From Niveispirillum irakense DSM 11586 (lineage in GTDB: Bacteria > Pseudomonadota > Alphaproteobacteria > Azospirillales > Azospirillaceae), in contig NZ_AUCG01000016.1 of assembly GCF_000429645.1 (NCBI RefSeq), positions 682,001-746,000 on the forward strand: a stretch of 64,000 nt of DNA, in the 5' to 3' direction. Shown in pieces: positions 1 through 64,000 of this stretch (within the stretch, counting starts at the first letter, position 1; every line of letters starts with the position of its first letter). A program made the position numbers and the translations under genes. The notes beneath the pieces are model-generated. The model was not told where the DNA came from and ran no database searches. It saw nothing but the letters and a program-made list of their open reading frames with translations.

Positions 1-602
1 GACGCGATGATGCCGCGCACCTGCACGGTCAATTCCCCGATCCCGACATCATCACCGGGCTTCAGGTCCAGCCGGGTGGCCAGCGTATCCTCGATCACCG
101 CGCCGAACCGGCCCTCCTTCTCCGCCAGCACCTGCTGGATATCCACAGTCTGGGGCTGGCCGTCCGGGCCCTGGATCTGGAAATCACCATAAAGCGGATA
201 GGCGGTGCCGACCGATTTCAGCTCCACCAGCGCGCTGTGCCCGGCATCCGCCGGGTCGCGCGCCATGGCCCGCATTTCCGATGTGGTCAGCACCTGGCCA
301 CGCGCGGCCAGCCATTGCATCTGTTCGGGTGTTGCTTCCCGGTACAGGATGCGCGCGGCGACATCGCCGCCCAGGATGGCCCGCCCGTCACTGCGCAAAC
401 TGTCCGTGATCCCGGCGGAGATCGACTGCACCGTGGCAATAGCCCCGACGCCGATGGCCAGACAGGCGATGAAGATACGGAAGCCGGACAGGCCACCGCG
501 CAATTCCCGCCGTGCGATGCGGAACGCCATGGCCAGTTGCGGCAGGAAGCCCCGGTCGGTGGCGGGGCGGGTGGTGCTGCCGGGCAGGGTCGTCACACTC
601 AT
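1..602 (-). CDS. ybbP: FtsX/MacB-like ABC transporter permease, YbbP type (3' end outside window)
   Basis: This is the N-terminal 200 residues of a large inner-membrane permease; the rest lies beyond the window start. After a short cytoplasmic tail, a membrane segment is visible (about residues 34-55, GFRIFIACLAIGVGAIA), followed by a periplasmic MacB-like region (SAGITDSLRSDGRAILGGDV). The ATG at 602 overlaps the stop of the upstream ATPase by ATGA, so the two are translationally coupled. YbbAP with the divergent tesA is a common arrangement and is thought to export or extract lipophilic compounds. The family is clear; the transported substrate is unknown. Confidence 0.85.
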   Translation of the reverse strand, partial: MSVTTLPGSTTRPATDRGFLPQLAMAFRIARRELRGGLSGFRIFIACLAIGVGAIATVQSISAGITDSLRSDGRAILGGDVAARILYREATPEQMQWLAARGQVLTTSEMRAMARDPADAGHSALVELKSVGTAYPLYGDFQIQGPDGQPQTVDIQQVLAEKEGRFGAVIEDTLATRLDLKPGDDVGIGELTVQVRGIIA

Positions 603-1324
603 GGCGTCACCGCCGCGAGACGGTCGGCTGTACTGTCGGACACGATCAGCCCATCCACCAGCCGGATTACCCGGTCGCACTGGTCGGCCAGTGACGGGTC
701 ATGGGTGATCAGCACGATGGTGGTGCCCAACCGGTCGGCCATGCCGAACATCAGGTCAATCACCTTGCGGCCCGTATCGCCATCCAGATTGCCCGTCGGC
801 TCATCCGCCAGCAGCAAGGCCGGCTCCGGCGCAAAGGCGCGGGCCAGCGCCACACGCTGCTGTTCACCACCGGACAGTTGGCCGGGATAATGGCTCAACC
901 GATGGGCCAGCCCCACCGCCTCCAGCCCGCGCCGGGCGCGGTCAAAGGCATCGGGCAATCCGGCAAATTCCAGCGGAATGGCCACATTCTCCAGCGCCGT
1001 CATGGTCGGGATCAGATGGAAGCTCTGGAAGACGATGCCCACCTCGTCCCGGCGAAAGCGGGCCAGCGCATCCTCGTCCATGCGGGTCAATTCATGCCCA
1101 TTCACCCGGACAGAGCCGCTGCTGGGCGGCTGCAGCCCGCCCAAAATCATCATCATGGAGGATTTGCCCGACCCGCTGGGGCCGACCACACCCACCTTCT
1201 CCCCCCGCCCGATCGCGAGATCGATTCCTTTCAGGATGTTGACGCTGCCCGCCTCGCTCTCCAGCTTAAGGTGGACCCGGGTCAATGCGACGACGGAATC
1301 GGCCGGAGGAACAGGCTGCGCCAT
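599..1324 (-). CDS. ybbA: ABC transporter ATP-binding protein, YbbA type
   Basis: A 241-residue ATPase subunit of the LolD/MacB/YbbA class. It has Walker A GPSGSGKS (about 48-55), the Q-loop after VFQ (about 98-100), signature LSGGEQQR (about 150-157) and Walker B LLLADEPTGNLD (about 170-181), whose NLD ending is typical of lipoprotein and FtsX-type exporters. The frame is open further upstream, but that part would run into the divergent tesA gene, so the ATG at 1324 is chosen. It is coupled to the YbbP-like permease by a 4-base overlap. Only 46 bases separate it from the tesA start, so the promoters probably face each other there. Confidence 0.92.
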   Translation of the reverse strand: MAQPVPPADSVVALTRVHLKLESEAGSVNILKGIDLAIGRGEKVGVVGPSGSGKSSMMMILGGLQPPSSGSVRVNGHELTRMDEDALARFRRDEVGIVFQSFHLIPTMTALENVAIPLEFAGLPDAFDRARRGLEAVGLAHRLSHYPGQLSGGEQQRVALARAFAPEPALLLADEPTGNLDGDTGRKVIDLMFGMADRLGTTIVLITHDPSLADQCDRVIRLVDGLIVSDSTADRLAAVTP

Positions 1325-1370
1325 GATGAGATCCCAAATGATGTTCAACCCGAAGCGATATGGCCCCGCG

Positions 1371-2021
1371 ATGCGCTTATTCAACCGAATGGCCGCGCTG
1401 GCCGGGGCTTTTCTGCTGCTCTGCACGCTATCCTTTCCGGCATCCGCACAACAGAGCCAGTCCATGACCATCGTGGTGCTGGGGGACAGCCTGTCCGCCG
1501 GCTACAAGCTGCCGCGCGAGGCCGCCTTCACCAGCCAGTTGGAAAAGGCGCTGCAGGAAAAGGGCTATCAGGTATCCGTCCCCAATACAGGTGTGTCGGG
1601 GGAAACAACAGCCGGCGGGCTGGCGCGGCTGGACTGGATTTTAGCTGACAAGCCCGATCTGGTGCTGGTGGAGCTGGGGGCCAATGACGGGTTGCGCGGC
1701 ATCGACCCCGCCAGCACGCGCGACAATCTGGACAAGATCCTGGTCAAGCTGAAAGAACGCGGCGTGCCCGCCGTGCTGGCCGGCATGATGGCGCCGCGCA
1801 ATCTGGGCAGCGCCTATGGCAAGCAGTTCGACGCAATTTACCCCGAGCTTGCAAAGAAGCATGATATTCCGCTCTACCCCTTCTTCCTGGATGGGGTAGC
1901 CATGGACCCGAAATTGAACCAGGAGGATGGCATGCATCCGACCGCCGAAGGGGTGGCGGTGATCGTGAACCGTATCCTGCCGACCGTGACGGCGGCCCTT
2001 GACCGGCTGAAAGCGGGCTGA
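1371..2021 (+). CDS. tesA: Arylesterase / lysophospholipase TesA (SGNH hydrolase)
   Basis: A 216-residue periplasmic SGNH/GDSL hydrolase that cleaves acyl thioesters, arylesters and lysophospholipids. A signal peptide covers about residues 1-26 (hydrophobic ALAGAFLLLCTLSF, then ASA). Block I GDSLS has the nucleophile Ser at about 40, block III is GAND (about 103-106), and the catalytic Asp/His pair lies in DGMHP (about 186-190). In-frame ATGs at 1338 and 1341 would lengthen the N terminus; 1371 gives the best signal peptide. It is divergent from ybbA-ybbP, the same pairing as in Escherichia coli. Confidence 0.93.
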   Translation: MRLFNRMAALAGAFLLLCTLSFPASAQQSQSMTIVVLGDSLSAGYKLPREAAFTSQLEKALQEKGYQVSVPNTGVSGETTAGGLARLDWILADKPDLVLVELGANDGLRGIDPASTRDNLDKILVKLKERGVPAVLAGMMAPRNLGSAYGKQFDAIYPELAKKHDIPLYPFFLDGVAMDPKLNQEDGMHPTAEGVAVIVNRILPTVTAALDRLKAG

Positions 2022-2029
2022 CACCGATC

Positions 2030-3163
2030 ATGACATCAGGAACGACGGGCACCGCCCGTTTCGCGGCATCGCTGGGGCAGGGTGAGGATTGGCAGACGGC
2101 GGCAAAGGCCTGCCTGGATACGCTCTCCACGCCAGAGGGCGCCAATCTCGGCTTCATCTACGTTACCGATCAACTGGCTGACCAGTTGGCCAGCATCACC
2201 ACGCTGCTGCGCGGCATTACCGGCGTGCGCGACTGGGTGGGAACCGTGGGGCTGGGTGTGTGCGGCGGGGACGGGGCCATCTATGACCAGGCGGCCGTGT
2301 CCGTGCTGGTCGGGCGGTTTGATGCCGACAGTTTCGCCATCCTGCCACCGCAGACCGACGGGCTGGCACCGCTGACGGCGCTGGAACCGTGGCTGCGCGA
2401 CCGTGCCCCGCTGCTGGCCCTGGCCCATGGCGATCCCAAACAGGCCCGCACGCCCGCCCTGCTGACCGATCTGGCCGGGCGCACCGGCAGCTTCATCGTC
2501 GGTGGGTTGACGGCATCGCGCGGGGAGCAGGCGATTGCCGCCGGCGATCAGGTGGTGGCGGAAGGTCTGTCCGGCGTGCTGTTCGACGCTGATCTGCCGG
2601 TGGCAACGGGACTGACCCAGGGCTGCACGCCGCTGGGCCCGGCCCACACCATCACGGCGGCGGAAAACCATGTGATCATGGCCATCGACGGTCGTCCGGC
2701 GCTGGATGTGTTCAAGGAGGCGATCGGCCCCGCTTTGTCGTCGGAATTGCGGCGCATTGACGGGCTGATCTTCGCCGGCCTGCCGATCCAGGGCGATGAT
2801 AGGGGCGATTATCTGGTCCGCAACCTGACGGCCATCGACCTGACGCGCGGCTGGATCGCCATTGCCGAGAATGTGCAGGCCGGCCAGAAGCTGCTGTTCT
2901 GCCGCCGCGACCAGGAATCCGCCCTGCAGGACATGGACCGGATGCTGTCGCAGCTTCAGCGCCGCCTGTCCGGCCCACCCCAGGCCGGTATCTACATCAC
3001 CTGCGTGGCGCGGGGCGCCCGGCAATTTGCCGATGATGGGGCGGAGATTCGCGCCATCCGGGAAAAGCTGGGTGATTTCCCCCTGACCGGCTATTTCGCC
3101 GGCGGCGAAATCTCCAACGCCCAGCTTTACGGCTATACCGGGGTGCTGGTGCTGTTCACCTGA
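2030..3163 (+). CDS. FIST N- and C-terminal domain protein
   Basis: A 377-residue protein with no signal peptide or membrane segment. The N-terminal half matches the FIST N domain (GLGVCGGDG, then VGGLTASRGEQAIAAGDQVVAEGLSGVLF). The C-terminal half matches FIST_C, ending GYFAGGEISNAQLYGYTGVLVLFT, a hallmark of the family. FIST proteins are thought to be sensory input modules that bind small ligands such as amino acids, usually linked to signalling pathways. It starts 8 bases after tesA and is probably co-transcribed. No signalling partner gene is adjacent, so its role is open. Confidence 0.85.
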   Translation: MTSGTTGTARFAASLGQGEDWQTAAKACLDTLSTPEGANLGFIYVTDQLADQLASITTLLRGITGVRDWVGTVGLGVCGGDGAIYDQAAVSVLVGRFDADSFAILPPQTDGLAPLTALEPWLRDRAPLLALAHGDPKQARTPALLTDLAGRTGSFIVGGLTASRGEQAIAAGDQVVAEGLSGVLFDADLPVATGLTQGCTPLGPAHTITAAENHVIMAIDGRPALDVFKEAIGPALSSELRRIDGLIFAGLPIQGDDRGDYLVRNLTAIDLTRGWIAIAENVQAGQKLLFCRRDQESALQDMDRMLSQLQRRLSGPPQAGIYITCVARGARQFADDGAEIRAIREKLGDFPLTGYFAGGEISNAQLYGYTGVLVLFT

Positions 3164-3463
3164 AGAGGGAGAGGGGCCGGAACCGCTCCATGCGCGACAT
3201 CCAGCCCCCCTTTTTCGCAGCCACCCTTGTAGAAACGCGCCCCACCTGATAGCTTCCCTGCCGGTCGGCAGTTCACCCAGGCGTCGCCAACCCTGGCAAC
3301 AGGGGCGCTAAACCTGCCATCGGCTGTCCATTCCGATTTTAATTCGACCGACCACTCTGATCCTTCAGCGTGCCCGTGTTCGGCAAGATGGCGACCCCCG
3401 ACGGACCAAGGCGTTTAACACCGCCCGGCCCTTGCGGCACGCTCCCCGAAGGGAAGTGACGTC
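3164..3463. other. Intergenic region, no gene seen
   Basis: A GC-rich gap between the FIST gene and the DUF2087 gene. The only open frames are short and lack family features. No clear terminator with a T tract or recognisable promoter boxes were identified. A purine-rich ribosome-binding site (GAAGGGAAG) precedes the downstream start. Confidence 0.5.
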
Positions 3464-4012
3464 ATGTCGAAGAGTGACCTGCCTTATCATGTGGATGATA
3501 TCAGCGCGCTGGCCCGCTCGCTGAAACACCAACTGGCCGCACAGACCGAACCAGTCGGCCATGTCAGCCTGTTGAACATGCTGGCGCGCGGCGCCGGCTA
3601 TCGCAATTTCCAGCATCTGCGGGCGCAATGGGCCGCCCATGACACGCTGGAAAAGCCGCCGCAGCGCCCGGCCCCATCGCCCCTGGTGGATTATTCCAAG
3701 GTGCGGCGCATCGCCCGCCATTTCGATGCCACGGGCAAAATGGTCCGCTGGCCGCCGAAATTCAGCGAGCAGCAGGTGGTTTTGTGGGTGCTGTGGTCAC
3801 GCATCCCACCCCGGCAGAGCTTTACAGAACGGCAGATCAGCGATCTGTTGCGCGCCGAACATCATTTCGGTGATCCGGCCCTGTTGCGGCGGGAACTGGT
3901 GGAACAGGGGCTGATGACCCGCACCCTGGATTGCCGCGATTATCGACGGGTGGAACGCCAGCCCAGCCCGGAAGGGCTGGCCCTGATCCGCCATCTGTCG
4001 CTGGTGGGGTGA
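3464..4012 (+). CDS. DUF2087 domain-containing protein
   Basis: A 182-residue soluble protein. The C-terminal part (about 100-180) carries the DUF2087 pattern: FTERQISDLL, then HFGDPALLRRELVEQGLMTRT and YRR. This domain often ends winged-helix transcription regulators and is expected to bind nucleic acid. The N-terminal part (VSLLNMLARGAGYRNFQHLRAQ) resembles the short glyoxalase-related region often fused to it. The start has a purine-rich ribosome-binding site about 8 bases upstream. It stands alone on this strand and its targets are unknown. Confidence 0.75.
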   Translation: MSKSDLPYHVDDISALARSLKHQLAAQTEPVGHVSLLNMLARGAGYRNFQHLRAQWAAHDTLEKPPQRPAPSPLVDYSKVRRIARHFDATGKMVRWPPKFSEQQVVLWVLWSRIPPRQSFTERQISDLLRAEHHFGDPALLRRELVEQGLMTRTLDCRDYRRVERQPSPEGLALIRHLSLVG

Positions 4013-4024
4013 GGGGAGCGCCCT

Positions 4025-4216
4025 CTACAGCACGCAGAACAGGGACAGGCACGGACCCAGCCCGGCCAGATGTGCGCGGTAGAGCAGGTAATCCAGCCCG
4101 ACGCAGAGCGCCAGGAAGGGCAGGGCCACGAACAGCAGCAGATAGGCCCAGCCCCGCGCCGTCAACCGGCGGCGCGGGATGGAGGGGACGCGGTCGGGGG
4201 GATGCTTGTCTGCCAT
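4025..4216 (-). CDS. Small hydrophobic protein, one or two membrane segments
   Basis: A 63-residue frame with a basic N terminus (RVPSIPRRRLTARG) followed by a strongly hydrophobic stretch (WAYLLLFVALPFLALCVGL), consistent with an inner-membrane miniprotein following the positive-inside rule. It is convergent with the DUF2087 gene and divergent from the acetyltransferase at 4275. No family is recognised. It could be spurious, but the hydropathy layout and lack of overlap with a better gene favour a real product. Confidence 0.5.
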   Translation of the reverse strand: MADKHPPDRVPSIPRRRLTARGWAYLLLFVALPFLALCVGLDYLLYRAHLAGLGPCLSLFCVL

Positions 4217-4274
4217 GGGCGGGCAGGATAAAGCCTATCTTCCCGTTCCGGCAATCGGCAGGTTCCCCCTTCCC

Positions 4275-5219
4275 ATGTCCGCCCCGCACCCACTGGCTGA
4301 TCTGACAATGCGACCGGTGACGGCGGAGCGGGAATGGACCGCCCTGCTGGCAAAGCTGGACCGGCTGCCGCTGGAACAAAGCTGGGCGTTCGGCCAGTCC
4401 ATGGCCGCATTCAGCCGCCAGCCGCACCGGTTCTGTTTTGAGCAGAATGGCAAGGCGCTGGCCGTGGCACAGGTGGTGGAACAAGGGCTGGGGCCGGTAC
4501 GGCTTTGCCATCTGCTGCGCGGGCCACTGCTGCTGCCGGGCACCAGCCCTGATCTGCTACCCTCAGCCATGGGCCTGCTGCGCCAGCATTTCCGCCGGCG
4601 TGACCGTCGCCTGCTGCTGGTCACACCGGAACTGCCGGCGGGGGATGATGCCAACGCCCTATGCCAGCAGGCCGGCCTTGCCCGCATCATCACTGGCTAT
4701 GCCACCAGTTGGGTTGACCTGACCCGCCCGGACCTGGAAGGTGGCATGGGCGGCGGCTTCCGCAAGGCGTTGAAGAAGGCGCGCGGGGAAAAGCTGACCC
4801 TCGCCGCCAGCCATGGCGGGGCCGATCTGGACTGGATCATCCGTCATCATGACGACCATCGCCGCCAGCGCCGCCTGATGGCCCCACCCGCCCGGCAGGC
4901 GGCATCCCTGGTGGCGGCACAGTCACGACCGCGCGATGTGCTGGCGCTGGTCGCCAAAAGCGGGTCCAGCGTCCTGGCCGGCAGCCTGTTCATCCGCCAT
5001 GGCGGGGCCGCGACATATTATCTGGGCGCCACCAGCCCGGAAGGCCGCGCCGCCTGCGCCCAGCATCTGCTGCTGCGGGAGGGGATGGCAAGGCTGGCCG
5101 CGGACGGCGTGCGCTGGCTGGACACGGGCGGGCTGAACAGCGACGGCATGCGCGGGGTGGCCCAGTTTAAGCTGGGTCTGGGCGGGGAACTGGTGACCCT
5201 GGCCGGCACCTATCTATAG
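4275..5219 (+). CDS. FemAB/GNAT-fold acyltransferase
   Basis: A 314-residue protein of the FemAB-like double-GNAT group. Visible features are an N-terminal LEQSWAFGQSM motif typical of FemX-type proteins, a central region with GFRKALKKA, the second GNAT half (VLAGSLFIRHGGAATYYLGATS), and the terminal FKLGLGGE motif that in FemA-type enzymes precedes the last strand. Such proteins transfer amino acids or acyl groups, for example to cell-wall or exopolysaccharide precursors. The start at 4275 avoids a 32-residue extension without family character; 4308 is an alternative. The substrate cannot be told from context. Confidence 0.75.
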   Translation: MSAPHPLADLTMRPVTAEREWTALLAKLDRLPLEQSWAFGQSMAAFSRQPHRFCFEQNGKALAVAQVVEQGLGPVRLCHLLRGPLLLPGTSPDLLPSAMGLLRQHFRRRDRRLLLVTPELPAGDDANALCQQAGLARIITGYATSWVDLTRPDLEGGMGGGFRKALKKARGEKLTLAASHGGADLDWIIRHHDDHRRQRRLMAPPARQAASLVAAQSRPRDVLALVAKSGSSVLAGSLFIRHGGAATYYLGATSPEGRAACAQHLLLREGMARLAADGVRWLDTGGLNSDGMRGVAQFKLGLGGELVTLAGTYL

Positions 5220-5226
5220 GTCGGCT

Positions 5227-6573
5227 TTACGTCTCCACATTGTCGATCTGGTCCACCGCCTTGGGCCGCATCACCAGATACAGCAGGATGATGAAGGCCA
5301 GCATGCCCACGGCCAGGGCCGGTGCGCGCCAATCCCCCGTGAACAGCCGGTTGAAGAACAGCAGCGCGCAGACCAGCGCCCCGCCCAGCGGCACGAAGGA
5401 GGGCACCTCGAACCCGCCCCTGGCCTCACTGGGGCGGCGCTGCAGGATCAGCAAAGCCAGATTGACGATGGTGAACACGGCCAGCAGCAGCAGCACCGTG
5501 GCCGACGCAAGCTGGGCAATGTCCCCCGCCAGCATCAGGCCCACCACGATCACCAGCAGCACCAGGATGGCCATATGGGGCGTGTGACGCCCGGCATGCA
5601 CCCGGCCCAGCAGGCGCGGCAACATGCCCAGCCGCGCCATGCCATAAGCCAGACGCGAGGCCATGATGTAATTCAGCAAGGCCGTGTTGGCGACGGCGAA
5701 CACGGTGATGATGATGAAGACAAGGCCCGGTATCCAGGGTGCTGCCCGGTGCGCCACCTCCACCAGCGGGCCGGACGCTTCGGCCAATTCCTGCCAGGGC
5801 ACGACCGATACCGCCGTGACGGCCACGGCCAGATAGATCAACGTCGCCGCCACCATGGCAATGACGATGCCCCAGGGCAAAGCGCGCTTGGGGTCCTTCA
5901 CCTCCTCGGCCACGTTGAACGTGTCCTCAAAACCGATGAAGCTGAAGAAGGTCAGCACCGCGCCCTGCAACAGCAGGGCAGCATCAATCCCGCCGCTTTC
6001 CACCGGCACTTCCAGCAGGTCCACGCTGCCCCAATAGGGGATGCCGACGGCGATGATCACCAGCAAACCGCCCGCTTCCAGCAGGGTGCAGAGGATATTG
6101 GCCCACATGCTTTCCTTGATGCCGCGATAGACGATGCCGGCCACCAGCAGCAGAAAGCCCAGCGCCAACGCCAGCACCGGCACATCGCCGAACATCGGCA
6201 GGCGCTGCAGGGTTTCGGCCACCACGCGGCTTTGCGTCGCGACGGAGGTAAGGCCCGAAGCCATCACCGTCAGCCCGACCAGATAGGTCAGCAGCGGCAT
6301 GCCATAGGCGCGATGGGTGACATAGGCCGCCCCACCGGCCCGCGGATAGCGCGACCCCAGGGAGGCATAAGACAGGCCCGTCAGCAATGCGGCGACCATG
6401 GAGACAAGGAAGGCCAGCCAGACCGCATTGCCCATGATGCCGGCGGCCTTGCCGATCAAGCCATAAATACCGGCGCCCAGCATGCTGCCCAGCCCATACA
6501 GGGCCAGTTGCGGCAGGGTCACCCGGCGCAGCAATTGCGGTTCCTGCTTTTGTGGCGTGGCACTGCCTGTCAT
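5227..6573 (-). CDS. APC-superfamily amino-acid permease
   Basis: A 448-residue integral membrane protein with about 12 hydrophobic segments. Segment 1 has the APC signature GLGSMLGAGIYGLIGKAAG, whose GxGxGI-type break contacts the substrate. Segment 2 is followed by SYASLGSRYPRAGGAAYV, the conserved SRAGG-like loop of the APC family. FIGFEDTFNVAEEVKDPKRALP marks segment 6 and its loop. It probably imports an amino acid or polyamine by cation symport. It is convergent with the FemAB-like gene and has no obvious operon partner, so specificity is unknown. Confidence 0.9.
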   Translation of the reverse strand: MTGSATPQKQEPQLLRRVTLPQLALYGLGSMLGAGIYGLIGKAAGIMGNAVWLAFLVSMVAALLTGLSYASLGSRYPRAGGAAYVTHRAYGMPLLTYLVGLTVMASGLTSVATQSRVVAETLQRLPMFGDVPVLALALGFLLLVAGIVYRGIKESMWANILCTLLEAGGLLVIIAVGIPYWGSVDLLEVPVESGGIDAALLLQGAVLTFFSFIGFEDTFNVAEEVKDPKRALPWGIVIAMVAATLIYLAVAVTAVSVVPWQELAEASGPLVEVAHRAAPWIPGLVFIIITVFAVANTALLNYIMASRLAYGMARLGMLPRLLGRVHAGRHTPHMAILVLLVIVVGLMLAGDIAQLASATVLLLLAVFTIVNLALLILQRRPSEARGGFEVPSFVPLGGALVCALLFFNRLFTGDWRAPALAVGMLAFIILLYLVMRPKAVDQIDNVET

Positions 6574-6654
6574 TTCTTGGCCTCCCCTTGTTCCGGAACC
6601 CCGGTGGCTGAGAAACGGCCAGACAGTGACGCCGGTTCCCCGAAAGGGGCAGGC

Positions 6655-7902
6655 CTACCCCAACAGGCTGGCCAGTACCGCGTTCAGCCGCTCACGCCCG
6701 TCTATGGTGGCGCGCAGAACAGCAGCCTCACCCTGTCCGGCTTGTTCCAGCATGCCGATCCGCGTCAGATGGGCCAACCGATCGGCAGCCAGCCAGTCCG
6801 TCAGGGGCTGGCCCGTTTCCGCGGCCACGCGGGCCAGCGGCACCCCTTCCGAAAGACGCAGACCCATCATCAGCATCTCGGTCAGCCGGTCGGCTGCCAC
6901 CACGGGTTCAAAGGGTTTGGCACCGGTGCCGCTTTCCAGCGCACGCTCCAGCCAGATTTCCGGCGCGCGGTGGGTGCGGGTGGCCACCTTGCCCTGACCG
7001 GCCAAGGTCAGCCTGCCATGGGCACCCGGCCCGATGCCGACATAATCACCATAGCGCCAATAGGTCAGGTTGTGCCGGCTCTCCTCCCCCGGCCTTGCAT
7101 GGTTGGATACTTCATAGGCCGGCAGGCCGGCGGCACCCAGCACCTCCTGGGTCATGGCATAAAGGTCGCCCTGTACCTCCTCTGCCGGCAGCACCAGATC
7201 GCCCCGCGCATGCAGGGTGTGGAACTGCGTCCCTTCCTCGATGGTGAGCTGGTAGAGCGAGAGATGGCCGACTGCGTGATCCAGGGCCCGCAGCAACTCC
7301 TCCCGCCAGGCCGGCACCGTCTGGCCGGGGCGGGCATAAATCAGGTCGAAGCTGTAGCGGGGGAACAGGTCACGGGCCAGCGTGATGGCGGCCAGGGCCT
7401 CTTCCGCTGAATGGCGTCGGCCCAGCGCCTTCAAGTCGGCTTCGTTCAAGGCCTGGATACCCAGGCTGACACGGTTGACGCCAGCGGCGCGGAAAGCGCG
7501 GAACTTGTCCGCCTCCACGCTGGTCGGGTTGGCCTCCAGCGTCACTTCCGTGCCCGACGGCAGGCCCCAGCGTTCATCCGCCCGGCGCAGGATGGCTTCC
7601 ACCGTCTCTGGCTGCATCAGCGACGGTGTGCCACCGCCAAAAAAGACGGAGGTGAGGCGACGACCCGGTGTCAGATCGGCGAAATGATCCAGTTCCCGCA
7701 ACAGGGCTTCCGCCCAGCGTGCATGGTCCACCTTCTCCCGGACATGGGAGTTGAAATCACAGTAAGGGCATTTGCTGGCACAGAAGGGCCAATGCACATA
7801 AAGCGCAAAACCGGGATCGGGGACGCCATCCGCCGTCACATCCCCCGTCACCGCTGCCGCCTGTTCAAACCCAACGCCGCCCATATCCAGCCCCTGTTGC
7901 AT
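6655..7902 (-). CDS. hemW: Radical SAM heme chaperone HemW
   Basis: HemW binds a [4Fe-4S] cluster and S-adenosylmethionine and delivers heme to target proteins. It is often misannotated as oxygen-independent coproporphyrinogen oxidase but lacks that activity. The frame gives 415 residues, with YVHWPFCASKCPYCDFNSH (about 34-52) holding the CxxxCxxC cluster motif, then SVFFGGGTPSLM and EANPTS, and the C-terminal HemN-type region. The N terminus is about 30 residues longer than usual. The only ATGs are at 7902 and 7884, and 7902 sits in a hairpin loop without a Shine-Dalgarno sequence, so a downstream GTG start is possible. Confidence 0.92.
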   Translation of the reverse strand: MQQGLDMGGVGFEQAAAVTGDVTADGVPDPGFALYVHWPFCASKCPYCDFNSHVREKVDHARWAEALLRELDHFADLTPGRRLTSVFFGGGTPSLMQPETVEAILRRADERWGLPSGTEVTLEANPTSVEADKFRAFRAAGVNRVSLGIQALNEADLKALGRRHSAEEALAAITLARDLFPRYSFDLIYARPGQTVPAWREELLRALDHAVGHLSLYQLTIEEGTQFHTLHARGDLVLPAEEVQGDLYAMTQEVLGAAGLPAYEVSNHARPGEESRHNLTYWRYGDYVGIGPGAHGRLTLAGQGKVATRTHRAPEIWLERALESGTGAKPFEPVVAADRLTEMLMMGLRLSEGVPLARVAAETGQPLTDWLAADRLAHLTRIGMLEQAGQGEAAVLRATIDGRERLNAVLASLLG

Positions 7903-7917
7903 GGGGCTGGATATGGG
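7880..7917. repeat. 15-bp perfect inverted repeat around the annotated hemW start
   Basis: Positions 7880-7894 (CCCATATCCAGCCCC) are the exact reverse complement of 7903-7917, with an 8-base loop. On the minus strand the hemW ATG at 7902-7900 occupies the first three bases of the loop. A 15-bp perfect stem is unlikely by chance in one intergenic span. It may be a terminator-like or regulatory hairpin, or may show that the true start lies further in. Confidence 0.8.
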
Positions 7918-7987
7918 GCCAGCCAGCCGGCCCTGGCAAGCGCCCGACCTTTCATGGCTGCCCGGTGTGCCGGCACAAACAGACCGG

Positions 7988-8365
7988 TCAGAACGGCCCG
8001 GTCATGACGAAGGCATTCAGCTTATTGCCATCCAGGTCACGGAAATAGGCGGCATAGAAATTATCACCGCGTGGACCCGGCGGGCCTTCGCAGGTGCCGC
8101 CCATATCCATCGCGATCTTGTAAAGCCGGTCAACCTGCTCTGTATCCTTGGCCTCGAACGCGGCCATGACGCCATTGCCCACCGTTGCGGGCTTGCCGTC
8201 ATACGGCTTCATCAAGGCGATGCCGGCCCCGGCATCGGGCTTGCCCCAGGCAATGCCGCTGCTGGTTTCAAACATCCGGCCCACCCCCAGTTCAGCGGCG
8301 ATGGCGTCGTAGAATGGCGCACCACGGGCAAGGTCATTCGTGCCCAGTGTGACATAACCGATCAT
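7988..8365 (-). CDS. VOC-family (glyoxalase/bleomycin-resistance fold) protein
   Basis: A 125-residue single-domain vicinal-oxygen-chelate protein. It starts MIGYVTLGTNDLARGAPFYDAI, the classic first strand and helix, and ends with AAYFRDLDGNKLNAFV, where the last strand normally supplies a metal-binding Glu; here the Glu position reads as Asn-Ala (NAF), so metal use is uncertain. It lies between hemW and rdgB in the same direction and is probably an insertion into the otherwise conserved rph-rdgB-hemW series. The substrate is unknown. Confidence 0.85.
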   Translation of the reverse strand: MIGYVTLGTNDLARGAPFYDAIAAELGVGRMFETSSGIAWGKPDAGAGIALMKPYDGKPATVGNGVMAAFEAKDTEQVDRLYKIAMDMGGTCEGPPGPRGDNFYAAYFRDLDGNKLNAFVMTGPF

Positions 8366-8434
8366 GTTGTTCCCCCCTTTGAGTACCCGGATCGGGCAAA
8401 GAGAACATTAGCAGAACATCAACCAGGGGACGAG

Positions 8435-9052
8435 TCATTTTGCGCCGAAGCAGCGCGCCTTCAACTTTTTGAAAGCGTCGGCCCGATGGCTGATGGCCTG
8501 CTTTTCCGCCGGGTCCATTTCCCCACAGGTGATGGCATAGCCATCGGGGATGAAGATGGGATCATAGCCAAACCCGCGATCCCCGCGCGGCGGGAAGGTC
8601 AGCGTCCCTTCCAGGCGGCCTTCCACCGCCTCCACATGCCCATCGGGCCAGGCCAATGCCAGGGCGCAGATGAAGGCGGCGCGGTCGCCCTTGCGGTCAA
8701 GCGCGGCTTCCAGTTCCTGGCGAACCCGGTCCATGGCCAGGGTGAAATCCTTGGTCGGCCCGGCCCAGCGGGCGGAATAGATGCCGGGCGCCCCATCCAG
8801 CCCCGCCACCGACACACCACTATCATCCGCCAGCGCCGGCAGACCGGACGCAAGGGCCGCCGCCCGCGCCTTCAGCGCCGCATTGCCGATATAAGTGGTC
8901 TCTGTCTCTTCCGGCTCCGCCAAACCCAATTCCCTCGCACTGGGGAATTTCGCCACATACTCTTTCAACAGGGCGGCAATCTCCGGCACCTTGCCCTTGT
9001 TATGGGTGGCGATAACCAGCGTATCGCCGGTGAACTGACGGGGGGCGGACAT
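8435..9052 (-). CDS. rdgB: Non-canonical purine NTP pyrophosphatase (RdgB/HAM1)
   Basis: A 205-residue house-cleaning enzyme that hydrolyses dITP, ITP and XTP to monophosphates and keeps deaminated purines out of nucleic acids. Family blocks are VIATHNKGKVPEI near the N terminus, ALADDSGVSVAGLDGAPGIYSARWAG in the centre, and GFGYDPIFIPDG plus SHRADAFKKL at the C terminus. The frame extends 23 residues upstream, but the ATG at 9052 gives the usual N terminus. In related genomes rdgB directly follows rph; here ccdAB intervenes. Confidence 0.95.
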   Translation of the reverse strand: MSAPRQFTGDTLVIATHNKGKVPEIAALLKEYVAKFPSARELGLAEPEETETTYIGNAALKARAAALASGLPALADDSGVSVAGLDGAPGIYSARWAGPTKDFTLAMDRVRQELEAALDRKGDRAAFICALALAWPDGHVEAVEGRLEGTLTFPPRGDRGFGYDPIFIPDGYAITCGEMDPAEKQAISHRADAFKKLKARCFGAK

Positions 9053-9124
9053 AAAGACGGCTCCAACTTGAAACGAACGGCACAGAGCTATTGCCTGATG
9101 CCCGCGTTTGCAATGGATCAAATC

Positions 9125-9421
9125 TCAGATACCGGACAGAAGAAAATCCAGCGCCCCCGTGATGATGAAATCCTGATCTCGCAACCGGGTAACAGACTGG
9201 GTCAGTTCAGTGGTTGGCACGGCTGCCATCCACTGGGTCATCATGATCAATTCCACCCCGGCAACGGAAAGAATGGGGTTGAGACGGCTGATAGGCCTGG
9301 GGGCCTGAGAAAGAGGAAGTAGCGGCACAACCATCCGCGTATTCAGGTCCCGCAGGATATTGGCCTGAACATCCAGCAGATAACCAGCCTCGCCATGGGG
9401 AAAGACGTCAAACCGCGCCAT
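9125..9421 (-). CDS. ccdB: CcdB-family toxin
   Basis: A 98-residue protein that starts MARFDVFPHGEAGYLLDVQANIL and contains TRMVVPLLP and LNPILSVAGVELIMMTQWMAAVP, the recognisable CcdB/MazF-fold layout. CcdB poisons DNA gyrase. The family's C-terminal Trp-Gly-Ile used for gyrase poisoning is not present as such (the end is LLSGI), so activity on gyrase is not assured. It overlaps the antitoxin stop by ATGA, as expected for a translationally coupled toxin-antitoxin pair. Confidence 0.88.
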   Translation of the reverse strand: MARFDVFPHGEAGYLLDVQANILRDLNTRMVVPLLPLSQAPRPISRLNPILSVAGVELIMMTQWMAAVPTTELTQSVTRLRDQDFIITGALDFLLSGI

Positions 9422-9663
9422 CAGAACTGCCGGAACCGGGCCAATGGCACGCCATGGCGTTCTACATATTCATTGGCGCTTTGAATCGCCTCACGGTTAC
9501 GATCGAACCAATCTAGATCGGTCTGCTGCCGGATAGCCTCCTGGATGCCTTTTTCAGCAGCAGAGGCAAGATCAATCGAGAGCATCTCCGCCTGCGCCAA
9601 CAGATCAGCGGAAATAGCAAGATTAGCATGCCGCTTAGGCCCGGCAGGGTTGGACTTGATCAT
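9421..9663 (-). CDS. ccdA: CcdA-family antitoxin
   Basis: An 80-residue antitoxin. The N-terminal part (AGPKRHANLAISADLLAQAEML) is the ribbon-helix-helix DNA-binding segment that normally represses the operon. The C-terminal part (WFDRNREAIQSANEYVERHGVPLARFRQF) is the CcdB-binding tail, with the typical NxxxxRxGxPLxxFR pattern. The ATG at 9663 is preceded by a GGAG ribosome-binding site. It lies directly upstream of ccdB and between rph and rdgB. Confidence 0.9.
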   Translation of the reverse strand: MIKSNPAGPKRHANLAISADLLAQAEMLSIDLASAAEKGIQEAIRQQTDLDWFDRNREAIQSANEYVERHGVPLARFRQF

Positions 9664-9755
9664 TGTCACCCGCTCCTTCAATCTTCTCACCATGGTGGAG
9701 ATTCCTGGATGCAGGTCAAGGGGTAGCGTTGGCCGGCACCACCCCCGTCCCGCCC

Positions 9756-10487
9756 TTACAGCCCCAACACGGCCCGCTGCATCGCCGTCAGCTCGGCAAT
9801 CCCCTTGCGGGCGAGTGACAGCAGGGTCAGGAATTCGGCTTCCTGGAACGGCTTATCCTCTGCCGTGCCCTGGATTTCCACGATGCCGCCGCGACCGGTC
9901 AGCACGAAATTGGCGTCCGCCCCGGCATTGCTGTCTTCCGGGTAATCCAGGTCCAGCACCGGCACGCCATTATAGATGCCGCAGGAAATGGCGGCCACCT
10001 GGTCGGTCAGCGGGATTTCCTTCAGCACGCCGATGCGCTGCAGGTGTTGGAAAGCCAGATGCAGGGCGACATAGGCACCGGTGATGGAGGCGGTGCGGGT
10101 GCCGCCATCGGCCTGGATCACATCGCAATCCACCTTCACCTGGATCTCGCCCATCGCCTTCACATCGGTGACGGCCCGCAGGCTGCGGCCGATCAGGCGC
10201 TGGATTTCCTGGGTGCGACCGGACTGCTTGCCCTTGGCGGCTTCACGGTCGGAACGGGTATGGGTGGAGCGGGGCAGCATGCCATATTCCGCCGTCACCC
10301 AGCCTTCGCCCTTGCCGCGCAGGAAGGGCGGCACCTTTTCTTCCACGCTGGCGGTACACAGCACATGCGTGTCGCCGAACTTCACAAAGCACGACCCTTC
10401 GGCATGGCGGGAGAAATGGGTCTCCAGGCTGACAGTGCGGAGCTGGTCGGCCAGGCGGCCGGAGGGGCGGGTCATGATGGCATCCAT
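9756..10487 (-). CDS. rph: Ribonuclease PH
   Basis: A phosphate-dependent 3'-5' exoribonuclease that trims tRNA 3' ends. The 243-residue frame shows [46 protein letters not shown] at the N terminus, the phosphate-binding region GRSLRAV, and [20 protein letters not shown] with the catalytic Asp block. A second ATG at 10475 would trim four residues. It is divergent from hrcA across about 150 bases, the usual arrangement in alphaproteobacteria. Confidence 0.96.
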
Positions 10488-10638
10488 CGGTTGATCTCTA
10501 TGATGGTCCCTTCAATAGCAACCGCATCCCCGCCCGTCCATGATGCCCTGGCACCATTGCGGCATGGCGGCTCCGTTGATTTGCGCGGCGGCGGCTACTA
10601 CTCTCTTATCCGACGAGGATGGATGGCATGCGACGGGC

Positions 10639-11676
10639 ATGATCAGTGAACTGAACCAGCGGTCGCGGGAAATATTCCGCCAGATTGTCGAAACCTACGT
10701 GCAGACGGGGGAGCCTGTCGGCTCGCGCACCCTGTCGCGCCGGCTGACATCCAATCTGTCACCCGCCACCATCCGCAATGTCATGGCCGACCTGGAAGAG
10801 CTGGGCCTACTGATGGCGCCGCACACCTCTGCGGGCCGTGTACCCACCGATGCCGGCCTGCGCCTGTTCGTCAATGGCCTGCTGGAAGTGGGCGACCTGA
10901 CGGAGAAGGAGCGCGCGGATATCGAGGTGCGATGCAGTGCCAGCGGCCGGTCGCTGCCCGAAGTGCTGGAGGAGGCGACGAACCTTCTGTCCGGCCTGTC
11001 ATCGTGCGCCGGGCTGGTGCTGGCGCCCAAGACCGACCGACCGCTGAAACATATCGAATTCATCAACCTCGCCCCTGCCCGCGTGCTGGTGGTGCTGGTG
11101 ACGGAAGACGGGCTGGTGGAGAACCGGGTGGTGGAGGTGGCGGAAGGCCTGCCGCCCGCCGTGCTGCAGATGGCCAGCAATTACCTGAACGCCCGCGTTG
11201 TCGGCCGCACCCTGGCGGAGGCCCGCGCCTTCATCCAGCGGGAGATTGAGGAGCAGAAAAGCCAGCTTGATGCCCTGACCGCCAAGGTGGTGGAAACGGG
11301 GCTGGCCACCTGGGCCGGTGCGCGTGGCAGCCAGGGCTATCTGATCGTTCGCGGTCAGGCCCGGCTGCTGGAGGATGTGACGGCCCTGTCGGACCTGGAG
11401 CGTATCCGCAACCTGTTCGAAGCGCTGGAAACGCGTGAACAGATGATGCGGATGCTGGATGCCACCGGCAAGGCGGACGGGGTGCAGATCTTCATCGGGG
11501 CGGAGAATAACCTGTTCTCCCATGCCGGCTGTTCCATGATCGTCAGCCCCTATGCCAACACCAAGGACCAGATTGTCGGCGCCATCGGGGTGATCGGCCC
11601 GACCCGCATCAATTATGCCCGCATCATCCCCATGGTCGATTACACGGCCAAGGTGATTGGCCGGCTGATGGGGTGA
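10639..11676 (+). CDS. hrcA: Heat-inducible transcription repressor HrcA
   Basis: A 345-residue repressor that binds CIRCE elements in front of chaperone operons. The N-terminal winged helix reads LNQRSREIFRQIVETYVQTGEPVGSRTLSRR, followed by SPATIRNVMADLEELGLL and HTSAGRVPTDAGLRLFV, all diagnostic. The C-terminal dimer region contains IFIGAENNLF and GAIGVIGPTRINYARIIPMVDY. Upstream codons to 10540 are not HrcA-like. No CIRCE repeat was found near hrcA or grpE, so its targets are probably elsewhere in the genome (groESL). Confidence 0.96.
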   Translation: MISELNQRSREIFRQIVETYVQTGEPVGSRTLSRRLTSNLSPATIRNVMADLEELGLLMAPHTSAGRVPTDAGLRLFVNGLLEVGDLTEKERADIEVRCSASGRSLPEVLEEATNLLSGLSSCAGLVLAPKTDRPLKHIEFINLAPARVLVVLVTEDGLVENRVVEVAEGLPPAVLQMASNYLNARVVGRTLAEARAFIQREIEEQKSQLDALTAKVVETGLATWAGARGSQGYLIVRGQARLLEDVTALSDLERIRNLFEALETREQMMRMLDATGKADGVQIFIGAENNLFSHAGCSMIVSPYANTKDQIVGAIGVIGPTRINYARIIPMVDYTAKVIGRLMG

Positions 11677-11681
11677 CACCT

Positions 11682-11712
11682 CTTGCAATCCGCCCCCATG
11701 CGGCCCCATCTG
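11682..11712 (+). promoter_or_regulatory. Probable sigma-32 (heat-shock) promoter of grpE
   Basis: CTTGCAA at 11682-11688 and CCCCATCTG at 11704-11712 are separated by 15 bases, close to the RpoH consensus CTTGAAA and CCCCATNT. They lie just behind the hrcA stop and about 115 bases before grpE. A 7-bp hairpin (11734-11752, AGGCGGG/CCCGCCT) follows in the leader. This predicts RpoH-driven grpE expression independent of hrcA. Confidence 0.7.
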
Positions 11713-11826
11713 TGGGCTGCCTATCATCTCGACAGGCGGGGTTTTCCCGCCTAAACCTTTGCAACCGGCCCTGGTGCCGGCACGCATTTCCCAAACGGCA
11801 TAAGAAAGCCCGAGGCTTGAACCGCG

Positions 11827-12423
11827 ATGAGTGACACGACCAACATCAACGAGACCGAAACCGCAGCGGACACCGCCGACAACGCGGCCCAGGCGACGGC
11901 AGGCTCTGCCGCCCCCGCCGCCGATGCCGGCCGCGTTGCCGCGTTGGAAGCCGAGGTCGCGCAACTGAAGGATCAGGTGCTGCGCGCCCTGGCGGAGGCG
12001 GAGAATATCCGCCGCCGCGCCGAGCGGGAGCGCGAGGATACGGCCAAATATGCCGTCGCCAAATTCGCCAAGGACCTGCTGGCCGTGGCCGATAATCTGC
12101 GCCGCGCTGTGGAAGCGGTGACCCCGGAAACCCGCGAGGAGAATGCCGCCGTCAGCAGCCTGCTGACCGGGGTGGAAGCGACCGAACGCCAGCTCACCGC
12201 TTCGTTCGAGCGCGCCGGCATCGCCCGCATGGAAGCCATGGGCCAGCCGGCCGACCCCAATTTCCATCAGATCATGATGGAGATCGAGAATACCGGCAAG
12301 GCACCGGGCACCGTGGTTCAGGTTCTCCAGCCCGGCTACACCATCCATGGCCGCCTGCTGCGCGAAGCCATTGTCGGGGTGGCCAAGGGCGGTGAAGCCG
12401 GCCATGTGAAGACCAGCGCATAA
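11827..12423 (+). CDS. grpE: Nucleotide exchange factor GrpE
   Basis: A 198-residue cochaperone that releases ADP from DnaK. It has an acidic, Ala-rich N-terminal tail, a long coiled coil (VAALEAEVAQLKDQVLRALAEAENIRRRAERE, about 39-70) and the C-terminal beta domain with the motif PNFHQIMMEIENTGKAPGTVVQVLQPGYTIHGRLLREAIVGVAK. dnaK is not in the window. It is followed by a strong rho-independent terminator. Confidence 0.96.
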   Translation: MSDTTNINETETAADTADNAAQATAGSAAPAADAGRVAALEAEVAQLKDQVLRALAEAENIRRRAEREREDTAKYAVAKFAKDLLAVADNLRRAVEAVTPETREENAAVSSLLTGVEATERQLTASFERAGIARMEAMGQPADPNFHQIMMEIENTGKAPGTVVQVLQPGYTIHGRLLREAIVGVAKGGEAGHVKTSA

Positions 12424-12456
12424 ACTTTCCACGCCGCTGCGTGCGTGAAAGACCGA

Positions 12457-12497
12457 AAAGGGCGCCCTCCAGCCGGAGAGCGCCCTTTGTTTTTTAG
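12457..12497 (+). terminator. Rho-independent terminator after grpE
   Basis: A 9-bp stem AAAGGGCGC (12457-12465) pairs with GCGCCCTTT (12480-12488), followed by GTTTTTT. It sits between grpE and the convergent DUF2798 gene. Confidence 0.9.
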
Positions 12498-12504
12498 CAT
12501 CCAA

Positions 12505-12801
12505 TCACCGCGCTGGGACTTGGACAAGAAGCCCGACAATGCGCCGTACCAGCGGCAGGACCAGCAGCAGGGTGGGAAAAGCGATCAGCCAGGACAGGCC
12601 CCAGGCCTGCAACCAGTGCCCGGCCACCCCCTCAACAAGACCGATATTGCGCAAGGTGGAGACAGCCGAGACGACGCACGTCATCAAGATCGACAAGATC
12701 AGCGGCATGACGAAAGCGGCTGCAGACGGGGGGAGTTTGCGAAACAGGACACGTCCGGCCCGGCGGCCGGGGGATGTGAAACGGGTATTGAAATCAGACA
12801 T
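12505..12801 (-). CDS. DUF2798 small membrane protein
   Basis: A 98-residue protein with two hydrophobic segments (AFVMPLILSILMTCVVSAVSTL and WLIAFPTLLLVLPLVRRIVG), the arrangement of the DUF2798 family. The WLIAFP and VLP-VRRIV motifs match my memory of that family. The ATG at 12801 has an AAGG ribosome-binding site; a GTG three codons upstream is possible. Function is unknown, probably in the inner membrane. It is convergent with grpE. Confidence 0.75.
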   Translation of the reverse strand: MSDFNTRFTSPGRRAGRVLFRKLPPSAAAFVMPLILSILMTCVVSAVSTLRNIGLVEGVAGHWLQAWGLSWLIAFPTLLLVLPLVRRIVGLLVQVPAR

Positions 12802-12966
12802 GAAGGGCACCTTGAAAAGGGCCCCGAAGCAGGGTCAACGGCATAATGCACCGTCAGCTCCCGCTCAGGGGCTGTTGGTGCGTTGGTTGACGTTGAACGC
12901 TTACGGCAATCGTCCCGCGATATGCCCCTTTTTATAGGCACGGCATTTCAGGCCGGACAAGCACAA

Positions 12967-13006
12967 AGAAAAAGGGCGCCCCCTTATCAGGAAGCGCCCT
13001 TTTTCT
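12967..13006. terminator. Strong hairpin terminator behind petC
   Basis: A perfect 13-bp stem AGAAAAAGGGCGC (12967-12979) pairs with 12994-13006, with T-rich ends on both strands. It lies downstream of petC on the minus strand and upstream of the DUF2798 gene, so it most likely ends the petABC transcript. Confidence 0.88.
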
Positions 13007-13131
13007 TTACTCAAAGACCCGCTGGAGCCGGGCGCCTTCAACCTTAAACGCACCCGGCTCCAAGCCTTTGTTCAGCGAGCGGATTCACGCGCCAAAGCGA
13101 TTCCCGCTTTTCCGCGATCCGCTCTTGCCGA

Positions 13132-13917
13132 TCAATGCACGTCGGCCCACAGGCGGCGCTTGGCGGCATACATGATGCCGGCAAACACGACCAGGAAGCC
13201 GATGACCATGATACCGACGCGGCGGCGTTCTTCCAGCTTGGGCTCAGCGGCCCAGGCCAGGAACTGCGTCACGTCACGGGCCTGCTGGTCGAGGGTGGCG
13301 GCAGTCCCATCGGTGTAGGTGATGCCGTTCTCGTACAGCGGCTGCGCCATGGCGATGGCGTGGCCCGGGAAATACTTGTTGTAGTTGCCGCCGGGCGGCA
13401 TGTCGAAACCAGCCGGGGCTTCCGCATACCCAACCAGCAGCCCGTGGATATAATCCTCGTGATGGGCGCGGGCCTTCACGATCAAGGACAGATCCGGCGG
13501 AGCCTTGCCGCCATTGGCGGCAGCGGCGGCCTGCTTGTTGGGGAACGGGTTGTGGAACCGGTCGGACGGAATGCCCGGACGGGTGAACATCTCGCCCTGG
13601 TCATTCGGGCCGTCGGTGATTTCCACCGACGCCGCAATGGCCTTCACCTCTTCCTCGGTGAACCCGATGTCATGCAGGTTGCGGTAGTGCAACAGATGCA
13701 TGGAATGGCAGGCCGAGCAAACTTCCTTATAGACCTGGAAGCCGCGCTGGACGGCCGCATAGTCATAGCCCTTGAAGAAGGACAGGAAGCTGTTGACCCC
13801 GCCATGGGCCCATTTTTCAGCCGGCGGAACCGGCACGTCGCCGGCCGCCTGGGCACCGGCGGTCAGGCCGGCAATGGAGAGAACGCCTGCGGCGATAAGG
13901 GTACGAAGACGACGCAT
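13132..13917 (-). CDS. petC: Cytochrome c1 of the bc1 complex
   Basis: A 261-residue membrane-anchored c-type cytochrome that passes electrons from the Rieske protein to soluble cytochrome c. A signal peptide covers about residues 1-24 (ending AQA). The heme-binding motif is CSACH (about 67-71), preceded by VYKEV. MAQPLY supplies the likely axial Met near 191. A C-terminal anchor (VGIMVIGFLVVFAGIMYAA) precedes KRRLWADVH. The ATG shares one base with the petB stop, so the two are coupled in petABC. Confidence 0.96.
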   Translation of the reverse strand: MRRLRTLIAAGVLSIAGLTAGAQAAGDVPVPPAEKWAHGGVNSFLSFFKGYDYAAVQRGFQVYKEVCSACHSMHLLHYRNLHDIGFTEEEVKAIAASVEITDGPNDQGEMFTRPGIPSDRFHNPFPNKQAAAAANGGKAPPDLSLIVKARAHHEDYIHGLLVGYAEAPAGFDMPPGGNYNKYFPGHAIAMAQPLYENGITYTDGTAATLDQQARDVTQFLAWAAEPKLEERRRVGIMVIGFLVVFAGIMYAAKRRLWADVH

Positions 13918-15224
13918 CAGGCCTTCTCCATCACTTGAGCAGTAGCGCCGGTGGCAACCGAACCACCACCCAGAACGGGCTTGGCGATGGAAGCGGGCAA
14001 CGGCAGCGGCTTCTCGATCCGGCCGATGATCGGCAGGAGCAGGAAGAACGCGAAATACATGACGGTACCGAGCTGGCCGATCAGCACATAGGGCTGTTCA
14101 GCCGGCTTGCCGCCCGCATAGCCCAGCATGAAGAAAGCCGGGACCAGGCAGAGCAGCACCCACCACTTGAAGATCGGGCGGAAGCGGGAGGACCGGACCG
14201 GAGACGTATCCAGCCAGGGCAGAACGAACAGGATCGCGATGGAACCAAACATGGCCAGCACGCCGCCCAGCTTCGCCGGGATCAGCACCACATCCGTGAA
14301 GGGCAGGCCGATCGAGAAGGTGATGGAACGCAGGATGGCGTAGAAGGGCAGGAAGTACCATTCGGGCACGATATGCGCCGGCGTCACCAGCGGATCGGCC
14401 GGAATATAGTTATCCGGATGGCCCAGATAGTTCGGCGCGAAGAACACGAAGGCGGCAAAGAAGATCAGGAAGACCGTCAGGCCGAAAATGTCCTTCGTGG
14501 TGTAGTAGGGGTGGAACGGCAGCGTATCCTGCGGGCCCTTCGGCTCAATGCCGAGCGGGTTGTTGGAGCCGGTGATGTGCAAGGCGGCGACGTGCAGGAA
14601 CACGACGGCCAGCAGCACGAACGGCAGCAGGAAATGCAGCGCGAAGAAGCGGTTCAGGGTCGGGTTATCGACCGAGAAGCCACCCCACAGCAGGGTCACG
14701 ATGCTCTCACCCACCACCGGGATGGCCGAGAACAGGTTGGTGATCACCGTGGCGCCCCAGAAGGACATCTGGCCCCAGGGCAGCACATAGCCCATGAAGG
14801 CGGTGCCCATCATCAACAGCAGGATGACGACGCCGAAGATCCAGATCAGTTCGCGCGGGGCCTTGTAGGAACCGTAATAGATGCCGCGGAAGATGTGGAT
14901 ATAGACGACGATGAAGAACATCGACGCGCCGTTGGCATGGATGTAACGGATCATCCAGCCCCAGTTCACGTCGCGCATGATGCGCTCGACACTGTCGAAC
15001 GCCAGCAGCGTATTGTTCGTGTAATGCATGGCCAGAACGATACCGGAGACGATCATCGTCACCAGCACGAACATGGCAAGCGCGCCGAAATTCCAGAAAT
15101 AGTTGAAATTCCGCGGAGTCGGGAAAGACCCGTACTCCTTGTTCATCATCGTGATGACCGGCAGGCGCTGGTCGATCCAGTTCACCACCGGATTACTGAA
15201 ATTAGACTGGGGGGCGTGGGCCAT
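13917..15224 (-). CDS. petB: Cytochrome b of the bc1 complex
   Basis: A 435-residue polytopic quinol-oxidising subunit with eight hydrophobic helices. Helix B carries the first heme-ligand pair region ([21 protein letters not shown]) and helix D the second ([23 protein letters not shown]). The Qo-site PEWYF sequence ([18 protein letters not shown]) is present and intact, and GAT before [10 protein letters not shown] marks the cd loop. It lies between the Rieske gene and cytochrome c1, as usual in alphaproteobacteria. Confidence 0.97.
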
Positions 15225-15252
15225 CTGGCACTCCCTCTACCTGGATCTGTTT

Positions 15253-15798
15253 TTAGCCGATCTTGACGCGGGTATCGCTGATGAAAGCGTATTCCGGCAC
15301 GTGCAGGTTCAGCGGCGCGGGGCCCTTGCGGATACGTCCCGACGTATCGTAGTGCGAACCGTGGCAGGGGCAGAACCACCCACCAAAATCGCCCTTGGCT
15401 TCACCGGGGGAGGTGCCCAGCGGAATGCAGCCCAAATGGGTGCAAACGCCAACCAGCACCAGCCAGTTATCCTTGCCTTCCTTCACACGTTCCTGATCGG
15501 TCTGGGGGTCGATCAGATCGGCCACCGGAACCTTGCGGGCGGTGTCGATTTCTTCCGGTGTGCGGTTGCGGATGAAAACCGGCTTGCCGCGCCACATGGC
15601 CTTGATCGCCTGACCCGGCTGGATCGGCGCCAGATCGACTTCGATCGTGGCGAGCGCCAGCGTATCGGCAGCCGGATTCAGGCTGTGGATGAAAGGCCAC
15701 AGGGCGGCGGCTGCACCAACGCCACCCATAGCGGCGCCAGCCAGATAAATGAAGTCGCGGCGGGTCTGGCCGTCGCCCGCATGCATGGTGTCCGCCAT
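15253..15798 (-). CDS. petA: Rieske iron-sulfur subunit of the bc1 complex
   Basis: A 181-residue [2Fe-2S] protein. The N terminus has a twin-arginine motif ([23 protein letters not shown]) that acts as both Tat signal and anchor. The cluster is held by CTHLGC and CPCHGS, and the GxY loop is present ([19 protein letters not shown]). The frame stays open nearly 100 codons upstream, but that part is Pro/Arg-rich junk; the ATG at 15798 gives the family N terminus. It is the first gene of petABC. Confidence 0.95.
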
Positions 15799-16301
15799 AC
15801 CTTGTCGTCTCCTCGGCGAAAAGACGCCTGCCCCGCCGGGCTTGCGCCTTGAACTGCTAACCTGGGGTCTACCCCCGGGAACGGGGGCAGATGGAATTGA
15901 CTTGTCCGACCGGTCTGCCATCCCCATCTGACGCCGGGCGGGCAAAGCCCACAGAGGCGCCACCGGACATAGGGAACAGGCAAAGACGAACGGAGCGGCC
16001 GGAGTACCCCCGGTCGCGGATGTTCGATATACATGGCCCGCCAACGGTTGGGAAGCTTTCGGTTCCGGACAATCTGTCGCGCGCACCCTTGCGGATTATA
16101 GGATTGCGGCAAACACATGGCACCCGCCCCCCGGTGTGCCCCGAATGCAGAAGAGACGGACCCGATGGGCGTTCGCCGGCTTGCATCGCACCCATAATGG
16201 GCATATCTAGGATTTTACATCCGCGTCGCCGTTCTTTGACCGTCTTTCCGGCATGGATTGCACGTCAAACCCGGCACCGGCGCATCTGGCAATAGCAGGC
16301 G
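15799..16301. other. Intergenic region between divergent petABC and coaBC
   Basis: About 500 GC-rich bases with no convincing gene. Several frames are open on both strands, but their translations are rich in Arg, Pro and Gly with no family features. It must hold the promoters of petABC and coaBC. A short C-run/G-run hairpin is visible near 15870-15890. No operator was recognised. Confidence 0.5.
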
Positions 16302-17561
16302 ATGATGAGCGGGCCCGTTCCCCATATCTCCGCACCCCTGATGGGAAAACGGATCCTTCTGGTGGTGGCCGGCGGCATCGCCGCCTTCAAGACCCCCGAT
16401 CTGGTCCGCCGCCTGCGGGAGCGGGGGGCATCGGTACGGGTGGTCCTGACTGATGGCGGTGCGCAGTTCGTCACACCGCTGACCCTGCAGGCCGTCTCGG
16501 AGGATAAGGTTTACCGCGACCTCTGGTCCCTGACCGACGAATCGGAAATGGGCCATATCCAGTTATCCCGGTCCGCTGATGTCATTCTGGTGGCGCCAGC
16601 CACAGCCAATATCCTGGCCCGCATGGCGCATGGGCTGGCCGATGATCTGGCCACCACCGTGCTGCTGGCGACCGATAAGCCGGTGATCGTGGCCCCGGCG
16701 ATGAATGTACGCATGTATGAGCATCCGGCCACCCAGGCCAATCTCGCCCTGCTGGCGGCGCGGGGCGTCACCATCATCGGCCCGGATGATGGCGCCATGG
16801 CCTGTGGAGAGTTCGGCCCCGGCCGGATGAGCGAGCCGCTTTCCATCGCCGCCCATCTCGCCGACTGGTTCACCGGGCAGGCCGGACCGAAGCCCCTGGC
16901 CGGACGCCATGCGCTGGTGACCAGCGGCCCGACCCATGAACCGATTGACCCCGTGCGCTATATCGCCAACCGGTCCAGCGGCAAACAGGGCCATGCCATC
17001 GCCGCCGCCCTGGTCGCTCTGGGCGCGCGGGTGACCCTGGTCAGCGGCCCGGTGGCTTTGCCCGACCCGGCGGGCGCAACCGTTCTGCATGTCGAGTCGG
17101 CGCGGGAAATGCTGGCCGCGTGCGAGGGCGCCTTGCCGGCAGACATCGTTGTCGCCGCCGCCGCCGTTGCCGACTGGCGGGTGGCCGATGCGGCCGGGCA
17201 GAAGCTGAAGAAAGATGGTGGCGCGCTGCCCAGCCTGACCCTGGCGGAAAACCCGGACATCCTGGCCACCCTGTCAAAGCCGGGACCGGAGCGGCCCGCC
17301 CTGGTGGTGGGCTTCGCTGCCGAAACCAACGACGTTCTGGCCTATGCCCAGGCCAAACTGGCCCGCAAGGGCTGTGACTGGATCCTGGCCAATGATGTGT
17401 CACCCGCCACCGGCACCTTTGGCGGCGACCGCAACCTTATCCACCTGATCCGCCAGGGCCAGTCGCCCGAGACATGGCCCGACCTGCCCAAGATGGAAGT
17501 CGCGACCCGGCTGGCGGCAGAGATCGCCAGTCATTTTGAATTTGAAAATGGAAAGAAATAA
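16302..17561 (+). CDS. coaBC: Bifunctional phosphopantothenoylcysteine decarboxylase / synthetase
   Basis: A 419-residue two-domain coenzyme A enzyme. The N-terminal CoaC flavoprotein domain starts [25 protein letters not shown], contains [13 protein letters not shown] (substrate clamp, Asn at the active site) and ends with a [13 protein letters not shown] flap whose Cys is catalytic. The CoaB domain begins [33 protein letters not shown], holds AAAVADWR and ends with [19 protein letters not shown]. It is followed after one base by dut, probably in one transcript. Confidence 0.96.
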
Positions 17562-17562
17562 C

Positions 17563-18018
17563 ATGTCCAGCATCTCCATCGCCGTTCGCCGCCTGCCCCA
17601 TGGCGCAGACCTGGCCCTACCGGCCTATGCAACCGCCCATTCCGCCGGCATGGACCTGCTGGCCGCCGTGACGGAACCGGTGGTGCTGGCACCCGGCGCG
17701 CGCAAGCTGGTCCCGACCGGCATCGCCATCGCCCTGCCGGAGGGCTATGAGGCGCAGGTGCGCCCCCGGTCCGGCCTGGCGCTGAAGAACGGCATCACCC
17801 TGTTGAACAGCCCCGGCACCATTGATGCCGATTATCGCGGCGAAGTGGGCGTGATCCTGGCCAACCTGTCCGACCAGCCCTTCACCGTGGAGCGCGGCAT
17901 GCGCATCGCCCAGATGGTGATCGCCCGCTATGCCCAGGCGCAGTGGCAGGAAGTGGATGATCTGGATGAAACCGCGCGCGGTGCCGGCGGCTTCGGCTCC
18001 ACCGGCACCAAGGGATAA
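17563..18018 (+). CDS. dut: dUTP diphosphatase
   Basis: A 151-residue trimeric dUTPase that makes dUMP and keeps uracil out of DNA. All five motifs are visible: [36 protein letters not shown] (motifs 2-3), RIAQMVIA and the C-terminal [10 protein letters not shown] that closes over the substrate. It starts one base after the coaBC stop, and coaBC-dut is a frequent pairing. The short frame extension upstream overlaps coaBC and is not used. Confidence 0.97.
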
Positions 18019-18028
18019 GGACCAGGCC

Positions 18029-18484
18029 ATGCTGCGCATTTCCAAAAAGCTGATGTTCGCCATCGAGACGGTGCTGGACATTGCCTACAATGCCGGCTCC
18101 GCCCCGGTACAGTCGGCGGAGATCACGCAGCGCCAGGGCATCCCCAAGCGTTATCTGGAACAGGTACTCCAGGCCCTGGTCCGGGCTGGCGTGCTGGCCG
18201 GCGTGCGGGGGCCAAAGGGTGGCTATCGGCTGGCTAAGGAACGCCGCCGCATCAGCGTGGCCGAGATTGTCCGCGTCGTCCGTTCCCTGGAACAGGGCAG
18301 CGACCCGATTGAAGAAGAAGTCGGGGCCGAGTTGGGCCGTCAGGTCGTCCGCCCGCTCTGGGCGGAATTGCAGGACGAGGTGATGGCAAGGCTGGAGCAG
18401 ACCAGCATCGAGGATCTGTGCGTGCGGGCGCATCAGGCCGGTGTGGCCAGCGAAGCCGCCTCCAAGCTGGATTTCAGCATCTGA
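18029..18484 (+). CDS. Rrf2-family transcriptional regulator, CymR-like, next to cysK
   Basis: A 151-residue winged-helix regulator. It begins MLRISKKLMFAIETVLDIAY, with the recognition helix near ITQRQGIPKRYLEQVLQALVRAGVL and the wing motif GVRGPKGGYRLAKE. The Cys triad that ligates Fe-S in IscR is absent (only one Cys, LCVRA near the end), so a cluster-free, CymR-like mode is likely. In CymR systems the regulator pairs with CysK to sense cysteine supply. It lies 61 bases before cysK, with a palindrome between them. Confidence 0.88.
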   Translation: MLRISKKLMFAIETVLDIAYNAGSAPVQSAEITQRQGIPKRYLEQVLQALVRAGVLAGVRGPKGGYRLAKERRRISVAEIVRVVRSLEQGSDPIEEEVGAELGRQVVRPLWAELQDEVMARLEQTSIEDLCVRAHQAGVASEAASKLDFSI

Positions 18485-18493
18485 CAGGCTTAT

Positions 18494-18514
18494 ATACCGA
18501 TACATGATCGGTAT
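18494..18514. promoter_or_regulatory. Palindromic operator upstream of cysK
   Basis: Arms ATACCGAT (18494-18501) and ATCGGTAT (18507-18514) form a perfect 8-bp inverted repeat with a 5-base spacer (ACATG). The shape (ATA-CCGA...TCGG-TAT) resembles Rrf2/IscR-type sites. A half-site-like AATACC follows near 18523-18529. It is the probable target of the neighbouring Rrf2 regulator. Confidence 0.72.
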
Positions 18515-18545
18515 TTTCCAATAAATACCAGAACGGAGATGTAAA

Positions 18546-19523
<978 letters not shown>

Positions 19524-19554
19524 GCATCGGCCCCTTGGGTCCATCGCTTTCAGG

Positions 19555-19587
19555 AAAACCCCGATGTCGAAAGGCATCGGGGTTTTT
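19555..19587 (+). terminator. Rho-independent terminator after cysK
   Basis: A 12-bp stem AAAACCCCGATG (19555-19566) pairs with CATCGGGGTTTT, with an 8-base loop and a run of five T at 19583-19587. Confidence 0.92.
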
Positions 19588-19705
19588 CATTTCCAAAACG
19601 GATCGCCGGCGATATCTCCGGTTTCCATCTACAATATACGTTGCATTTTTTAGGAGGCCCGCCAGGATAGCGCGTTTTTTCCAGCCTCGTTCTTTTGGAA
19701 TTCAC

Positions 19706-20776
19706 ATGATGCGACGCTATCTGAGCTTATCCCTGGTTTTCCTGTCCGGCTTTTTCGCTCTCTCCTCTTCAGCCTCAGCGGAGGAGACAAACCCAATGGA
19801 CTTGAATAAGGTCGTTTGCGATCAAGCAGCCCATTACTCCCGCGAAATGATCTCTGAATCACGGGAGGGATGGGTGGAATTGCGTTTCACCATGAAGCCA
19901 GATGGCAGGTTCACTGATATCGAAGTTGTTTCTTTCTTCGGGGAAAATTATTTCGCAGAAGCTGCACAAAAAGCTATGGAAAGTTGCCGTTACACGCGAC
20001 CGGATTTGATCTCCCCGCAGGGAACCGAAGTACGCAACCTCAGAACTCCATATTTTTTTAAGCTTGTAGATGGAAAAAGCGAGCGAACCGATAAAGGAAG
20101 CTCCGAAGAAGTTTATAAAAAAATAAGAGTTTCAAAAAATTTACTTAATATTGGAAACATCGAAGAGAGCGAAAAAATATTGAACGAAGCCGAAGCAGTT
20201 AGCCGTAAATTATATGAATATATTCATATTATAATCCAAAGAGCTGTTCTGGAAACGGCGCGTGGACATAAAAATTTATCCCTAATTTATTTGCGTGGTA
20301 TCAGCAAGCATAAACAATACATTCAAGAAAAAGAATTCAGGCAATTGCTGCGTATGCGATTGGCAATTGAGTTAATGGAGGGTCATTATGTCCAGGCTGA
20401 AAAAACGGCATCTGAAATGGCGGAAAAGCCTATGGATGGCGATGAAAAATTACTTGCCCAAGTCGCTCTGTTGAAAGGGGTGATGACTGCGGGCGCGCCG
20501 GTCAGCGTCGCGGGCGAGCTTCCCGCGAACTGTCATCCCGCCTTCTGTGACCTCAAGGAACCGGAATGGTCTTACCTTCCCTATAACCGCACAGTCTCTC
20601 TTGCGAATATCCAAGGGAAGTTGACCAATATATTTTTCCGCTGTGAAAACAAAACAGCAAAATTTAAGGCTGACCCAGATATAACATGGACAATTCCAGA
20701 AAGCTGGGGAAGCTGTTCAATTGATGTAAAAGGTGAACCAGGAACAAAATTTGAACTAATTGATGAATATATATAA
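19706..20776 (+). CDS. Secreted protein with TonB-C-like domain, paralogue 1
   Basis: A 356-residue secreted protein. A signal peptide covers about residues 1-26 (YLSLSLVFLSGFFALSSSASA). A TonB-C-like region follows (about 55-100: GWVELRFTMKPDGRFTDIEVVSFFGENYF, then AMESCRY), then an alpha-helical repeat-like stretch (TPR-like, about 130-250) and a C-terminal Cys-containing domain (PANCHPAFC, NRTVSLAN, then TWTIPESWGSCSIDVKGEPG). It is clearly richer in A/T than the window, with Lys/Ile/Asn-rich codons, although a GC-rich patch occurs at about 20490-20560. It is a tandem paralogue of the next gene. The family and function are unrecognised. Confidence 0.78.
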   Translation: MMRRYLSLSLVFLSGFFALSSSASAEETNPMDLNKVVCDQAAHYSREMISESREGWVELRFTMKPDGRFTDIEVVSFFGENYFAEAAQKAMESCRYTRPDLISPQGTEVRNLRTPYFFKLVDGKSERTDKGSSEEVYKKIRVSKNLLNIGNIEESEKILNEAEAVSRKLYEYIHIIIQRAVLETARGHKNLSLIYLRGISKHKQYIQEKEFRQLLRMRLAIELMEGHYVQAEKTASEMAEKPMDGDEKLLAQVALLKGVMTAGAPVSVAGELPANCHPAFCDLKEPEWSYLPYNRTVSLANIQGKLTNIFFRCENKTAKFKADPDITWTIPESWGSCSIDVKGEPGTKFELIDEYI

Positions 20777-20788
20777 GGATAATCTAAA

Positions 20789-21844
20789 ATGAAAATTTTA
20801 CCGCTTTCGTTTTTGATAACAACACTTATTTTGCCGTTTTCATATGAAACAGCCAATGCACAAACCACCCCTATTTTCAGTTACGATCAAATACCTCTTG
20901 GTAAAATCGACTGTGGGGACATCCGGTTTACAAAAACACCAGAGGGCGCCAGGTTCAGTTGGATAGATATACGCTTTACCGTCCTGCCGAATGGCCGTTT
21001 AGCGGATGTTGAAACCGTCGGCCAAGTCGGCAGAGAAAGTTTCCACGCCGATATCATGCGCGCCTTGTCCAAATGCCGCTTCAGCCAACCCAAGAAGGAG
21101 AATGGTAAGCCCATCGCTGTCCGCAATATCTATACACGCTTCAGCTATATCGAGGCTCCCGCCAAACCCGGCGTTGGTGTGAAAGAGAAGCTGGCCGCCA
21201 GCGAGCAGCTCTTGATACAGGGAAAGCTGGATGAGGCTGCGGCAACATTGGATGAGGCTGAGCAGGCAGCAAATTCTTTCAGTGAAATGTACAATATCAT
21301 AATTAGGCGCGCGCTCCTCATGACCAAACGGGGTCGGGACGACATTGCCCTACGATATCTCCACAGCGTTCCCTTCGCCGCGGTGGATGAGGAGAGGATC
21401 CGCGTGTTGCGCATGCGGCTGAGCCTTGAACTGAAGCTGGGACTGTTGGCCAGTGCAGGGGCAACAGGCAGAAAACTGGCCGACGCCAAGCCTGATCCAG
21501 AGACCACGGCACTCCTTGCGACCCTGGATCAACAACGCCAATTTGGTGCCTCTGGTCAACCGCTGGAAATCCAGGGCAGGGTGCCTGCGGAATGCACCTT
21601 GATGATCTGTGATCCGGCGAAGCCCGGCTGGGAATATGTCCCGACTAATCGCACAATCTCCCTGGCGAACCCGGTCGGACACCTGGATCAGATCGCTATA
21701 CGCTGTACCCATCAGACGCTTATCACCGCCGCTACCATCGGCACCACCTGGACCATCCCCGCCAGCTTCGGCCAATGTGCCGTGGAGGTAACCGGAGAAC
21801 CCGGTGCCACCTTCACCCTTATCGACGAGACGATCCCAAGCTGA
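20789..21844 (+). CDS. Secreted protein with TonB-C-like domain, paralogue 2
   Basis: A 351-residue paralogue of the preceding gene, 12 bases downstream. It has a signal peptide (about 1-24, ending ANA), a TonB-C-like part (IDIRFTVLPNGRLADVETVGQVG, then ALSKCRFSQP), a helical middle region (DEAAATLDEAEQAANSFSEMYNIIIRRALL) and the same C-terminal Cys domain (PAECTLMICDP, NRTISLAN, then TWTIPASFGQCAVEVTGEPG). The first 200 bases are AT-rich, but the rest has the GC content of the host, unlike paralogue 1. Probably periplasmic; function unknown. Confidence 0.78.
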   Translation: MKILPLSFLITTLILPFSYETANAQTTPIFSYDQIPLGKIDCGDIRFTKTPEGARFSWIDIRFTVLPNGRLADVETVGQVGRESFHADIMRALSKCRFSQPKKENGKPIAVRNIYTRFSYIEAPAKPGVGVKEKLAASEQLLIQGKLDEAAATLDEAEQAANSFSEMYNIIIRRALLMTKRGRDDIALRYLHSVPFAAVDEERIRVLRMRLSLELKLGLLASAGATGRKLADAKPDPETTALLATLDQQRQFGASGQPLEIQGRVPAECTLMICDPAKPGWEYVPTNRTISLANPVGHLDQIAIRCTHQTLITAATIGTTWTIPASFGQCAVEVTGEPGATFTLIDETIPS

Positions 21845-21851
21845 GGGAGCG

Positions 21852-22444
21852 GTGACACCCGATCAGTTCCGCCACCTCGCCCTCACCAACCCTGTGAACG
21901 CGGCCTTGATGGAAAGGCTGCCTTCCCTGGGGCTGGGGGATTGCTGGCTGGTGGCCGGGTGCCTCTATCAGGCGGTCTGGAATGCCCGGGCAGGACAGGC
22001 CGCAGGATGGGGCGTGAAGGATTACGATATTTTCTATTACGATCCCGACACCAGTTGGGAGGCGGAGGATATCGCCATCCGCCGGGCCGATGCGCTGTTC
22101 GCCGATCTGGGCGTGATGGTGGAACTGCGCAATCAGGCACGCGTCCATCTCTGGTATCCACAGCGCTTTGGCCGCACCATCGCTCCCATCCCCAGCGCGC
22201 AAGCTGGGATCGACGGATTTCTGGTGGCCTGTACCTGTGTCGGCCTGTCAGCAGCGGGGGCACTTTACGCCCTTACGGGCTGGATGATCTGGCCGCCGGC
22301 ATCCTGCACCCCAACCCGCGCGCACCCGATCCGGTCCAGTACCGGCTGAAGGTGGAGAGCTATCGCGCGCGTTGGCCGCATCTGCGCGAAGGGGTTACCA
22401 CGAGAGAGGGGTTGGAACCAGAAGATCGCCTTCATCGTTTCTGA
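21852..22444 (+). pseudogene. Nucleotidyltransferase-family gene (DUF925-like) interrupted by a frameshift
   Basis: The first part reads VTPDQFRHLALTNPVNAALMERL, GDCWLVAGCLYQAVWN and GVKDYDIFYYD (nucleotidyltransferase active-site style), then CTCVGLSAAGALYA in frame 0. From about 22271 the coding continues in another frame as PYGLDDLAAGILHPNPRAPDPVQYRLKVESYRARWPHL. Adding one C in the CCC run at 22270-22272 would restore a single frame of about 197 codons ending at 22444. The likely GTG start at 21852 has a GAGGGAG ribosome-binding site. It is either a true frameshift mutation or a homopolymer sequencing error. Confidence 0.82.
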
Positions 22445-22495
22445 TGCGTCCCCAGCCACATGCGGCTGGGCCCGAACGAATGATAGGAAACGATC

Positions 22496-22651
22496 ATGGC
22501 TCACCGTTCCACCAAGGCTGTGCTGACCGCCGGCGCCCTGCTGCTGGCCCTTTCCTCCCTGACCGCCTGCAACACGGTTGAAGGTGCCGGCAAGGACATC
22601 AAGTCCGGCGGCAAGGCGATTGAGGAAACCGCTCAGGACGCCAAGAACTGA
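22496..22651 (+). CDS. Entericidin A/B-family small lipoprotein
   Basis: A 51-residue protein. It has a signal peptide with lipobox LTAC (Cys at about 27), then a short tail NTVEGAGKDIKSGGKAIEETAQDAKN, the typical entericidin pattern. Entericidins are small outer-membrane lipoproteins linked to cell lysis or envelope stress. It is probably transcribed on its own, since 51 bases separate it from the frameshifted gene upstream. A GGAAACGA stretch provides a modest ribosome-binding site. Confidence 0.88.
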   Translation: MAHRSTKAVLTAGALLLALSSLTACNTVEGAGKDIKSGGKAIEETAQDAKN

Positions 22652-22766
22652 TCCGGCGGGACGGCGGGGCCCTTTGCGACCACCCTGGCCCCGCCGTCCA
22701 TTCCGCTGACCAAGGTTTACGCATCCCATATTGCGGGGGCAGCCCATCAGGGGCATGGTATCGCGT

Positions 22767-23321
22767 ATGAGCGACGATATCCCCTCTCCCGCCACAGCCG
22801 GCCCAAGGCTGCGGACCATTCCCCCCGGCGAGGATCGGGAGCGGCTGGTCTGCCCGGAATGCCACTATATCGCTTATGAAAATCCCAAGATCGTCGTCGG
22901 CTCCATCGTCACGGACGATGCGGGCCGTATTCTGCTGTGCCGCCGGGCGATAGAGCCACGCAAAGGCTACTGGACCCTGCCGGCCGGCTATATGGAATTA
23001 AGCGAGACGACGGAACAGGGTGCCGCCCGAGAGGCGCGGGAGGAAGCCTGCGCCGAGATTGCCATCGAGGGCCTGCTGGCCATTTACAACATCCCGCGCA
23101 TTTCCCAGGTGCAGCTGATCTATCGCGCCCGTCTGGCCACCCCCTTCATAGCCGCCGGACCGGAAAGCCTGGAAGTCGCGATGTTCGCGTGGGAGGATAT
23201 TCCCTGGGACGATCTGGCCTTTCCCTCCGTCAGCTGGTCATTGCATCAGCATCGTGACCGGATCGGCCAGATGCTGGGCGCGCCTGCCACCAATCCACCG
23301 CCCCCGGTTGAAGGCTTGTAA
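22767..23321 (+). CDS. NUDIX hydrolase with N-terminal zinc ribbon
   Basis: A 184-residue protein. The N terminus has [20 protein letters not shown], half of a zinc-ribbon as in NudC-like or small Nudix proteins. The Nudix box reads [25 protein letters not shown], in which the last conserved Gly is replaced by Ala (EEAC). It probably hydrolyses a nucleoside diphosphate derivative such as an ADP-ribose or NADH-like compound, but specificity cannot be read. The ATG at 22767 is chosen over the upstream in-frame starts. Confidence 0.88.
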
Positions 23322-23380
23322 CCAGACCGCTGCCCTGGCAAGAATCGGCACCCGCCCTTGCACGCCAGGAAAGGCCAAAG

Positions 23381-24400
23381 ATGCGTAAATCCCCCGCCGC
23401 CGCCCGCGGCACCGTCCACCGTCTGGTCCTCGACAGCCAGCTTCTGCGTGGCAACCGTCAGGGCGACCCGACAGAGCGGGAGATCCATGTCTATGTGCCC
23501 GCCGGCCATGATGGCGCGGACCTGCCGCTGCTGTTCGATATTGTCGGCTACACGGCGGGCGGCCCCGCCCATACCAACTGGAAGAATTTCGGGGAGAATG
23601 TACCCGAACGGCTGGACCGGCTGATTGATAGTGGCGCGCTGCCGCCGGTCGTGGTCGCCTTCCCCGATTGTTTCACCCGCCTGGGCGGCAACCAATATAT
23701 CAATTCCGCCGCGCTCGGCCCCTGGATGGATTTCCTCTGCGATGAAGCGGTGCCCTTCGTGGAGGGGCATTTCCACTGCGGCGGGCCGGGGCGGCGGGGC
23801 ATTTTCGGCAAAAGCAGCGGCGGCTATGGCGCGCTGGCCCATGCCCTGTTGCGCCCCGATATCTGGTCCGCCGCCGCCAGCCATTCCGGCGATGTCGGGT
23901 TTGAACTGTGCTATCTGCCCGACATGCCGGGCGTGCTGCGGTCACTGGCCCGCCATGGCGGCAGCGTCGAGCGGTTCATGAATGCGTTTGAGACCGCCCG
24001 CAAGACCGATGGCAAGGATACCCATGTGCTGATGATCCTGTGCATGGCGGCAACCTATGACCCCGATCCCAGCCAATATCTGGGCATCCGCCTGCCGGTG
24101 ACAGACGATACATGCGAGATCATCCCCGACCGCTGGGCCAACTGGCTGGCCTGGGACCCGGTGAATATGCTGGAAAAACAGGCTGATGCGCTGCGCAGCC
24201 TGAAAGCGCTCTATATCGATTGCGGCGACCGCGACCAGTATAACCTCGTTTATGGCGCGCGAAGGCTGCACCGGCGGCTGGAGCAATTAGGCATCGCCCA
24301 CCGGTACGAAGAATTCCCCGACGATCATTCCTCCGTCGATTACCGGATGGATGACAGCCTGCCCTATCTGGTCCGCGCCCTGACCGGACCGGGATCATGA
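23381..24400 (+). CDS. Alpha/beta-hydrolase, esterase-D/enterochelin-esterase type
   Basis: A 339-residue serine hydrolase of the putative-esterase family. The nucleophile elbow is GKSSGGYGAL (about 147-156), an oxyanion region VVVAFPDCFTRLGGNQYINS precedes it, and the terminal HSS motif near the C terminus (PDDHSSVDYRMD) supplies the likely His. No signal peptide is apparent. Its stop overlaps the start of the S4-domain gene by ATGA, suggesting coupling. The substrate is unknown; carboxylester or S-formylglutathione-like esters are possible. Confidence 0.85.
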   Translation: MRKSPAAARGTVHRLVLDSQLLRGNRQGDPTEREIHVYVPAGHDGADLPLLFDIVGYTAGGPAHTNWKNFGENVPERLDRLIDSGALPPVVVAFPDCFTRLGGNQYINSAALGPWMDFLCDEAVPFVEGHFHCGGPGRRGIFGKSSGGYGALAHALLRPDIWSAAASHSGDVGFELCYLPDMPGVLRSLARHGGSVERFMNAFETARKTDGKDTHVLMILCMAATYDPDPSQYLGIRLPVTDDTCEIIPDRWANWLAWDPVNMLEKQADALRSLKALYIDCGDRDQYNLVYGARRLHRRLEQLGIAHRYEEFPDDHSSVDYRMDDSLPYLVRALTGPGS

Positions 24401-24741
24401 GCGGGGAGGACATCACCGCCCATGATCCCGGCGATGCCGCCGATATCGCCCGTGGCCGGCTGCGGCTGGATAAATGGCTCTGGTACGCGCGCTTTCTGAA
24501 AACCCGCAGCCAGGCGGCCAAGCTGGCAGCATCGGGCGCGGTGCGGCTGGCCGGCGCGCCCGTGGCCAAGGCCAGCCATATGGTGAAGGTGGGCGATGTG
24601 CTGACTTTCCCGCTGGGGCCTTACGTCCGGGTGATCAAGGTGAAAGCCCTGGCCGCCCGGCGCGGCCCCGCCCCGGAGGCGCAGACGCTCTATGACGACC
24701 TGGACCCGCCCAGCCCGGAAGGCAAGATGGCGCGGGGGTAA
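24397..24741 (+). CDS. hslR: RNA-binding S4-domain protein, HslR type
   Basis: A 114-residue protein with an S4 RNA-binding fold: RLRLDKWLWYARFLKTRSQAAKLAASGAVRLAGAPV (about 20-55) followed by VKVGDVLTFPLGP. It resembles Hsp15/HslR, which binds 50S subunits carrying nascent chains after heat shock. It overlaps the esterase gene by ATGA. The C-terminal tail (SPEGKMARG) is typical of the family. Confidence 0.9.
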   Translation: MSGEDITAHDPGDAADIARGRLRLDKWLWYARFLKTRSQAAKLAASGAVRLAGAPVAKASHMVKVGDVLTFPLGPYVRVIKVKALAARRGPAPEAQTLYDDLDPPSPEGKMARG

Positions 24742-24958
24742 GCGGGATGGCGGGACGGTTAAACAGGTACTACCACTACCCCTCATGCGCGGCCTATGAA
24801 TCTGCCTTGCAGCCAGCCCCCGGCCAGATGCCCCGGCCATGCTTGTCGGGTTCGCCTCCTGTCGCTATGCTCCGCAACCATGTAACAAAGTGACAGGAAG
24901 GTACGCCGTACCTTTCCGGTTCGATCTTTACCCCCGGTTCGACCCCCAGGTGATTGAT

Positions 24959-26377
24959 ATGGCACGCACGCTCTACGACAAGATTTTCGAAAGCCACACC
25001 GTCCACCGCCAGGAAGACGGCACCAGCGTGCTTTATATCGACCTGCATCTGGTACACGAGGTGACCAGCCCGCAGGCTTTTGAAGGGCTGCGCGTGGCCG
25101 GTCGCAAGGTGCGCCAGCCGGGCAAGACCCTGGCCGTGGCCGACCATAATGTGCCGACCAGCAAGGATCGCCTGCAGGGGATCAAGAATGAACAGGGCCG
25201 CATCCAGGTGGCGCAACTGGGCATCAATGCCAAGGAATTCGGCATCGAATATTTCGATATGGCCGATATCCGCCAGGGCATTGTGCATGTGGTCGGCCCC
25301 GAACAGGGCGTGACCCAGCCGGGCATGACCATCGTGTGCGGCGACAGTCACACCGCCACCCATGGTGCCTTCGGCGCGCTGGCCTTTGGCATCGGCACGT
25401 CGGATGTGGAGCATGTGCTGGCCACCCAGACGCTGCTGATCAAGAAGTCCAAGAACATGCTGGTGAAGGTGGATGGTGCCCTGCCGCTGGGCGTCACCGC
25501 CAAGGATCTGACGCTGGCCATCATCGGCAAGCTGGGTACCGCCGGCGGTACCGGCTATGTGATTGAATATGCTGGTCAGGCCTTCCGCGACCTGTCGATG
25601 GAAGGGCGCATGACCGTCTGCAACATGGCCATTGAAGCCGGTGCCCGCGCCGGCCTGATCGCCCCGGATGAAAAGACGTTTGAGTATCTGCGCGGCCGCC
25701 CCCGCGCGCCGCAGGGTGCCGATTTCGACCGCGCCGTGGCGTACTGGCAAACACTGCCCAGCGACGAGGGTGCCGTGTACGACAAGGTGGTGGAACTGAA
25801 CGCCGCCGACATCGTGCCGCAGGTGACCTGGGGCACCAGCCCCGAAGACGTGTCGGCCATCACCGCCTCGGTGCCGAACCCGGCGGACTTCAAGGACCCG
25901 CACAAGCAGAAGGCCGTGGAACGCGCGCTGGCCTATATGGGCCTGACGCCGGGCACGCCGCTGACCGAAGTGCCGGTGCAGAAGGTGTTCATCGGTTCCT
26001 GCACCAACAGCCGCATCGAAGATTTGCGCGCCGCCGCCGAAGTGGCGAGCGCCGGTCTGGCGAAGGGTCGCAAGGTGGCCGATGGCGTCTATGCCATGGT
26101 CGTCCCCGGCTCCGGTCTGGTGAAGGAACAGGCGGAAAAGGAAGGGCTGGACAAGGTCTTCATCGAAGCCGGCTTTGACTGGCGTGAACCCGGCTGTTCC
26201 ATGTGCCTGGCGATGAATGACGACAAGCTGAAGCCCGGTGAACGCTGCGCAAGCACGTCCAACCGCAATTTTGAAAGCCGCCAGGGCCCCGGCGGCCGCA
26301 CCCATCTGGTCAGCCCGGCCATGGCTGCCGCAGCAGCACTGACTGGTAAGCTGACCGACGTGCGCACGCTGGGTTGA
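24959..26377 (+). CDS. leuC: 3-isopropylmalate dehydratase, large subunit
   Basis: A 472-residue [4Fe-4S] aconitase-family subunit of leucine synthesis, starting [15 protein letters not shown]. Landmarks are [39 protein letters not shown], the cluster Cys in [13 protein letters not shown], and the pair in [11 protein letters not shown]. The length is typical. leuD is not seen directly downstream and must lie elsewhere. About 60 bases upstream, a bulged hairpin (about 24896-24917) lies in the leader. A terminator follows. Confidence 0.97.
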
Positions 26378-26388
26378 TTACTGAGACC

Positions 26389-26424
26389 AACCTCCCTTGA
26401 TCCTGACCGATCAAGGGAGGTTTT
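26389..26424 (+). terminator. Rho-independent terminator after leuC
   Basis: A perfect 12-bp stem CCTCCCTTGATC (26391-26402) pairs with GATCAAGGGAGG (26409-26420), followed by TTTT. It is also the first hairpin of the mosaic element at 26391-26538. Confidence 0.88.
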
Positions 26425-26538
26425 GCGCTCCCTCATACGCCGGGCGCTACCTCCGGCAGCTTGGCTTACGCCGCTACCAAGCGGCGGGCCGGCGGTCGCC
26501 GGCCCCAATCCGCCGAAAGGTCAACCTTTCGGCGGATT
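26391..26538. repeat. Hairpin-core-hairpin mosaic intergenic element, copy A
   Basis: The element contains a 12-bp hairpin (26391-26420), then a GC-rich core with CTCCCTCA, CGCCGG, GCTTGGCT and GTCGCCGG blocks, then a 14-bp hairpin (26507-26538). A similar core flanked by two unrelated hairpins occurs at 49851-49988. It may be a dispersed repeat of this genome. The similarity is visible but imperfect. Confidence 0.55.
26507..26538 (-). terminator. Hairpin terminator after xerD
   Basis: A perfect 14-bp stem AATCCGCCGAAAGG (26507-26520) with a 4-base loop pairs with 26525-26538, just behind the xerD stop on the minus strand. The T tract is weak, so termination is probable rather than certain. 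Confidence 0.7.
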
Positions 26539-26563
26539 TGTATTATTCCCTCAGCGCCGTGCG

Positions 26564-27583
26564 TTACTTCCGCCTGCGCCCAGCGCCACCGGCCAGGGGA
26601 TGGTGGTTTTCCACCGTCCGGCGCAGCCGCTCCCCGACCACATGGGTATAGATCTGGGTGGTGCCGATATCGGCATGGCCCAGCATCTTCTGCACCGACC
26701 GCAGATCGGCGCCATGGTCCAGCAGATGGGTGGCGAAGCAATGGCGCAGCACATGGGGGCTGACCTTGGCCGGGTCCAGCCGGGCATCCAGTGCCAGTTG
26801 CTTCAAAAGCTGCCCCATGCGCTGGCGCGTCAAAACCCCGGCAGTGGCACGGGACGGAAACAGGAAGGCCTGCTGCTTGGCCTCCCGCCCTGGGGTCATG
26901 AACCAGGGGCGGTCGGGCAGATAAGCCGCCAGCGCGTCCCGCGCCGGGCCGGACAGGGGCACCAGCCGTTCCTTGCCGCCTTTGCCGCGCACGATCAGGG
27001 CGCGGGCATCGCGGGCCAGCGCCGCCATGGGCAGGCCCACCAGTTCCGACACGCGCAGGCCCGTGGCATAGAGGATTTCCAGCAGCGCAGTCAGGCGCCG
27101 CCCATCCGGCCCGCCCCGGTTGGCGGCAGCCGCAAGCAGGGAATGCACGTCTTCTTCCGTCAATATCTTGGGCAGGGCGCGGCCCTGGCGGGGCGTGTCC
27201 AGCACCGAGGCCGGATCTTCCGCCCGCTTTCCCTCCGACACCAGGAACTTATAATATTGCCGCAGGGCCGACAGCCGCCGCGCCACGGTGCGCACGGCGG
27301 ATTTCTCCTTGATCCGGTCGGCGGCTAGATGGTCCAGATAGGCCCGCAGATCGTCGCTGGCCGCATTGTCCAGGGTGGGGCGGCCCTGCTGCTTCAGGAA
27401 ACTGGCCACATCCTCCAGGTCACGGCGATAGGCGTCGCGGGTATTGGCCGAGGCCGCCCGCTCCGCCACGATCATATCCAGGAAACCATCGACCTCCGGC
27501 GGCAGCGGGGCCGGCGCCTTGCGGGGCCGGCCCGGCCGGGCCTTGGCGGGGCTGCTGGAGGAAGGGGAAGCCGGCCCCGCCAT
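26564..27583 (-). CDS. xerD: Site-specific tyrosine recombinase XerD
   Basis: A 339-residue integrase-family recombinase that resolves chromosome dimers at dif. The N-terminal SAM-like domain includes FLDMIVAERAASANTRDAYRRDLEDVASFLKQQG. The catalytic residues are Arg in ATGLRVSELVGL, Lys in GKGGKERLVPL, His-Arg in HVLRHCFATHLL, His in LGHADIGTTQ and Tyr in IYTHV. The basic C-terminal tail AGGAGRRRK is longer than usual. It overlaps the upstream 590-residue protein by one start/stop junction. Confidence 0.95.
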   Translation of the reverse strand: MAGPASPSSSSPAKARPGRPRKAPAPLPPEVDGFLDMIVAERAASANTRDAYRRDLEDVASFLKQQGRPTLDNAASDDLRAYLDHLAADRIKEKSAVRTVARRLSALRQYYKFLVSEGKRAEDPASVLDTPRQGRALPKILTEEDVHSLLAAAANRGGPDGRRLTALLEILYATGLRVSELVGLPMAALARDARALIVRGKGGKERLVPLSGPARDALAAYLPDRPWFMTPGREAKQQAFLFPSRATAGVLTRQRMGQLLKQLALDARLDPAKVSPHVLRHCFATHLLDHGADLRSVQKMLGHADIGTTQIYTHVVGERLRRTVENHHPLAGGAGRRRK

Positions 27584-29355
27584 CAGACCGGCCGCAGCAG
27601 ATGGGCCACCATTTCCACGGCCAGCCGGCGTGCCGCCGGGTCCAGCCCGGCGCGGCGCAGATCGGTGACGATGGCGGCGATGTCCATGGCCGTGGCCCCC
27701 GCCGGCCCTTCCGGCCCCAGCAGGGCCAGGGCGTCCAGCAGCACCGCGCCCTTGGGCTTGGTTGCCGGGCTGCCATCGGCATGGGGGGGCAATGGCTCCA
27801 CCACACCATCAACGGCCGACAGGATGATCAGGACCTGATCCGCCAGATCGCGGGCATTGTCGCCGCCCAGTTCCCGCACCCAGCGGCCCTGATCGAACGA
27901 GGCCTCCTTCACCAGACCGGCAGCCGCCGCCACGGGCCAGAGCCGGGCAAAGGCCCCTTCATCCTTGGCAGCGTTGAAATCCTCCTGCGCCAGCCCCAGC
28001 CAGGCGCGGGCGGAATCTTCCTGCCCCTGCAGAATATGCAGGCGGGCAACCAGCGGGGCGACCGACGCAAACCCCACCGTCAGGCGGAAATCAGCAATCT
28101 GGTCCAGCAGCAGCTTGCCATAGGCCCCCCCCTGCTGGCCGGTGCTGGTGGCCAGCATCGCGCCTTTGAACAGGCCCGCCCGGCCCGCGGGCGACGGTTC
28201 CGCCTTCAAGGCGCGCAGGAACTGGGCCCGCAGCAGCGGGCTTGCCTTGCGCGCGGCGGCCAGGGTCAGGCCCTTGGGGTCTGGCGCCGTCACCGCCTCA
28301 TACAGCCGGTCCAGGCCGGTGGGGTTCAGCCCGCCCAGCGCCGCCGCCCGTTCACCTGCTGCCAGTCGTAGCGGCAGGGGCAGTGCCTCCACCCGGCTCA
28401 GCGCGGCCAGGGGGCCGGGGCCTTCCACCTTTACATCCGCCTGTGGCACCCGGCCGGATGCCAGGATCATGGCAAGCTGGATGGGGGTGGGGGCGGCCAC
28501 ACCCTTGACCGGGGCCGTCTGGCCGCTGGAGGCAGCTTCCGCCAGCCGGAAGAAGATATCATCCTTCTCCCCCTGCTCCCGCAGCAGGTCGATGCCCAGC
28601 AGGGCCAGATCGGGATTGCCGGCGCCGATCTGGCAGACCATCTGCCATTTCTGCCAGACGGGATGGTTGAAGCGGCCCAGCAGGTCGGGCATGCGGTGGC
28701 AGGCCGTTTCCGGCGTGCCGGCCAGATATTGCAGTTCCACCCAGGCCTGGGCCGCCGCCTCATCCTCCAGCGGGCGCGACGTGCGGTCCAGCAGCGCATC
28801 AGCGCCGGCCAGATCGCCGATCCGGGCCAGCGCTTCCAGCCGCAACGCCACCAGGCTGCGCGCCGCCCCATCACCCGGCGGCGGGTCCGCCACCGTCAGC
28901 AACAGCCGGTGCGCGATATCCCGCATGGCGGGGGAGGTGAGACCGGCGGGAATTCCGGCCAGCAGCGCTTCCAGTTCCGGCCGGGGCAAGCCAGCCCAGA
29001 GATCGGCCGGCAGGCCACCATTCTCCGCATCCAGCGTGCCGGCCATTTCCGGATCGGGCGCGCGCAACTCCTCCACCATCACGCCGGACGGGCTGCGGGC
29101 AGGGGGGGCGGTGACGGCACCGGGCGCCACGTCCGTTGCATCCGGGGCAAGGTCGGCACCGGGATTGGCGGGATCGGCAGCCGGGGCGTCCTGGGGTGCC
29201 GGCTCCATCGTTGCCGGCGGGGTCTGCGGGAACAGGGGCACCGGCGCGCCCGATTGTGCCAGGACGGGGGCCGACAGCAGCCCCACCAGCCCCAGCCCGG
29301 CCAGCCGCAACGCGCCGCGCGCGCCGCGCCGGCAGGGATCAGCCGAAACGGTCAT
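27583..29355 (-). CDS. Conserved periplasmic protein, unknown function, next to xerD
   Basis: A 590-residue protein. It has a signal peptide (about 1-34, hydrophobic LAGLGLVGLLSAPVLAQ), a long Pro/Ala-rich linker (about 36-95), then an Ala/Leu-rich helical body (MRDIAHRLLLTVADPPPGDGAARSLVALRLEALARIGDLAGADALL) without a recognised fold, suggesting a TPR-like solenoid. It is translationally coupled to xerD and overlaps the 45-residue membrane miniprotein by 17 bases. I recall homologues in the same position in related bacteria, but the function is unknown. Confidence 0.75.
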   Translation of the reverse strand: MTVSADPCRRGARGALRLAGLGLVGLLSAPVLAQSGAPVPLFPQTPPATMEPAPQDAPAADPANPGADLAPDATDVAPGAVTAPPARSPSGVMVEELRAPDPEMAGTLDAENGGLPADLWAGLPRPELEALLAGIPAGLTSPAMRDIAHRLLLTVADPPPGDGAARSLVALRLEALARIGDLAGADALLDRTSRPLEDEAAAQAWVELQYLAGTPETACHRMPDLLGRFNHPVWQKWQMVCQIGAGNPDLALLGIDLLREQGEKDDIFFRLAEAASSGQTAPVKGVAAPTPIQLAMILASGRVPQADVKVEGPGPLAALSRVEALPLPLRLAAGERAAALGGLNPTGLDRLYEAVTAPDPKGLTLAAARKASPLLRAQFLRALKAEPSPAGRAGLFKGAMLATSTGQQGGAYGKLLLDQIADFRLTVGFASVAPLVARLHILQGQEDSARAWLGLAQEDFNAAKDEGAFARLWPVAAAAGLVKEASFDQGRWVRELGGDNARDLADQVLIILSAVDGVVEPLPPHADGSPATKPKGAVLLDALALLGPEGPAGATAMDIAAIVTDLRRAGLDPAARRLAVEMVAHLLRPV

Positions 29356-29476
29356 TCGGGATCACCCGTTCCACCGGCTGCGAGGGTGCCGGCATATCCC
29401 AGGTCGCCAGGAAGGCGAAGCCGCCCACGCCAACAACAAGGATCAGCAACAGCAGGAACTTGAACAGCTTGCTCAT
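29339..29476 (-). CDS. Small membrane protein upstream of the xerD operon
   Basis: A 45-residue protein: MSKLFKFLLLLILVVGVGGF (membrane segment), then AFLATWDMPAPSQPVERVIPNDRFG facing the periplasm. The last 17 bases overlap the start of the 590-residue gene. The upstream in-frame extension to 29578 has no family character and would cross the Ala/Gly-rich non-coding stretch. A conserved single-pass miniprotein of unknown role, possibly a partner of its downstream neighbour. Confidence 0.7.
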   Translation of the reverse strand: MSKLFKFLLLLILVVGVGGFAFLATWDMPAPSQPVERVIPNDRFG

Positions 29477-29754
29477 GAACAACCGGTTTCCAGGCGCGCC
29501 CGAAACAATACCCGCACCTGCCCCGGCGCGAAGGCGGGCAGGCAGGGCGACCCCGGCGGCGAAGGCGACCCCGTTCATCCCCCGTCAGCGGGGGACAGCC
29601 CCCCACGCATCGGGGGTGCAGGGCGCGGGCCTGCCATGCTATGCAGACCGCCGGTGCCAAAGGCTTGCAGCCACCATACCGCCCGGACAGGGGACTGGCA
29701 ACGCTGCCAGCCGGTCCGATTTGCCCTATGCCTTAACGCCTGGATTTTTGCCCC

Positions 29755-30315
29755 ATGTCCGCCAGATGCGCCGGCCTGCCCTTGACCAAAACCCTGGTGT
29801 TGATCGGGCTGATGGGGGCTGGCAAGACATCCATCGGCAAAAGGCTTGCCGCCCGGCTGGGCCTGCCCTTCGTGGATGCCGATAACGAGATTGAGCGCGC
29901 CGCCGGCTGCACCATCCAGGAAATTTTCGACCGGTTTGGCGAGGCGGGTTTCCGCGATGGTGAGCGGCGCGTGATCGCCCGCCTGCTGGAACAGCCGGTC
30001 CATGTCCTGTCCACCGGCGGCGGCGCCTTCATGGATGCGGAGACGCGCGGCCTGATCCGGGAGCGTGGCCTGTCCCTCTGGCTGCGTGCCGATCTGGACC
30101 TGCTGGTCCACCGCACGGCGCGGCGTGACCATCGCCCCCTGCTGCGCCAGGGTGACCCGCGTGAGGTGCTGCAGCGCCTGATGGATGCCCGCTACCCGGT
30201 CTATGCCGAGGCCGATCTGGTGGTGGACAGCGATGACAGCCCGCCGGAAGTGACCACGGAACGGGTATTGGAGACGCTGCGCCAGCATCTGGCCGTCCCC
30301 GCCGCCCACCCCTGA
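29755..30315 (+). CDS. aroK: Shikimate kinase
   Basis: A 186-residue P-loop kinase: [32 protein letters not shown] carries Walker A and the shikimate-binding Asp. The GGGAF motif (STGGGAFMD) and RRDHRPLL lid are present. It starts the aroK-aroB operon, divergent from the xerD series. The first residues (MSARCAGL) may be longer than the family's usual N terminus, and a start at a later codon cannot be excluded. Confidence 0.95.
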
Positions 30316-30355
30316 TCCGCCTTTCCTGAAGCCACCCGACCGACCGGAACCCGAC

Positions 30356-31507
30356 ATGTCCGTTGCCGCCAGCACCAGCCCCGCCGCCCGCAGCATCGTT
30401 CCCGTCGCCCTGGGCGACCGCGCCTATGACATCCATATCGGCGCCGGGCTGATCGCTGGCGCCGGGCCGCTGATCCAGGCCGTCGTGCCGGGCAGGCCGC
30501 TGGTGGTGCTGACCGACAGCAATGTTGCCGACCGGCATCTGGCCCCGCTGATGGCATCCCTTGCCGCCAGTGGCGCCAAGGTGCTGGAGCCGATCATCGT
30601 GCCGGCGGGCGAAGCCTCCAAGGATATGGAGCGGCTGGGCGAAGTGATGGACGCGCTGCTGGCGCGCGGGATTGAGCGCAAGACGGTGCTGGTGGCGCTT
30701 GGCGGCGGTGTGGTGGGCGATCTGGGTGGCTTTGCCGCCGCCATCGCCCTGCGGGGGCTGGATTTCATCCAGGTGCCGACGACGCTTTTGTCCCAGGTGG
30801 ACAGTTCCGTCGGCGGCAAGACCGGCATCAACAGCCGCCATGGCAAAAACCTGATCGGCGCCTTCCACCAGCCCCGGCTGGTGCTGGCCGACACGGTCAG
30901 CCTGGACACGCTGCCCCGGCGCGAAGTGCTGGCCGGCTATGCCGAGGTGGTGAAATACGGGCTGATCGACAATCCCGGCTTTTTCACCTGGCTGGAGGCC
31001 AATGGCCAGGGCGTGGTGGATGGTGATCCCGCCCTGCGCGCAGAAGCGATCCGCGTCTCCTGTCTGGCCAAGGCCGGCATCGTCGCCCAGGATGAAAAGG
31101 AAGGCGGCCTGCGGGAACTGCTGAATCTGGGCCACACGTTCGGCCATGCGCTGGAGGCCGAAGCCGGCTATGGCGGGGAATTGCTGCATGGCGAAGCGGT
31201 ATCCATCGGCATGGTGATGGCGTTCGACCTGTCCGTGCGCATGGGCCTGTGCCCGGCGGCCGATGCCGCCCGCGCCCGTGCCCATCTGGCCGCCGTCGGC
31301 CTGCCTGTGGATGCCCGCCATCTGGGCGGCGGCACCTGGACCGCAGAGACACTGGCCGCCCATATGGCCAAGGACAAGAAGGTGAAGGATGGGCGCGTCA
31401 CCTTCATCCTGGCGCGCGGCATCGGTCAGTCCTTCCGCTGCGCCGATGTGCGGCTGGACGATGTGCGCGATGTGCTGGCCGCCTCGCTGGCCGGTCACGC
31501 AAGCTGA
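30356..31507 (+). CDS. aroB: 3-dehydroquinate synthase
   Basis: A 383-residue NAD-dependent, zinc-dependent cyclase of the shikimate pathway. NAD and substrate motifs are LVALGGGVVGDLGGFAAA and QVPTTLLSQVDSSVGGKTGIN, with metal/substrate sequences at GYAEVVKYGLI, LNLGHTFGHALE and HGEAVSIGMVMA. The first 15 residues are Ala/Ser-rich and variable. It follows aroK after 40 bases, in the usual order. Confidence 0.96.
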   Translation: MSVAASTSPAARSIVPVALGDRAYDIHIGAGLIAGAGPLIQAVVPGRPLVVLTDSNVADRHLAPLMASLAASGAKVLEPIIVPAGEASKDMERLGEVMDALLARGIERKTVLVALGGGVVGDLGGFAAAIALRGLDFIQVPTTLLSQVDSSVGGKTGINSRHGKNLIGAFHQPRLVLADTVSLDTLPRREVLAGYAEVVKYGLIDNPGFFTWLEANGQGVVDGDPALRAEAIRVSCLAKAGIVAQDEKEGGLRELLNLGHTFGHALEAEAGYGGELLHGEAVSIGMVMAFDLSVRMGLCPAADAARARAHLAAVGLPVDARHLGGGTWTAETLAAHMAKDKKVKDGRVTFILARGIGQSFRCADVRLDDVRDVLAASLAGHAS

Positions 31508-31594
31508 AAGACGGGCAATCTGAAAGAAAGGGTTAAACTCCTTTGGTGTAGCGGGATTTTCCGCCTTCGTTTGCGCCGGCGGTTCCGTTACAAC

Positions 31595-32128
31595 ATGCCT
31601 ATGCGCACAAAGATAACCGCCTTTCTCCTGGCCGTGTCGGTGCTGCTTCCCAGCAGCCGGCCGGCCCATGCCGCCGAGCCGAGGCTGCTGGGCAGCTTCC
31701 GCGACTGGAACGCCTTCGTGCTGGAGGAACCGTCCGGCCCCGCCTGCTGGATGGTCAGCCGCCCGAAAAAGCAGGAGGGCGATTTCGCCCGCCGGGGCGA
31801 TGTGTTCATCCTGGTCACCCACCGCCCGGCGGAAAAAGCCCTGGATGTCGTCAATTTCATCGCTGGCTACCCGATTGAGGAGCGCAGCGACGTGACGGTC
31901 CAGATCGGCAAGAAAAGCTACAAACTATTCGCCAGTGCCGAGGAAGCCTGGGCCCGCGACGCTGAAACTGACCGCGCCATCGCCCAGGCCATGCGCCAGG
32001 GCACGATCATGATTGTGCGCGGCACCAGCATGCGCGGCACCAACACCACTGACACGTTCAGCCTGTCCGGTGCCACCGCCGCCTATCAGGCGATCAACGC
32101 CGCCTGCGGTGTCGCGGAAGGGCGGTGA
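31595..32128 (+). CDS. Invasion-associated locus B (IalB) family protein
   Basis: A 177-residue secreted protein. A signal peptide covers about 1-25 (ITAFLLAVSVLLPSSRPAHA). The mature part starts GSFRDWNAFVLEE and has CWMVSRPKK, FILVTHRP, then YKLFASAEEAWARDAETDRAIAQAMRQGTIMIVRGTSMRGTNTTDTFSL and a terminal INAACG. This matches the IalB-like family of alphaproteobacterial periplasmic or surface proteins. Starts at 31595 or 31601 are both possible. Confidence 0.85.
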   Translation: MPMRTKITAFLLAVSVLLPSSRPAHAAEPRLLGSFRDWNAFVLEEPSGPACWMVSRPKKQEGDFARRGDVFILVTHRPAEKALDVVNFIAGYPIEERSDVTVQIGKKSYKLFASAEEAWARDAETDRAIAQAMRQGTIMIVRGTSMRGTNTTDTFSLSGATAAYQAINAACGVAEGR

Positions 32129-32297
32129 GCGGCCACGGATGCCATGGCGCATCCCACCCACCCCTTCCGCACAAGGGCGGCGATATTGACTAAGCCCCAG
32201 GCTTGCCTATTTTGGGCGGTTTAGGGGGTGGGTATTGTATCCACCATTATCCTTTTCCTTTTGCCGGAAGGTCCGCCCGCAGGGGCGGGGGGCGTTG

Positions 32298-33680
32298 TTG
32301 AAGAAGAAGCTGTTCATCAAGACCTATGGCTGCCAGATGAATGTCTATGACAGCGACCGCATGGTCGATGTCCTGGCGCCCTTGGGGTATGAGCCGACCA
32401 ACACGCCGGAAGGCGCGGATATGGTCATCCTCAACACCTGCCATATCCGGGAAAAGGCATCGGAAAAGGTTTATTCCGAGCTGGGCCGCCTGCGCGTGAT
32501 GCAGAATGACAAGGCCGCCGAAGGCGGGCGCATGGTGCTGGCCGTGGCCGGCTGTGTCGCCCAGGCCGAGGGGGCGGAAATCATGATGCGCGCCCCGCAT
32601 GTGGACATGGTGTTCGGCCCCCAGACCTATCACCAGTTGCCGGAAATGGTGACGCGCGCCGTGCGCGGCGCCGGCGGTGTGCTGAATACCGATTTCCCGA
32701 CCGAGAGCAAATTCGACCTGCTGCCGGAGGAAGGGACCCGCCATCACGGGCCCGCCGCCTTCCTGTCTGTCCAGGAAGGCTGTGACAAGTTCTGTACCTT
32801 CTGCGTCGTGCCCTATACACGCGGGTCGGAATATAGCCGCCCGGTCGCCCAGGTGCTGGCGGAGGCACGGCGCATGGTGGCTGGCGGCACGGTGGAAATC
32901 ACCCTGCTGGGCCAGAACGTCAACGCCTTCCATGGCGAAGGGCCGGACGGCAAAGCGTGGGGCCTGGGACGGTTGATCCGGGCGCTGGCGGAAATTGATG
33001 GGTTGCAGCGCATCCGCTACACCACCAGCCACCCGCGCGACATGGATGATGATCTGATCGACGCCCATGGCAGCGTGCCGCAACTGATGCCCTTCCTGCA
33101 TCTGCCGGTACAGTCGGGCAGCGACCGCATCCTGGCGGCAATGAACCGCAAGCACACATCCGATGATTACCGCCGCCTGATCGACCGGCTGCGCGCCCGC
33201 CAGCCTGATCTGGCCCTGTCGTCGGATTTCATCACCGGCTTCCCCGGTGAGACGGATCAGGATTTTGCCGATACGCTGCGTCTGATCAGCGATGTCGGCT
33301 ATGCCCAGGCCTACAGCTTCAAATATTCCGCCCGCCCCGGCACCCCCGCCGCGTCCATGGGCGACCGGCAGGTGGAGGAAAGCGTGAAGGATGAGCGGCT
33401 GCAGGCCGTCCAGCAATTGCTGAACGCGCAACAGGTTGCCTTCAACCAGGGCCTGATTGGCCACACCATCGGCGTGCTGTTTGACCGGGTGGGCAAGCTG
33501 GAAGGCCAGTTGCTGGGCCGCAGCCCCTTCATGCAATCAGTCCATGCCGTGGTTCCGTCGCACCTGATGGGCCGCATCGTTGATGTCCACATTAATGGCG
33601 CGCATGCCAACAGCCTGTCCGGCGATGCGGTCGGCCTGCCCCCTGTCCTGCCGGTGACCCCGGCGGAGGCGGTGGCGTGA
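32298..33680 (+). CDS. miaB: tRNA-2-methylthio-N6-dimethylallyladenosine synthase MiaB
   Basis: A 460-residue radical-SAM methylthiotransferase acting on A37 of tRNA. The N-terminal cluster domain has [18 protein letters not shown] and [11 protein letters not shown]. The radical SAM triad is [18 protein letters not shown], and the C-terminal TRAM domain ends [15 protein letters not shown]. No ATG precedes the conserved start: TTG codons at 32295 and 32298 follow a G-rich ribosome-binding stretch, and 32298 is chosen. Upstream TTG at 32235 is possible. Overlaps phoH by GTGA. Confidence 0.94.
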
Positions 33681-34714
33681 GCGGGGATATGAACGCCCCG
33701 GTCAAGACCGGTCACGAGGATGGTCGGGTGGAGCTGAGCTTCGCCGATAACCGTCTGCTGCCGCTGCTGTTTGGTGAGCATGAACAATATCTGGCGCGGG
33801 TGGAAAAGCAGCTTGCCGTCAAGCTGGTGACCCGCGGCAATATCCTGACCATCGCCGGCAACAGCCAGGGCAGGGATGCGGCGCAGGCCGTGTTCAGTGC
33901 GCTCTGGGAACGGCTGCGCGCCGGCCTGTCTGTCGGCCCGGCGGAAGTGGATGCCGCCGTGCGCATGGCGATCAGCGCCGATCTGCCTTCCGCCGGCCAG
34001 GGACTGGCCCAGTTTGCCGATCCCAATGGCGCAATCCGCACCAAGCGCAAGGTCATCGCGCCCCGCAGCGCCACCCAGGCCCGCTATCTGGAAGCGCTGA
34101 ACGAGAATGAACTGGTGTTCGGCCTGGGTCCCGCCGGCACAGGCAAGACCTATCTGGCCGTGGCCCAGGCGGTCAGCCTGCTTCTGCAGGGCAAGGTTGA
34201 CCGTATCATCCTGTCCCGCCCCGCCGTGGAGGCGGGGGAACGGCTGGGCTTCCTGCCCGGCGACATGAAGGACAAGGTGGACCCCTATTTACGCCCGCTT
34301 TACGACGCGCTGCACGACATGATGCCGGCCGATCAGGTGGCCAAGCGCATGGAAACAGGCGTGATCGAGGTGGCGCCGCTTGCCTTCATGCGCGGCCGGA
34401 CGCTGGCCCATGCCTTCGTCATCCTGGACGAGGCGCAGAACACCACGCCGATGCAGATGAAGATGTTCCTGACCCGCATGGGCGATGGCAGCCGCATGGT
34501 GGTGACGGGCGACGTCACCCAGATCGACCTGCCATCGGGCACCAAATCCGGGCTGAAGGAGGCACTTTCCATCCTGCGCGGGGTGGAAGGGGTCGGCTTT
34601 GTGGAATTCAGCGATCAGGATGTTGTGCGCCATCCGCTGGTCGGGCGCATCGTCCGCGCCTATGATGCCGCCCAGCGCGCCCAGACGGCAGCCAATGCGG
34701 AAGAACGGCGATGA
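33677..34714 (+). CDS. phoH: PhoH-like ATPase
   Basis: A 345-residue P-loop protein of the PhoH-like family. An N-terminal KH-like part ([31 protein letters not shown]) precedes the ATPase domain with [20 protein letters not shown] (Walker A), [17 protein letters not shown] and [23 protein letters not shown] (Walker B), [10 protein letters not shown]. It is probably linked to rRNA maturation with YbeY. The GTG start at 33677 overlaps miaB; an ATG at 33689 is the alternative. Its stop overlaps ybeY by ATGA. Confidence 0.94.
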
Positions 34715-35418
34715 GCGCTGAGGCCAACCCGGTCGAAATCCTGATCAGCATCGAGGATGACCGCTGGGAAGAAGCGGTTGGCGATATTGAGGCCCTGTGC
34801 CAGCGCGCCGCCCGTGCGGCCCTGGATGCCGCCCATGCCGAAGACCCGGATTATCTGCCCCAGGGACCAGCGGAACTGTCGCTGGTGCTGGCCGATGATC
34901 CCACGGTCCATGAGTTGAACCGCACCTATCGCGGCAAGGACAAGCCGACCAATGTCCTCTCCTTCGCGCTTTATGCCGATGGGGAGACGGGGACGGAGGA
35001 GGATGAGTTCGCCCCGCCCGATGATTGGCAGGACGAAGAAGACGAGGAAGACGATCCCGACAGCGCGGAAGAGGATGATGCCCCGGATGGGGAGGGCGAT
35101 GATTTCCCCTCGTCAGGGCCGGCGGTTCCTGTATTGTTGGGTGATGTGATCCTGGCGTTTGAAACCGTGGCGCGGGAGGCGGATGAACAATCCAAGCCCT
35201 TCGCCGATCATCTGACCCATCTGGTTACCCATGGGGTGCTGCACCTTCTGGGTTACGACCATATCGAGGATGCCGAGGCCGAAGTGATGGAAAGGCTGGA
35301 AACCCAGATCCTGTCCGGGCTTGGCATTGCCGATCCCTATGCCGGACGCGACCCTGCCCAGGGATATCGCGCCCCGGATGATGCCGGGGATGATCCCGGT
35401 TCCCTGAAACCCGTTTGA
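34711..35418 (+). CDS. ybeY: Endoribonuclease YbeY with a large acidic insertion
   Basis: A 235-residue metal-dependent endoribonuclease for 16S rRNA 3' processing and ribosome quality control. Family motifs are [24 protein letters not shown] (about 62-85), [12 protein letters not shown] (about 142-153) and the Zn-binding [18 protein letters not shown] (about 167-184). Between the NVLSF and LLGD motifs there are about 50 extra residues (about 89-139), mostly Asp, Glu and Pro, which ordinary YbeY lacks. A second acidic tail follows the zinc motif. It is coupled to phoH and followed by corC. Confidence 0.95.
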
Positions 35419-35425
35419 TAAGAAG

Positions 35426-36358
35426 ATGGCCGACCTTAGCGACAGTCGCTCGCCCCGCGAAGACGGGGCCGAAGAACAGACCTCCTTCAGCCAGCATTTG
35501 CGCGGCTGGCTGCGGTCGATCCTGGGTGTACGCGGGGGCGATACGCTCCGCGATACGATCGAGGAATTGATCGAGGAGAATGAGGGCCAGAAACCCTCAA
35601 TGGCGGAAGGCGAACGCGCCCTTCTGGCCAATATCCTGAAATTGCGCAGCCGCAAGGTCATCGACGCCATGGTGCCGCGCGCCGATATCGTGGCGGTGCC
35701 GGACACCATTTCCCTTCCCGATCTGATCCGCCGATTCTCGGATGAGGCGCATAGCCGCATGCCGGTCTATCGGGAGGAATTGGATGATGTGATCGGCATG
35801 GTCCATATCAAGGACGTGCTGACCTGCGTGGCCGCCGGCAAGCCCTTTGATATGGCCGCCATCACCCGCGATATGATGATCGTCGCCCCCTATATGCCGG
35901 TGCTGGACCTGCTGCTGAAAATGCGCCAGACCCGCCAGCATCTGGCGCTGGTGGTGGATGAATTTGGCGGCATTGACGGGCTGATCTCCATCGAGGATCT
36001 GGTGGAGGAGATTGTCGGCGAAATTGAGGACGAGCATGACGAGGCCGCCGAACAGCGCCTGGTCCCGCGCCCCGATGGCACCCTGACCCTGGATGCCCGC
36101 CTGCCGATAGAAGAGTTTGAGGAGCAGCTTGGCCGCTATTTCGATCCGGAAGAGCTGGAAGAGGTGGATACGATCGGCGGGCTGGTCTTTGCCATGGCCG
36201 GCCGCGTCCCTTCACCGGGTGAACGGTTCGACCATCCCAGCGGCCTGCAGTTCGAGATCATGGAAGCCGATCACCGCCGCATCAAGCTGCTGCGTGTGCA
36301 TAACCTGACCGTACCGGGCGCATCGGACGGGGAAGGCTTGCACCGCGCGTCGGCTTAA
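35426..36358 (+). CDS. corC: CorC/HlyC-family CBS-domain protein
   Basis: A 310-residue cytoplasmic protein. Paired CBS domains cover about 70-200 (VMVPRADIVAVPDTIS, HSRMPVYREELDDVIGMVHIKDVL, then FGGIDGLISIEDLVEEIVGEI), followed by the C-terminal CorC_HlyC domain (DARLPIEEFEEQLG, GGLVFAMAGRVP). Such proteins are linked to Mg/Co efflux and membrane integrity. miaB-phoH-ybeY-corC-lnt is a conserved series, but here lnt is separated by a foreign-looking glycosyltransferase. Confidence 0.94.
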   Translation: MADLSDSRSPREDGAEEQTSFSQHLRGWLRSILGVRGGDTLRDTIEELIEENEGQKPSMAEGERALLANILKLRSRKVIDAMVPRADIVAVPDTISLPDLIRRFSDEAHSRMPVYREELDDVIGMVHIKDVLTCVAAGKPFDMAAITRDMMIVAPYMPVLDLLLKMRQTRQHLALVVDEFGGIDGLISIEDLVEEIVGEIEDEHDEAAEQRLVPRPDGTLTLDARLPIEEFEEQLGRYFDPEELEEVDTIGGLVFAMAGRVPSPGERFDHPSGLQFEIMEADHRRIKLLRVHNLTVPGASDGEGLHRASA

Positions 36359-36393
36359 AGACCATCAAGGGTTAAGTTAACCTGCTACAGGGG

Positions 36394-36454
36394 CCGGTAG
36401 CGCGTGTTCGTTTGGCTTATGAAGCAATCACGCCAAGACCGAATGCGCTACCGG
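36394..36454. repeat. Long imperfect inverted repeat behind corC
   Basis: CCGGTAGCGC (36394-36403) and GCGCTACCGG (36445-36454) are perfect 10-bp arms around a 41-base centre that can partly pair further (TTTGGC with GCCAAG). It lies at the edge of the AT-rich insertion between corC and lnt. It could end the corC transcript, or mark a recombination boundary. No T tract is visible. Confidence 0.6.
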
Positions 36455-36494
36455 ATCTCCCTTGTTGGTCAGATATGGTGCCAAACTCTATATT

Positions 36495-37415
36495 TCAGCG
36501 CCAGAAGCGGTGGTTCATCGAGAGGTGAACCTTCCAGGACTTTGGTAATTTATGTTCCATACGACCGAGCTTATAGGCGCCATATTTCAGAAAAGTCCTC
36601 AGGATAGCTGATGGTATCAGCGCCGGGGAGTTTTTATAAAGATACTTCAATTCTGATTTTACAAACTTAACACCTTCACCAGATGCACCCCCGAATTTTT
36701 GCAAAATCCAGGCTTCCCGCGTATGTAATACGCCAATGTCAAAATAACGCTTAAAGTCCTGGATTACATTGTAGCTGTGAGAATGGAAGACGACTGCCTT
36801 CGAAGCATATATTTTTTTCCAGCCTGCAACGAGAAAGCGGCCTGCGGTCACGACATCCTCACCAAATATCGTTTGGGAGGGGAAACCACCAACAGATCTT
36901 AAAGCTTCTGCACGGTAAGCAGAAAATGAGTTCGAACAAAATGTAGCCTTGATCCCAAATTTTCTAGCATTTTCCAACGAAATGACATTATCGGTGTCGG
37001 CGTAATTGAATAATCTCGCATGGGCTTCAATTGGTTCAGCGCCAGGGCGGGGTAATTGTCTGCCATATGCCATTCCGACTTCTTTATCTGAGAATGGCCG
37101 AAGAATTTCTTCAATCGAAGTCGGACTGGCTAAATAAGCGTCCTGTGTCATGAAGACGATTATGTCCATATCAGACATAAAATCGGCACCAAGTTGCCGC
37201 GTTCCACCATGATCAAAATCTGCCTTATTTATGATTTTAAGAGGAATATTATTCCCCATAATAATATTCTGTGTATCATCCGATGATGATGAATCAATAA
37301 ATAAAATTTTATCGAATTTTTTGGTCTGAATTTTCAAACTGTCTAATAGATTGTTTATGTCACTTCCAGCATTTAGAGTCGGGACAACAAGACCAACTTT
37401 AAATACATCCATCAT
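36495..37415 (-). CDS. Family 2 glycosyltransferase, rhamnosyltransferase-like
   Basis: A 306-residue GT-A-fold enzyme. N-terminal VGLVVPTLNAGSDINNLLDSLKIQTKKFDKILFIDSSSSDDT, the DxD-like region (VFMTQDAYLAS), then RQLPRPGAEPIEAHARLFNY and SAYRAEALRSVGGFPSQTIFGEDVVTAGRFLVAGWK place it with rhamnosyltransferases of O-antigen or exopolysaccharide loci. The ATG at 37415 follows a GGAG site. Codon use is strongly A/T-biased against the surrounding DNA, and it lies between corC and lnt on the opposite strand, so horizontal acquisition is likely. Confidence 0.85.
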   Translation of the reverse strand: MMDVFKVGLVVPTLNAGSDINNLLDSLKIQTKKFDKILFIDSSSSDDTQNIIMGNNIPLKIINKADFDHGGTRQLGADFMSDMDIIVFMTQDAYLASPTSIEEILRPFSDKEVGMAYGRQLPRPGAEPIEAHARLFNYADTDNVISLENARKFGIKATFCSNSFSAYRAEALRSVGGFPSQTIFGEDVVTAGRFLVAGWKKIYASKAVVFHSHSYNVIQDFKRYFDIGVLHTREAWILQKFGGASGEGVKFVKSELKYLYKNSPALIPSAILRTFLKYGAYKLGRMEHKLPKSWKVHLSMNHRFWR

Positions 37416-37752
37416 AATTATCTCCACTAAAAATAGTACGTAATCAAAAATTACGTTCAATCACATAAAAATGTTAGTTATTAACGCGGCCCGCCATGAC
37501 AGGCCGCATCAGTCTGGCTGTGAGGAAATTTACATACTGTTTCTCTGCCTCAAAATTGGCTGATTTGCATCGTTGGAATCACCATTCAGCGCTTCTATGA
37601 TCAAAACGGGCAAAATCAGTATCTCGGCGATTTATAGGGGGTTTGGCGTCTGGGAGCAAGCAGACGAGCCTCATATACCGTTTGAGAACAAGCAGACGCG
37701 CCTCGTATACAATGCTGGAAACCGTGCGCCGGCCCTTTGCCACAGAGATATC
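37416..37752. other. AT-rich leader between the glycosyltransferase and lnt
   Basis: No gene is convincing here, though an lnt-frame extension is open from 37573. The left part is AT-rich and must contain the glycosyltransferase promoter. The right part holds two imperfect 24-base direct repeats at 37655-37678 and 37687-37710, and the lnt start region. Confidence 0.5.
37655..37710 (+). repeat. Pair of 24-base direct repeats upstream of lnt
   Basis: Positions 37655-37678 and 37687-37710 share the pattern A-CAAGCAGACG-GCCTC-TATAC with three differences, at a 32-base spacing (about three helical turns). The repeats could be a tandem protein-binding site for lnt control or a slipped duplication. 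Confidence 0.7.
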
Positions 37753-39375
37753 ATGACCACCCTTGATGCCCAGACCTTCGGGCCCCGTTTCGCAGGTCGC
37801 CTTGGCATGTTGACCGGTTGGCGTCGCTATGCAGCCGCGATGCTGGCGGGGGCGGTGGCGACGTTGGCCCTGCCGCCATTCCATCTGATCCCGCTGCTCT
37901 GGCTATCCTTTCCCGTCCTGCTCTGGCTGATGGCCGGGGCGGAAAAGCCGAAGCAGAGCTTCTGGATCGGCTGGTGCTTTGCCTTTGGCCATCATGTGCC
38001 GGGGCTCTATTGGATTTCCGTCGCCCTGTTCGTGGATATCGGGCGTTTCTGGTTCATGCTGCCGCCGGCCGTACTGGGGCTGCCGGCGGTGCTGGCGCTT
38101 TTTGCCGGTTTGGGATGTCTGGTCCATCACCTGCTGGTGCGGCGGTTCGATCTGGGTTCCCTGTCATCGGCCCTGCTATTCGCCTTGTGCTGGGTGGCCA
38201 TGGAATGGATACGGGGTCATGCCTTTACCGGCTTTCCCTGGAACCTGATCGGCTATGTCTGGATGCCGGTGCTGCCGGTGCTGCAGAGCCTGTCCCTGGT
38301 CGGCACCTATGGCCTGTCACTGGTAACAGTGGCAGTCGCCGCCCTGCCGGTGCTGCTGGGCGATGCCAAGCGCCCGCTTGGCCACACAATCCGCCCGGCA
38401 CTGGCCGGGTTGGGCGTTCTGGTCCTGCTGGCCGGGTGGGGCGGCTGGCGGCTGGCAGCAGACGGGCAGGGGACTGTGCCGGGCGTGATGCTGCGGCTGG
38501 TCCAGCCCAATATCGACCAGAGCCTGAAATGGGCCGCCGGTGCCAAGCTGGCAAACCTGCGCAAAACTATTGCTCTTTCAGCCGCCGAGGGCTGGGAGAA
38601 TGTCACCCATGTGATCTGGCCGGAAACGGCCATCCCCTATTTCATGCAGGTGGGCGGGGCGGGTGAAAGCCAGGTGCTGGCGCAGAGCGTGGGCCGCATC
38701 GCCCCGCCGCAAGGCGCGCTGATCACCGGTGTGCCGCGCCTGGGACAGGATGGGGAAGGGCGGGAGCGCTATTATAACAGCCTGATGGCCATCACCGCCG
38801 ATGGCACGATCACCGCCAGTTTCGACAAGTTCCATCTGGTGCCGTTTGGGGAATATCTGCCGCTGCGGGACTGGCTGCCGGATGGAATCAACGCCGTGGC
38901 GGCATCAGCCGCCGATTTTACCCCCGGCCCCGGTCCGCGCGGGCTGCATCTGGCGGGGCTTCCCGCCTTCAGCCCGCTGATCTGTTACGAGGTAATTTTC
39001 CCCGCCGCCGTGATGCCCGGTGATGATGGGATGGGCCGCCCGCGCTGGATGCTGAACCTGACCAATGATGCCTGGTATGGGCGCAGCACCGGCCCCTATC
39101 AGCATTTCGCCATCACCGCTGCCCGTGCGGTGGAGGAGGGTGTGCCCATCGTCCGCGCCGCCAATACCGGCATTTCCGGTGTGGTCGATGCTTATGGCCG
39201 CGTCACGGCCCGGCTGGGCCTGGGGGTGGAGGGGCATATTGATGCGGCGCTGCCGGAAGCAACGGCCAAGCCGCCGCTCTACGCCCGGTTTGGCGACTGG
39301 ATGCTGTTGGGGTTGATGGCACTGGTCGGCGGGCTGGTCATCCTGTTCCGCCGCCACGGATACCTGCAGAAGTAG
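37753..39375 (+). CDS. lnt: Apolipoprotein N-acyltransferase
   Basis: A 540-residue inner-membrane enzyme that N-acylates the lipoprotein Cys with phospholipid acyl chains. The N-terminal half has several membrane helices (LAGAVATLALPPFHLIPLLWLSFPVLLWL and following). The nitrilase domain shows the catalytic triad Glu in WPETAIPY, Lys in FDKFHLVPFGEYLP and Cys in LICYEVIFP. The ATG at 37753 is chosen; the 60-residue upstream extension (from 37573) contains the direct repeats and is unlikely coding. Confidence 0.95.
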   Translation: MTTLDAQTFGPRFAGRLGMLTGWRRYAAAMLAGAVATLALPPFHLIPLLWLSFPVLLWLMAGAEKPKQSFWIGWCFAFGHHVPGLYWISVALFVDIGRFWFMLPPAVLGLPAVLALFAGLGCLVHHLLVRRFDLGSLSSALLFALCWVAMEWIRGHAFTGFPWNLIGYVWMPVLPVLQSLSLVGTYGLSLVTVAVAALPVLLGDAKRPLGHTIRPALAGLGVLVLLAGWGGWRLAADGQGTVPGVMLRLVQPNIDQSLKWAAGAKLANLRKTIALSAAEGWENVTHVIWPETAIPYFMQVGGAGESQVLAQSVGRIAPPQGALITGVPRLGQDGEGRERYYNSLMAITADGTITASFDKFHLVPFGEYLPLRDWLPDGINAVAASAADFTPGPGPRGLHLAGLPAFSPLICYEVIFPAAVMPGDDGMGRPRWMLNLTNDAWYGRSTGPYQHFAITAARAVEEGVPIVRAANTGISGVVDAYGRVTARLGLGVEGHIDAALPEATAKPPLYARFGDWMLLGLMALVGGLVILFRRHGYLQK

Positions 39376-39386
39376 CCTGCAAGCAC

Positions 39387-39812
39387 CTATTCCTGGGTGC
39401 CGGGAACCTTGCCCGGTTCCTCATAGGCAATCACGACGGCCACCTTCCAGCCCTCTGCCCCATCCCGACGCAGCACATAGGAGGTGGAGAAGCGCATAAT
39501 CTCCTCCCGCTGTTCACTGCGCAGCAGCCACAGCACCTCTGCCCGCGCCAAGCCCTCTCCACAGGGCCAGGCCCAGACCGCCGCCGGCACCGGCCAGGCC
39601 AACCCGATCCCATGATAGGCAGCGAACATCCCCTCAACATAGCGGGTGACCGCCGCACCATCGCCATGGATGGTGGGATGGGCCGCGGTCAAAACCGTCA
39701 GGGGCTGGTCGAACAACGACACCAGAAGGGGCGTGTCATAAGCCGAAAAAGCAGCGCTGTAGCGGTTGAAATAGGCCGCAACCTCTGCCCCGACCTGATT
39801 ATCCGGCTCCAT
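39387..39812 (-). CDS. NTF2/SnoaL-like protein
   Basis: A 141-residue soluble protein with the cone-shaped NTF2 pattern: AAYFNRYSAAFSAYDTPLLVSLFDQPLTVLTAAHPTIHGDGAAVTRYVEGMFAAYHGIG, then EIMRFSTSYVLRRDGAEGWKVAVVIAYEE. It is convergent with lnt and lies downstream of parB in the same direction. No catalytic residues can be assigned, so function is unknown. Confidence 0.7.
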   Translation of the reverse strand: MEPDNQVGAEVAAYFNRYSAAFSAYDTPLLVSLFDQPLTVLTAAHPTIHGDGAAVTRYVEGMFAAYHGIGLAWPVPAAVWAWPCGEGLARAEVLWLLRSEQREEIMRFSTSYVLRRDGAEGWKVAVVIAYEEPGKVPGTQE

Positions 39813-39858
39813 GACGCTCTCCCGCTGCGCGATGCTGATTAACTGAAGGAAGACCCCT

Positions 39859-40758
39859 TTATCGGCGCAGGATGCGGTTCAGCACACTGTCCAACTGGTC
39901 CAGGTTTTTATAATGGATCTGCAAAGTGCCCTTCGGCCCATTGGAGGAAAGCGTCACTTTCAGCCCCAGAACGTGCGACACTTCTTTTTCCAGCGCCACC
40001 GTATCCGGGGCTTTTTCCTTCGGTGCTGCCGGCTCGGCACTGGCCGGGGCGTCTGCCATACGCTTCACCAGCGCTTCGGTCTGGCGGACATTCAGCCCAT
40101 GCTTCACCACTTCCTGCGCCAGGGCCAGCGGGTCGGCCGCCGTCAACAGGGCGCGGGCATGGCCCATGGACAGGCTGCCATCCTGCACCATTGCCTTCAC
40201 CGCATCGGGCAGACCCAGCAGCCGCAGCATATTGGCGACATGGGATCGGCTTTTGCCGACGGATCGGGCAAGATCTTCCTGCGTATGCTGGAATTCATCC
40301 ATCAACCGCTTGAAGCCTTCCGCCTCTTCCAGCGGGGTCAGGTCGGCGCGCTGGATATTCTCGATCAGCGCAATTTCCAGCGCCTCACGATCGGTCAGCG
40401 TGCGCACCAGGACCGGGATTTCATGCAGGCCCGCAAGCTGGGCAGCACGCCAGCGCCGCTCACCGGCAATGATCTCGTAAGAGGTCTGGCCGGGGGCGGC
40501 CGCCGGGTCCTTGCGGACCAGCAGGGGCTGGAGCACACCGCGCTCCCGCACGCTTTCCACCAGCGCCGACAGATCATTCTCATCGAACTTGCGGCGCGGC
40601 TGGTATTTGCCGGGATGGACCTGATCAATCGGCAACAGCCGGGTCAGGCGGACCCGGTCAACCTGTTGCTCCTCCTCATTCCCCGTCGCTTCGCCAAACA
40701 GGGCGGACAGGCCGCGTCCCAGCCCCGTCCGCTGCGGGTTCTTTCTCGGTTCATCCAT
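39859..40758 (-). CDS. parB: Chromosome-partitioning protein ParB
   Basis: A 299-residue CTPase and centromere-binding protein. It starts GLGRGLSALFGE, with the ParB/sulfiredoxin N-terminal fold (LTRLLPIDQVHPGKYQPRRKFD; YEIIAGERRWRAAQLAGLHEIPVLV, including the GERR box), the HTH for parS recognition (TQEDLARSVGKSRSHVANMLRLLGLPDAV) and a C-terminal dimer region ending LDQLDSVLNRILRR. It overlaps the end of parA by 8 bases. Three parS sites lie within 1-11 kb. Confidence 0.97.
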   Translation of the reverse strand: MDEPRKNPQRTGLGRGLSALFGEATGNEEEQQVDRVRLTRLLPIDQVHPGKYQPRRKFDENDLSALVESVRERGVLQPLLVRKDPAAAPGQTSYEIIAGERRWRAAQLAGLHEIPVLVRTLTDREALEIALIENIQRADLTPLEEAEGFKRLMDEFQHTQEDLARSVGKSRSHVANMLRLLGLPDAVKAMVQDGSLSMGHARALLTAADPLALAQEVVKHGLNVRQTEALVKRMADAPASAEPAAPKEKAPDTVALEKEVSHVLGLKVTLSSNGPKGTLQIHYKNLDQLDSVLNRILRR

Positions 40759-41554
40759 AAGCCAACTGCCGCTTCCGCTCACGCTTCAACATCTCACCCG
40801 CCAGATGGATATAGGCCTGCGCGCCGGCCGACTTGTGGTCGTACAGCAGCACCGGCTTGCCATGGCTGGGCGCCTCTGACACCCGCACATTGCGGGGGAT
40901 CACCGTCTCATAGACCTTCTCCCCGAAGAAGCCGCGCACATCGGCGGCCACCATGTCGGAGAGATTGTTGCGACGGTCGAACATCGTGAGCACCACGCCA
41001 TTGATTTCCAGCGTGGGGTTGAAGGCCCGCTTGACCCGCTCGATGGTGCGGATCAGGTGTGACAGGCCTTCCAGGGCATAGAATTCACATTGCAGCGGCA
41101 CCAGCACGGCATCCGCCGCCGCCAGCGCGTTCAGGGTCAGCAGGCCCAATGCCGGGGGACAATCAATCAGGATATAGTCGAAGCCGCCGCTGGATTTCTC
41201 CAGGCTGTCTTTCAGGCGATATTCCCGCCGCTCGACATTGACCAGTTCCACCTCGGCCCCGGACAGATCGACATTGGCCGTCACCACCCACAGGCCGGGA
41301 ACAGAGGTGGCAACCGCCACCTCTTCCACCGCCAGATCGGCGAACAGCAGGTCATAAATGCCGAATTCACGCGCGGCCTGGGGAATACCCAAGCCGGTGG
41401 AGGCATTGCCCTGCGGATCATTATCGATGATCAGCACGCGCTTACCCACCGCCGCCAGGGCCGTGGCAAGGTTGATCGTCGTCGTCGTCTTACCCACGCC
41501 ACCCTTCTGGTTGGCGAGCGCGATGACATGGGCGCGGGGAGCGGGGACGGGCAT
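40751..41554 (-). CDS. parA: Chromosome-partitioning ATPase ParA
   Basis: A 267-residue deviant-Walker ATPase that moves ParB-parS complexes. The motif is ALANQKGGVGKTTTTINLATAL, with LIIDNDPQGNASTGLG, YILIDCPPALGLLTLNAL and VLTMFDRRNNLS in the usual order. The ATG at 41554 is preferred over an in-frame TTG at 41572. It is followed by parB and preceded by rsmG, the classic rsmG-parA-parB order. Confidence 0.97.
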   Translation of the reverse strand: MPVPAPRAHVIALANQKGGVGKTTTTINLATALAAVGKRVLIIDNDPQGNASTGLGIPQAAREFGIYDLLFADLAVEEVAVATSVPGLWVVTANVDLSGAEVELVNVERREYRLKDSLEKSSGGFDYILIDCPPALGLLTLNALAAADAVLVPLQCEFYALEGLSHLIRTIERVKRAFNPTLEINGVVLTMFDRRNNLSDMVAADVRGFFGEKVYETVIPRNVRVSEAPSHGKPVLLYDHKSAGAQAYIHLAGEMLKRERKRQLAYG

Positions 41555-41603
41555 GCCGGACACTCTCTTCAACCTCTCTGTTACGGCCGATTGCGTGACG
41601 GGA

Positions 41604-42209
41604 TCATCGCGGAGAAATGTCTGACAGGCGGAGCAGGGTGCCTGCAGGGTCGGTCAGGCTGGGAAACTGCTCAATCCGCATATTCCAGGAATCCCGCACG
41701 GCGGTCAATTCATCCGCAGCCGTTTTCCCTTTGGGGAACAGGCAAAATCCACCCGGTTTCAACAATCCATGCGCCCAAGGCAGCAAAAGCGACAGATCGG
41801 CCAGGGCGCGGGCCGTGACCAGATCAGCCGGCGGCACATCCGCTACCTCGATCCGCACCGCATGCACAGTCACCGGGGCCCCGGTCAACCGGGCCGTTTC
41901 CCGCAAAAAGGCTGCCTTGCGCACATCTGATTCGACCAGATGCACCGCCGGCACGCCCAAGATCGCCATGACCAAGCCAGGGAAACCGGCGCCAGAGCCG
42001 AGATCGACCTGCAGCGTCGTCCCCTCCGGCACATGCTGAAAAAGCTGGGCACTGTCGGCCAGATGCCGGCCCCAGATATCATTCAGCGTGCTTTTGGCAA
42101 CAAGGTTGATCGCCGGGTTCCATTTGCGAAGCTGGGCCTCATAGACCTGCAGCTTCTCCAGTGTTTCACGTGAAACACGGAACTGCTCCTGGAACTGCGC
42201 CGGCGTCAT
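41604..42209 (-). CDS. rsmG: 16S rRNA (guanine527-N7)-methyltransferase RsmG
   Basis: A 201-residue Rossmann-fold methyltransferase. SAM-binding motif VDLGSGAGFPGLVMAI, then ESDVRKAAFLRETARLTG and ARALADLSLLLPWAHGLLKPGG. The 5' part of the gene carries an intact parS 16-mer (42162-42177) encoding the peptide VSRET, so coding and ParB binding overlap. It lies between mnmG and parA. Confidence 0.96.
   Translation of the reverse strand: MTPAQFQEQFRVSRETLEKLQVYEAQLRKWNPAINLVAKSTLNDIWGRHLADSAQLFQHVPEGTTLQVDLGSGAGFPGLVMAILGVPAVHLVESDVRKAAFLRETARLTGAPVTVHAVRIEVADVPPADLVTARALADLSLLLPWAHGLLKPGGFCLFPKGKTAADELTAVRDSWNMRIEQFPSLTDPAGTLLRLSDISPR
42162..42177. promoter_or_regulatory. parS centromere site (perfect palindrome), inside rsmG
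   Basis: TGTTTCACGTGAAACA matches the canonical ParB site exactly. It lies in the first part of the rsmG coding region, about 1.4 kb from parB. It is the most canonical of the three parS-like sites. Confidence 0.95.
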
Positions 42210-42325
42210 TGCTCAAACCTGAAATTTCGTGATGGGAGCTTATAGCAGTGTCACGGGCACTGCGGGAAGCCTCCCGAAAGGGCAGGCCTGCAGGCGACAC
42301 ATCACCTGCAGGCCATTGCGCTCCA

Positions 42326-44185
42326 TCAAGCCGCCGCCCCGCGCTTTTTCACATGGCGCAACAAGGCCGTGAGGGCTGCAGGCGTCATGCCGGGGATACG
42401 GGCAGCGGCACCCAGGGTCGCCGGCTTCGTCGTGCGTAGCTTCTGCCGGATTTCAGCCGAGAGGGAAGCAATACTGTCCGGGTCCAGATCGGCCGGCAGT
42501 TCCAATGCCTCATCCTTGCGGAAGGCGCGGATATCAGCCTCCTGCCGGTCGAGATATCCCGCATATTTGCCATCAATTTCAACCTGTTCGGCAATATCCG
42601 GGGACAGTGCCGTCAGTGCCGGCCAGACCTGGCAGAGCCGGGGAAAGTCGATCTCCGGATAGCGCAACAGGTCCAGCGCCGTGCGCCGCACCCCATCCTT
42701 GTTCACATGCAGCCCGTGCTTTTCCAGCTCGTTCGGGGTGGCGGTCAAGCTGGTGATCAGGGTGCGGGCATCGGCCAGCGCCTGCTTCTTTTCCGCCCAA
42801 TGGGCGGCCCGTTCCGCGCCGATCACGCCAATCGCCAAGCCCCGATCCGTCAAGCGCTGGTCGGCATTGTCGGCGCGCAGCAGCAACCGGTATTCGGCCC
42901 GGCTGGTGAACATGCGGTAGGGTTCCGTTGTGCCGCGCGTGATCAGGTCATCGATCATCACGCCGATATAGGCTTCCGCCCGGTCCAGCACGAACGGTTC
43001 GGAGCCTGAAACGGCGCGCGCGGCATTGATACCCGCGATCAGCCCTTGGGCGGCGGCTTCCTCATACCCGGTCGTGCCATTGATCTGACCGGCCAGGAAC
43101 AGGCGGGGCAGGCGGCGCGTCTCCAGCGTGCGGGTCAGCTCGCGAGGATCGATATAATCATATTCGATGGCATAGCCGGGGCGGATCATGCGGACCTGTT
43201 CCAGGCCCGGAATATGCTTCAAAATCTCCAGCTGCACATCGCGGGGCAGACTGGTGGAGATGCCGTTGGGATAGACGGTATCGTCGTCCAGCCCCTCCGG
43301 CTCCAGGAAAATCTGGTGCCGTTCCTTGTCAGCGAAGCGGACGATCTTGTCCTCCACGCTGGGGCAATAGCGCGGGCCGACCCCCTCAATCTGGCCGGAA
43401 TACATCGGCGCCCGGTGGATATTCTCCCGGATGATGCGATGCACTGCCTCGGTCGTATAGGTGATGGCGCAATCGATCTGCGGAGTGGTGATGGCGCGTG
43501 TCAGGGTGGAGAAGGGCGGCGGCGGCATGTCGCCCGGCTGTGCCTCCAACCCGGCCCAATCAATGGTCTTGCCATCTAGGCGGGGCGGCGTACCGGTCTT
43601 CAGCCGGCCCAGATTGAAGCCCACCCGTTCCAGCATATCGGACAGGCCGAGGGCTGGCGCTTCACCCACACGACCGGCGGGAATTTTCTCCTCGCCAATA
43701 TGGATCAGCCCGCGCAGGAAGGTTCCAGTGGTCAACACCACGGCCCCGGCGCGGATGGTTTCCCCCGCACCCGTCACCACGCCGGCGCAATGGCCAGCGG
43801 CGTCGATCACCAGATCTTCCACCGCGCCTGCGATGATGGTCAGGTTCTCCTGTGCCGCAAGTGCCGCCTGCATCGCGTTGCGATACAGTTTGCGATCCGC
43901 CTGGGCGCGGGGGCCGCGCACGGCAGGCCCCTTGGATCGGTTCAGGATGCGGAACTGGATGCCACCCTGGTCGGTGACACGGCCCATCACCCCATCCAGC
44001 GCATCGATTTCCCGGACAAGATGGCCCTTGCCCAAACCACCGATGGCCGGGTTACACGACATCTCGCCAATGGTTTCGATCTTATGGGTCACCAGCGCCG
44101 TGCGAGCCCCCGCACGCGCCGCCGCGGCCGCCGCCTCGCATCCCGCATGGCCGCCGCCAACCACGATCACATCATAGTTCTGCAT
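42326..44185 (-). CDS. mnmG: tRNA uridine 5-carboxymethylaminomethyl modification enzyme MnmG
   Basis: A 619-residue FAD enzyme that works with MnmE to modify U34 of tRNA. FAD motif [19 protein letters not shown], then [44 protein letters not shown]-type region ([22 protein letters not shown]), and [32 protein letters not shown] in the C-terminal half. Length is typical. It is separated from mnmE by an unusual AT-rich gap. Confidence 0.97.
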
Positions 44186-44616
44186 GGCGCGGAATGTATG
44201 GGGAAGCGGGCAGCAAGTCTAGTACTGAACCTATTTGAGTTCTCACTGGAATGCCAACTTATGACCGATGATGAGGTTTCAGAAGCAATCCTTTGAATCG
44301 TAAGGAACAAAGCAAGACCACATTTCTTTGTGACCCAACATGTAGGGGGTACATAAGAGTTTTGGCCCATTTTGTTGTATAAGTTGTGGAAAAAGAGTCT
44401 GGACTCGCTAAAGGATTCGAGTCATGAGTCGATCCGATACATCTACGAAAACGGCCCGGAGTTGCAGCTCCGAGCCGTTCGATAGAAGTAAGTCCGCATT
44501 GATTGGAAATCGCCGCGGGCTAAGTTGCATGCAGGTACCACCAGATGCACTCTAAAGCGTACTCTCTAGGCATGTGGCTTTCAAGGCGGTTTCCTATCCT
44601 GCTATAGGAGAGCCAG
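44186..44616. other. AT-rich intergenic stretch between mnmG and the small HTH-like gene
   Basis: About 430 bases, visibly richer in A/T than the flanks. It contains tandem hairpins: GACTCG/CGAGTC arms at 44402-44423, and AACGGCCCGGAG with CTCCGAGCCGTT arms (one mismatch) at about 44450-44481. A DnaA-box-like TGTGGAAAA occurs at 44385-44393. No gene is convincing; a 22-codon frame at 44424 is not supported. Confidence 0.6.
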
Positions 44617-44793
44617 ATGGTTAAGCGAATCCCAAGTTACCGTATCACTCCAAGTGACGTTCCGATCATTAAACGTCGGATCTTAAACGGTGAGTACTTG
44701 AACAGGATAGCGGCTGATTACGACGTCAATCCTGGACGTATCGCTGAAATCAAGACGGGACAGAAATTTCCAGATATCCCACCGGCACCGTAA
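44617..44793 (+). CDS. 58-residue helix-turn-helix-like protein
   Basis: The frame encodes MVKRIPSYRITPSDVPIIKR, then RILNGEYLNRIAADYDVNPGRIAEIKTGQKFPDIPPAP. The central part (IKRRILNGEYLNRIAADYDVNPGRIAEIKTG) reads as a helix-turn-helix, close to the small HTH units attached to homing endonucleases and phage regulators. A GGAG ribosome-binding site lies 6 bases upstream of the ATG. The DNA is AT-biased compared with its neighbours. It is followed by a strong hairpin terminator and lies in the mnmG-mnmE gap. Function is inferred only at the level of DNA binding. Confidence 0.7.
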   Translation: MVKRIPSYRITPSDVPIIKRRILNGEYLNRIAADYDVNPGRIAEIKTGQKFPDIPPAP

Positions 44794-44813
44794 GTGAATA
44801 ATTTGTGCAACAG

Positions 44814-44844
44814 AACAGGCCAGAGATACAAACTCTGGCCTGTT
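44814..44844. terminator. Bidirectional terminator between small HTH gene and mnmE
   Basis: A perfect 12-bp stem AACAGGCCAGAG (44814-44825) with a 7-base loop pairs with 44833-44844. It ends the small HTH gene on the plus strand and overlaps the mnmE stop region on the minus strand. Confidence 0.88.
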
Positions 44845-46160
44845 TACTTCCCGATGCAGAAGTCCCGAAAGATCACGTCCAGCAATTCCTCCACATCCAC
44901 CCGACCGGTGATGCGCCCCAGGGCGCGGGCAGCGAGGCGGACATCTTCCGCCGCCAGTTCGGGCAGGGGGGCCTGCAGCGCCCGCTGCAGGTGGGACAGG
45001 CAATCCTCCAACGCGGAGCGATGCCGCGCGCGGGTCAGCGCCGGGGCGCCGGATGGGGCGTAGCGTTTGGCCACTTCCGCCTGCAGCGCTGCCAGCAGGT
45101 CCGGGATGCCATCGCCGGTCCGGGCGGAAACCTGCAGCACGGAAGGGCCGGAAAGGGGCGGGCGGGCCCCCGGCTGATCCGCCTTGTTCATGACCAGCAG
45201 CGCGTCGCCATCCGCCAGGGCCAGGGTGGCGGCATCGGGATCAGACAAGCCGTCAAAGACCAGCAGCTTCAGATCGGCCTTGCCGGCGCGGTCCATGGCC
45301 CGGCGGATGCCTTCGCTTTCCACCTGATCCGCGGCTTCCCGCAGGCCAGCCGTATCCGCCAGCAATACCGGATAACCACCAAGGTCCAACTGCACCTCGA
45401 TCACGTCGCGGGTCGTGCCGGCCTGGTTGGAAACGATGGCCACATCACGCCGGGCAATGGCATTCATCAGGCTGGACTTGCCGGCATTGGGCGCACCCAG
45501 AATGGCGATGGAAATACCGTCCCGCAGACGCTCGCCCCGCCCCTGATCCGCCAGATGGTGGTGCAATTCATCCACCAGCTTCAGCACCACAGGCCGCACC
45601 GCATCGGACAGGCCGCCGGGCAAATCCTCTTCCGGGAAGTCGATATCGGCTTCCAGATGGGCCAGCGCCCGGGTCAACCGATGCCGCCAGCCATCATAAA
45701 GCTGGCCCAAAGCCCCTTCCATCTGGCGCAGGGCCTGACGGCGCTGCGCCGCCGTTTCGGCATCCACCAGATCGGCAATGGCCTCTGCCTCAGTCAGATC
45801 CAACTTGCCATTCTCAAAGGCACGGCGGCTGAATTCTCCTGGCTCCGCCACGCGCAGGCCCAGCCCGACAAGCGCAGCGGTGGCCGCCTGCAACACCGCG
45901 CGACCGCCATGTAAATGCAACTCCGCCACATCCTCCCCGGTGAAGCTGGCGGGGCCGGGGAACCAGAGCAGCAGGGCCTTGTCAAAAACCTCCCCCGTCG
46001 ACGGGTCTGTCAGCACGGCCAGTCGGGCCTGACGGGGCAGGGGCAGGTGACCCGCCAGGGCCTGCAGCACCGGCCCTGCCTGGGAGCCGGAAATGCGGAT
46101 GACCTGCACGCCAGCACGGCCAGCGGCAGAGGCGAGGGCGAATATCGTATCGGATAACAT
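44844..46160 (-). CDS. mnmE: tRNA modification GTPase MnmE
   Basis: A 438-residue K+-dependent GTPase partner of MnmG. An N-terminal folate-binding domain (DTIFALASAAGRAGVQVIRISGSQA, then SFTGEDVAELHLHGGRAVLQA) precedes the inserted G domain (GAPNAGKSSLMNAIARRDVAIVSNQAGTTRDVIEVQLDLGGYPVLLADTAGLREA). The C-terminal catalytic Cys motif is intact (DFCIGK). The ATG at 46160 is 7 bases from a parS site, which may overlap the translation start region. Confidence 0.97.
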   Translation of the reverse strand: MLSDTIFALASAAGRAGVQVIRISGSQAGPVLQALAGHLPLPRQARLAVLTDPSTGEVFDKALLLWFPGPASFTGEDVAELHLHGGRAVLQAATAALVGLGLRVAEPGEFSRRAFENGKLDLTEAEAIADLVDAETAAQRRQALRQMEGALGQLYDGWRHRLTRALAHLEADIDFPEEDLPGGLSDAVRPVVLKLVDELHHHLADQGRGERLRDGISIAILGAPNAGKSSLMNAIARRDVAIVSNQAGTTRDVIEVQLDLGGYPVLLADTAGLREAADQVESEGIRRAMDRAGKADLKLLVFDGLSDPDAATLALADGDALLVMNKADQPGARPPLSGPSVLQVSARTGDGIPDLLAALQAEVAKRYAPSGAPALTRARHRSALEDCLSHLQRALQAPLPELAAEDVRLAARALGRITGRVDVEELLDVIFRDFCIGK

Positions 46161-46167
46161 GGGTCAG

Positions 46168-46183
46168 TGTTCCACGTGGAACA
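46168..46183. promoter_or_regulatory. parS-like palindrome upstream of mnmE
   Basis: TGTTCCACGTGGAACA is a perfect 16-bp palindrome and a known parS variant in alphaproteobacteria. It ends 7 bases before the mnmE start and 10 bases from the end of the ferredoxin gene. Confidence 0.9.
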
Positions 46184-46193
46184 TCGGCTGCGC

Positions 46194-46565
46194 TTAGCCG
46201 GGCTGCCGGGCGGCGAGATCGGCGGGATATTTATCGGTCGGCTGCAGCATCAGCCGTTCCACCCGCTTCCCCTCAATCAGATGGGTCTGCAGGATTTCGT
46301 CAATATCCGCCTTGTCGGTAAAGCTGTACCAGACACCTTCCGGGTAGATGACGAGGCAGGGGCCCAACTCACACCGGTCCAGGCAACCGGCATTGTTGAC
46401 GCGCACCTGTTTGCCCAGGCCCAGCCCGGTGGCCTTCTTCTTCATATAATCGCGGAGTTCATCGGCACCGCGTTCCTTGCAGCAGCCGCGCGGATGGCCC
46501 GGCTCCCGCTCATTCGTGCAGCAGAAAACATGGGCGCGGTAATAGAGCGCGGGATCGTCTGTCAC
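46194..46565 (-). CDS. [2Fe-2S] thioredoxin-like ferredoxin
   Basis: A 123-residue protein with the layout of shethna-type or (2Fe-2S) thioredoxin-like ferredoxins: HVFCCTNEREPGHPRGCCKERG, then NNAGCLDRCELGPCLVIYPEGVWY. The GTG at 46565 overlaps the DUF6489 stop by GTGA; the longer frame to 46616 runs inside that gene. It may accept electrons from a flavin enzyme. The two genes form a coupled pair behind mnmE. Confidence 0.85.
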   Translation of the reverse strand: MTDDPALYYRAHVFCCTNEREPGHPRGCCKERGADELRDYMKKKATGLGLGKQVRVNNAGCLDRCELGPCLVIYPEGVWYSFTDKADIDEILQTHLIEGKRVERLMLQPTDKYPADLAARQPG

Positions 46566-46822
46566 TTCCTGGTATCCTTCGGCGTCGTGCCCATGGCCGA
46601 CGACATTTGCGACCACATCATTTTCTGGAACTGTTCAAAGCCCTGGATACCCATGGGCAGCCAGGTCTTGAACATGGTTTCGGGGTCCATGGCAGCCAGA
46701 TTGGCGGATAACTGGTCCTGCATCTGGCGCATCAGGGCATCCTGCATCGGCTTTACATCCGGCAGGCCCAGGAAGGCCCGCGCTTCCTCTGGTGTGCAGT
46801 CGATATCGACGGTGACCTTCAT
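46562..46822 (-). CDS. DUF6489-type small protein
   Basis: An 86-residue acidic, helical protein: MKVTVDIDCTPEEARAFLGL, then PDVKPMQDALMRQMQDQLSA and MFKTWLPMGIQGFEQFQKMMWSQMSSAM. It resembles the DUF6489 family (name from memory), found next to phasin- or polyhydroxyalkanoate-related genes in some alphaproteobacteria. The ATG at 46822 follows an AGGGGG site. Its stop overlaps the ferredoxin start. The role is unknown. Confidence 0.7.
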   Translation of the reverse strand: MKVTVDIDCTPEEARAFLGLPDVKPMQDALMRQMQDQLSANLAAMDPETMFKTWLPMGIQGFEQFQKMMWSQMSSAMGTTPKDTRK

Positions 46823-46972
46823 GGTGCGGTTCCCCCTCACTGGCTGGGGCGATTTTTCCCATACCCTGACTTTGATACAAGGATAAACTACATGCTGGTC
46901 ATGCGCCTGACGCGAAAGCACGTCATCATGACCGCGTAGAGCGGGCGTGGCAGCGCCTGCAGGAGGAAAAAG

Positions 46973-49018
46973 ATGAACGTGACCGAGCATGCCCCGGTCC
47001 CCGGTAACCGGCTGGGGGAGGAAACAAGCCCCTACCTGCAGCAGCACAAGGACAATCCTGTCCATTGGCTGGCCTGGGGGCCCGATGCCCTGGCCCAAGC
47101 CCAACGGGAGAATAAGCCCATCCTGCTGTCGGTCGGCTATGCCGCCTGCCATTGGTGCCATGTGATGGCGCATGAGAGTTTTGAGAATCCCGCCATCGCC
47201 GGGCTGATGAACGATCTGTTCATCAATATCAAGGTGGACCGGGAGGAACGGCCGGAGATCGACCAGATCTATCAGCAGGCCCTGGCCCTGCTGGGGCAAC
47301 AGGGCGGTTGGCCGCTGACCATGTTCCTGACCCCCGATGGCCAGCCTTTCTGGGGTGGCACCTATTTCCCACCGGAAGGACGCTGGGGTCGCCCCGGCTT
47401 CCCGGATGTGCTGCGGGGTGTGGCCGATACTTATGCGAAGGAGCCGGACAAGGTTCAACGCAACGTCACCGCCCTGCGCGATGCCATGCTGCGACTGGCG
47501 GAAGGGCGGCCCGGCAGCGGTATCGGCCCCGATACGCTGCTGCAGGTAGCCGACCAGTTGGTGAATGAGGTAGACCCGAAATTTGGCGGCATCGGCAGCG
47601 CGCCAAAATTCCCCCAGCCCTCCATCTTCGAATTGATCTGGCGGGCCTATCGCCAGAATGGCCAGCCCCGGCTGGCCCAGGCTGTGACCCATACGCTGAC
47701 GGCCATGGCGCAGGGCGGCATCTATGATCATATCGGCGGTGGCTTTGCCCGCTATTCCACCGACGACATGTGGCTGGTGCCGCATTTCGAGAAGATGCTC
47801 TACGACAATGCCCAGCTTCTGGACCTGATGTGCTTGGTCTGGCAGGAAACACGCACGCCCCTGTTGGCCACCCGCATCACGGAGACGGCAGAGTGGGTGC
47901 TGCGGGAGATGGTGGCAGAGGGCGGTGGTTTCGCCGCCACCCTGGATGCCGACAGCGAAGGGGAAGAAGGCCGTTTCTATGTCTGGAGCGAGGCAGAAAT
48001 CCGCGGCCTGTTGGCCGCTGATGATGCTGACCTGTTCTGCCAGACCTATGGCATTGAGAAGGACGGAAACTGGGAAGGGCATAATATACCCCACCGGATC
48101 GGCCAGACCGGGTTGGGTGATGTGGATACGGAAGCCCGCCTGGACCGCTGCAGGCAGATTCTGAAGCAGACACGGGACACGCGCATCCATCCCGGCTGGG
48201 ACGATAAGGTTCTGGCAGACTGGAACGGGCTGATGATCGCCGCCCTGGCCCGCGCCGGCCTGCTGTTCGGGCGCGGAGATTGGCTGGGGGCGGCTGTCAC
48301 CGCCTTCCGCTTCGTTACCACCCATATGCGGCGCAGCGATGGAAGGCTGTATCACAGCTATCGGGAAGGGCGGGCCCGGCATGATGGCACGCTGGAAGAC
48401 CATGCCAATATGGCCCGCGCCGCCCTGGCCCTTTACGAGGTGACGGGCGAGGGGGATTATCTGGACCATGCCGTCAGTTGGGTGGGGCTGTGCCAGCGCC
48501 ATTTCCATGATGGGACGGATGGGGGCTATTTCACCACGGCGGATGATGCCACCGCCCTGATCATGCGCCCCCGTCATGCCCATGATAATGCGGTGCCTGC
48601 AGGCAATGGCACCCTGGTCGGTGTGCTGGCCCGGCTTTGGTACCAGACGGGGGAGGATGAATACCGCCGGCAGGCCGATGATCTGATCACCGCCTTTGCC
48701 GGCGAGGTGCGGCGCAATTTCTTCCCCCTGGCAACATATTTGAACGGGATCGATCTACGGCATAATGCGATCCAGCTTGTGCTGATCGGCCCGCCCGACC
48801 GGGAGGATACAAAGGCCCTGCTGGCAGAGGCGTTGCGGCCATCACTGCCCAATCTGGTGCTGACCCGGCTGTTGCCGGGTGCGGCATTGGGGCCACTTCA
48901 TCCGGCGGCGGGGAAGAATATGGTTAATGATCGTGCGACAGCTTATGTCTGCAGGCAGCAGAATTGTTCTCTCCCGGTTACCGAACCGGCTGAACTGGCC
49001 GCCTTGCTCCGCGGTTGA
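46973..49018 (+). CDS. Thioredoxin-domain protein, YyaL/DUF255 (SPATA20-like)
   Basis: A 681-residue protein. The N-terminal DUF255 thioredoxin-like domain contains [51 protein letters not shown] (a Cys-x-x-Cys pair in the usual thioredoxin position) and a [11 protein letters not shown] block. The rest is a large alpha/alpha-barrel of the six-hairpin glycosidase class ([50 protein letters not shown]). The true reaction of this family is unclear. Divergent from the DUF6489 gene. Confidence 0.9.
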
Positions 49019-49123
49019 TGGCAAGGTGGAAGGCGTCTTTTAAAACAACATGGTAACGCCAACCTTTTTCCTGTGTTGGTGTTTATCATTCTCGATAAAA
49101 CCTTTGCGAACAGAGGGACTGAT

Positions 49124-49819
49124 ATGAGCGACGTGACGATCCAGGCCGGTGATGGCGGCAGCTTCAGTGCCTATCTGGCCACCCCGGCCGGGGGGAAGGG
49201 TGCGGCCATCGTGGTGATCCAGGAAATTTTTGGCGTGAATGCCAATATGCGTGCTTTGTGCGACGGCTTCGCCGCCAAAGGCTATTTCGCTATTTGCCCC
49301 GATCTGTTCTGGCGGCAGGAGCCGGGCGTACAGATCACCGATCAGAGCGAAGCGGAATGGAAGAAGGCTTTCGAACTCTACCAGGGCTTCAACGAGACGA
49401 AGGGCATTGAGGATCTGGCCGCGACGCTGGCCTTTATCCGCCAATATCCCGGTGTGACCGGCAAGGTGGGTACGGTGGGCTTCTGCCTGGGTGGCAAGCT
49501 GGCCTATCTGACGGCCACCCGTACCGATGCCGATGCCAGCGTCAGCTATTATGGCGTGGGTATTGAGAAGGATCTGGGTGAAGCATCGGCCATCGTGAAG
49601 CCGTTGCTGATGCATATTGCCGGGTCCGACGGCTTCGTGCCGGCGGAGGCGCAACAGAAGATCAGGGACACACTCGCCAACAACGCGCTGGTGGAAATCC
49701 ACACTTATCAAGGCCGTGACCATGCCTTCACCCGCATCGGCGGTGCCCATTATCATGACGAGGATGCCAAGCGGGCCCATGCCCGGACAGACGCGTTCTT
49801 CGCCAAGAACCTGGCCTGA
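49124..49819 (+). CDS. Dienelactone hydrolase family protein
   Basis: A 231-residue alpha/beta hydrolase. A nucleophilic Cys in VGFCLGGKLAY, an Asp in SDGFVPAEAQ (adjacent to the canonical position) and a His in QGRDHAFTRIGG form the likely triad. It probably hydrolyses carboxymethylenebutenolide or related lactones, or has a promiscuous esterase role. The ATG at 49124 is preferred to the upstream frame extension. A hairpin (14-bp stem, 49851-49881) follows as part of the copy-B element. Confidence 0.88.
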   Translation: MSDVTIQAGDGGSFSAYLATPAGGKGAAIVVIQEIFGVNANMRALCDGFAAKGYFAICPDLFWRQEPGVQITDQSEAEWKKAFELYQGFNETKGIEDLAATLAFIRQYPGVTGKVGTVGFCLGGKLAYLTATRTDADASVSYYGVGIEKDLGEASAIVKPLLMHIAGSDGFVPAEAQQKIRDTLANNALVEIHTYQGRDHAFTRIGGAHYHDEDAKRAHARTDAFFAKNLA

Positions 49820-49850
49820 TCCTGCCCCACAATCGCATCACGTCCGCGAC

Positions 49851-49988
49851 AGGAAAGATTGACCACTGGTCAATCTTTCCTGTCCCCTCAATCGCCGGCG
49901 CCAGCATCCGCTGGCTTGGCTGACGCGGCACAAGCCGCGCGGTGGCAGTCGCCGCCGTACCAACGGTCATGAATTATGACCATTGGTA
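49851..49988. repeat. Hairpin-core-hairpin mosaic intergenic element, copy B
   Basis: A 14-bp perfect hairpin (49851-49881), then a GC-rich core containing CCCCTCA, CGCCGG, GCTTGGCT and GTCGCCG blocks, then a near-perfect 13-bp hairpin (49958-49988). The core matches the core of copy A (26391-26538) in order and spacing, while the hairpins differ in sequence. Confidence 0.55.
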
Positions 49989-49998
49989 TCATATCGCG

Positions 49999-50029
49999 AA
50001 AGGCCCGCCCCTCCGGCGGGCCTTTTTTC
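49999..50029 (+). terminator. Hairpin terminator just upstream of qor
   Basis: An 11-bp stem AAAGGCCCGCC (49999-50009) pairs with GGCGGGCCTTT (50015-50025), followed by TTT. It ends 14 bases before the qor start codon, leaving little room for a separate promoter. Confidence 0.88.
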
Positions 50030-50042
50030 TGGGAGACAGAAC

Positions 50043-51020
50043 ATGACCCATGCCATCCGCGTCCATGCCCATGGGGGTCCGGAAATGCTCCGTTGGGAGC
50101 CGGTGGAAATCGGCCAGCCCGGCCCCGGCGAGGCTCTGATCCGTCACACGATGGTCGGACTGAACTTCATTGATGTCTATTTCCGCACCGGCCTGTATCA
50201 GCCCCCAAGCCTGCCTTTCACCCCCGGTATGGAAGGGGCGGGCGTGGTAGAAGCGGTGGGCCCCGGTGTTGCCGATCTCGCCCCCGGTGACCGCGTTGGC
50301 TATGGCAGCGCACCGCTCGGCGCCTATGGGGAGAAACGGCTGATCCCGGCTGATCGGCTGATCAAACTGCCCGACTGGCTGGATGACCTTACCGCTGCAG
50401 GCCTGTTGCTGCAGGGACTGACCGCGCAATATCTGCTGCGGCAAACCTATACCGTGAAAGCCGGCGAAACGATCCTGATCCATGCTGCTGCCGGCGGTGT
50501 GGGTCTGCTGGTCTGCCAATGGGCGCATGCCCTGGGCGCCACCGTCATCGGCACCGTGGGAAGTGAAGAGAAGGCGGCCTTAGCCCGCGCCCATGGCTGT
50601 GACCATACGATCCTGTACCGGGATGAAGATGTCGTGGCCCGCGTCCGCGCCATTACCGATGGCAGGGGCGTGGACGTGGTTTATGACAGTGTTGGCAAGG
50701 ATATGTTTGACCGCAGCCTGGATTGTCTGAAACGGCGGGGGCTGATGGTCAGCTTCGGCAATAGCAGCGGGCCGGTGCCGCCCTTCGATATTTCCCTGCT
50801 GAACAAGAAGGGGGGCCTGTTCATCACCCGCCCCTCCATCGGCCATTATGCCGGTACCAGGGCTGAGTTGCTGGCCATGGCCGATGACCTGTTCGATGTT
50901 GTGGGAAGCGGCAAGGTGAAGGTTAATGTGAACCAGAGCTTCCCCCTGCGCGATGCCGCTGAAGCCCATCGCGCATTGGAAAGCCGTCAGACGACAGGTG
51001 CCACCGTTCTGGTGGTGTGA
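50043..51020 (+). CDS. qor: NADPH:quinone oxidoreductase (zeta-crystallin type)
   Basis: A 325-residue zinc-free medium-chain reductase. N-terminal GroES-like domain (PFTPGMEGAGVVEAVGPGVADLAPGDRV), then the Rossmann domain AAAGGVGLLVCQWAHALGATVIGTVGSEEK. NADPH-specific quinone reduction is the family role. The ATG at 50043 has a GGGAGA site within 8 bases. Because a terminator hairpin immediately precedes it, the gene may depend on read-through or an attenuator-like switch. Confidence 0.94.
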   Translation: MTHAIRVHAHGGPEMLRWEPVEIGQPGPGEALIRHTMVGLNFIDVYFRTGLYQPPSLPFTPGMEGAGVVEAVGPGVADLAPGDRVGYGSAPLGAYGEKRLIPADRLIKLPDWLDDLTAAGLLLQGLTAQYLLRQTYTVKAGETILIHAAAGGVGLLVCQWAHALGATVIGTVGSEEKAALARAHGCDHTILYRDEDVVARVRAITDGRGVDVVYDSVGKDMFDRSLDCLKRRGLMVSFGNSSGPVPPFDISLLNKKGGLFITRPSIGHYAGTRAELLAMADDLFDVVGSGKVKVNVNQSFPLRDAAEAHRALESRQTTGATVLVV

Positions 51021-51036
51021 GGCCCAAACTCACCCG

Positions 51037-51052
51037 TGTTTCACGTGGAACA
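51037..51052. promoter_or_regulatory. parS-like site between qor and dnaQ
   Basis: TGTTTCACGTGGAACA is a hybrid of the two other sites, with one asymmetric position. It lies between the qor stop and the dnaQ stop, in convergent intergenic space, the most neutral location of the three. Confidence 0.85.
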
Positions 51053-51730
51053 TCACTCTGCCAGCCAAAGCGGGGCTTTCATCCCCTTGATGAAAGCCTC
51101 ATGCGCCGCCAGTTCTTCCGCCGTCGGTGCATGGGGTCGGGCAGGGCGGACAGGGCGGCTGATCACGGTCTGCTGAACCTCAACCTGGATCGACTGGCCG
51201 GCCCCCAGGACCAGATCGGGCTGCCGCCCGCCCATCAGTTCCAGATAAACCTCGGCCAGTAATTCGGCGTCCAGCAGCGCGCCATGCAGGGTGCGGTTGG
51301 AATTGTCGATCTCAAACCGACGGCACAGCGCGTCCAGGCTGGCCGCCGCACCGGGAAAGCGGCGCCGGGCAATCTTGACCGTATCGGTGACCGGATTGGT
51401 CAGCTTGGGCATACCCAGCCGCGCCAGCTCCGCATTCAAAAAGCCCATATCGAAGGTGGCATTGTGGATCACCAGCGGGCTGTCCGCGATGAAATCCAGG
51501 AAGTCGCCCACCACGGCGGCAAAGATCGGCTTATCAGCCAGGAAGGTGGCGGAAAGGCCGTGAACCGCCTCCGCCTCTGCCGGCATATCGCGTTCCGGGT
51601 TGATATAGACATGATAATGCCGGCCCGTGGCGACATGGTTGATCGTTTCCACACAGCCAATTTCCACCAGCCTGTCCCCGTTCAGCGCATCCAGGCCGGT
51701 GGTTTCGGTATCAAGAATGATCTCACGCAT
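51053..51730 (-). CDS. dnaQ: DNA polymerase III, epsilon subunit
   Basis: A 225-residue proofreading exonuclease. Exo I is ILDTETTGLDALNGDRLVEIGCVE, Exo II is VIHNATFDMGFLNAEL, Exo III is LHGALLDAELLAEVYLELMGG. The ATG at 51730 lies inside the reading frame of coaE, with a small overlap. It is the last gene of the series ppsR-maf-aroE-coaE-dnaQ that runs away from the origin. Confidence 0.97.
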   Translation of the reverse strand: MREIILDTETTGLDALNGDRLVEIGCVETINHVATGRHYHVYINPERDMPAEAEAVHGLSATFLADKPIFAAVVGDFLDFIADSPLVIHNATFDMGFLNAELARLGMPKLTNPVTDTVKIARRRFPGAAASLDALCRRFEIDNSNRTLHGALLDAELLAEVYLELMGGRQPDLVLGAGQSIQVEVQQTVISRPVRPARPHAPTAEELAAHEAFIKGMKAPLWLAE

Positions 51731-52397
51731 GGGGCGGTTTCCAGCGACGGGCAAGAGAAGGCGTATCGAAGCGGGGCCGCTGGCGTGGTGGCCAGATGCG
51801 GCCCTGCTGCTGACGGCGCAGCAAAGTGACGATCCGCTGCAGATGTTGCAAGGTGAAGTGTCGGCCAAGGCCGGTGGGAATAACGAAATCAGCCAATTGC
51901 CGTTTCATCACATCCGGCATCTGCCGGGCCAGGATATGGTTGAACTTTTCCACCGTCATCCCCGGACGGGCCAGGACACGGGCGCGCTGCAGGGAAGGGG
52001 GAGCGGTAACGACAGCGATATAATCCACCCGTTTCCAGCCCCCCCCTTCAAACAGCAGGGGCACATCCATCACCACAAGCGGCACGCCACGCCGCGCCTG
52101 CTGAACCAGAAAGGCACGGGATTGTTGCTGGACCAGCGGATGCACAGCCGCTTCCAGCCGGCGCATCGCCGCCGTGTCCCCCAGAACTACCCGTCCCAAG
52201 GCCGCGCGATCCACAGCCCCATCCCGAATGACGGATGGAAACAGCTTGGCGATGACCGGCACCGCCGCACCCCCTTGGCGATAAAGGGCGTGAACGGCGG
52301 CATCGGCGTCATGCACGGGGCATCCCAGGCCCCGCAGCATGGACGCCGCCGTTGATTTACCCATGCCGATGGAACCGGTCAGCCCCAGAACAATCAT
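51723..52397 (-). CDS. coaE: Dephospho-CoA kinase
   Basis: A 224-residue P-loop kinase of the last step of coenzyme A synthesis. It begins MIVLGLTGSIGMGKSTAASMLRGLGCPVHDADAAVHALY, the Walker A and Asp region. LEAAVHPLVQQQ and MDVPLLFEGGGWKRVDYIAVVTAPPSLQRARVLAR are present. It overlaps aroE by ATGA and dnaQ by 8 bases. Confidence 0.96.
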   Translation of the reverse strand: MIVLGLTGSIGMGKSTAASMLRGLGCPVHDADAAVHALYRQGGAAVPVIAKLFPSVIRDGAVDRAALGRVVLGDTAAMRRLEAAVHPLVQQQSRAFLVQQARRGVPLVVMDVPLLFEGGGWKRVDYIAVVTAPPSLQRARVLARPGMTVEKFNHILARQMPDVMKRQLADFVIPTGLGRHFTLQHLQRIVTLLRRQQQGRIWPPRQRPRFDTPSLARRWKPPHA

Positions 52398-53239
52398 GCC
52401 GACCCCAGCACATGGGTGCGCAGCGCATCCGTCACCGCCGGGTCCACACCGAACCAGGCATGAAAGCCGGGCCGAGCCTGATGCAGCAACATGCCCAACC
52501 CATCCACGACCGGGTTTCCGCGCGCGGCAGCGACGGCCAGCAGGGGGGTGGTCAGCGGGGTATAGACGATATCCGTCACCAGGGCCGAGACGGGCAGGGC
52601 GGACAGGTTAATCTCCAGCGGTGGGTGACCGTCCATGCCCTGTGTGGTGGTATTGACCAGCAGGCCCGCCCCTTCCAGGGCGGCATCGCGTTCCGTCCAG
52701 TCAAAGACCTGCAGACGCGGATCACCAATCTCCGCGGCCAGTTCCTCCGCCCGGGCCCGGGTCCGGTTCAACAGGCGGATCACCGGCGCCCCTTCGTCCA
52801 GCAGGGCAATCAGGATGGCCCGCGCCGCGCCACCGGCCCCCAGCACCACAGCCGGCGCCATCTGCGCGGACCAGGTGACAGGCGCGCCGGCAATCAGGTT
52901 TTCCCAGAAACCGAACGCATCGGTATTGCGACCTTCCAGCGTGCCATCGGCATGGACGATAATCGTGTTCACCGCACCGATACGCTTAGCCACGGGATGC
53001 AGATGATCCACCAGTTGGAAGGCGGCCTCCTTGTGGGGCACGGTGACATTGCAGCCCATGAAGCCCAGGGCGGGCAGGGCACGGATTGCCTGCTCGATCC
53101 GATCGGGCGACACGGCCAGCGGCACATAGGCCCCGTCAATTCCATACTGGTTCAGCCAGAATCCGTGCAGCACCGGGCTGCGGGAATGGCCGACCGGCCA
53201 GCCCATCACCCCCGCCAGCAGACCTTTGCCGGTCAACAT
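52394..53239 (-). CDS. aroE: Shikimate 5-dehydrogenase
   Basis: A 281-residue NADP-dependent enzyme of the shikimate pathway. GVMGWPVGHSRSPVLHGFWLNQYG is the shikimate-binding motif and VTVPHKEAAFQL holds the catalytic Lys. VLGAGGAARAILIALLDEGA is the nucleotide-binding loop. It is coupled to coaE and follows maf after 29 bases. Confidence 0.96.
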   Translation of the reverse strand: MLTGKGLLAGVMGWPVGHSRSPVLHGFWLNQYGIDGAYVPLAVSPDRIEQAIRALPALGFMGCNVTVPHKEAAFQLVDHLHPVAKRIGAVNTIIVHADGTLEGRNTDAFGFWENLIAGAPVTWSAQMAPAVVLGAGGAARAILIALLDEGAPVIRLLNRTRARAEELAAEIGDPRLQVFDWTERDAALEGAGLLVNTTTQGMDGHPPLEINLSALPVSALVTDIVYTPLTTPLLAVAAARGNPVVDGLGMLLHQARPGFHAWFGVDPAVTDALRTHVLGSA

Positions 53240-53268
53240 CTCAAATCCCCTATCAACAGGCTTATCAA

Positions 53269-53886
53269 TCAGGCCGGCAGCAGCCGGCGCACACGCAGGA
53301 AATCCAGCAGCGGTAACAAGGGCAGACCCTGAATGGTGAAATGGTCGCCCTGGATCCGGTTGAAAAGCTGAGCGCCCAACCCTTCCACCATATAGGCGCC
53401 GGCACAGCCCAGCACCGCATCACCCGCCGCGTCCAGATAGCGATCAATAAACGCATCGGATAAGGACCGCATAGTCAGGCTGGCCTGACCGATATGGTGC
53501 CAGACGCGGGCGCCATTATGGAAAACGACGACGGCGGAATAAAGCGTGTGGGTCCGCCCCGACAGTCGGCGCAAATGGTCAGCGGCATCCGCCCGGTTCA
53601 CCGGCTTGTCAAACCAGTGCCCGTCACATTCCAGCATCTGGTCAGCGCCGATAATATAGGGGCCAGTATATTTGCGGGCGAGCTTGGAGGCTTTCAGATC
53701 GGCCAGCGCTTCCGCCACTTCAGACGGGCGCATGCCGGCGGCACGGCCGGCATGCTTCATCTCATCCTCATCCACCCGTGCCGGCTCGGCATGAACCTCA
53801 ATGCCGGCCGCTTCCAGCATAAGGCGGCGGGACGGGCTGGCCGACGCCAGGATCACCGGCTCCGATGACAGGAAGGCGCTCATCAT
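53269..53886 (-). CDS. maf: Maf-like nucleoside triphosphate pyrophosphatase
   Basis: A 205-residue Maf/YceF-type protein. LASASPSRRLMLEAAGIEVHAEPARVDE is the N-terminal signature, and IGADQMLECDGHWFDKP with the SGRTHTLYSAV block follow. Maf proteins hydrolyse modified or canonical nucleoside triphosphates and prevent misincorporation. The ATG pair at 53886/53883 overlaps the ppsR stop. It lies between ppsR and aroE. Confidence 0.95.
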   Translation of the reverse strand: MMSAFLSSEPVILASASPSRRLMLEAAGIEVHAEPARVDEDEMKHAGRAAGMRPSEVAEALADLKASKLARKYTGPYIIGADQMLECDGHWFDKPVNRADAADHLRRLSGRTHTLYSAVVVFHNGARVWHHIGQASLTMRSLSDAFIDRYLDAAGDAVLGCAGAYMVEGLGAQLFNRIQGDHFTIQGLPLLPLLDFLRVRRLLPA

Positions 53887-54851
53887 TCTTGCTCTTCGGT
53901 CTTGGGGGGAAGGGTCTGGTCCGAGGCAAGGGGCAGGGATTGGGCCGCGGCCTTGGCCATCTGTGCCATCTGCGGACGCCGTCGGGCCAGGATCATCATC
54001 ACTTCCGCCGCTGTCTCCTCAATCGACCGACGGGTCACGTCAATAACCGGCCAGCCCTTGCGGGTATAGAGGCGGCGGGCCTCCATCAACTCATCCCGGA
54101 CCTTTTCCGGATCGGTGTAGTTGGTGTCGTCACCCTGGTTCAACAGGCGCAGGCGGTTACGACGGATCTGGACCAGCCGCTCAGCATCCTTGGTCAGGCC
54201 GACAATCAGCGGCCGGGTCAACTGGTCCAGCTCCGTCGGCAGGGGACATCCGGGCACATAGGGGATGTTCGCCGCCTTCACCCCGCGATTGGCCAGATAG
54301 ATGCAGGTCGGCGTCTTCGACGTGCGGCTGACGCCAACCAGAATGACATCGGCATCGTGCAGACCCCAGGCGCTTTGCCCGTCATCATGGTTGAGCGCGA
54401 AATCCATCGCGTCGATGCGGTCAAAATATTCCGCCGTCAACGCATGCTGGCGACCGGGCTTGCTCTGGCTCTGCAGGCCGAGGAAGGCGGCCAGCGCGTT
54501 GATCAGCGGGTCCAGCACGGAGATGCAGGGAATGGCCAGTTCGCGGCAGGTATCCTGCAGGCGGTGGCGCAGCTTTTCATTCACCAGGGTGAACATGACC
54601 AGACCGGGATTTTCCCGGATACCCTCCACCACCATGTCCAACTGGCGTTCGGTCCGGACCAGATTCCAGAAATGCTCGATCGGCTCGGCATGGTCGAACT
54701 GGCTGGTACAGGCGCGCGCCACGGAATTGATCGTCTCACCCGTCGCATCAGAGACCAGATGCAGGTGAAAAACCTTCACCTGGCCTTGCAGGTCAGCCCG
54801 GGGGGGACGGGGCGGGGGGGGTGGAAAGGGGGGCGGAGGGGTTGTGGGCAT
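53883..54851 (-). CDS. ppsR: Pyruvate, water dikinase regulatory protein (DUF299/PPSR type)
   Basis: A bifunctional kinase/phosphorylase of the DUF299 family that controls PEP synthase or PPDK by ADP-dependent phosphorylation. FHLHLVSDATGETINSVARA opens the family domain, GVSRTSKTPTCIYLANRG is the P-loop, and IDVTRRSIEETAAEVM closes it. The ATG at 54851 would add a Pro-rich run (TPPPPFPPPPPRPPRAD) before the domain, and starts at 54923/54935 are also open; the true N terminus is uncertain. It is the first gene left of oriC. Confidence 0.94.
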   Translation of the reverse strand: MPTTPPPPFPPPPPRPPRADLQGQVKVFHLHLVSDATGETINSVARACTSQFDHAEPIEHFWNLVRTERQLDMVVEGIRENPGLVMFTLVNEKLRHRLQDTCRELAIPCISVLDPLINALAAFLGLQSQSKPGRQHALTAEYFDRIDAMDFALNHDDGQSAWGLHDADVILVGVSRTSKTPTCIYLANRGVKAANIPYVPGCPLPTELDQLTRPLIVGLTKDAERLVQIRRNRLRLLNQGDDTNYTDPEKVRDELMEARRLYTRKGWPVIDVTRRSIEETAAEVMMILARRRPQMAQMAKAAAQSLPLASDQTLPPKTEEQE

Positions 54852-55020
54852 CTTTGGGGACCAATATGGAAGAAGCAGGCATTTACGGGTAACCGGCCTT
54901 TTTGATCCCTGGCAAGCAGCCATTTTACCGCCCACTTGCCGGCTTGCGGATTAACCGTGCGGGTTTGGGCTGGAATCAAGGACGAATCACTTTTCCCATT
55001 GACTCTATCCCCAAAATCCA

Positions 55021-55241
55021 ACCTGTCCCGAAAGCCAGAGAAACTGCGGCTTACAAACTGTATGTACGCATGTTTTTCCACAGAAGTTTTCCACATGTGT
55101 GGACCCATCCCCGATCTGTGGACAAATATGCGGACAAACATGAATTCCCGTTATCCACAGGCCCTACTTCATCTCCAATAAACTTTCTAAAAAAGTACAA
55201 TAGAATAGAAGGGCATGGGATAAGGTCGCCAAACCGGTTTC
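55021..55241. promoter_or_regulatory. Chromosomal replication origin (oriC)
   Basis: Five DnaA-box-like 9-mers are seen within 90 bases: TTTTCCACA at 55074-55082 and 55087-55095, TTATCCACA (consensus) at 55151-55159, and in reverse TGTGGACAA at 55117-55125 and the weaker TGTGGACCC at 55098-55106. An AT-rich stretch at about 55178-55209 is a candidate unwinding element. The region lies between ppsR and hemE, matching the Caulobacter origin neighbourhood, and the genes on both sides run outward. Confidence 0.93.
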
Positions 55242-56303
55242 ATGCAAGCGATGGATAGAATGACCGCATCGATAAACGCCCCGACCAAGCCGATGCTGGC
55301 AGCCCTTGCCGGGCAGAAGCTGGAGCGGCCGCCTTTCTGGCTGATGCGACAGGCAGGCCGTTACCTGCCAGAATATCGCCAGGTCCGCGCACAGGCAGGC
55401 GGGTTCCTGGATCTCTGCCTCAACCCGGAACTGGCGTGCGAAGTCACCCTGCAGCCCTTGCGCCGCTATGGGATGGATGCCGCCATTCTGTTTTCCGACA
55501 TCCTGATCGTGCCATGGGCTCTTGGCCAGGGTTTACGGTTTGCGGAAGGGGAAGGCCCCGTTCTGGACGCCATCCGTGATCAGGCTGGCCTGTCCAGGCT
55601 GGACCCTGCAGGCCTGCAGCGGCGGGCCGCACCGATTTATGAAACGGTGTCACGCATTCGGGCCGCCCTGGACCCGCGTACCGCCCTGATTGGGTTCGCC
55701 GGCTCGCCCTGGACCGTCGCCTGCTACATGGTGGAAGGGGGCGGATCGAAGGAATATGCGCAGGTAAAGCGCTTCGCCTATGGCGATCCGGTCGGCTTTG
55801 CCCGGCTGATCGACTTGCTGGTGGACGCGACCACCGATTATCTGGCCGCCCAGGTGGAAGCCGGCGCGGAAATCCTGCAGCTTTTCGATAGCTGGGCCGG
55901 TGTGTTGAGCGCCGCCGATTTCCGGCGGTTCTCCATCGAGCCGACGCGGCGCATCGTGGCGGCGCTGAAGCAGCGCTATCCCCATGTGCCGATCATCGGT
56001 TTCCCGCGCATGGCGGGGCTGAACCTGGAAGCCTATGTTGCCGCCACCGGTGTGGATGCGGTGTCACTGGACCCCGGCGTGCCCCCGGAATGGGCGGCCA
56101 AGCACCTGCAGCCCAAGGTGACCGTGCAGGGCAATCTGGACCCCGTATTGCTGCTGACTGGCGGTCAGGGGCTGGATGATGCAACCAACCATCTGCTGCA
56201 GACGCTGGGGCAGGGGCCGTTCATCTTCAATCTCGGCCATGGCATCATCAAGGAGACGCCGCCGGATCATGTGGACCGGCTGGCCAAACTGATCCGTGGC
56301 TGA
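55242..56303 (+). CDS. hemE: Uroporphyrinogen decarboxylase
   Basis: A 353-residue heme-pathway enzyme. [23 protein letters not shown] is the signature N-terminal substrate motif. Further blocks are [39 protein letters not shown] and the HGI-containing [18 protein letters not shown] codons at 55242, 55251 and 55260 are all possible. It is the first gene right of oriC. Confidence 0.97.
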
Positions 56304-56317
56304 TTATCAGGGCAAAC

Positions 56318-57301
56318 GTGCTGCGCATTGCATTGATCCTGCTGCAGGCGGGGGGGCCGGCTGAAAAACCGGCCTTCAAGGCCTGGCAGGCGGATATATG
56401 CCGGGCTCAGGCAGGAGCGGGGCTGGCCGGGTGGCTGCGGCGCCTGCAGGCGGGTGGTGCCGCGTCTCCGCCGCCGGTAATGCCCTATGGGCTGGATGAA
56501 CTGGCCTTCGGGCTGGAACAGGCATTGTGGGATCAGGGGGCGCTGCAGGTCTTCGCCGCGCCCCACCTGCACCGCACCATCCTGGACCCGCTGGCGGGGG
56601 CTGTGGCCGCGTGGCAGGCAACGGAGATGGTGATCCTGCCCCTGGACCCGTTCTTCACGCCCTGGCGCAATGGCGCGGCCCTGCAGGCCTGGCAACAGGC
56701 CGCATCGGCAGCCGGCTTGGGCAGCGTGCCCAGCCGCAGGCTTTGTTGCCACCCCACGGACCCGATGCTTCTGCGCGCCCTGGTGCGCCGCCTGCAGCCC
56801 CATCTGCCAGCGGATAAAGCCCAAGACGCGGCTCCGCTGGTGCTGCTGCTGACACCCTGGCCACTGGGCCGGGAGGAGACAGAGACCGGCCCCTGGCAGG
56901 CGCGGCAGCTTGCCCGTGAACTTGCCCTGGCCACGGGCCTGCAGGCAGACAATATCTGGCTTTCCCAGGCCAGCCCCAAGGGCATGCGCCTGGGGGGTGC
57001 AGTGCCGGGCCTGGATATCATGCTGCGCCGGCTGTCCGGCCGTAAGGTGGTAGCCCTGTCCGTGACTTCAACACCACCGGACCTGCAGGAACGCGCCGCC
57101 TCTGCAGGGGTGGATCTGATCATTGCTGATCAAGCGGGAGCGCTCGCCCCGCTGGCTGATGATGTCGAACGGCTGGCCCATCTGGTCCGCCAGATGCGTG
57201 TCGTACCGCCGGGAATCCGTGCCGCTTTTGGCAGGCGGCAATGCGCTTCCGGCCTTGCCGCCTGCCCCTATCCATTGGTGGTGGACCCTGCCATGCGCTG
57301 A
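56318..57301 (+). CDS. Diverged ferrochelatase-like protein without the catalytic motif
   Basis: A 327-residue frame starting at GTG 56318, 14 bases after hemE, with an AGGG ribosome-binding site. LILLQAGGPAEKP resembles the N-terminal LLNLGGP of ferrochelatases, MVILPLDPFFTPW resembles the LPLYPQYS block, and IWLSQASPKGMRLGGAVPGLDIMLRRL resembles the QSRVGPxxWL block. The HG-containing catalytic stretch (normally SAHGLP) reads LLLTPWPLG, and the ETLxE region reads TPPDLQE. It therefore lacks the His and Glu needed for iron insertion. It could be a pseudo-enzyme, a relict, or a retuned protein. The hemE context supports a ferrochelatase origin. Confidence 0.6.
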   Translation: MLRIALILLQAGGPAEKPAFKAWQADICRAQAGAGLAGWLRRLQAGGAASPPPVMPYGLDELAFGLEQALWDQGALQVFAAPHLHRTILDPLAGAVAAWQATEMVILPLDPFFTPWRNGAALQAWQQAASAAGLGSVPSRRLCCHPTDPMLLRALVRRLQPHLPADKAQDAAPLVLLLTPWPLGREETETGPWQARQLARELALATGLQADNIWLSQASPKGMRLGGAVPGLDIMLRRLSGRKVVALSVTSTPPDLQERAASAGVDLIIADQAGALAPLADDVERLAHLVRQMRVVPPGIRAAFGRRQCASGLAACPYPLVVDPAMR

Positions 57302-57405
57302 GACGCTTGATTCCGCCGCCGTTCCGTCCCACCTTCGGCGCAATGACTGGCGCCATGATGGGCGCTGCAGGCCGTATCAGGCCGACGCATAGGGATCGCC
57401 ACTCC

Positions 57406-57960
57406 ATGTTCATCCAGACCGAAGAAACCCCCAACCCGGCGACGCTGAAATTCATCCCTGGTCGGGATGTGCTGGGCAGCGGTACGGCTGATTTCACGCA
57501 AGCGACTGAAGCGGCTGGGCGCTCGCCCCTGGCAGAAGCCCTGTTCGCCGTGGAAGGGGTAACCCGCGTGTTCCTGGCCGGTGATTTCATCACCGTCACC
57601 AAATCTGACCAGCGGGACTGGTACGTGATGAAGCCGGGCATCCTGGGCGCCATCATGGAGCATTTCGCCGCCAACCGGCCGGTTCTGCTCTCTGCCCTGG
57701 CGGATGATAACGCGATTTCCGAAGATGATGACGAGATCGTCGCCCAGATCAAGGAACTGCTGGATACCAAGGTCCGCCCGGCTGTGGCCCAGGATGGCGG
57801 CGACATCACGTTCCATGGTTTTGAACGCGGTATCGTCTATCTGACCATGAAAGGCGCCTGCGCCGGCTGCCCCAGCAGCACGGCTACCCTAAAGTCGGGC
57901 ATAGAGAACATGTTGAGGTACTACATTCCGGAGGTTGTCGAAGTTCAGCAAATCCGGTAA
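57406..57960 (+). CDS. nfuA: NfuA-type iron-sulfur scaffold protein
   Basis: A 184-residue protein. An N-terminal Nfu_N domain (MFIQTEETPNPATLKFIPGR, then FLAGDFITVTKSD) precedes a C-terminal NifU-like domain with the cluster motif GACAGCPSSTATLKSGIENML. It carries [4Fe-4S] clusters to target apoproteins. The upstream extension to 57241 overlaps the ferrochelatase-like gene and is not used; the ATG at 57406 gives the family start. Confidence 0.95.
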   Translation: MFIQTEETPNPATLKFIPGRDVLGSGTADFTQATEAAGRSPLAEALFAVEGVTRVFLAGDFITVTKSDQRDWYVMKPGILGAIMEHFAANRPVLLSALADDNAISEDDDEIVAQIKELLDTKVRPAVAQDGGDITFHGFERGIVYLTMKGACAGCPSSTATLKSGIENMLRYYIPEVVEVQQIR

Positions 57961-58006
57961 TGTCACCCAATCGCCAAAATTTTAGCTAATTTGGCGGGCA
58001 GAAGCA

Positions 58007-58212
58007 GTGCCGGGGAGCCGTGCTCCTCGGGGGTATTTGCAAACCCCACCCGGCACCGGTTTCCCGGTCACGAGAGGCCCGAAGGAGGTCGACCGGTTAC
58101 CAGTGCTTCCGCTTTGGCCAGCCCTATTTTGGGCATCCATGGCCAGTTTACGGAGTTTGCTCCGGCAACGGGAATAAAAGGCGGGCTATCCCGGGAACGG
58201 GAAGCGGTGCCG
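58007..58212 (+). ncRNA. Candidate structured leader RNA upstream of the glucosaminidase
   Basis: Within the 293-base gap, GTGCCGGG (58007-58014) can pair with CCCGGCAC (58049-58056), enclosing two smaller hairpins (GAGC/GCTC, and GGGGT/ACCCC), which gives a three-way junction. The 3' arm of this stem also fits the region 58198-58212: 58051-58066 and 58198-58212 pair over 15 positions with one bulge and one G-T. Two more hairpins lie inside (58115-58145; 58151-58164, CGGAG/CTCCG). The two pairings compete for 58051-58056. It matches no riboswitch class I know. Confidence 0.45.
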
Positions 58213-58253
58213 TTTGTTCCCTTCGGCTTGGACTATACAGGGGTTTTACAAAT

Positions 58254-59339
58254 ATGCAGACAGACGCGAACGAGGGCCGGTCCGGCCCCCGCTATACGGC
58301 TGTTTGTGCCGGTTTCCTGCTGATTGTGGGGCTTATCCCGTCCATCATGTTCACCTGGGCATCCGGGTTGGCGATGGATCGGGGGGCACGTGAGCTATTC
58401 TTACCGGTTTTGCGACCGGCTGTTGCCCAGGCGGCGGTTCCCGATGGGAAAGACCAGCCGAAGGGGGACGAAGCCCAGATCGTGGCAGAGGCGTTCTCGC
58501 TCGATGCCCGTTCGGTGATGGAACTGTTTCATCAGCGGGATTATCATATCGAACAGGTGCGCTCTGGGGCGCTGCAGGTGCCGCGTCTGGTGTTGAGCGA
58601 TCTGCCGACCGGCCTGAAATCCCTGTCCAGTGCGGATGACCGCAAAGCCGTCTTCGTGAAGACGCTTTTGCCGATGATCCTGCTAACCAATGAGAAGATC
58701 GAGAAGGACCGCCAGCGCCTGCAGCGCCTGCAGGTGGTGCGGGCCAACGGCCATGCTTTGTCCGCCCCGGACCGGATGTGGCTGGCCTCCATCGCTGAAC
58801 GCTATGGCGTGAAAGCCGATGGCGAGGTCAATATCAAGTCGCTGCTGCAACGGGTCGATATCGTTCCCGCTTCCCTGGCGCTGGCCCAGGCGGCGGAAGA
58901 AAGCGGCTGGGGCACCTCCCGGTTTGCCCAGAAGGGCAATGCGCTTTACGGGCAACTCACCTGGAATGCGGAGCATCAGGGTATCGTGCCCCGTAACCGC
59001 CGCCAGGGTGAAACCCACCGGTTCCGGGCCTTTGATGATCCCAAGGCCAGCATCGAAAGCTATATCCATAATCTGAACACCCATCGCGCCTATACCCAGT
59101 TCCGCCAGATGCGGTCAGGCCTGCGTGGCCAGGGCAAGGTGCTGGAAGGTGCGCAACTGGCCAGCGCCCTGGTCAGCTATTCGGAGCGGGGGCAGGATTA
59201 TGTCCGCACCATCCGCAGCCTGATCCGCGTGAACGCCCTTTCCGATTTCGACCAGGCGGTGCTGCGGGACGATATGGGGGAAGAGGTGCTGCGTCTGGCC
59301 AAGAAGGTGGAGCCGATCACTGTTGCCATGCGGCGGTGA
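58254..59339 (+). CDS. Bax-like glucosaminidase-domain protein
   Basis: A 361-residue protein. A membrane segment lies near the N terminus (about 17-40, YTAVCAGFLLIVGLIPSIMFTWASGLA), followed by a linker with helical VARAN-type stretch (NEKIEKDRQRLQRLQVVRA) and the C-terminal glucosaminidase domain (VPASLALAQAAEESGWGTSRFAQKGNALYGQLTW with the catalytic Glu, then FDDPKASIESYIHNLNTHRAYTQFR). It probably cuts peptidoglycan as a single-pass, periplasmic enzyme. The long 5' leader is the main oddity. Confidence 0.88.
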   Translation: MQTDANEGRSGPRYTAVCAGFLLIVGLIPSIMFTWASGLAMDRGARELFLPVLRPAVAQAAVPDGKDQPKGDEAQIVAEAFSLDARSVMELFHQRDYHIEQVRSGALQVPRLVLSDLPTGLKSLSSADDRKAVFVKTLLPMILLTNEKIEKDRQRLQRLQVVRANGHALSAPDRMWLASIAERYGVKADGEVNIKSLLQRVDIVPASLALAQAAEESGWGTSRFAQKGNALYGQLTWNAEHQGIVPRNRRQGETHRFRAFDDPKASIESYIHNLNTHRAYTQFRQMRSGLRGQGKVLEGAQLASALVSYSERGQDYVRTIRSLIRVNALSDFDQAVLRDDMGEEVLRLAKKVEPITVAMRR

Positions 59340-59448
59340 TTGTTCTGCCAATGGCAACGGTTTTTCCTGATCCCTGAACTTGCCGGACCTATAGGGCCGG
59401 GTCATAAATCTTTCCGACGCTGAATTTTCAGCTTTTTGAGGAAATGAG

Positions 59449-60039
59449 ATGACCCAGACGCTTGATGCTGCAGGGCTTGACCTGCTTTTCCGCGAGGCCC
59501 GCACGCATAATGCCTGGCAGGATCGGCCTGTCGATCCGGCCCTGCTGCATCAGATTTACGATCTGGTGAAATGGGGACCGACCAGCGCCAATTGTGAGCC
59601 GCAGCGCATTGTCTTTCTCACCTCGGCCGCTGCCAAGGAGAAGCTGCGCCCGGCCCTGTCCCAGGGCAATCTGGCCAAGACCATGGCGGCACCTGTCACT
59701 GCCATCCTGGCCTATGACATGCAGTTCTATGACAATCTTCCCCGGCTGTTCCCCCATGCCGATGCACGGTCATGGTTTGTGGGTAATGATGCGGTGATCG
59801 AGGCGACGGCCTTCCGGAACGGGTCGCTGCAGGCCGGATATTTCATCCTTGCCGCGCGGGCGCTGGGGCTGGATTGCGGGCCGATGTCCGGCTTTGACGC
59901 CGATCTGGTCAACAAGACCTTTTTCCCGGATGGCCGGTTCCGGGTCAATCTGCTGTGCAATCTGGGTTATGGCGATCCGGCGGGTCTGCATCCAAGGGGT
60001 CCGCGCCTGGATTTCGCGGATGCGTGCGATATCCTTTGA
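59449..60039 (+). CDS. Nitroreductase-family protein, RutE-like
   Basis: A 196-residue FMN-dependent nitroreductase. Signature parts are [22 protein letters not shown], and [37 protein letters not shown]. The closest family is the malonic semialdehyde reductase RutE/HadB type of the pyrimidine degradation pathway, but the other rut genes are absent here, so a different substrate is possible. A strong hairpin follows at 60049-60082. Confidence 0.85.
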
Positions 60040-60048
60040 GGATGAACG

Positions 60049-60082
60049 CGGTTGGCACCTGTTTTCCGGCAGGTGCCAACCG
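60049..60082. terminator. Convergent hairpin between rutE-like and ddpX-like genes
   Basis: A 13-bp perfect stem CGGTTGGCACCTG (60049-60061) pairs with 60070-60082 around an 8-base loop, directly between two converging genes. The T tract on both sides is poor, so termination is inferred from position. Confidence 0.72.
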
Positions 60083-60088
60083 GGAATT

Positions 60089-60697
60089 TCAGCCACCCAT
60101 GATTTTTGGTCCCAAGGCGCCATCTTCGACCAGCGGATAGCGGGCGGCATCCGGCAACTGATAGTGCCACCATTCGCTCTCATAATGGTCCCAGCCGGCA
60201 AGGGCCATCAGCCCGGCCAGCAGTGCGCGGTTGCGCTGAATTTCCGCCGGCAGGTCGGCAGCGCCATGATAGGCCAGCGGCCGCATGTCATCGAAGCCGG
60301 TTCCCATATCCAGCATCACGCCATCGCGACTGACCAGGGTGAGATCAATGGCGACGCCGCGCCCATGGTTGGATCCGATCCGGGGATCGGCAATGAAGGT
60401 GGGATCGGGCAGGGCATGCCATAAAGCCCACTGGGCCGGCGGTGGCCGATAGCCATCAAACAGATGCAGGCGCAGCCCCAGCCCGGCGGCCAGATCAATC
60501 GCCCGTGCCAGCGCTGCGGCTGCGGCCGGGTGCAACAGGCAAAGCGGCTGCGCATAGATCGGTCTTCCCGTCAGATTATCGGACGTGGCATAGCGGATAT
60601 CCAGATCGACATCGAAGACGGGCGGCGCGATGGTCGTGAAATACATGGATGGAATGCCGGTCCTTGAAAAAGGCAGGTGATCCTGTCTATCGGCCAT
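60089..60697 (-). CDS. ddpX: D-alanyl-D-alanine dipeptidase (DdpX/VanX type)
   Basis: A zinc dipeptidase that cleaves D-Ala-D-Ala. Family parts are LDIRYATSDNLTGRPIYAQ, LFDGYRPPPAQWALW, the zinc-binding SNHGRGVAIDLTL and ESEWWHYQL. The 202-residue version starts at 60697, with an AAGGGG site; an ATG at 60646 (185 residues) is also possible. No vancomycin-resistance genes are nearby, so it is more likely a peptidoglycan-recycling enzyme. Confidence 0.88.
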   Translation of the reverse strand: MADRQDHLPFSRTGIPSMYFTTIAPPVFDVDLDIRYATSDNLTGRPIYAQPLCLLHPAAAAALARAIDLAAGLGLRLHLFDGYRPPPAQWALWHALPDPTFIADPRIGSNHGRGVAIDLTLVSRDGVMLDMGTGFDDMRPLAYHGAADLPAEIQRNRALLAGLMALAGWDHYESEWWHYQLPDAARYPLVEDGALGPKIMGG

Positions 60698-60725
60698 CTG
60701 CCCCTTTGGGAACAGGAAAGCAATC

Positions 60726-61436
60726 ATGATCACCCTTGGCCTTGATACGGCAACCAGCGCCTGCGCCTGCGCCCTCTGGTCGGCGGATCAAGGACGGGTG
60801 CTTGCGGCCCAGGCCGAACAGATGGAACGGGGGCAGGCTGAGCGGTTGGTGCCCCTGGTACAGGCGGTTCTGGCTGAAGCGGGGATCGGCTTTGGTGACA
60901 TCGATCGGATCGGGGTCACGGTGGGGCCTGGCACCTTTACCGGATTGCGCATTGGGCTTGCCGCTGCACGGGGTTTTGCCCTGGCGGCGGGCTGCCCGCT
61001 GGTGGGGGTCACCACGCTGGAAGCGGCGGTTGCCGGCCTGCAGCCGCTGCCGGCGGAAGGGATTATCCTGGCGGTGATTGAAAGCCGGCGCGAGGATCTT
61101 TTCGTCCAGCCCTTTTCCACCCAGGGGGAGGTACTGGGCGAAGCCGTGGATATTCTGCCGGTGGATTTTCCCGCCTATGCTGCGCGCTTCGGCAATGATG
61201 GCCCATTGACGCTGGTTGGTGATGCCGCCATCCGGGGCGCAAAGGCGTTGGAGGGTGTGTCAGCCCCTCTCCATGTTGTGGAAACCCAGGGAAGGGCGGA
61301 GGCGCTGGCGGTGGCCCGGATCGTTGCCGGGCTGACAGCGCCGGCGATCGCTTCGCGGCCCGCCGATCCTTTTTATCTCCGTCCCCCCGATGTCAGCCTG
61401 CCCAAGGACAGGCTGGCGAAAGGGGCGCAGGCATGA
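60726..61436 (+). CDS. tsaB: tRNA threonylcarbamoyladenosine biosynthesis protein TsaB
   Basis: A 236-residue actin-like-fold protein that supports TsaD in making t6A37 of tRNA. The N terminus ITLGLDTATSACACAL, the GVTVGPGTFTGLRIGLAAARGFALA block and LAVIESRREDLFVQ are family landmarks. It overlaps rimI by ATGA, a common pairing. Divergent from ddpX. Confidence 0.96.
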   Translation: MITLGLDTATSACACALWSADQGRVLAAQAEQMERGQAERLVPLVQAVLAEAGIGFGDIDRIGVTVGPGTFTGLRIGLAAARGFALAAGCPLVGVTTLEAAVAGLQPLPAEGIILAVIESRREDLFVQPFSTQGEVLGEAVDILPVDFPAYAARFGNDGPLTLVGDAAIRGAKALEGVSAPLHVVETQGRAEALAVARIVAGLTAPAIASRPADPFYLRPPDVSLPKDRLAKGAQA

Positions 61437-61912
61437 CGGGACAGGATAGGCGCATCGTTGCGGCCTCACCGGTCCATGTGCCGGTGATGGCAGCGCTGCA
61501 TGCCAGCGCCTTTGCCGATCCTGCCATCAGTGGGCCGGCCTGGGATGCCGATAATCTGGCGGCGCTTATGGCCATGCCGGGGGTTTATGCCCGCATTCTG
61601 CTTGCCGGGGAGGTTCCCGTGGGCCTTGCCCTGTGGCGTGTCGCGGCGGATGAGGCGGAATTGCTGACGCTGGGTGTCGATGCCGCGGCACGTGGTAAGG
61701 GCCATGGCCGCGAACTTCTACGCGATGGTATCGAACTGCTACATTATTTGAAGATGGATAAGATTTTCCTCGAAGTTGCCGTTTCCAACAACTCCGCCAT
61801 TTGCCTGTATCTTTCCGCTGGTTTCACCAGTGTGGGCCGGCGCCCCGGCTATTACCGGCACGGGGGGGTTGCAGTGGACGCGGACATTATGATGCGGCCT
61901 CTGCACGAATAG
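61433..61912 (+). CDS. rimI: Ribosomal-protein-alanine N-acetyltransferase RimI
   Basis: A 159-residue GNAT protein. Acetyl-CoA motif LLTLGVDAAARGKGHGRELLRDGIEL and the terminal VSNNSAICLYLSAGFTSVGRRPGYY are typical of RimI, which acetylates ribosomal protein S18. It is coupled to tsaB by a 4-base overlap. The next genes are on the other strand. Confidence 0.93.
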   Translation: MTGQDRRIVAASPVHVPVMAALHASAFADPAISGPAWDADNLAALMAMPGVYARILLAGEVPVGLALWRVAADEAELLTLGVDAAARGKGHGRELLRDGIELLHYLKMDKIFLEVAVSNNSAICLYLSAGFTSVGRRPGYYRHGGVAVDADIMMRPLHE

Positions 61913-61952
61913 ATAAGCAGTTGAAAGGTCTATATCTGGCAAATAGATTTCA

Positions 61953-62201
61953 TTAGATTTTATTCACAAGCAGGCGATATGGGCCCTGCGGAATATCTGG
62001 ATTTTCAGGTTGAACGTCAGACACATGATAACCGTGTTCACGAAGGCTTGCCGGTACATTCTGAAGCGGTTCACCAAAATTCATTCTGACTTCAAGCACT
62101 TCACCAGCCTGTAACCTTTCAACGGCTAGTTTTGTCCTGACGAATGTCATGGGACAAACAAGCCCGGTTAGGTCCAGAAAGTGATGACCGGACTTTTCCA
62201 T
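61953..62201 (-). CDS. tusA: TusA/SirA-family sulfur-carrier-like protein
   Basis: An 82-residue TusA-fold protein. LDLTGLVCPMTFVRTKLAVERLQAGEVLEV shows the family start; the Cys is conserved but the usual CPxP reads CPMT, as in a subset of the family. It would be a sulfur carrier or a related redox adaptor. Convergent with rimI and divergent from mucR. Confidence 0.88.
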   Translation of the reverse strand: MEKSGHHFLDLTGLVCPMTFVRTKLAVERLQAGEVLEVRMNFGEPLQNVPASLREHGYHVSDVQPENPDIPQGPYRLLVNKI

Positions 62202-62249
62202 AAAAATTGTTCCTCTTCTTTGGCTTTAAAACGTTATTGCACATCACCT

Positions 62250-62284
62250 GGATAAGACTTATATCACGGGTGAGTTCCTTATCC
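62250..62284 (+). promoter_or_regulatory. Inverted repeat in the mucR leader
   Basis: GGATAAG (62250-62256) and CTTATCC (62278-62284) form 7-bp arms around a 21-base spacer and end just before the GGAG ribosome-binding site of mucR. It could be an operator or a leader hairpin; MucR proteins commonly regulate their own genes. Confidence 0.5.
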
Positions 62285-62297
62285 GGAGCAATGATAG

Positions 62298-62720
62298 ATG
62301 ACCAGCGCCTCCTCCTCGCCCGAACTTTTGTCTCTCACCACAGAGATAGTCGCGGCGCATGTTTCCAACAATACAGTTGCCATCAATGATCTTCCGGCGC
62401 TGATCGAACATGTGTATCGCACCCTGTCCAATATCGGCGCGGAGCCGGTGGTGCAGAGTGAAAAGCCGCAGCCGGCCGTCGCCATCAAGAAATCCGTGAC
62501 GCCCGAATATATTATCTGCCTGGAAGACGGTAAGAAGTTGAAGATGCTGAAGCGGCATCTGAAGACCGCTTACAACATGTCGCCGGAAGAATATCGCGAC
62601 CGCTGGAGCCTGCCGCCGGATTATCCGATGGTCGCCCCGAATTACGCCAAGCAGCGTTCGCGTCTGGCCAAGCAGATTGGTCTGGGTACGCGCGCCCGCC
62701 GGGGTGGCGAGGACGAGTAA
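62298..62720 (+). CDS. mucR: Ros/MucR-family transcriptional regulator
   Basis: A 140-residue alphaproteobacterial regulator of exopolysaccharide, motility and virulence or symbiosis genes. The C-terminal part holds the MucR motif: VTPEYIICLEDGKKLKMLKRHLKTAYNMSPEEYRDRWSLPPDYPMVAPNYAKQRS. Only one Cys lies at the zinc site, with Asp replacing the second, a known variant that may use different ligands. The ATG at 62298 follows a GGAG site by 9 bases. Terminator downstream. Confidence 0.95.
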   Translation: MTSASSSPELLSLTTEIVAAHVSNNTVAINDLPALIEHVYRTLSNIGAEPVVQSEKPQPAVAIKKSVTPEYIICLEDGKKLKMLKRHLKTAYNMSPEEYRDRWSLPPDYPMVAPNYAKQRSRLAKQIGLGTRARRGGEDE

Positions 62721-62740
62721 TCCTCCCCCGATAGGTGAGA

Positions 62741-62784
62741 AAAAAGGGCCGGCCCAATCCGGGGGTCGGCCCTTTGGCTTTTTT
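62741..62784 (+). terminator. Rho-independent terminator after mucR
   Basis: A 9-bp stem AAAGGGCCG (62743-62751) pairs with CGGCCCTTT (62767-62775), followed by GGC and a run of T (62779-62784). Confidence 0.88.
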
Positions 62785-62994
62785 AAGCCATGATTTCGCG
62801 CTTCTCTGTTTGATGTTTGCGCGTCGCTGCGGTTAAGTTTTGATGATCAGGTCTTCCATGACGACAGAGTCGGTTGACCGGGTGCCGCCGCTTTGTGATA
62901 TGGCAATATCCGACAGCAACCGGTGCCTAAGCCCGGTTCGTGATGTCGCGGGATTGGTCTTCGGCTGCGGCCGATATCCAGATGATGTGAGAGC

Positions 62995-63810
62995 ATGGCT
63001 GACATCACGACAGATGCCCTGATTTCCGGCGAGCTTCGCTTCGGTAATCTGGAAGTTCGGCTGGCTGAAACCGCGGCCGAGGTTCATGCCGCGCAGCTTT
63101 TGCGGTTCCGCGTCTTCTATGAGGAGATGCAGGCCCGTCCGACGCCGGAAATGGCGGCGCAGCGGCGCGATTACGACATGTTCGATGAGTTGTGCGATCA
63201 CCTTCTCGTGATCGACCACAATGTGGGCACTGGTGCTGATGGTGTGGTTGGCACCTATCGCCTGATCCGCCGGGCCGCAGCGGCCCGCGCGGGCTCGTTT
63301 TATTCCTCCGACGAATATGACATCTCGCGGATTGAGGAATATCCGGGCGAAGTGCTGGAACTGGGCCGCTCCTGCGTGGATCACGCCTATCGCAGCCGGG
63401 GAACGATGCAGTTGCTGTGGCGCGGTATCGCTGCCTATGCCGCGCATTATGACATCAAGCTGATGTTCGGCTGTGCCAGCCTGCCCGGGACCAATCCCAA
63501 GGCGCTGGCCCTGCCGCTCTCATATCTCTACTACCATCATCTGGCACCGCCGGCCCTTCGGCCCGTGGCCTTGCCGCATCGCTATGTCGAAATGGCGATG
63601 ATGGAAGAACATGAGATTGATCCAAGGCGCGGGATCAACGAGGTCCCCCCCCTGATCAAGGGATATCTCCGTCTGGGTGGCTTCGTCGGCGAAGGGGCTG
63701 TGGTGGATCATCAGTTCAACACCACAGACGTTTCCATCGTGGTCAAGACCGACCTGATCACCGACAAGTATCTTCGGCATTATGAGCGGCGCGGCAGCTC
63801 CCTCCTGTAA
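62995..63810 (+). CDS. olsB: L-ornithine N-alpha-acyltransferase OlsB
   Basis: A 271-residue GNAT-like protein that attaches a 3-hydroxyacyl chain to ornithine in ornithine-lipid synthesis. Family landmarks are EVHAAQLLRFRVFYEEM, DMFDELCDHLLVID, GTYRLIRRAAA, LELGRSCVDHAYRSRGTMQLLWRGIAAY and IKGYLRLGGFVGEGAVVD. It precedes an acyltransferase of the OlsA type. The 210 bases before it contain no clear promoter or Pho-box pair. Ornithine lipids help membranes under phosphate limitation. Confidence 0.94.
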   Translation: MADITTDALISGELRFGNLEVRLAETAAEVHAAQLLRFRVFYEEMQARPTPEMAAQRRDYDMFDELCDHLLVIDHNVGTGADGVVGTYRLIRRAAAARAGSFYSSDEYDISRIEEYPGEVLELGRSCVDHAYRSRGTMQLLWRGIAAYAAHYDIKLMFGCASLPGTNPKALALPLSYLYYHHLAPPALRPVALPHRYVEMAMMEEHEIDPRRGINEVPPLIKGYLRLGGFVGEGAVVDHQFNTTDVSIVVKTDLITDKYLRHYERRGSSLL

Positions 63811-63840
63811 GGGCAACGATATGGCGACGGGCGGTTGAGT

Positions 63841-64000
63841 ATGGAAATCGGCTCGGCGTTGCGCGGTGTCCTGCGGCTGGCTGTCTATGGTGTGTGGACG
63901 GCAATCTGCATTCCGGTTCAGATGGTGCTGATAAGGCTCAGCGGCCGGGCCAAGGCCCGGTTTCCCCGCTTCTACCATCGTTCCTGCCTGAGGCTTCTCG
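63841..64000 (+). CDS. olsA: 1-acyl-glycerol-3-phosphate acyltransferase-like, OlsA type (partial)
   Basis: The first 53 residues of a PlsC-type acyltransferase, cut by the window end: MEIGSALRGVLRLAVYGVWT, then AICIPVQMVLIRLSGRAKARFPRFYHRSCLRLL. The hydrophobic N terminus matches OlsA and PlsC family starts, and the position behind olsB points to O-acylation of lyso-ornithine lipid. An in-frame TTG at 63835 is a less likely start. The active-site HxxxxD motif lies outside the window. Confidence 0.8.
   Translation, partial: MEIGSALRGVLRLAVYGVWTAICIPVQMVLIRLSGRAKARFPRFYHRSCLRLL

Follow-up and report, generated by a model that had tools for sequence, protein, structure and literature searches.

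The replication origin of Caulobacter was placed experimentally and, according to the accessible part of PMC1914354, it sits between hemE and COG1806. In the available text of PMC4285127, TCCCCA is given as the Caulobacter W-box. The opening of the Bacillus subtilis origin is described, in the portions seen of PMC8287927 and PMC10721633, as the capture by DnaA of 3'-GAT-5' trios beside a box, and the published BUS rule requires that no fewer than three trios with A in the middle, 3'-NAN-5', lie at most 16 bases from a DnaA-box.

The locus considered here lies in a window of 64,000 bases, the whole stretch of DNA that was analysed (C2:682001-746000; positions without a contig name are those of the window). 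The first-pass annotation had proposed it as the chromosomal origin, noting that the Caulobacter origin lies beside hemE in the same neighbourhood, in agreement with the part of PMC1914354 cited above. The placement of oriC between ppsR and hemE was supported by the observed box cluster and its conservation, the T-A skew switch, the same-genus genome G005, the parS positions and the synteny. With a probability of about 0.95, the main chromosome of this bacterium, an alphaproteobacterium close to Azospirillum and Nitrospirillum, has its oriC at 55005-55241. The kinship was derived from the hemE matches, the closest among the best 80 records being those of Nitrospirillum and Azospirillum (66-67%). 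It is very probably an ordinary, well-supported alphaproteobacterial oriC of the already known hemE/COG1806 kind, and its position gives the fork directions for the genes of this genome, which belongs to a little-studied group.

DnaA Boxes and Composition of the ppsR-hemE Region

The region is bounded on the left by ppsR (COG1806/DUF299, Kinase-PPPase; 53883-54935, minus strand; PF03618, E 3.3e-96, domain from residue 58), the true start codon of which is uncertain (GTG 54935 or a later one), and on the right by hemE (uroporphyrinogen decarboxylase; 55242-56303, plus strand; PF01208, E 1.1e-120), and the two genes diverge, as had been claimed. Five DnaA boxes were found in 86 bases, four with at most one mismatch to TTATCCACA and one with two, which bears out the five box-like 9-mers within 90 bases, one of them exact, that were reported at first. 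Boxes 1 and 2 (55074-55082 and 55087-55095, plus strand) are both TTTTCCACA, with one mismatch to TTATCCACA, and lie 13 bases apart from start to start, the distance given earlier; as a cooperative pair they are plausible only. Boxes 3 and 4 are inverted (minus strand), the former being TTGTCCACA with one mismatch (55117-55125) and the latter TTGTCCGCA with two (55129-55137). The core box (55151-55159, plus strand) is an exact TTATCCACA that adjoins the proposed unwinding element, and it is abutted by a conserved 9-mer, GAATTCCCG (55142-55150, plus strand). In E. coli, the R1 box TTATCCACA has its 3' end pointing at the DUE. A weak box, CTATCCCCA (55005-55013, plus strand), contains the W-box consensus TCCCCA mentioned above. 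Past the core box, a GGCC spacer is followed by the trio-like series CTA CTT CAT CTC (55160-55175, plus strand), which resembles DnaA-trios imperfectly, and the 31 bases at 55164-55194 form a strand free of G (plus strand) that is proposed as the first strand-opening site (DUE); the remaining AT-rich stretch and the hemE leader occupy 55195-55241.

The density of boxes was compared with 300 first-order Markov simulations of the window, in which the maximum per 90 bases was two boxes with at most one mismatch (12 of 300 simulations) against four observed, and four boxes with at most two mismatches (6 of 300) against five observed. The pattern TTWTCCACA occurred four times in the window versus 0.53 expected, a count reached by none of 100 shuffles, and 87 times in the 5.45-Mb assembly, where the reversed control pattern occurred 33 times; within the assembly, three such sites in 90 bases occur at C2:737074-737159 and nowhere else. 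The AT-rich stretch said to lie next to the boxes is real (68% AT at 55160-55209), though not unique in the window, since 0.65% of the window's 50-base stretches have a GC content as low as that of the lowest 50 bases in it, and in steps of 1000 bases the GC content fell below that of 55-56 kb at 20-21, 36-38, 44-45 and 62-63 kb. The whole intergenic stretch (54936-55241) has 53.6% AT versus 32-40% in the 10-kb stretches of the contig that were read. Elsewhere in the window, the GC content drops to 41% (20001-21000) and 47-52% (36001-38000) in a genome of about 63% GC, and these stretches are possible recent insertions.

Three GANTC sites (54973, 54984 and 55001; 54973-55005), possible CcrM methylation sites, were found in 306 bp, versus 0.40 expected at the window rate. 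Two of them form GAATC-AAGGAC-GAATC (GAATC-N6-GAATC, 54973-54988) between ppsR and the boxes, and the GANTC-N6-GANTC pair was present in 8 of 11 same-genus loci, the alignment stopping short of the position in the other three. The pair is a possible CcrM/GcrA-sensitive promoter or origin switch. A reading frame of the GcrA family was found, as two pieces of a single frame. The sequence TGGGATAA, at 55216-55223 on the side of the AT-rich stretch that faces hemE, is shared by 10 of 11 same-genus loci, G005 having TAGGATAA instead; it may be part of the hemE promoter or an inverted, weak half-site for DnaA.

Strand Skew, parS and dnaA

In the contiguous last 299 kb of C2, from which the minima for this genome were taken, the cumulative T-A skew reaches its minimum at C2:737397, which is window position 55397, a short way into hemE and roughly 240 bases from the boxes, and the G-C skew has its minimum at C2:727938, 9 kb to the left of the boxes on a nearly flat stretch; as the assembly consists of 19 contigs, both are contig-level and not whole-chromosome minima. 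From the 50 kb on the left of the locus to the 50 kb on the right, the T-A skew changes from -0.041 to +0.062 and the G-C skew from -0.007 to +0.025. The first half megabase of C2 was read in 13 alternating 20-kb stretches (260 of 500 kb), and the G-C skew was negative in 22 of 26 ten-kb pieces. The genome G005, of the same genus, consists of 5 contigs, and its contig C1 (3,397,866 bases) was sampled in 46 stretches of 20 kb (920 kb, extrapolated between). Both cumulative curves showed minima at the stretch edge 2590001 and maxima at the edge 817501, which are separated by about half the contig, with a counter-slope around 1.6-1.7 Mb. Within a contiguous 80 kb of this contig (2550001-2630000), the G-C minimum was found at 2592461 and the T-A minimum at 2594031, and the homologous core TTATCCACAGGACC, a 14-mer at 2592492-2592505, lies 31 bases from the G-C minimum.

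A different picture was given by G012, a single-contig genome of another genus read in 20 stretches, in which no skew minimum was found at hemE and the local minima in 160 kb lay about 60 kb away. The core box of G012 lies at 2881709 and the G-C curve has a peak close to hemE, at 2885253. With the G-C skew negative in 10 of 12 spread stretches, the skew of this genome reveals no origin; the pattern may come from rearrangement, an assembly fault or another cause. This result argues against a skew minimum at hemE as a general rule, and the confidence in the origin reading was slightly lowered. The first-pass annotation had named a skew minimum located elsewhere as the finding that would speak against an origin. 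The T-A minimum of this contig and the G-C minimum of G005 fall at the respective locus, the G-C minimum of this contig is 9 kb off on its flat stretch and G012 has none there.

A perfect parS, TGTTTCACGTGAAACA, was found at 42162-42177 and a parS-like site with one mismatch at 51037-51052. These were the only two sites in the assembly within one mismatch of TGTTTCACGTGAAACA, and both lie near the boxes, 13 and 4 kb away. Likewise, in all four relatives searched, every parS-like site (two to four each) was located within about 25 kb of hemE. The minus-strand reading frames at 39859-40782 and 40751-41572 are taken by us, from their family features, to be parB and parA, respectively. The parA frame ends 13.5 kb from the first box, and the earlier distance of about 14 kb between parAB and the origin holds. 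The single dnaA match was found at C2:302511, 434 kb from the boxes. The dnaA neighbourhood was rejected as an origin because no TTWTCCACA occurs nearby (none in C2:169880-C2:329479) and because of its distance of 434 kb from the skew switch.

Conservation of the Locus

Synteny was evaluated in 110 loci, made up of 80 contig records (the best 80 of at least 594 hemE matches) and 30 genomes (this one and 29 of its family, being the best 30 hemE matches only), with some species possibly occurring in both sets; hemE was present in 53 of 59 relatives searched. A divergent ppsR was found by tblastn upstream of hemE in 103 of the 110 loci, and within 700 bases in 102, the present one included. Among the eight loci missing it within 700 bases, seven had no tblastn match (L029, L033, L044, L049, L051, L091 and L092), L049 containing only 100 bases upstream of hemE, and L047 had a partial ppsR match 2.4 kb off. 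Boxes with at most one mismatch numbered at least one in 93 of the 102 ppsR-hemE loci, at least two in 76 and at least three in 49.

Among the 11 same-genus loci, no variation was seen in the inverted pair TGTGGACAA / ATGCGGACA, the latter forming part of box 4; box 3 was present in all 11 loci, as was box 1 with at most one mismatch, and the core box was exact in nine and changed at one base in two. Two boxes at the 13-base spacing were found in 9 of 11 loci, eight of them with two TTTTCCACA and G008 with TTGTCCACA as the second; the pair was absent from G003 and G007. The core has the form G(A/G)AT(T/C)NCCG - TTATCCACA - GGNCC or GGNAT/C in the majority of family loci and is followed by the G-free strand. 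The G-free run after the fourth base had a median of 31 and was at least 20 bases long in 21 of 29 family loci (L139 had no box); among 9492 control positions taken from these intergenic regions, 0.67% reached that length. The eight loci with runs shorter than 20 belong to g6 (three), g8 (two), g3, g5 and g10 (one each), and for g6 and g8 it is possible that the homologous core is not the box closest to hemE.

Of the 102 loci, 48 contain a core pattern consisting of a weak 9-mer abutting NNN[TG]CCACA, located 71-223 bases ahead of the hemE match; Sphingomonadales and Reyranella are represented among these loci. It was missing in 54 of 102, four of which are same-genus loci with a box but a differing 9-mer or box. 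Non-family loci detected by this pattern numbered 21, and in 17 of them the upstream 9-mer ends in TCCCCG or TCCCCA, which resembles the Caulobacter W-box TCCCCA; the pattern itself permits this reading. The combination of TTATCCACA, GGNCC and C-N-A trinucleotides on a G-free strand into one conserved core would be the new detail that the aligned sequences suggest.

DnaA-Trios and the DnaA Pocket

No trio array of the published kind was found at the core box at 55151. Such arrays were present at the core in 8 of 29 family loci (3/11 same-genus, 3/4 g12 and 2/2 g8), and in 12 of 34 when four Azospirillum records and one Nitrospirillum record were added; shuffled tails contain them in 23% of cases, the family rate is no better, and the rule thus neither shows nor excludes trios. 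The strict rule picked out none of nine representatives, a figure that depended on the locus chosen per genus. These representatives were taken from eight family genera and Nitrospirillum iridis (a genus that may be among the eight), g6 and g8 being omitted for having no clear core. A C-N-A frame (3'-GNT-5') after a spacer of 4 or 5 bases matched 45 of 54 letters versus 29.5 (sd 2.7) when shuffled, and a C-T-A frame matched 52 of 81 in the nine representatives versus 34.4 (sd 3.1), each value reached by none of 20,000 shuffles, for a pattern that was chosen after seeing the sequences and in rows of common descent; the middle T alone matched 7 of 27 versus 6.0.

The frame was also evaluated in a held-out set: of 67 loci, 12 lacked a box, and the other 55 were used with the box as the sole criterion. 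Only a small excess was observed, the C-N-A count being 147 versus 134.1 (sd 6.4), reached by 86 of 3000 shuffles, and the middle T count 61 versus 53.2 (sd 4.1), reached by 113 of 3000. In the 29 held-out tails starting with GG, the corresponding values were 93 versus 74.3 (sd 4.6; 0/3000) and 33 versus 27.3 (sd 3.1; 142/3000). These counts make a trinucleotide frame beside the core box likely and do not demonstrate that its middle base is entirely free. Upstream of hemE in an uncultured member of the Rhodospirillales (L035:3051-3075), five CTA trios were observed directly after TTATCCACT, a textbook-like trio array; the DnaA of this genome has Tyr at the Asn187 position.

In the available part of PMC10721633, which also gives the roles of the pocket residues, Asn187 of B. 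subtilis DnaA reads the middle adenine of the trio. When aligned to 8btg, this residue corresponds to Tyr226 here; Glu183, Ile190 and Glu228 are kept, and Arg202, Ile193 and Asn196 are replaced by Lys, Leu and Lys, respectively. DnaA was matched in 59 of 60 genomes searched, making 61 with the present one, and the Asn187 position was readable in 56 (four matches were too short and one genome had none), with Tyr in 31, Val in 9, Phe in 6, Asn in 3, Ile in 3, Met in 2, Gln in 1 and Arg in 1. Tandem CT[AG] repeats on the hemE strand were counted in the 55 genomes with an origin locus, within 220 bases and not tied to a box. Three or more were found in 3/3 Asn, 3/30 Tyr and 0/22 other genomes, and two or more in three Asn, eight Tyr and one other; the frequency in shuffles was 0.58% for three and 17% for two, and on the opposite strands such runs occurred in 0 and 4 of 55, respectively. 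The difference between Tyr and the others was not significant (Fisher 0.062 for at least two repeats and 0.25 for at least three), and that between Asn and the rest gave 0.0008 at three or more. The three Asn genomes, which are Reyranella-like and carry four or five tandem canonical-type trios (CT[AG], hemE strand) beside hemE, are close kin (two Reyranella and one Rhodospirillales), and the association is thus in effect one observation, a lead rather than a result. Tyr does not exclude canonical runs, given the three Tyr genomes that have them.

It is conceivable, though rather improbable, that in many Alphaproteobacteria the opening element is a relaxed DnaA-trio, 3'-GNT-5', with loss of the Asn187 reader of the middle adenine; the odds of this reading were lowered by the comparison of 8/29 family loci with 23% of shuffled tails. 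A specialist could be surprised by this part of the analysis alone, and the case for it is weak. DnaA-trios without the middle adenine were suspected by Pelliciari et al. (PMC8287927, seen in part), and DnaA homologues could recognise a range of sequences according to the available text of PMC10721633. The legend of the survey figure in PMC8287927 marks the five proteobacterial classes, PMC6669920 yielded no relevant passage, and the titles and abstract openings of the literature surveyed contained no mention of DnaA-trios in alphaproteobacterial origins. The aligned alphaproteobacterial origins, together with the DnaA pocket residues, name concrete candidates for a deviant trio code.

Alternative Explanations and Proposed Working

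Box groups at genes do exist in this genome. At C1:413570-413589 (L109:13570-13589), TTATCCACA and TTTTCCACA form a tandem at a distance of 11 bases, immediately before a frame that presumably encodes a protein resembling the replicative helicase DnaB, and paired boxes also occur on contigs C8 and C11. The C1:413570 group was rejected as a rival origin, since it adjoins the dnaB-like frame and is more probably a promoter under DnaA control, by which the helicase gene might be regulated. By analogy, the boxes between ppsR and hemE could be a DnaA-controlled promoter for either gene, or a DnaA-titration site, with the origin elsewhere, the more so as the intergenic stretch must contain divergent promoters and G012 has no skew minimum at hemE. 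Nevertheless, the skew switch here, both in this contig and in G005, the parS neighbourhood and the synteny with an experimentally placed origin argue against this explanation and make it very unlikely. Still less probable, to the point of being nearly negligible, is a secondary or silent origin, with another site of the same replicon firing in the wild type: the genome is large and lies in 19 contigs, and some relatives have 4-9 contigs (G012 and G017 a single one), which leaves room for further replicons, but dnaA, hemE, parAB and parS are all on this contig and the T-A skew minimum is found here.

For the preferred reading, an oriC at 55005-55241, we infer DnaA binding, an opening site, bidirectional firing and the action of ParB at the locus. 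DnaA would occupy the strong outer boxes (55074, 55087 and the inverted 55117/55129) together with the core box at 55151, from which a DnaA filament, perhaps helped by the abutting weak 9-mer, would cross the GGCC spacer and reach the lower strand of the G-free 55164-55194, and the strands would be pulled apart. The loading of DnaB would come next, with one fork moving right into hemE and another moving left into ppsR, and ParB on the two nearby parS sites would then separate the new origins.

Comparison with Known Systems

The locus shares with the hemE/COG1806 origins of Caulobacter crescentus (Cori) and Rickettsia, as described in the part of PMC1914354 available, the same boundary genes, the DnaA boxes and the AT-rich stretch between them. 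The strong boxes here are TTTTCCACA and TTATCCACA, in contrast to the Caulobacter G-box TGATCCACA (PMC4285127, in the text seen). Unlike Caulobacter Cori, the 306 bp at 54936-55241 contain no strict CtrA site (TTAA-N7-TTAA); two overlapping loose matches (TTWW-N7-TTWW) lie at 55178-55179, inside the AT-rich run. No IHF site matching WATCAN5WTR or WATCAANNNNTTR was found in 54936-55241, and CtrA and IHF control of the Caulobacter type was rejected on the absence of strict sites. In the trinucleotides here the middle base on the trio strand can be A, G or T, unlike that of the 3'-GAT-5' trios of B. subtilis. The exact box, the 4-base GC spacer and a weak abutting 9-mer are features that the locus has in common with the B. 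subtilis BUS, to which a trinucleotide frame of the same strand polarity may be added.
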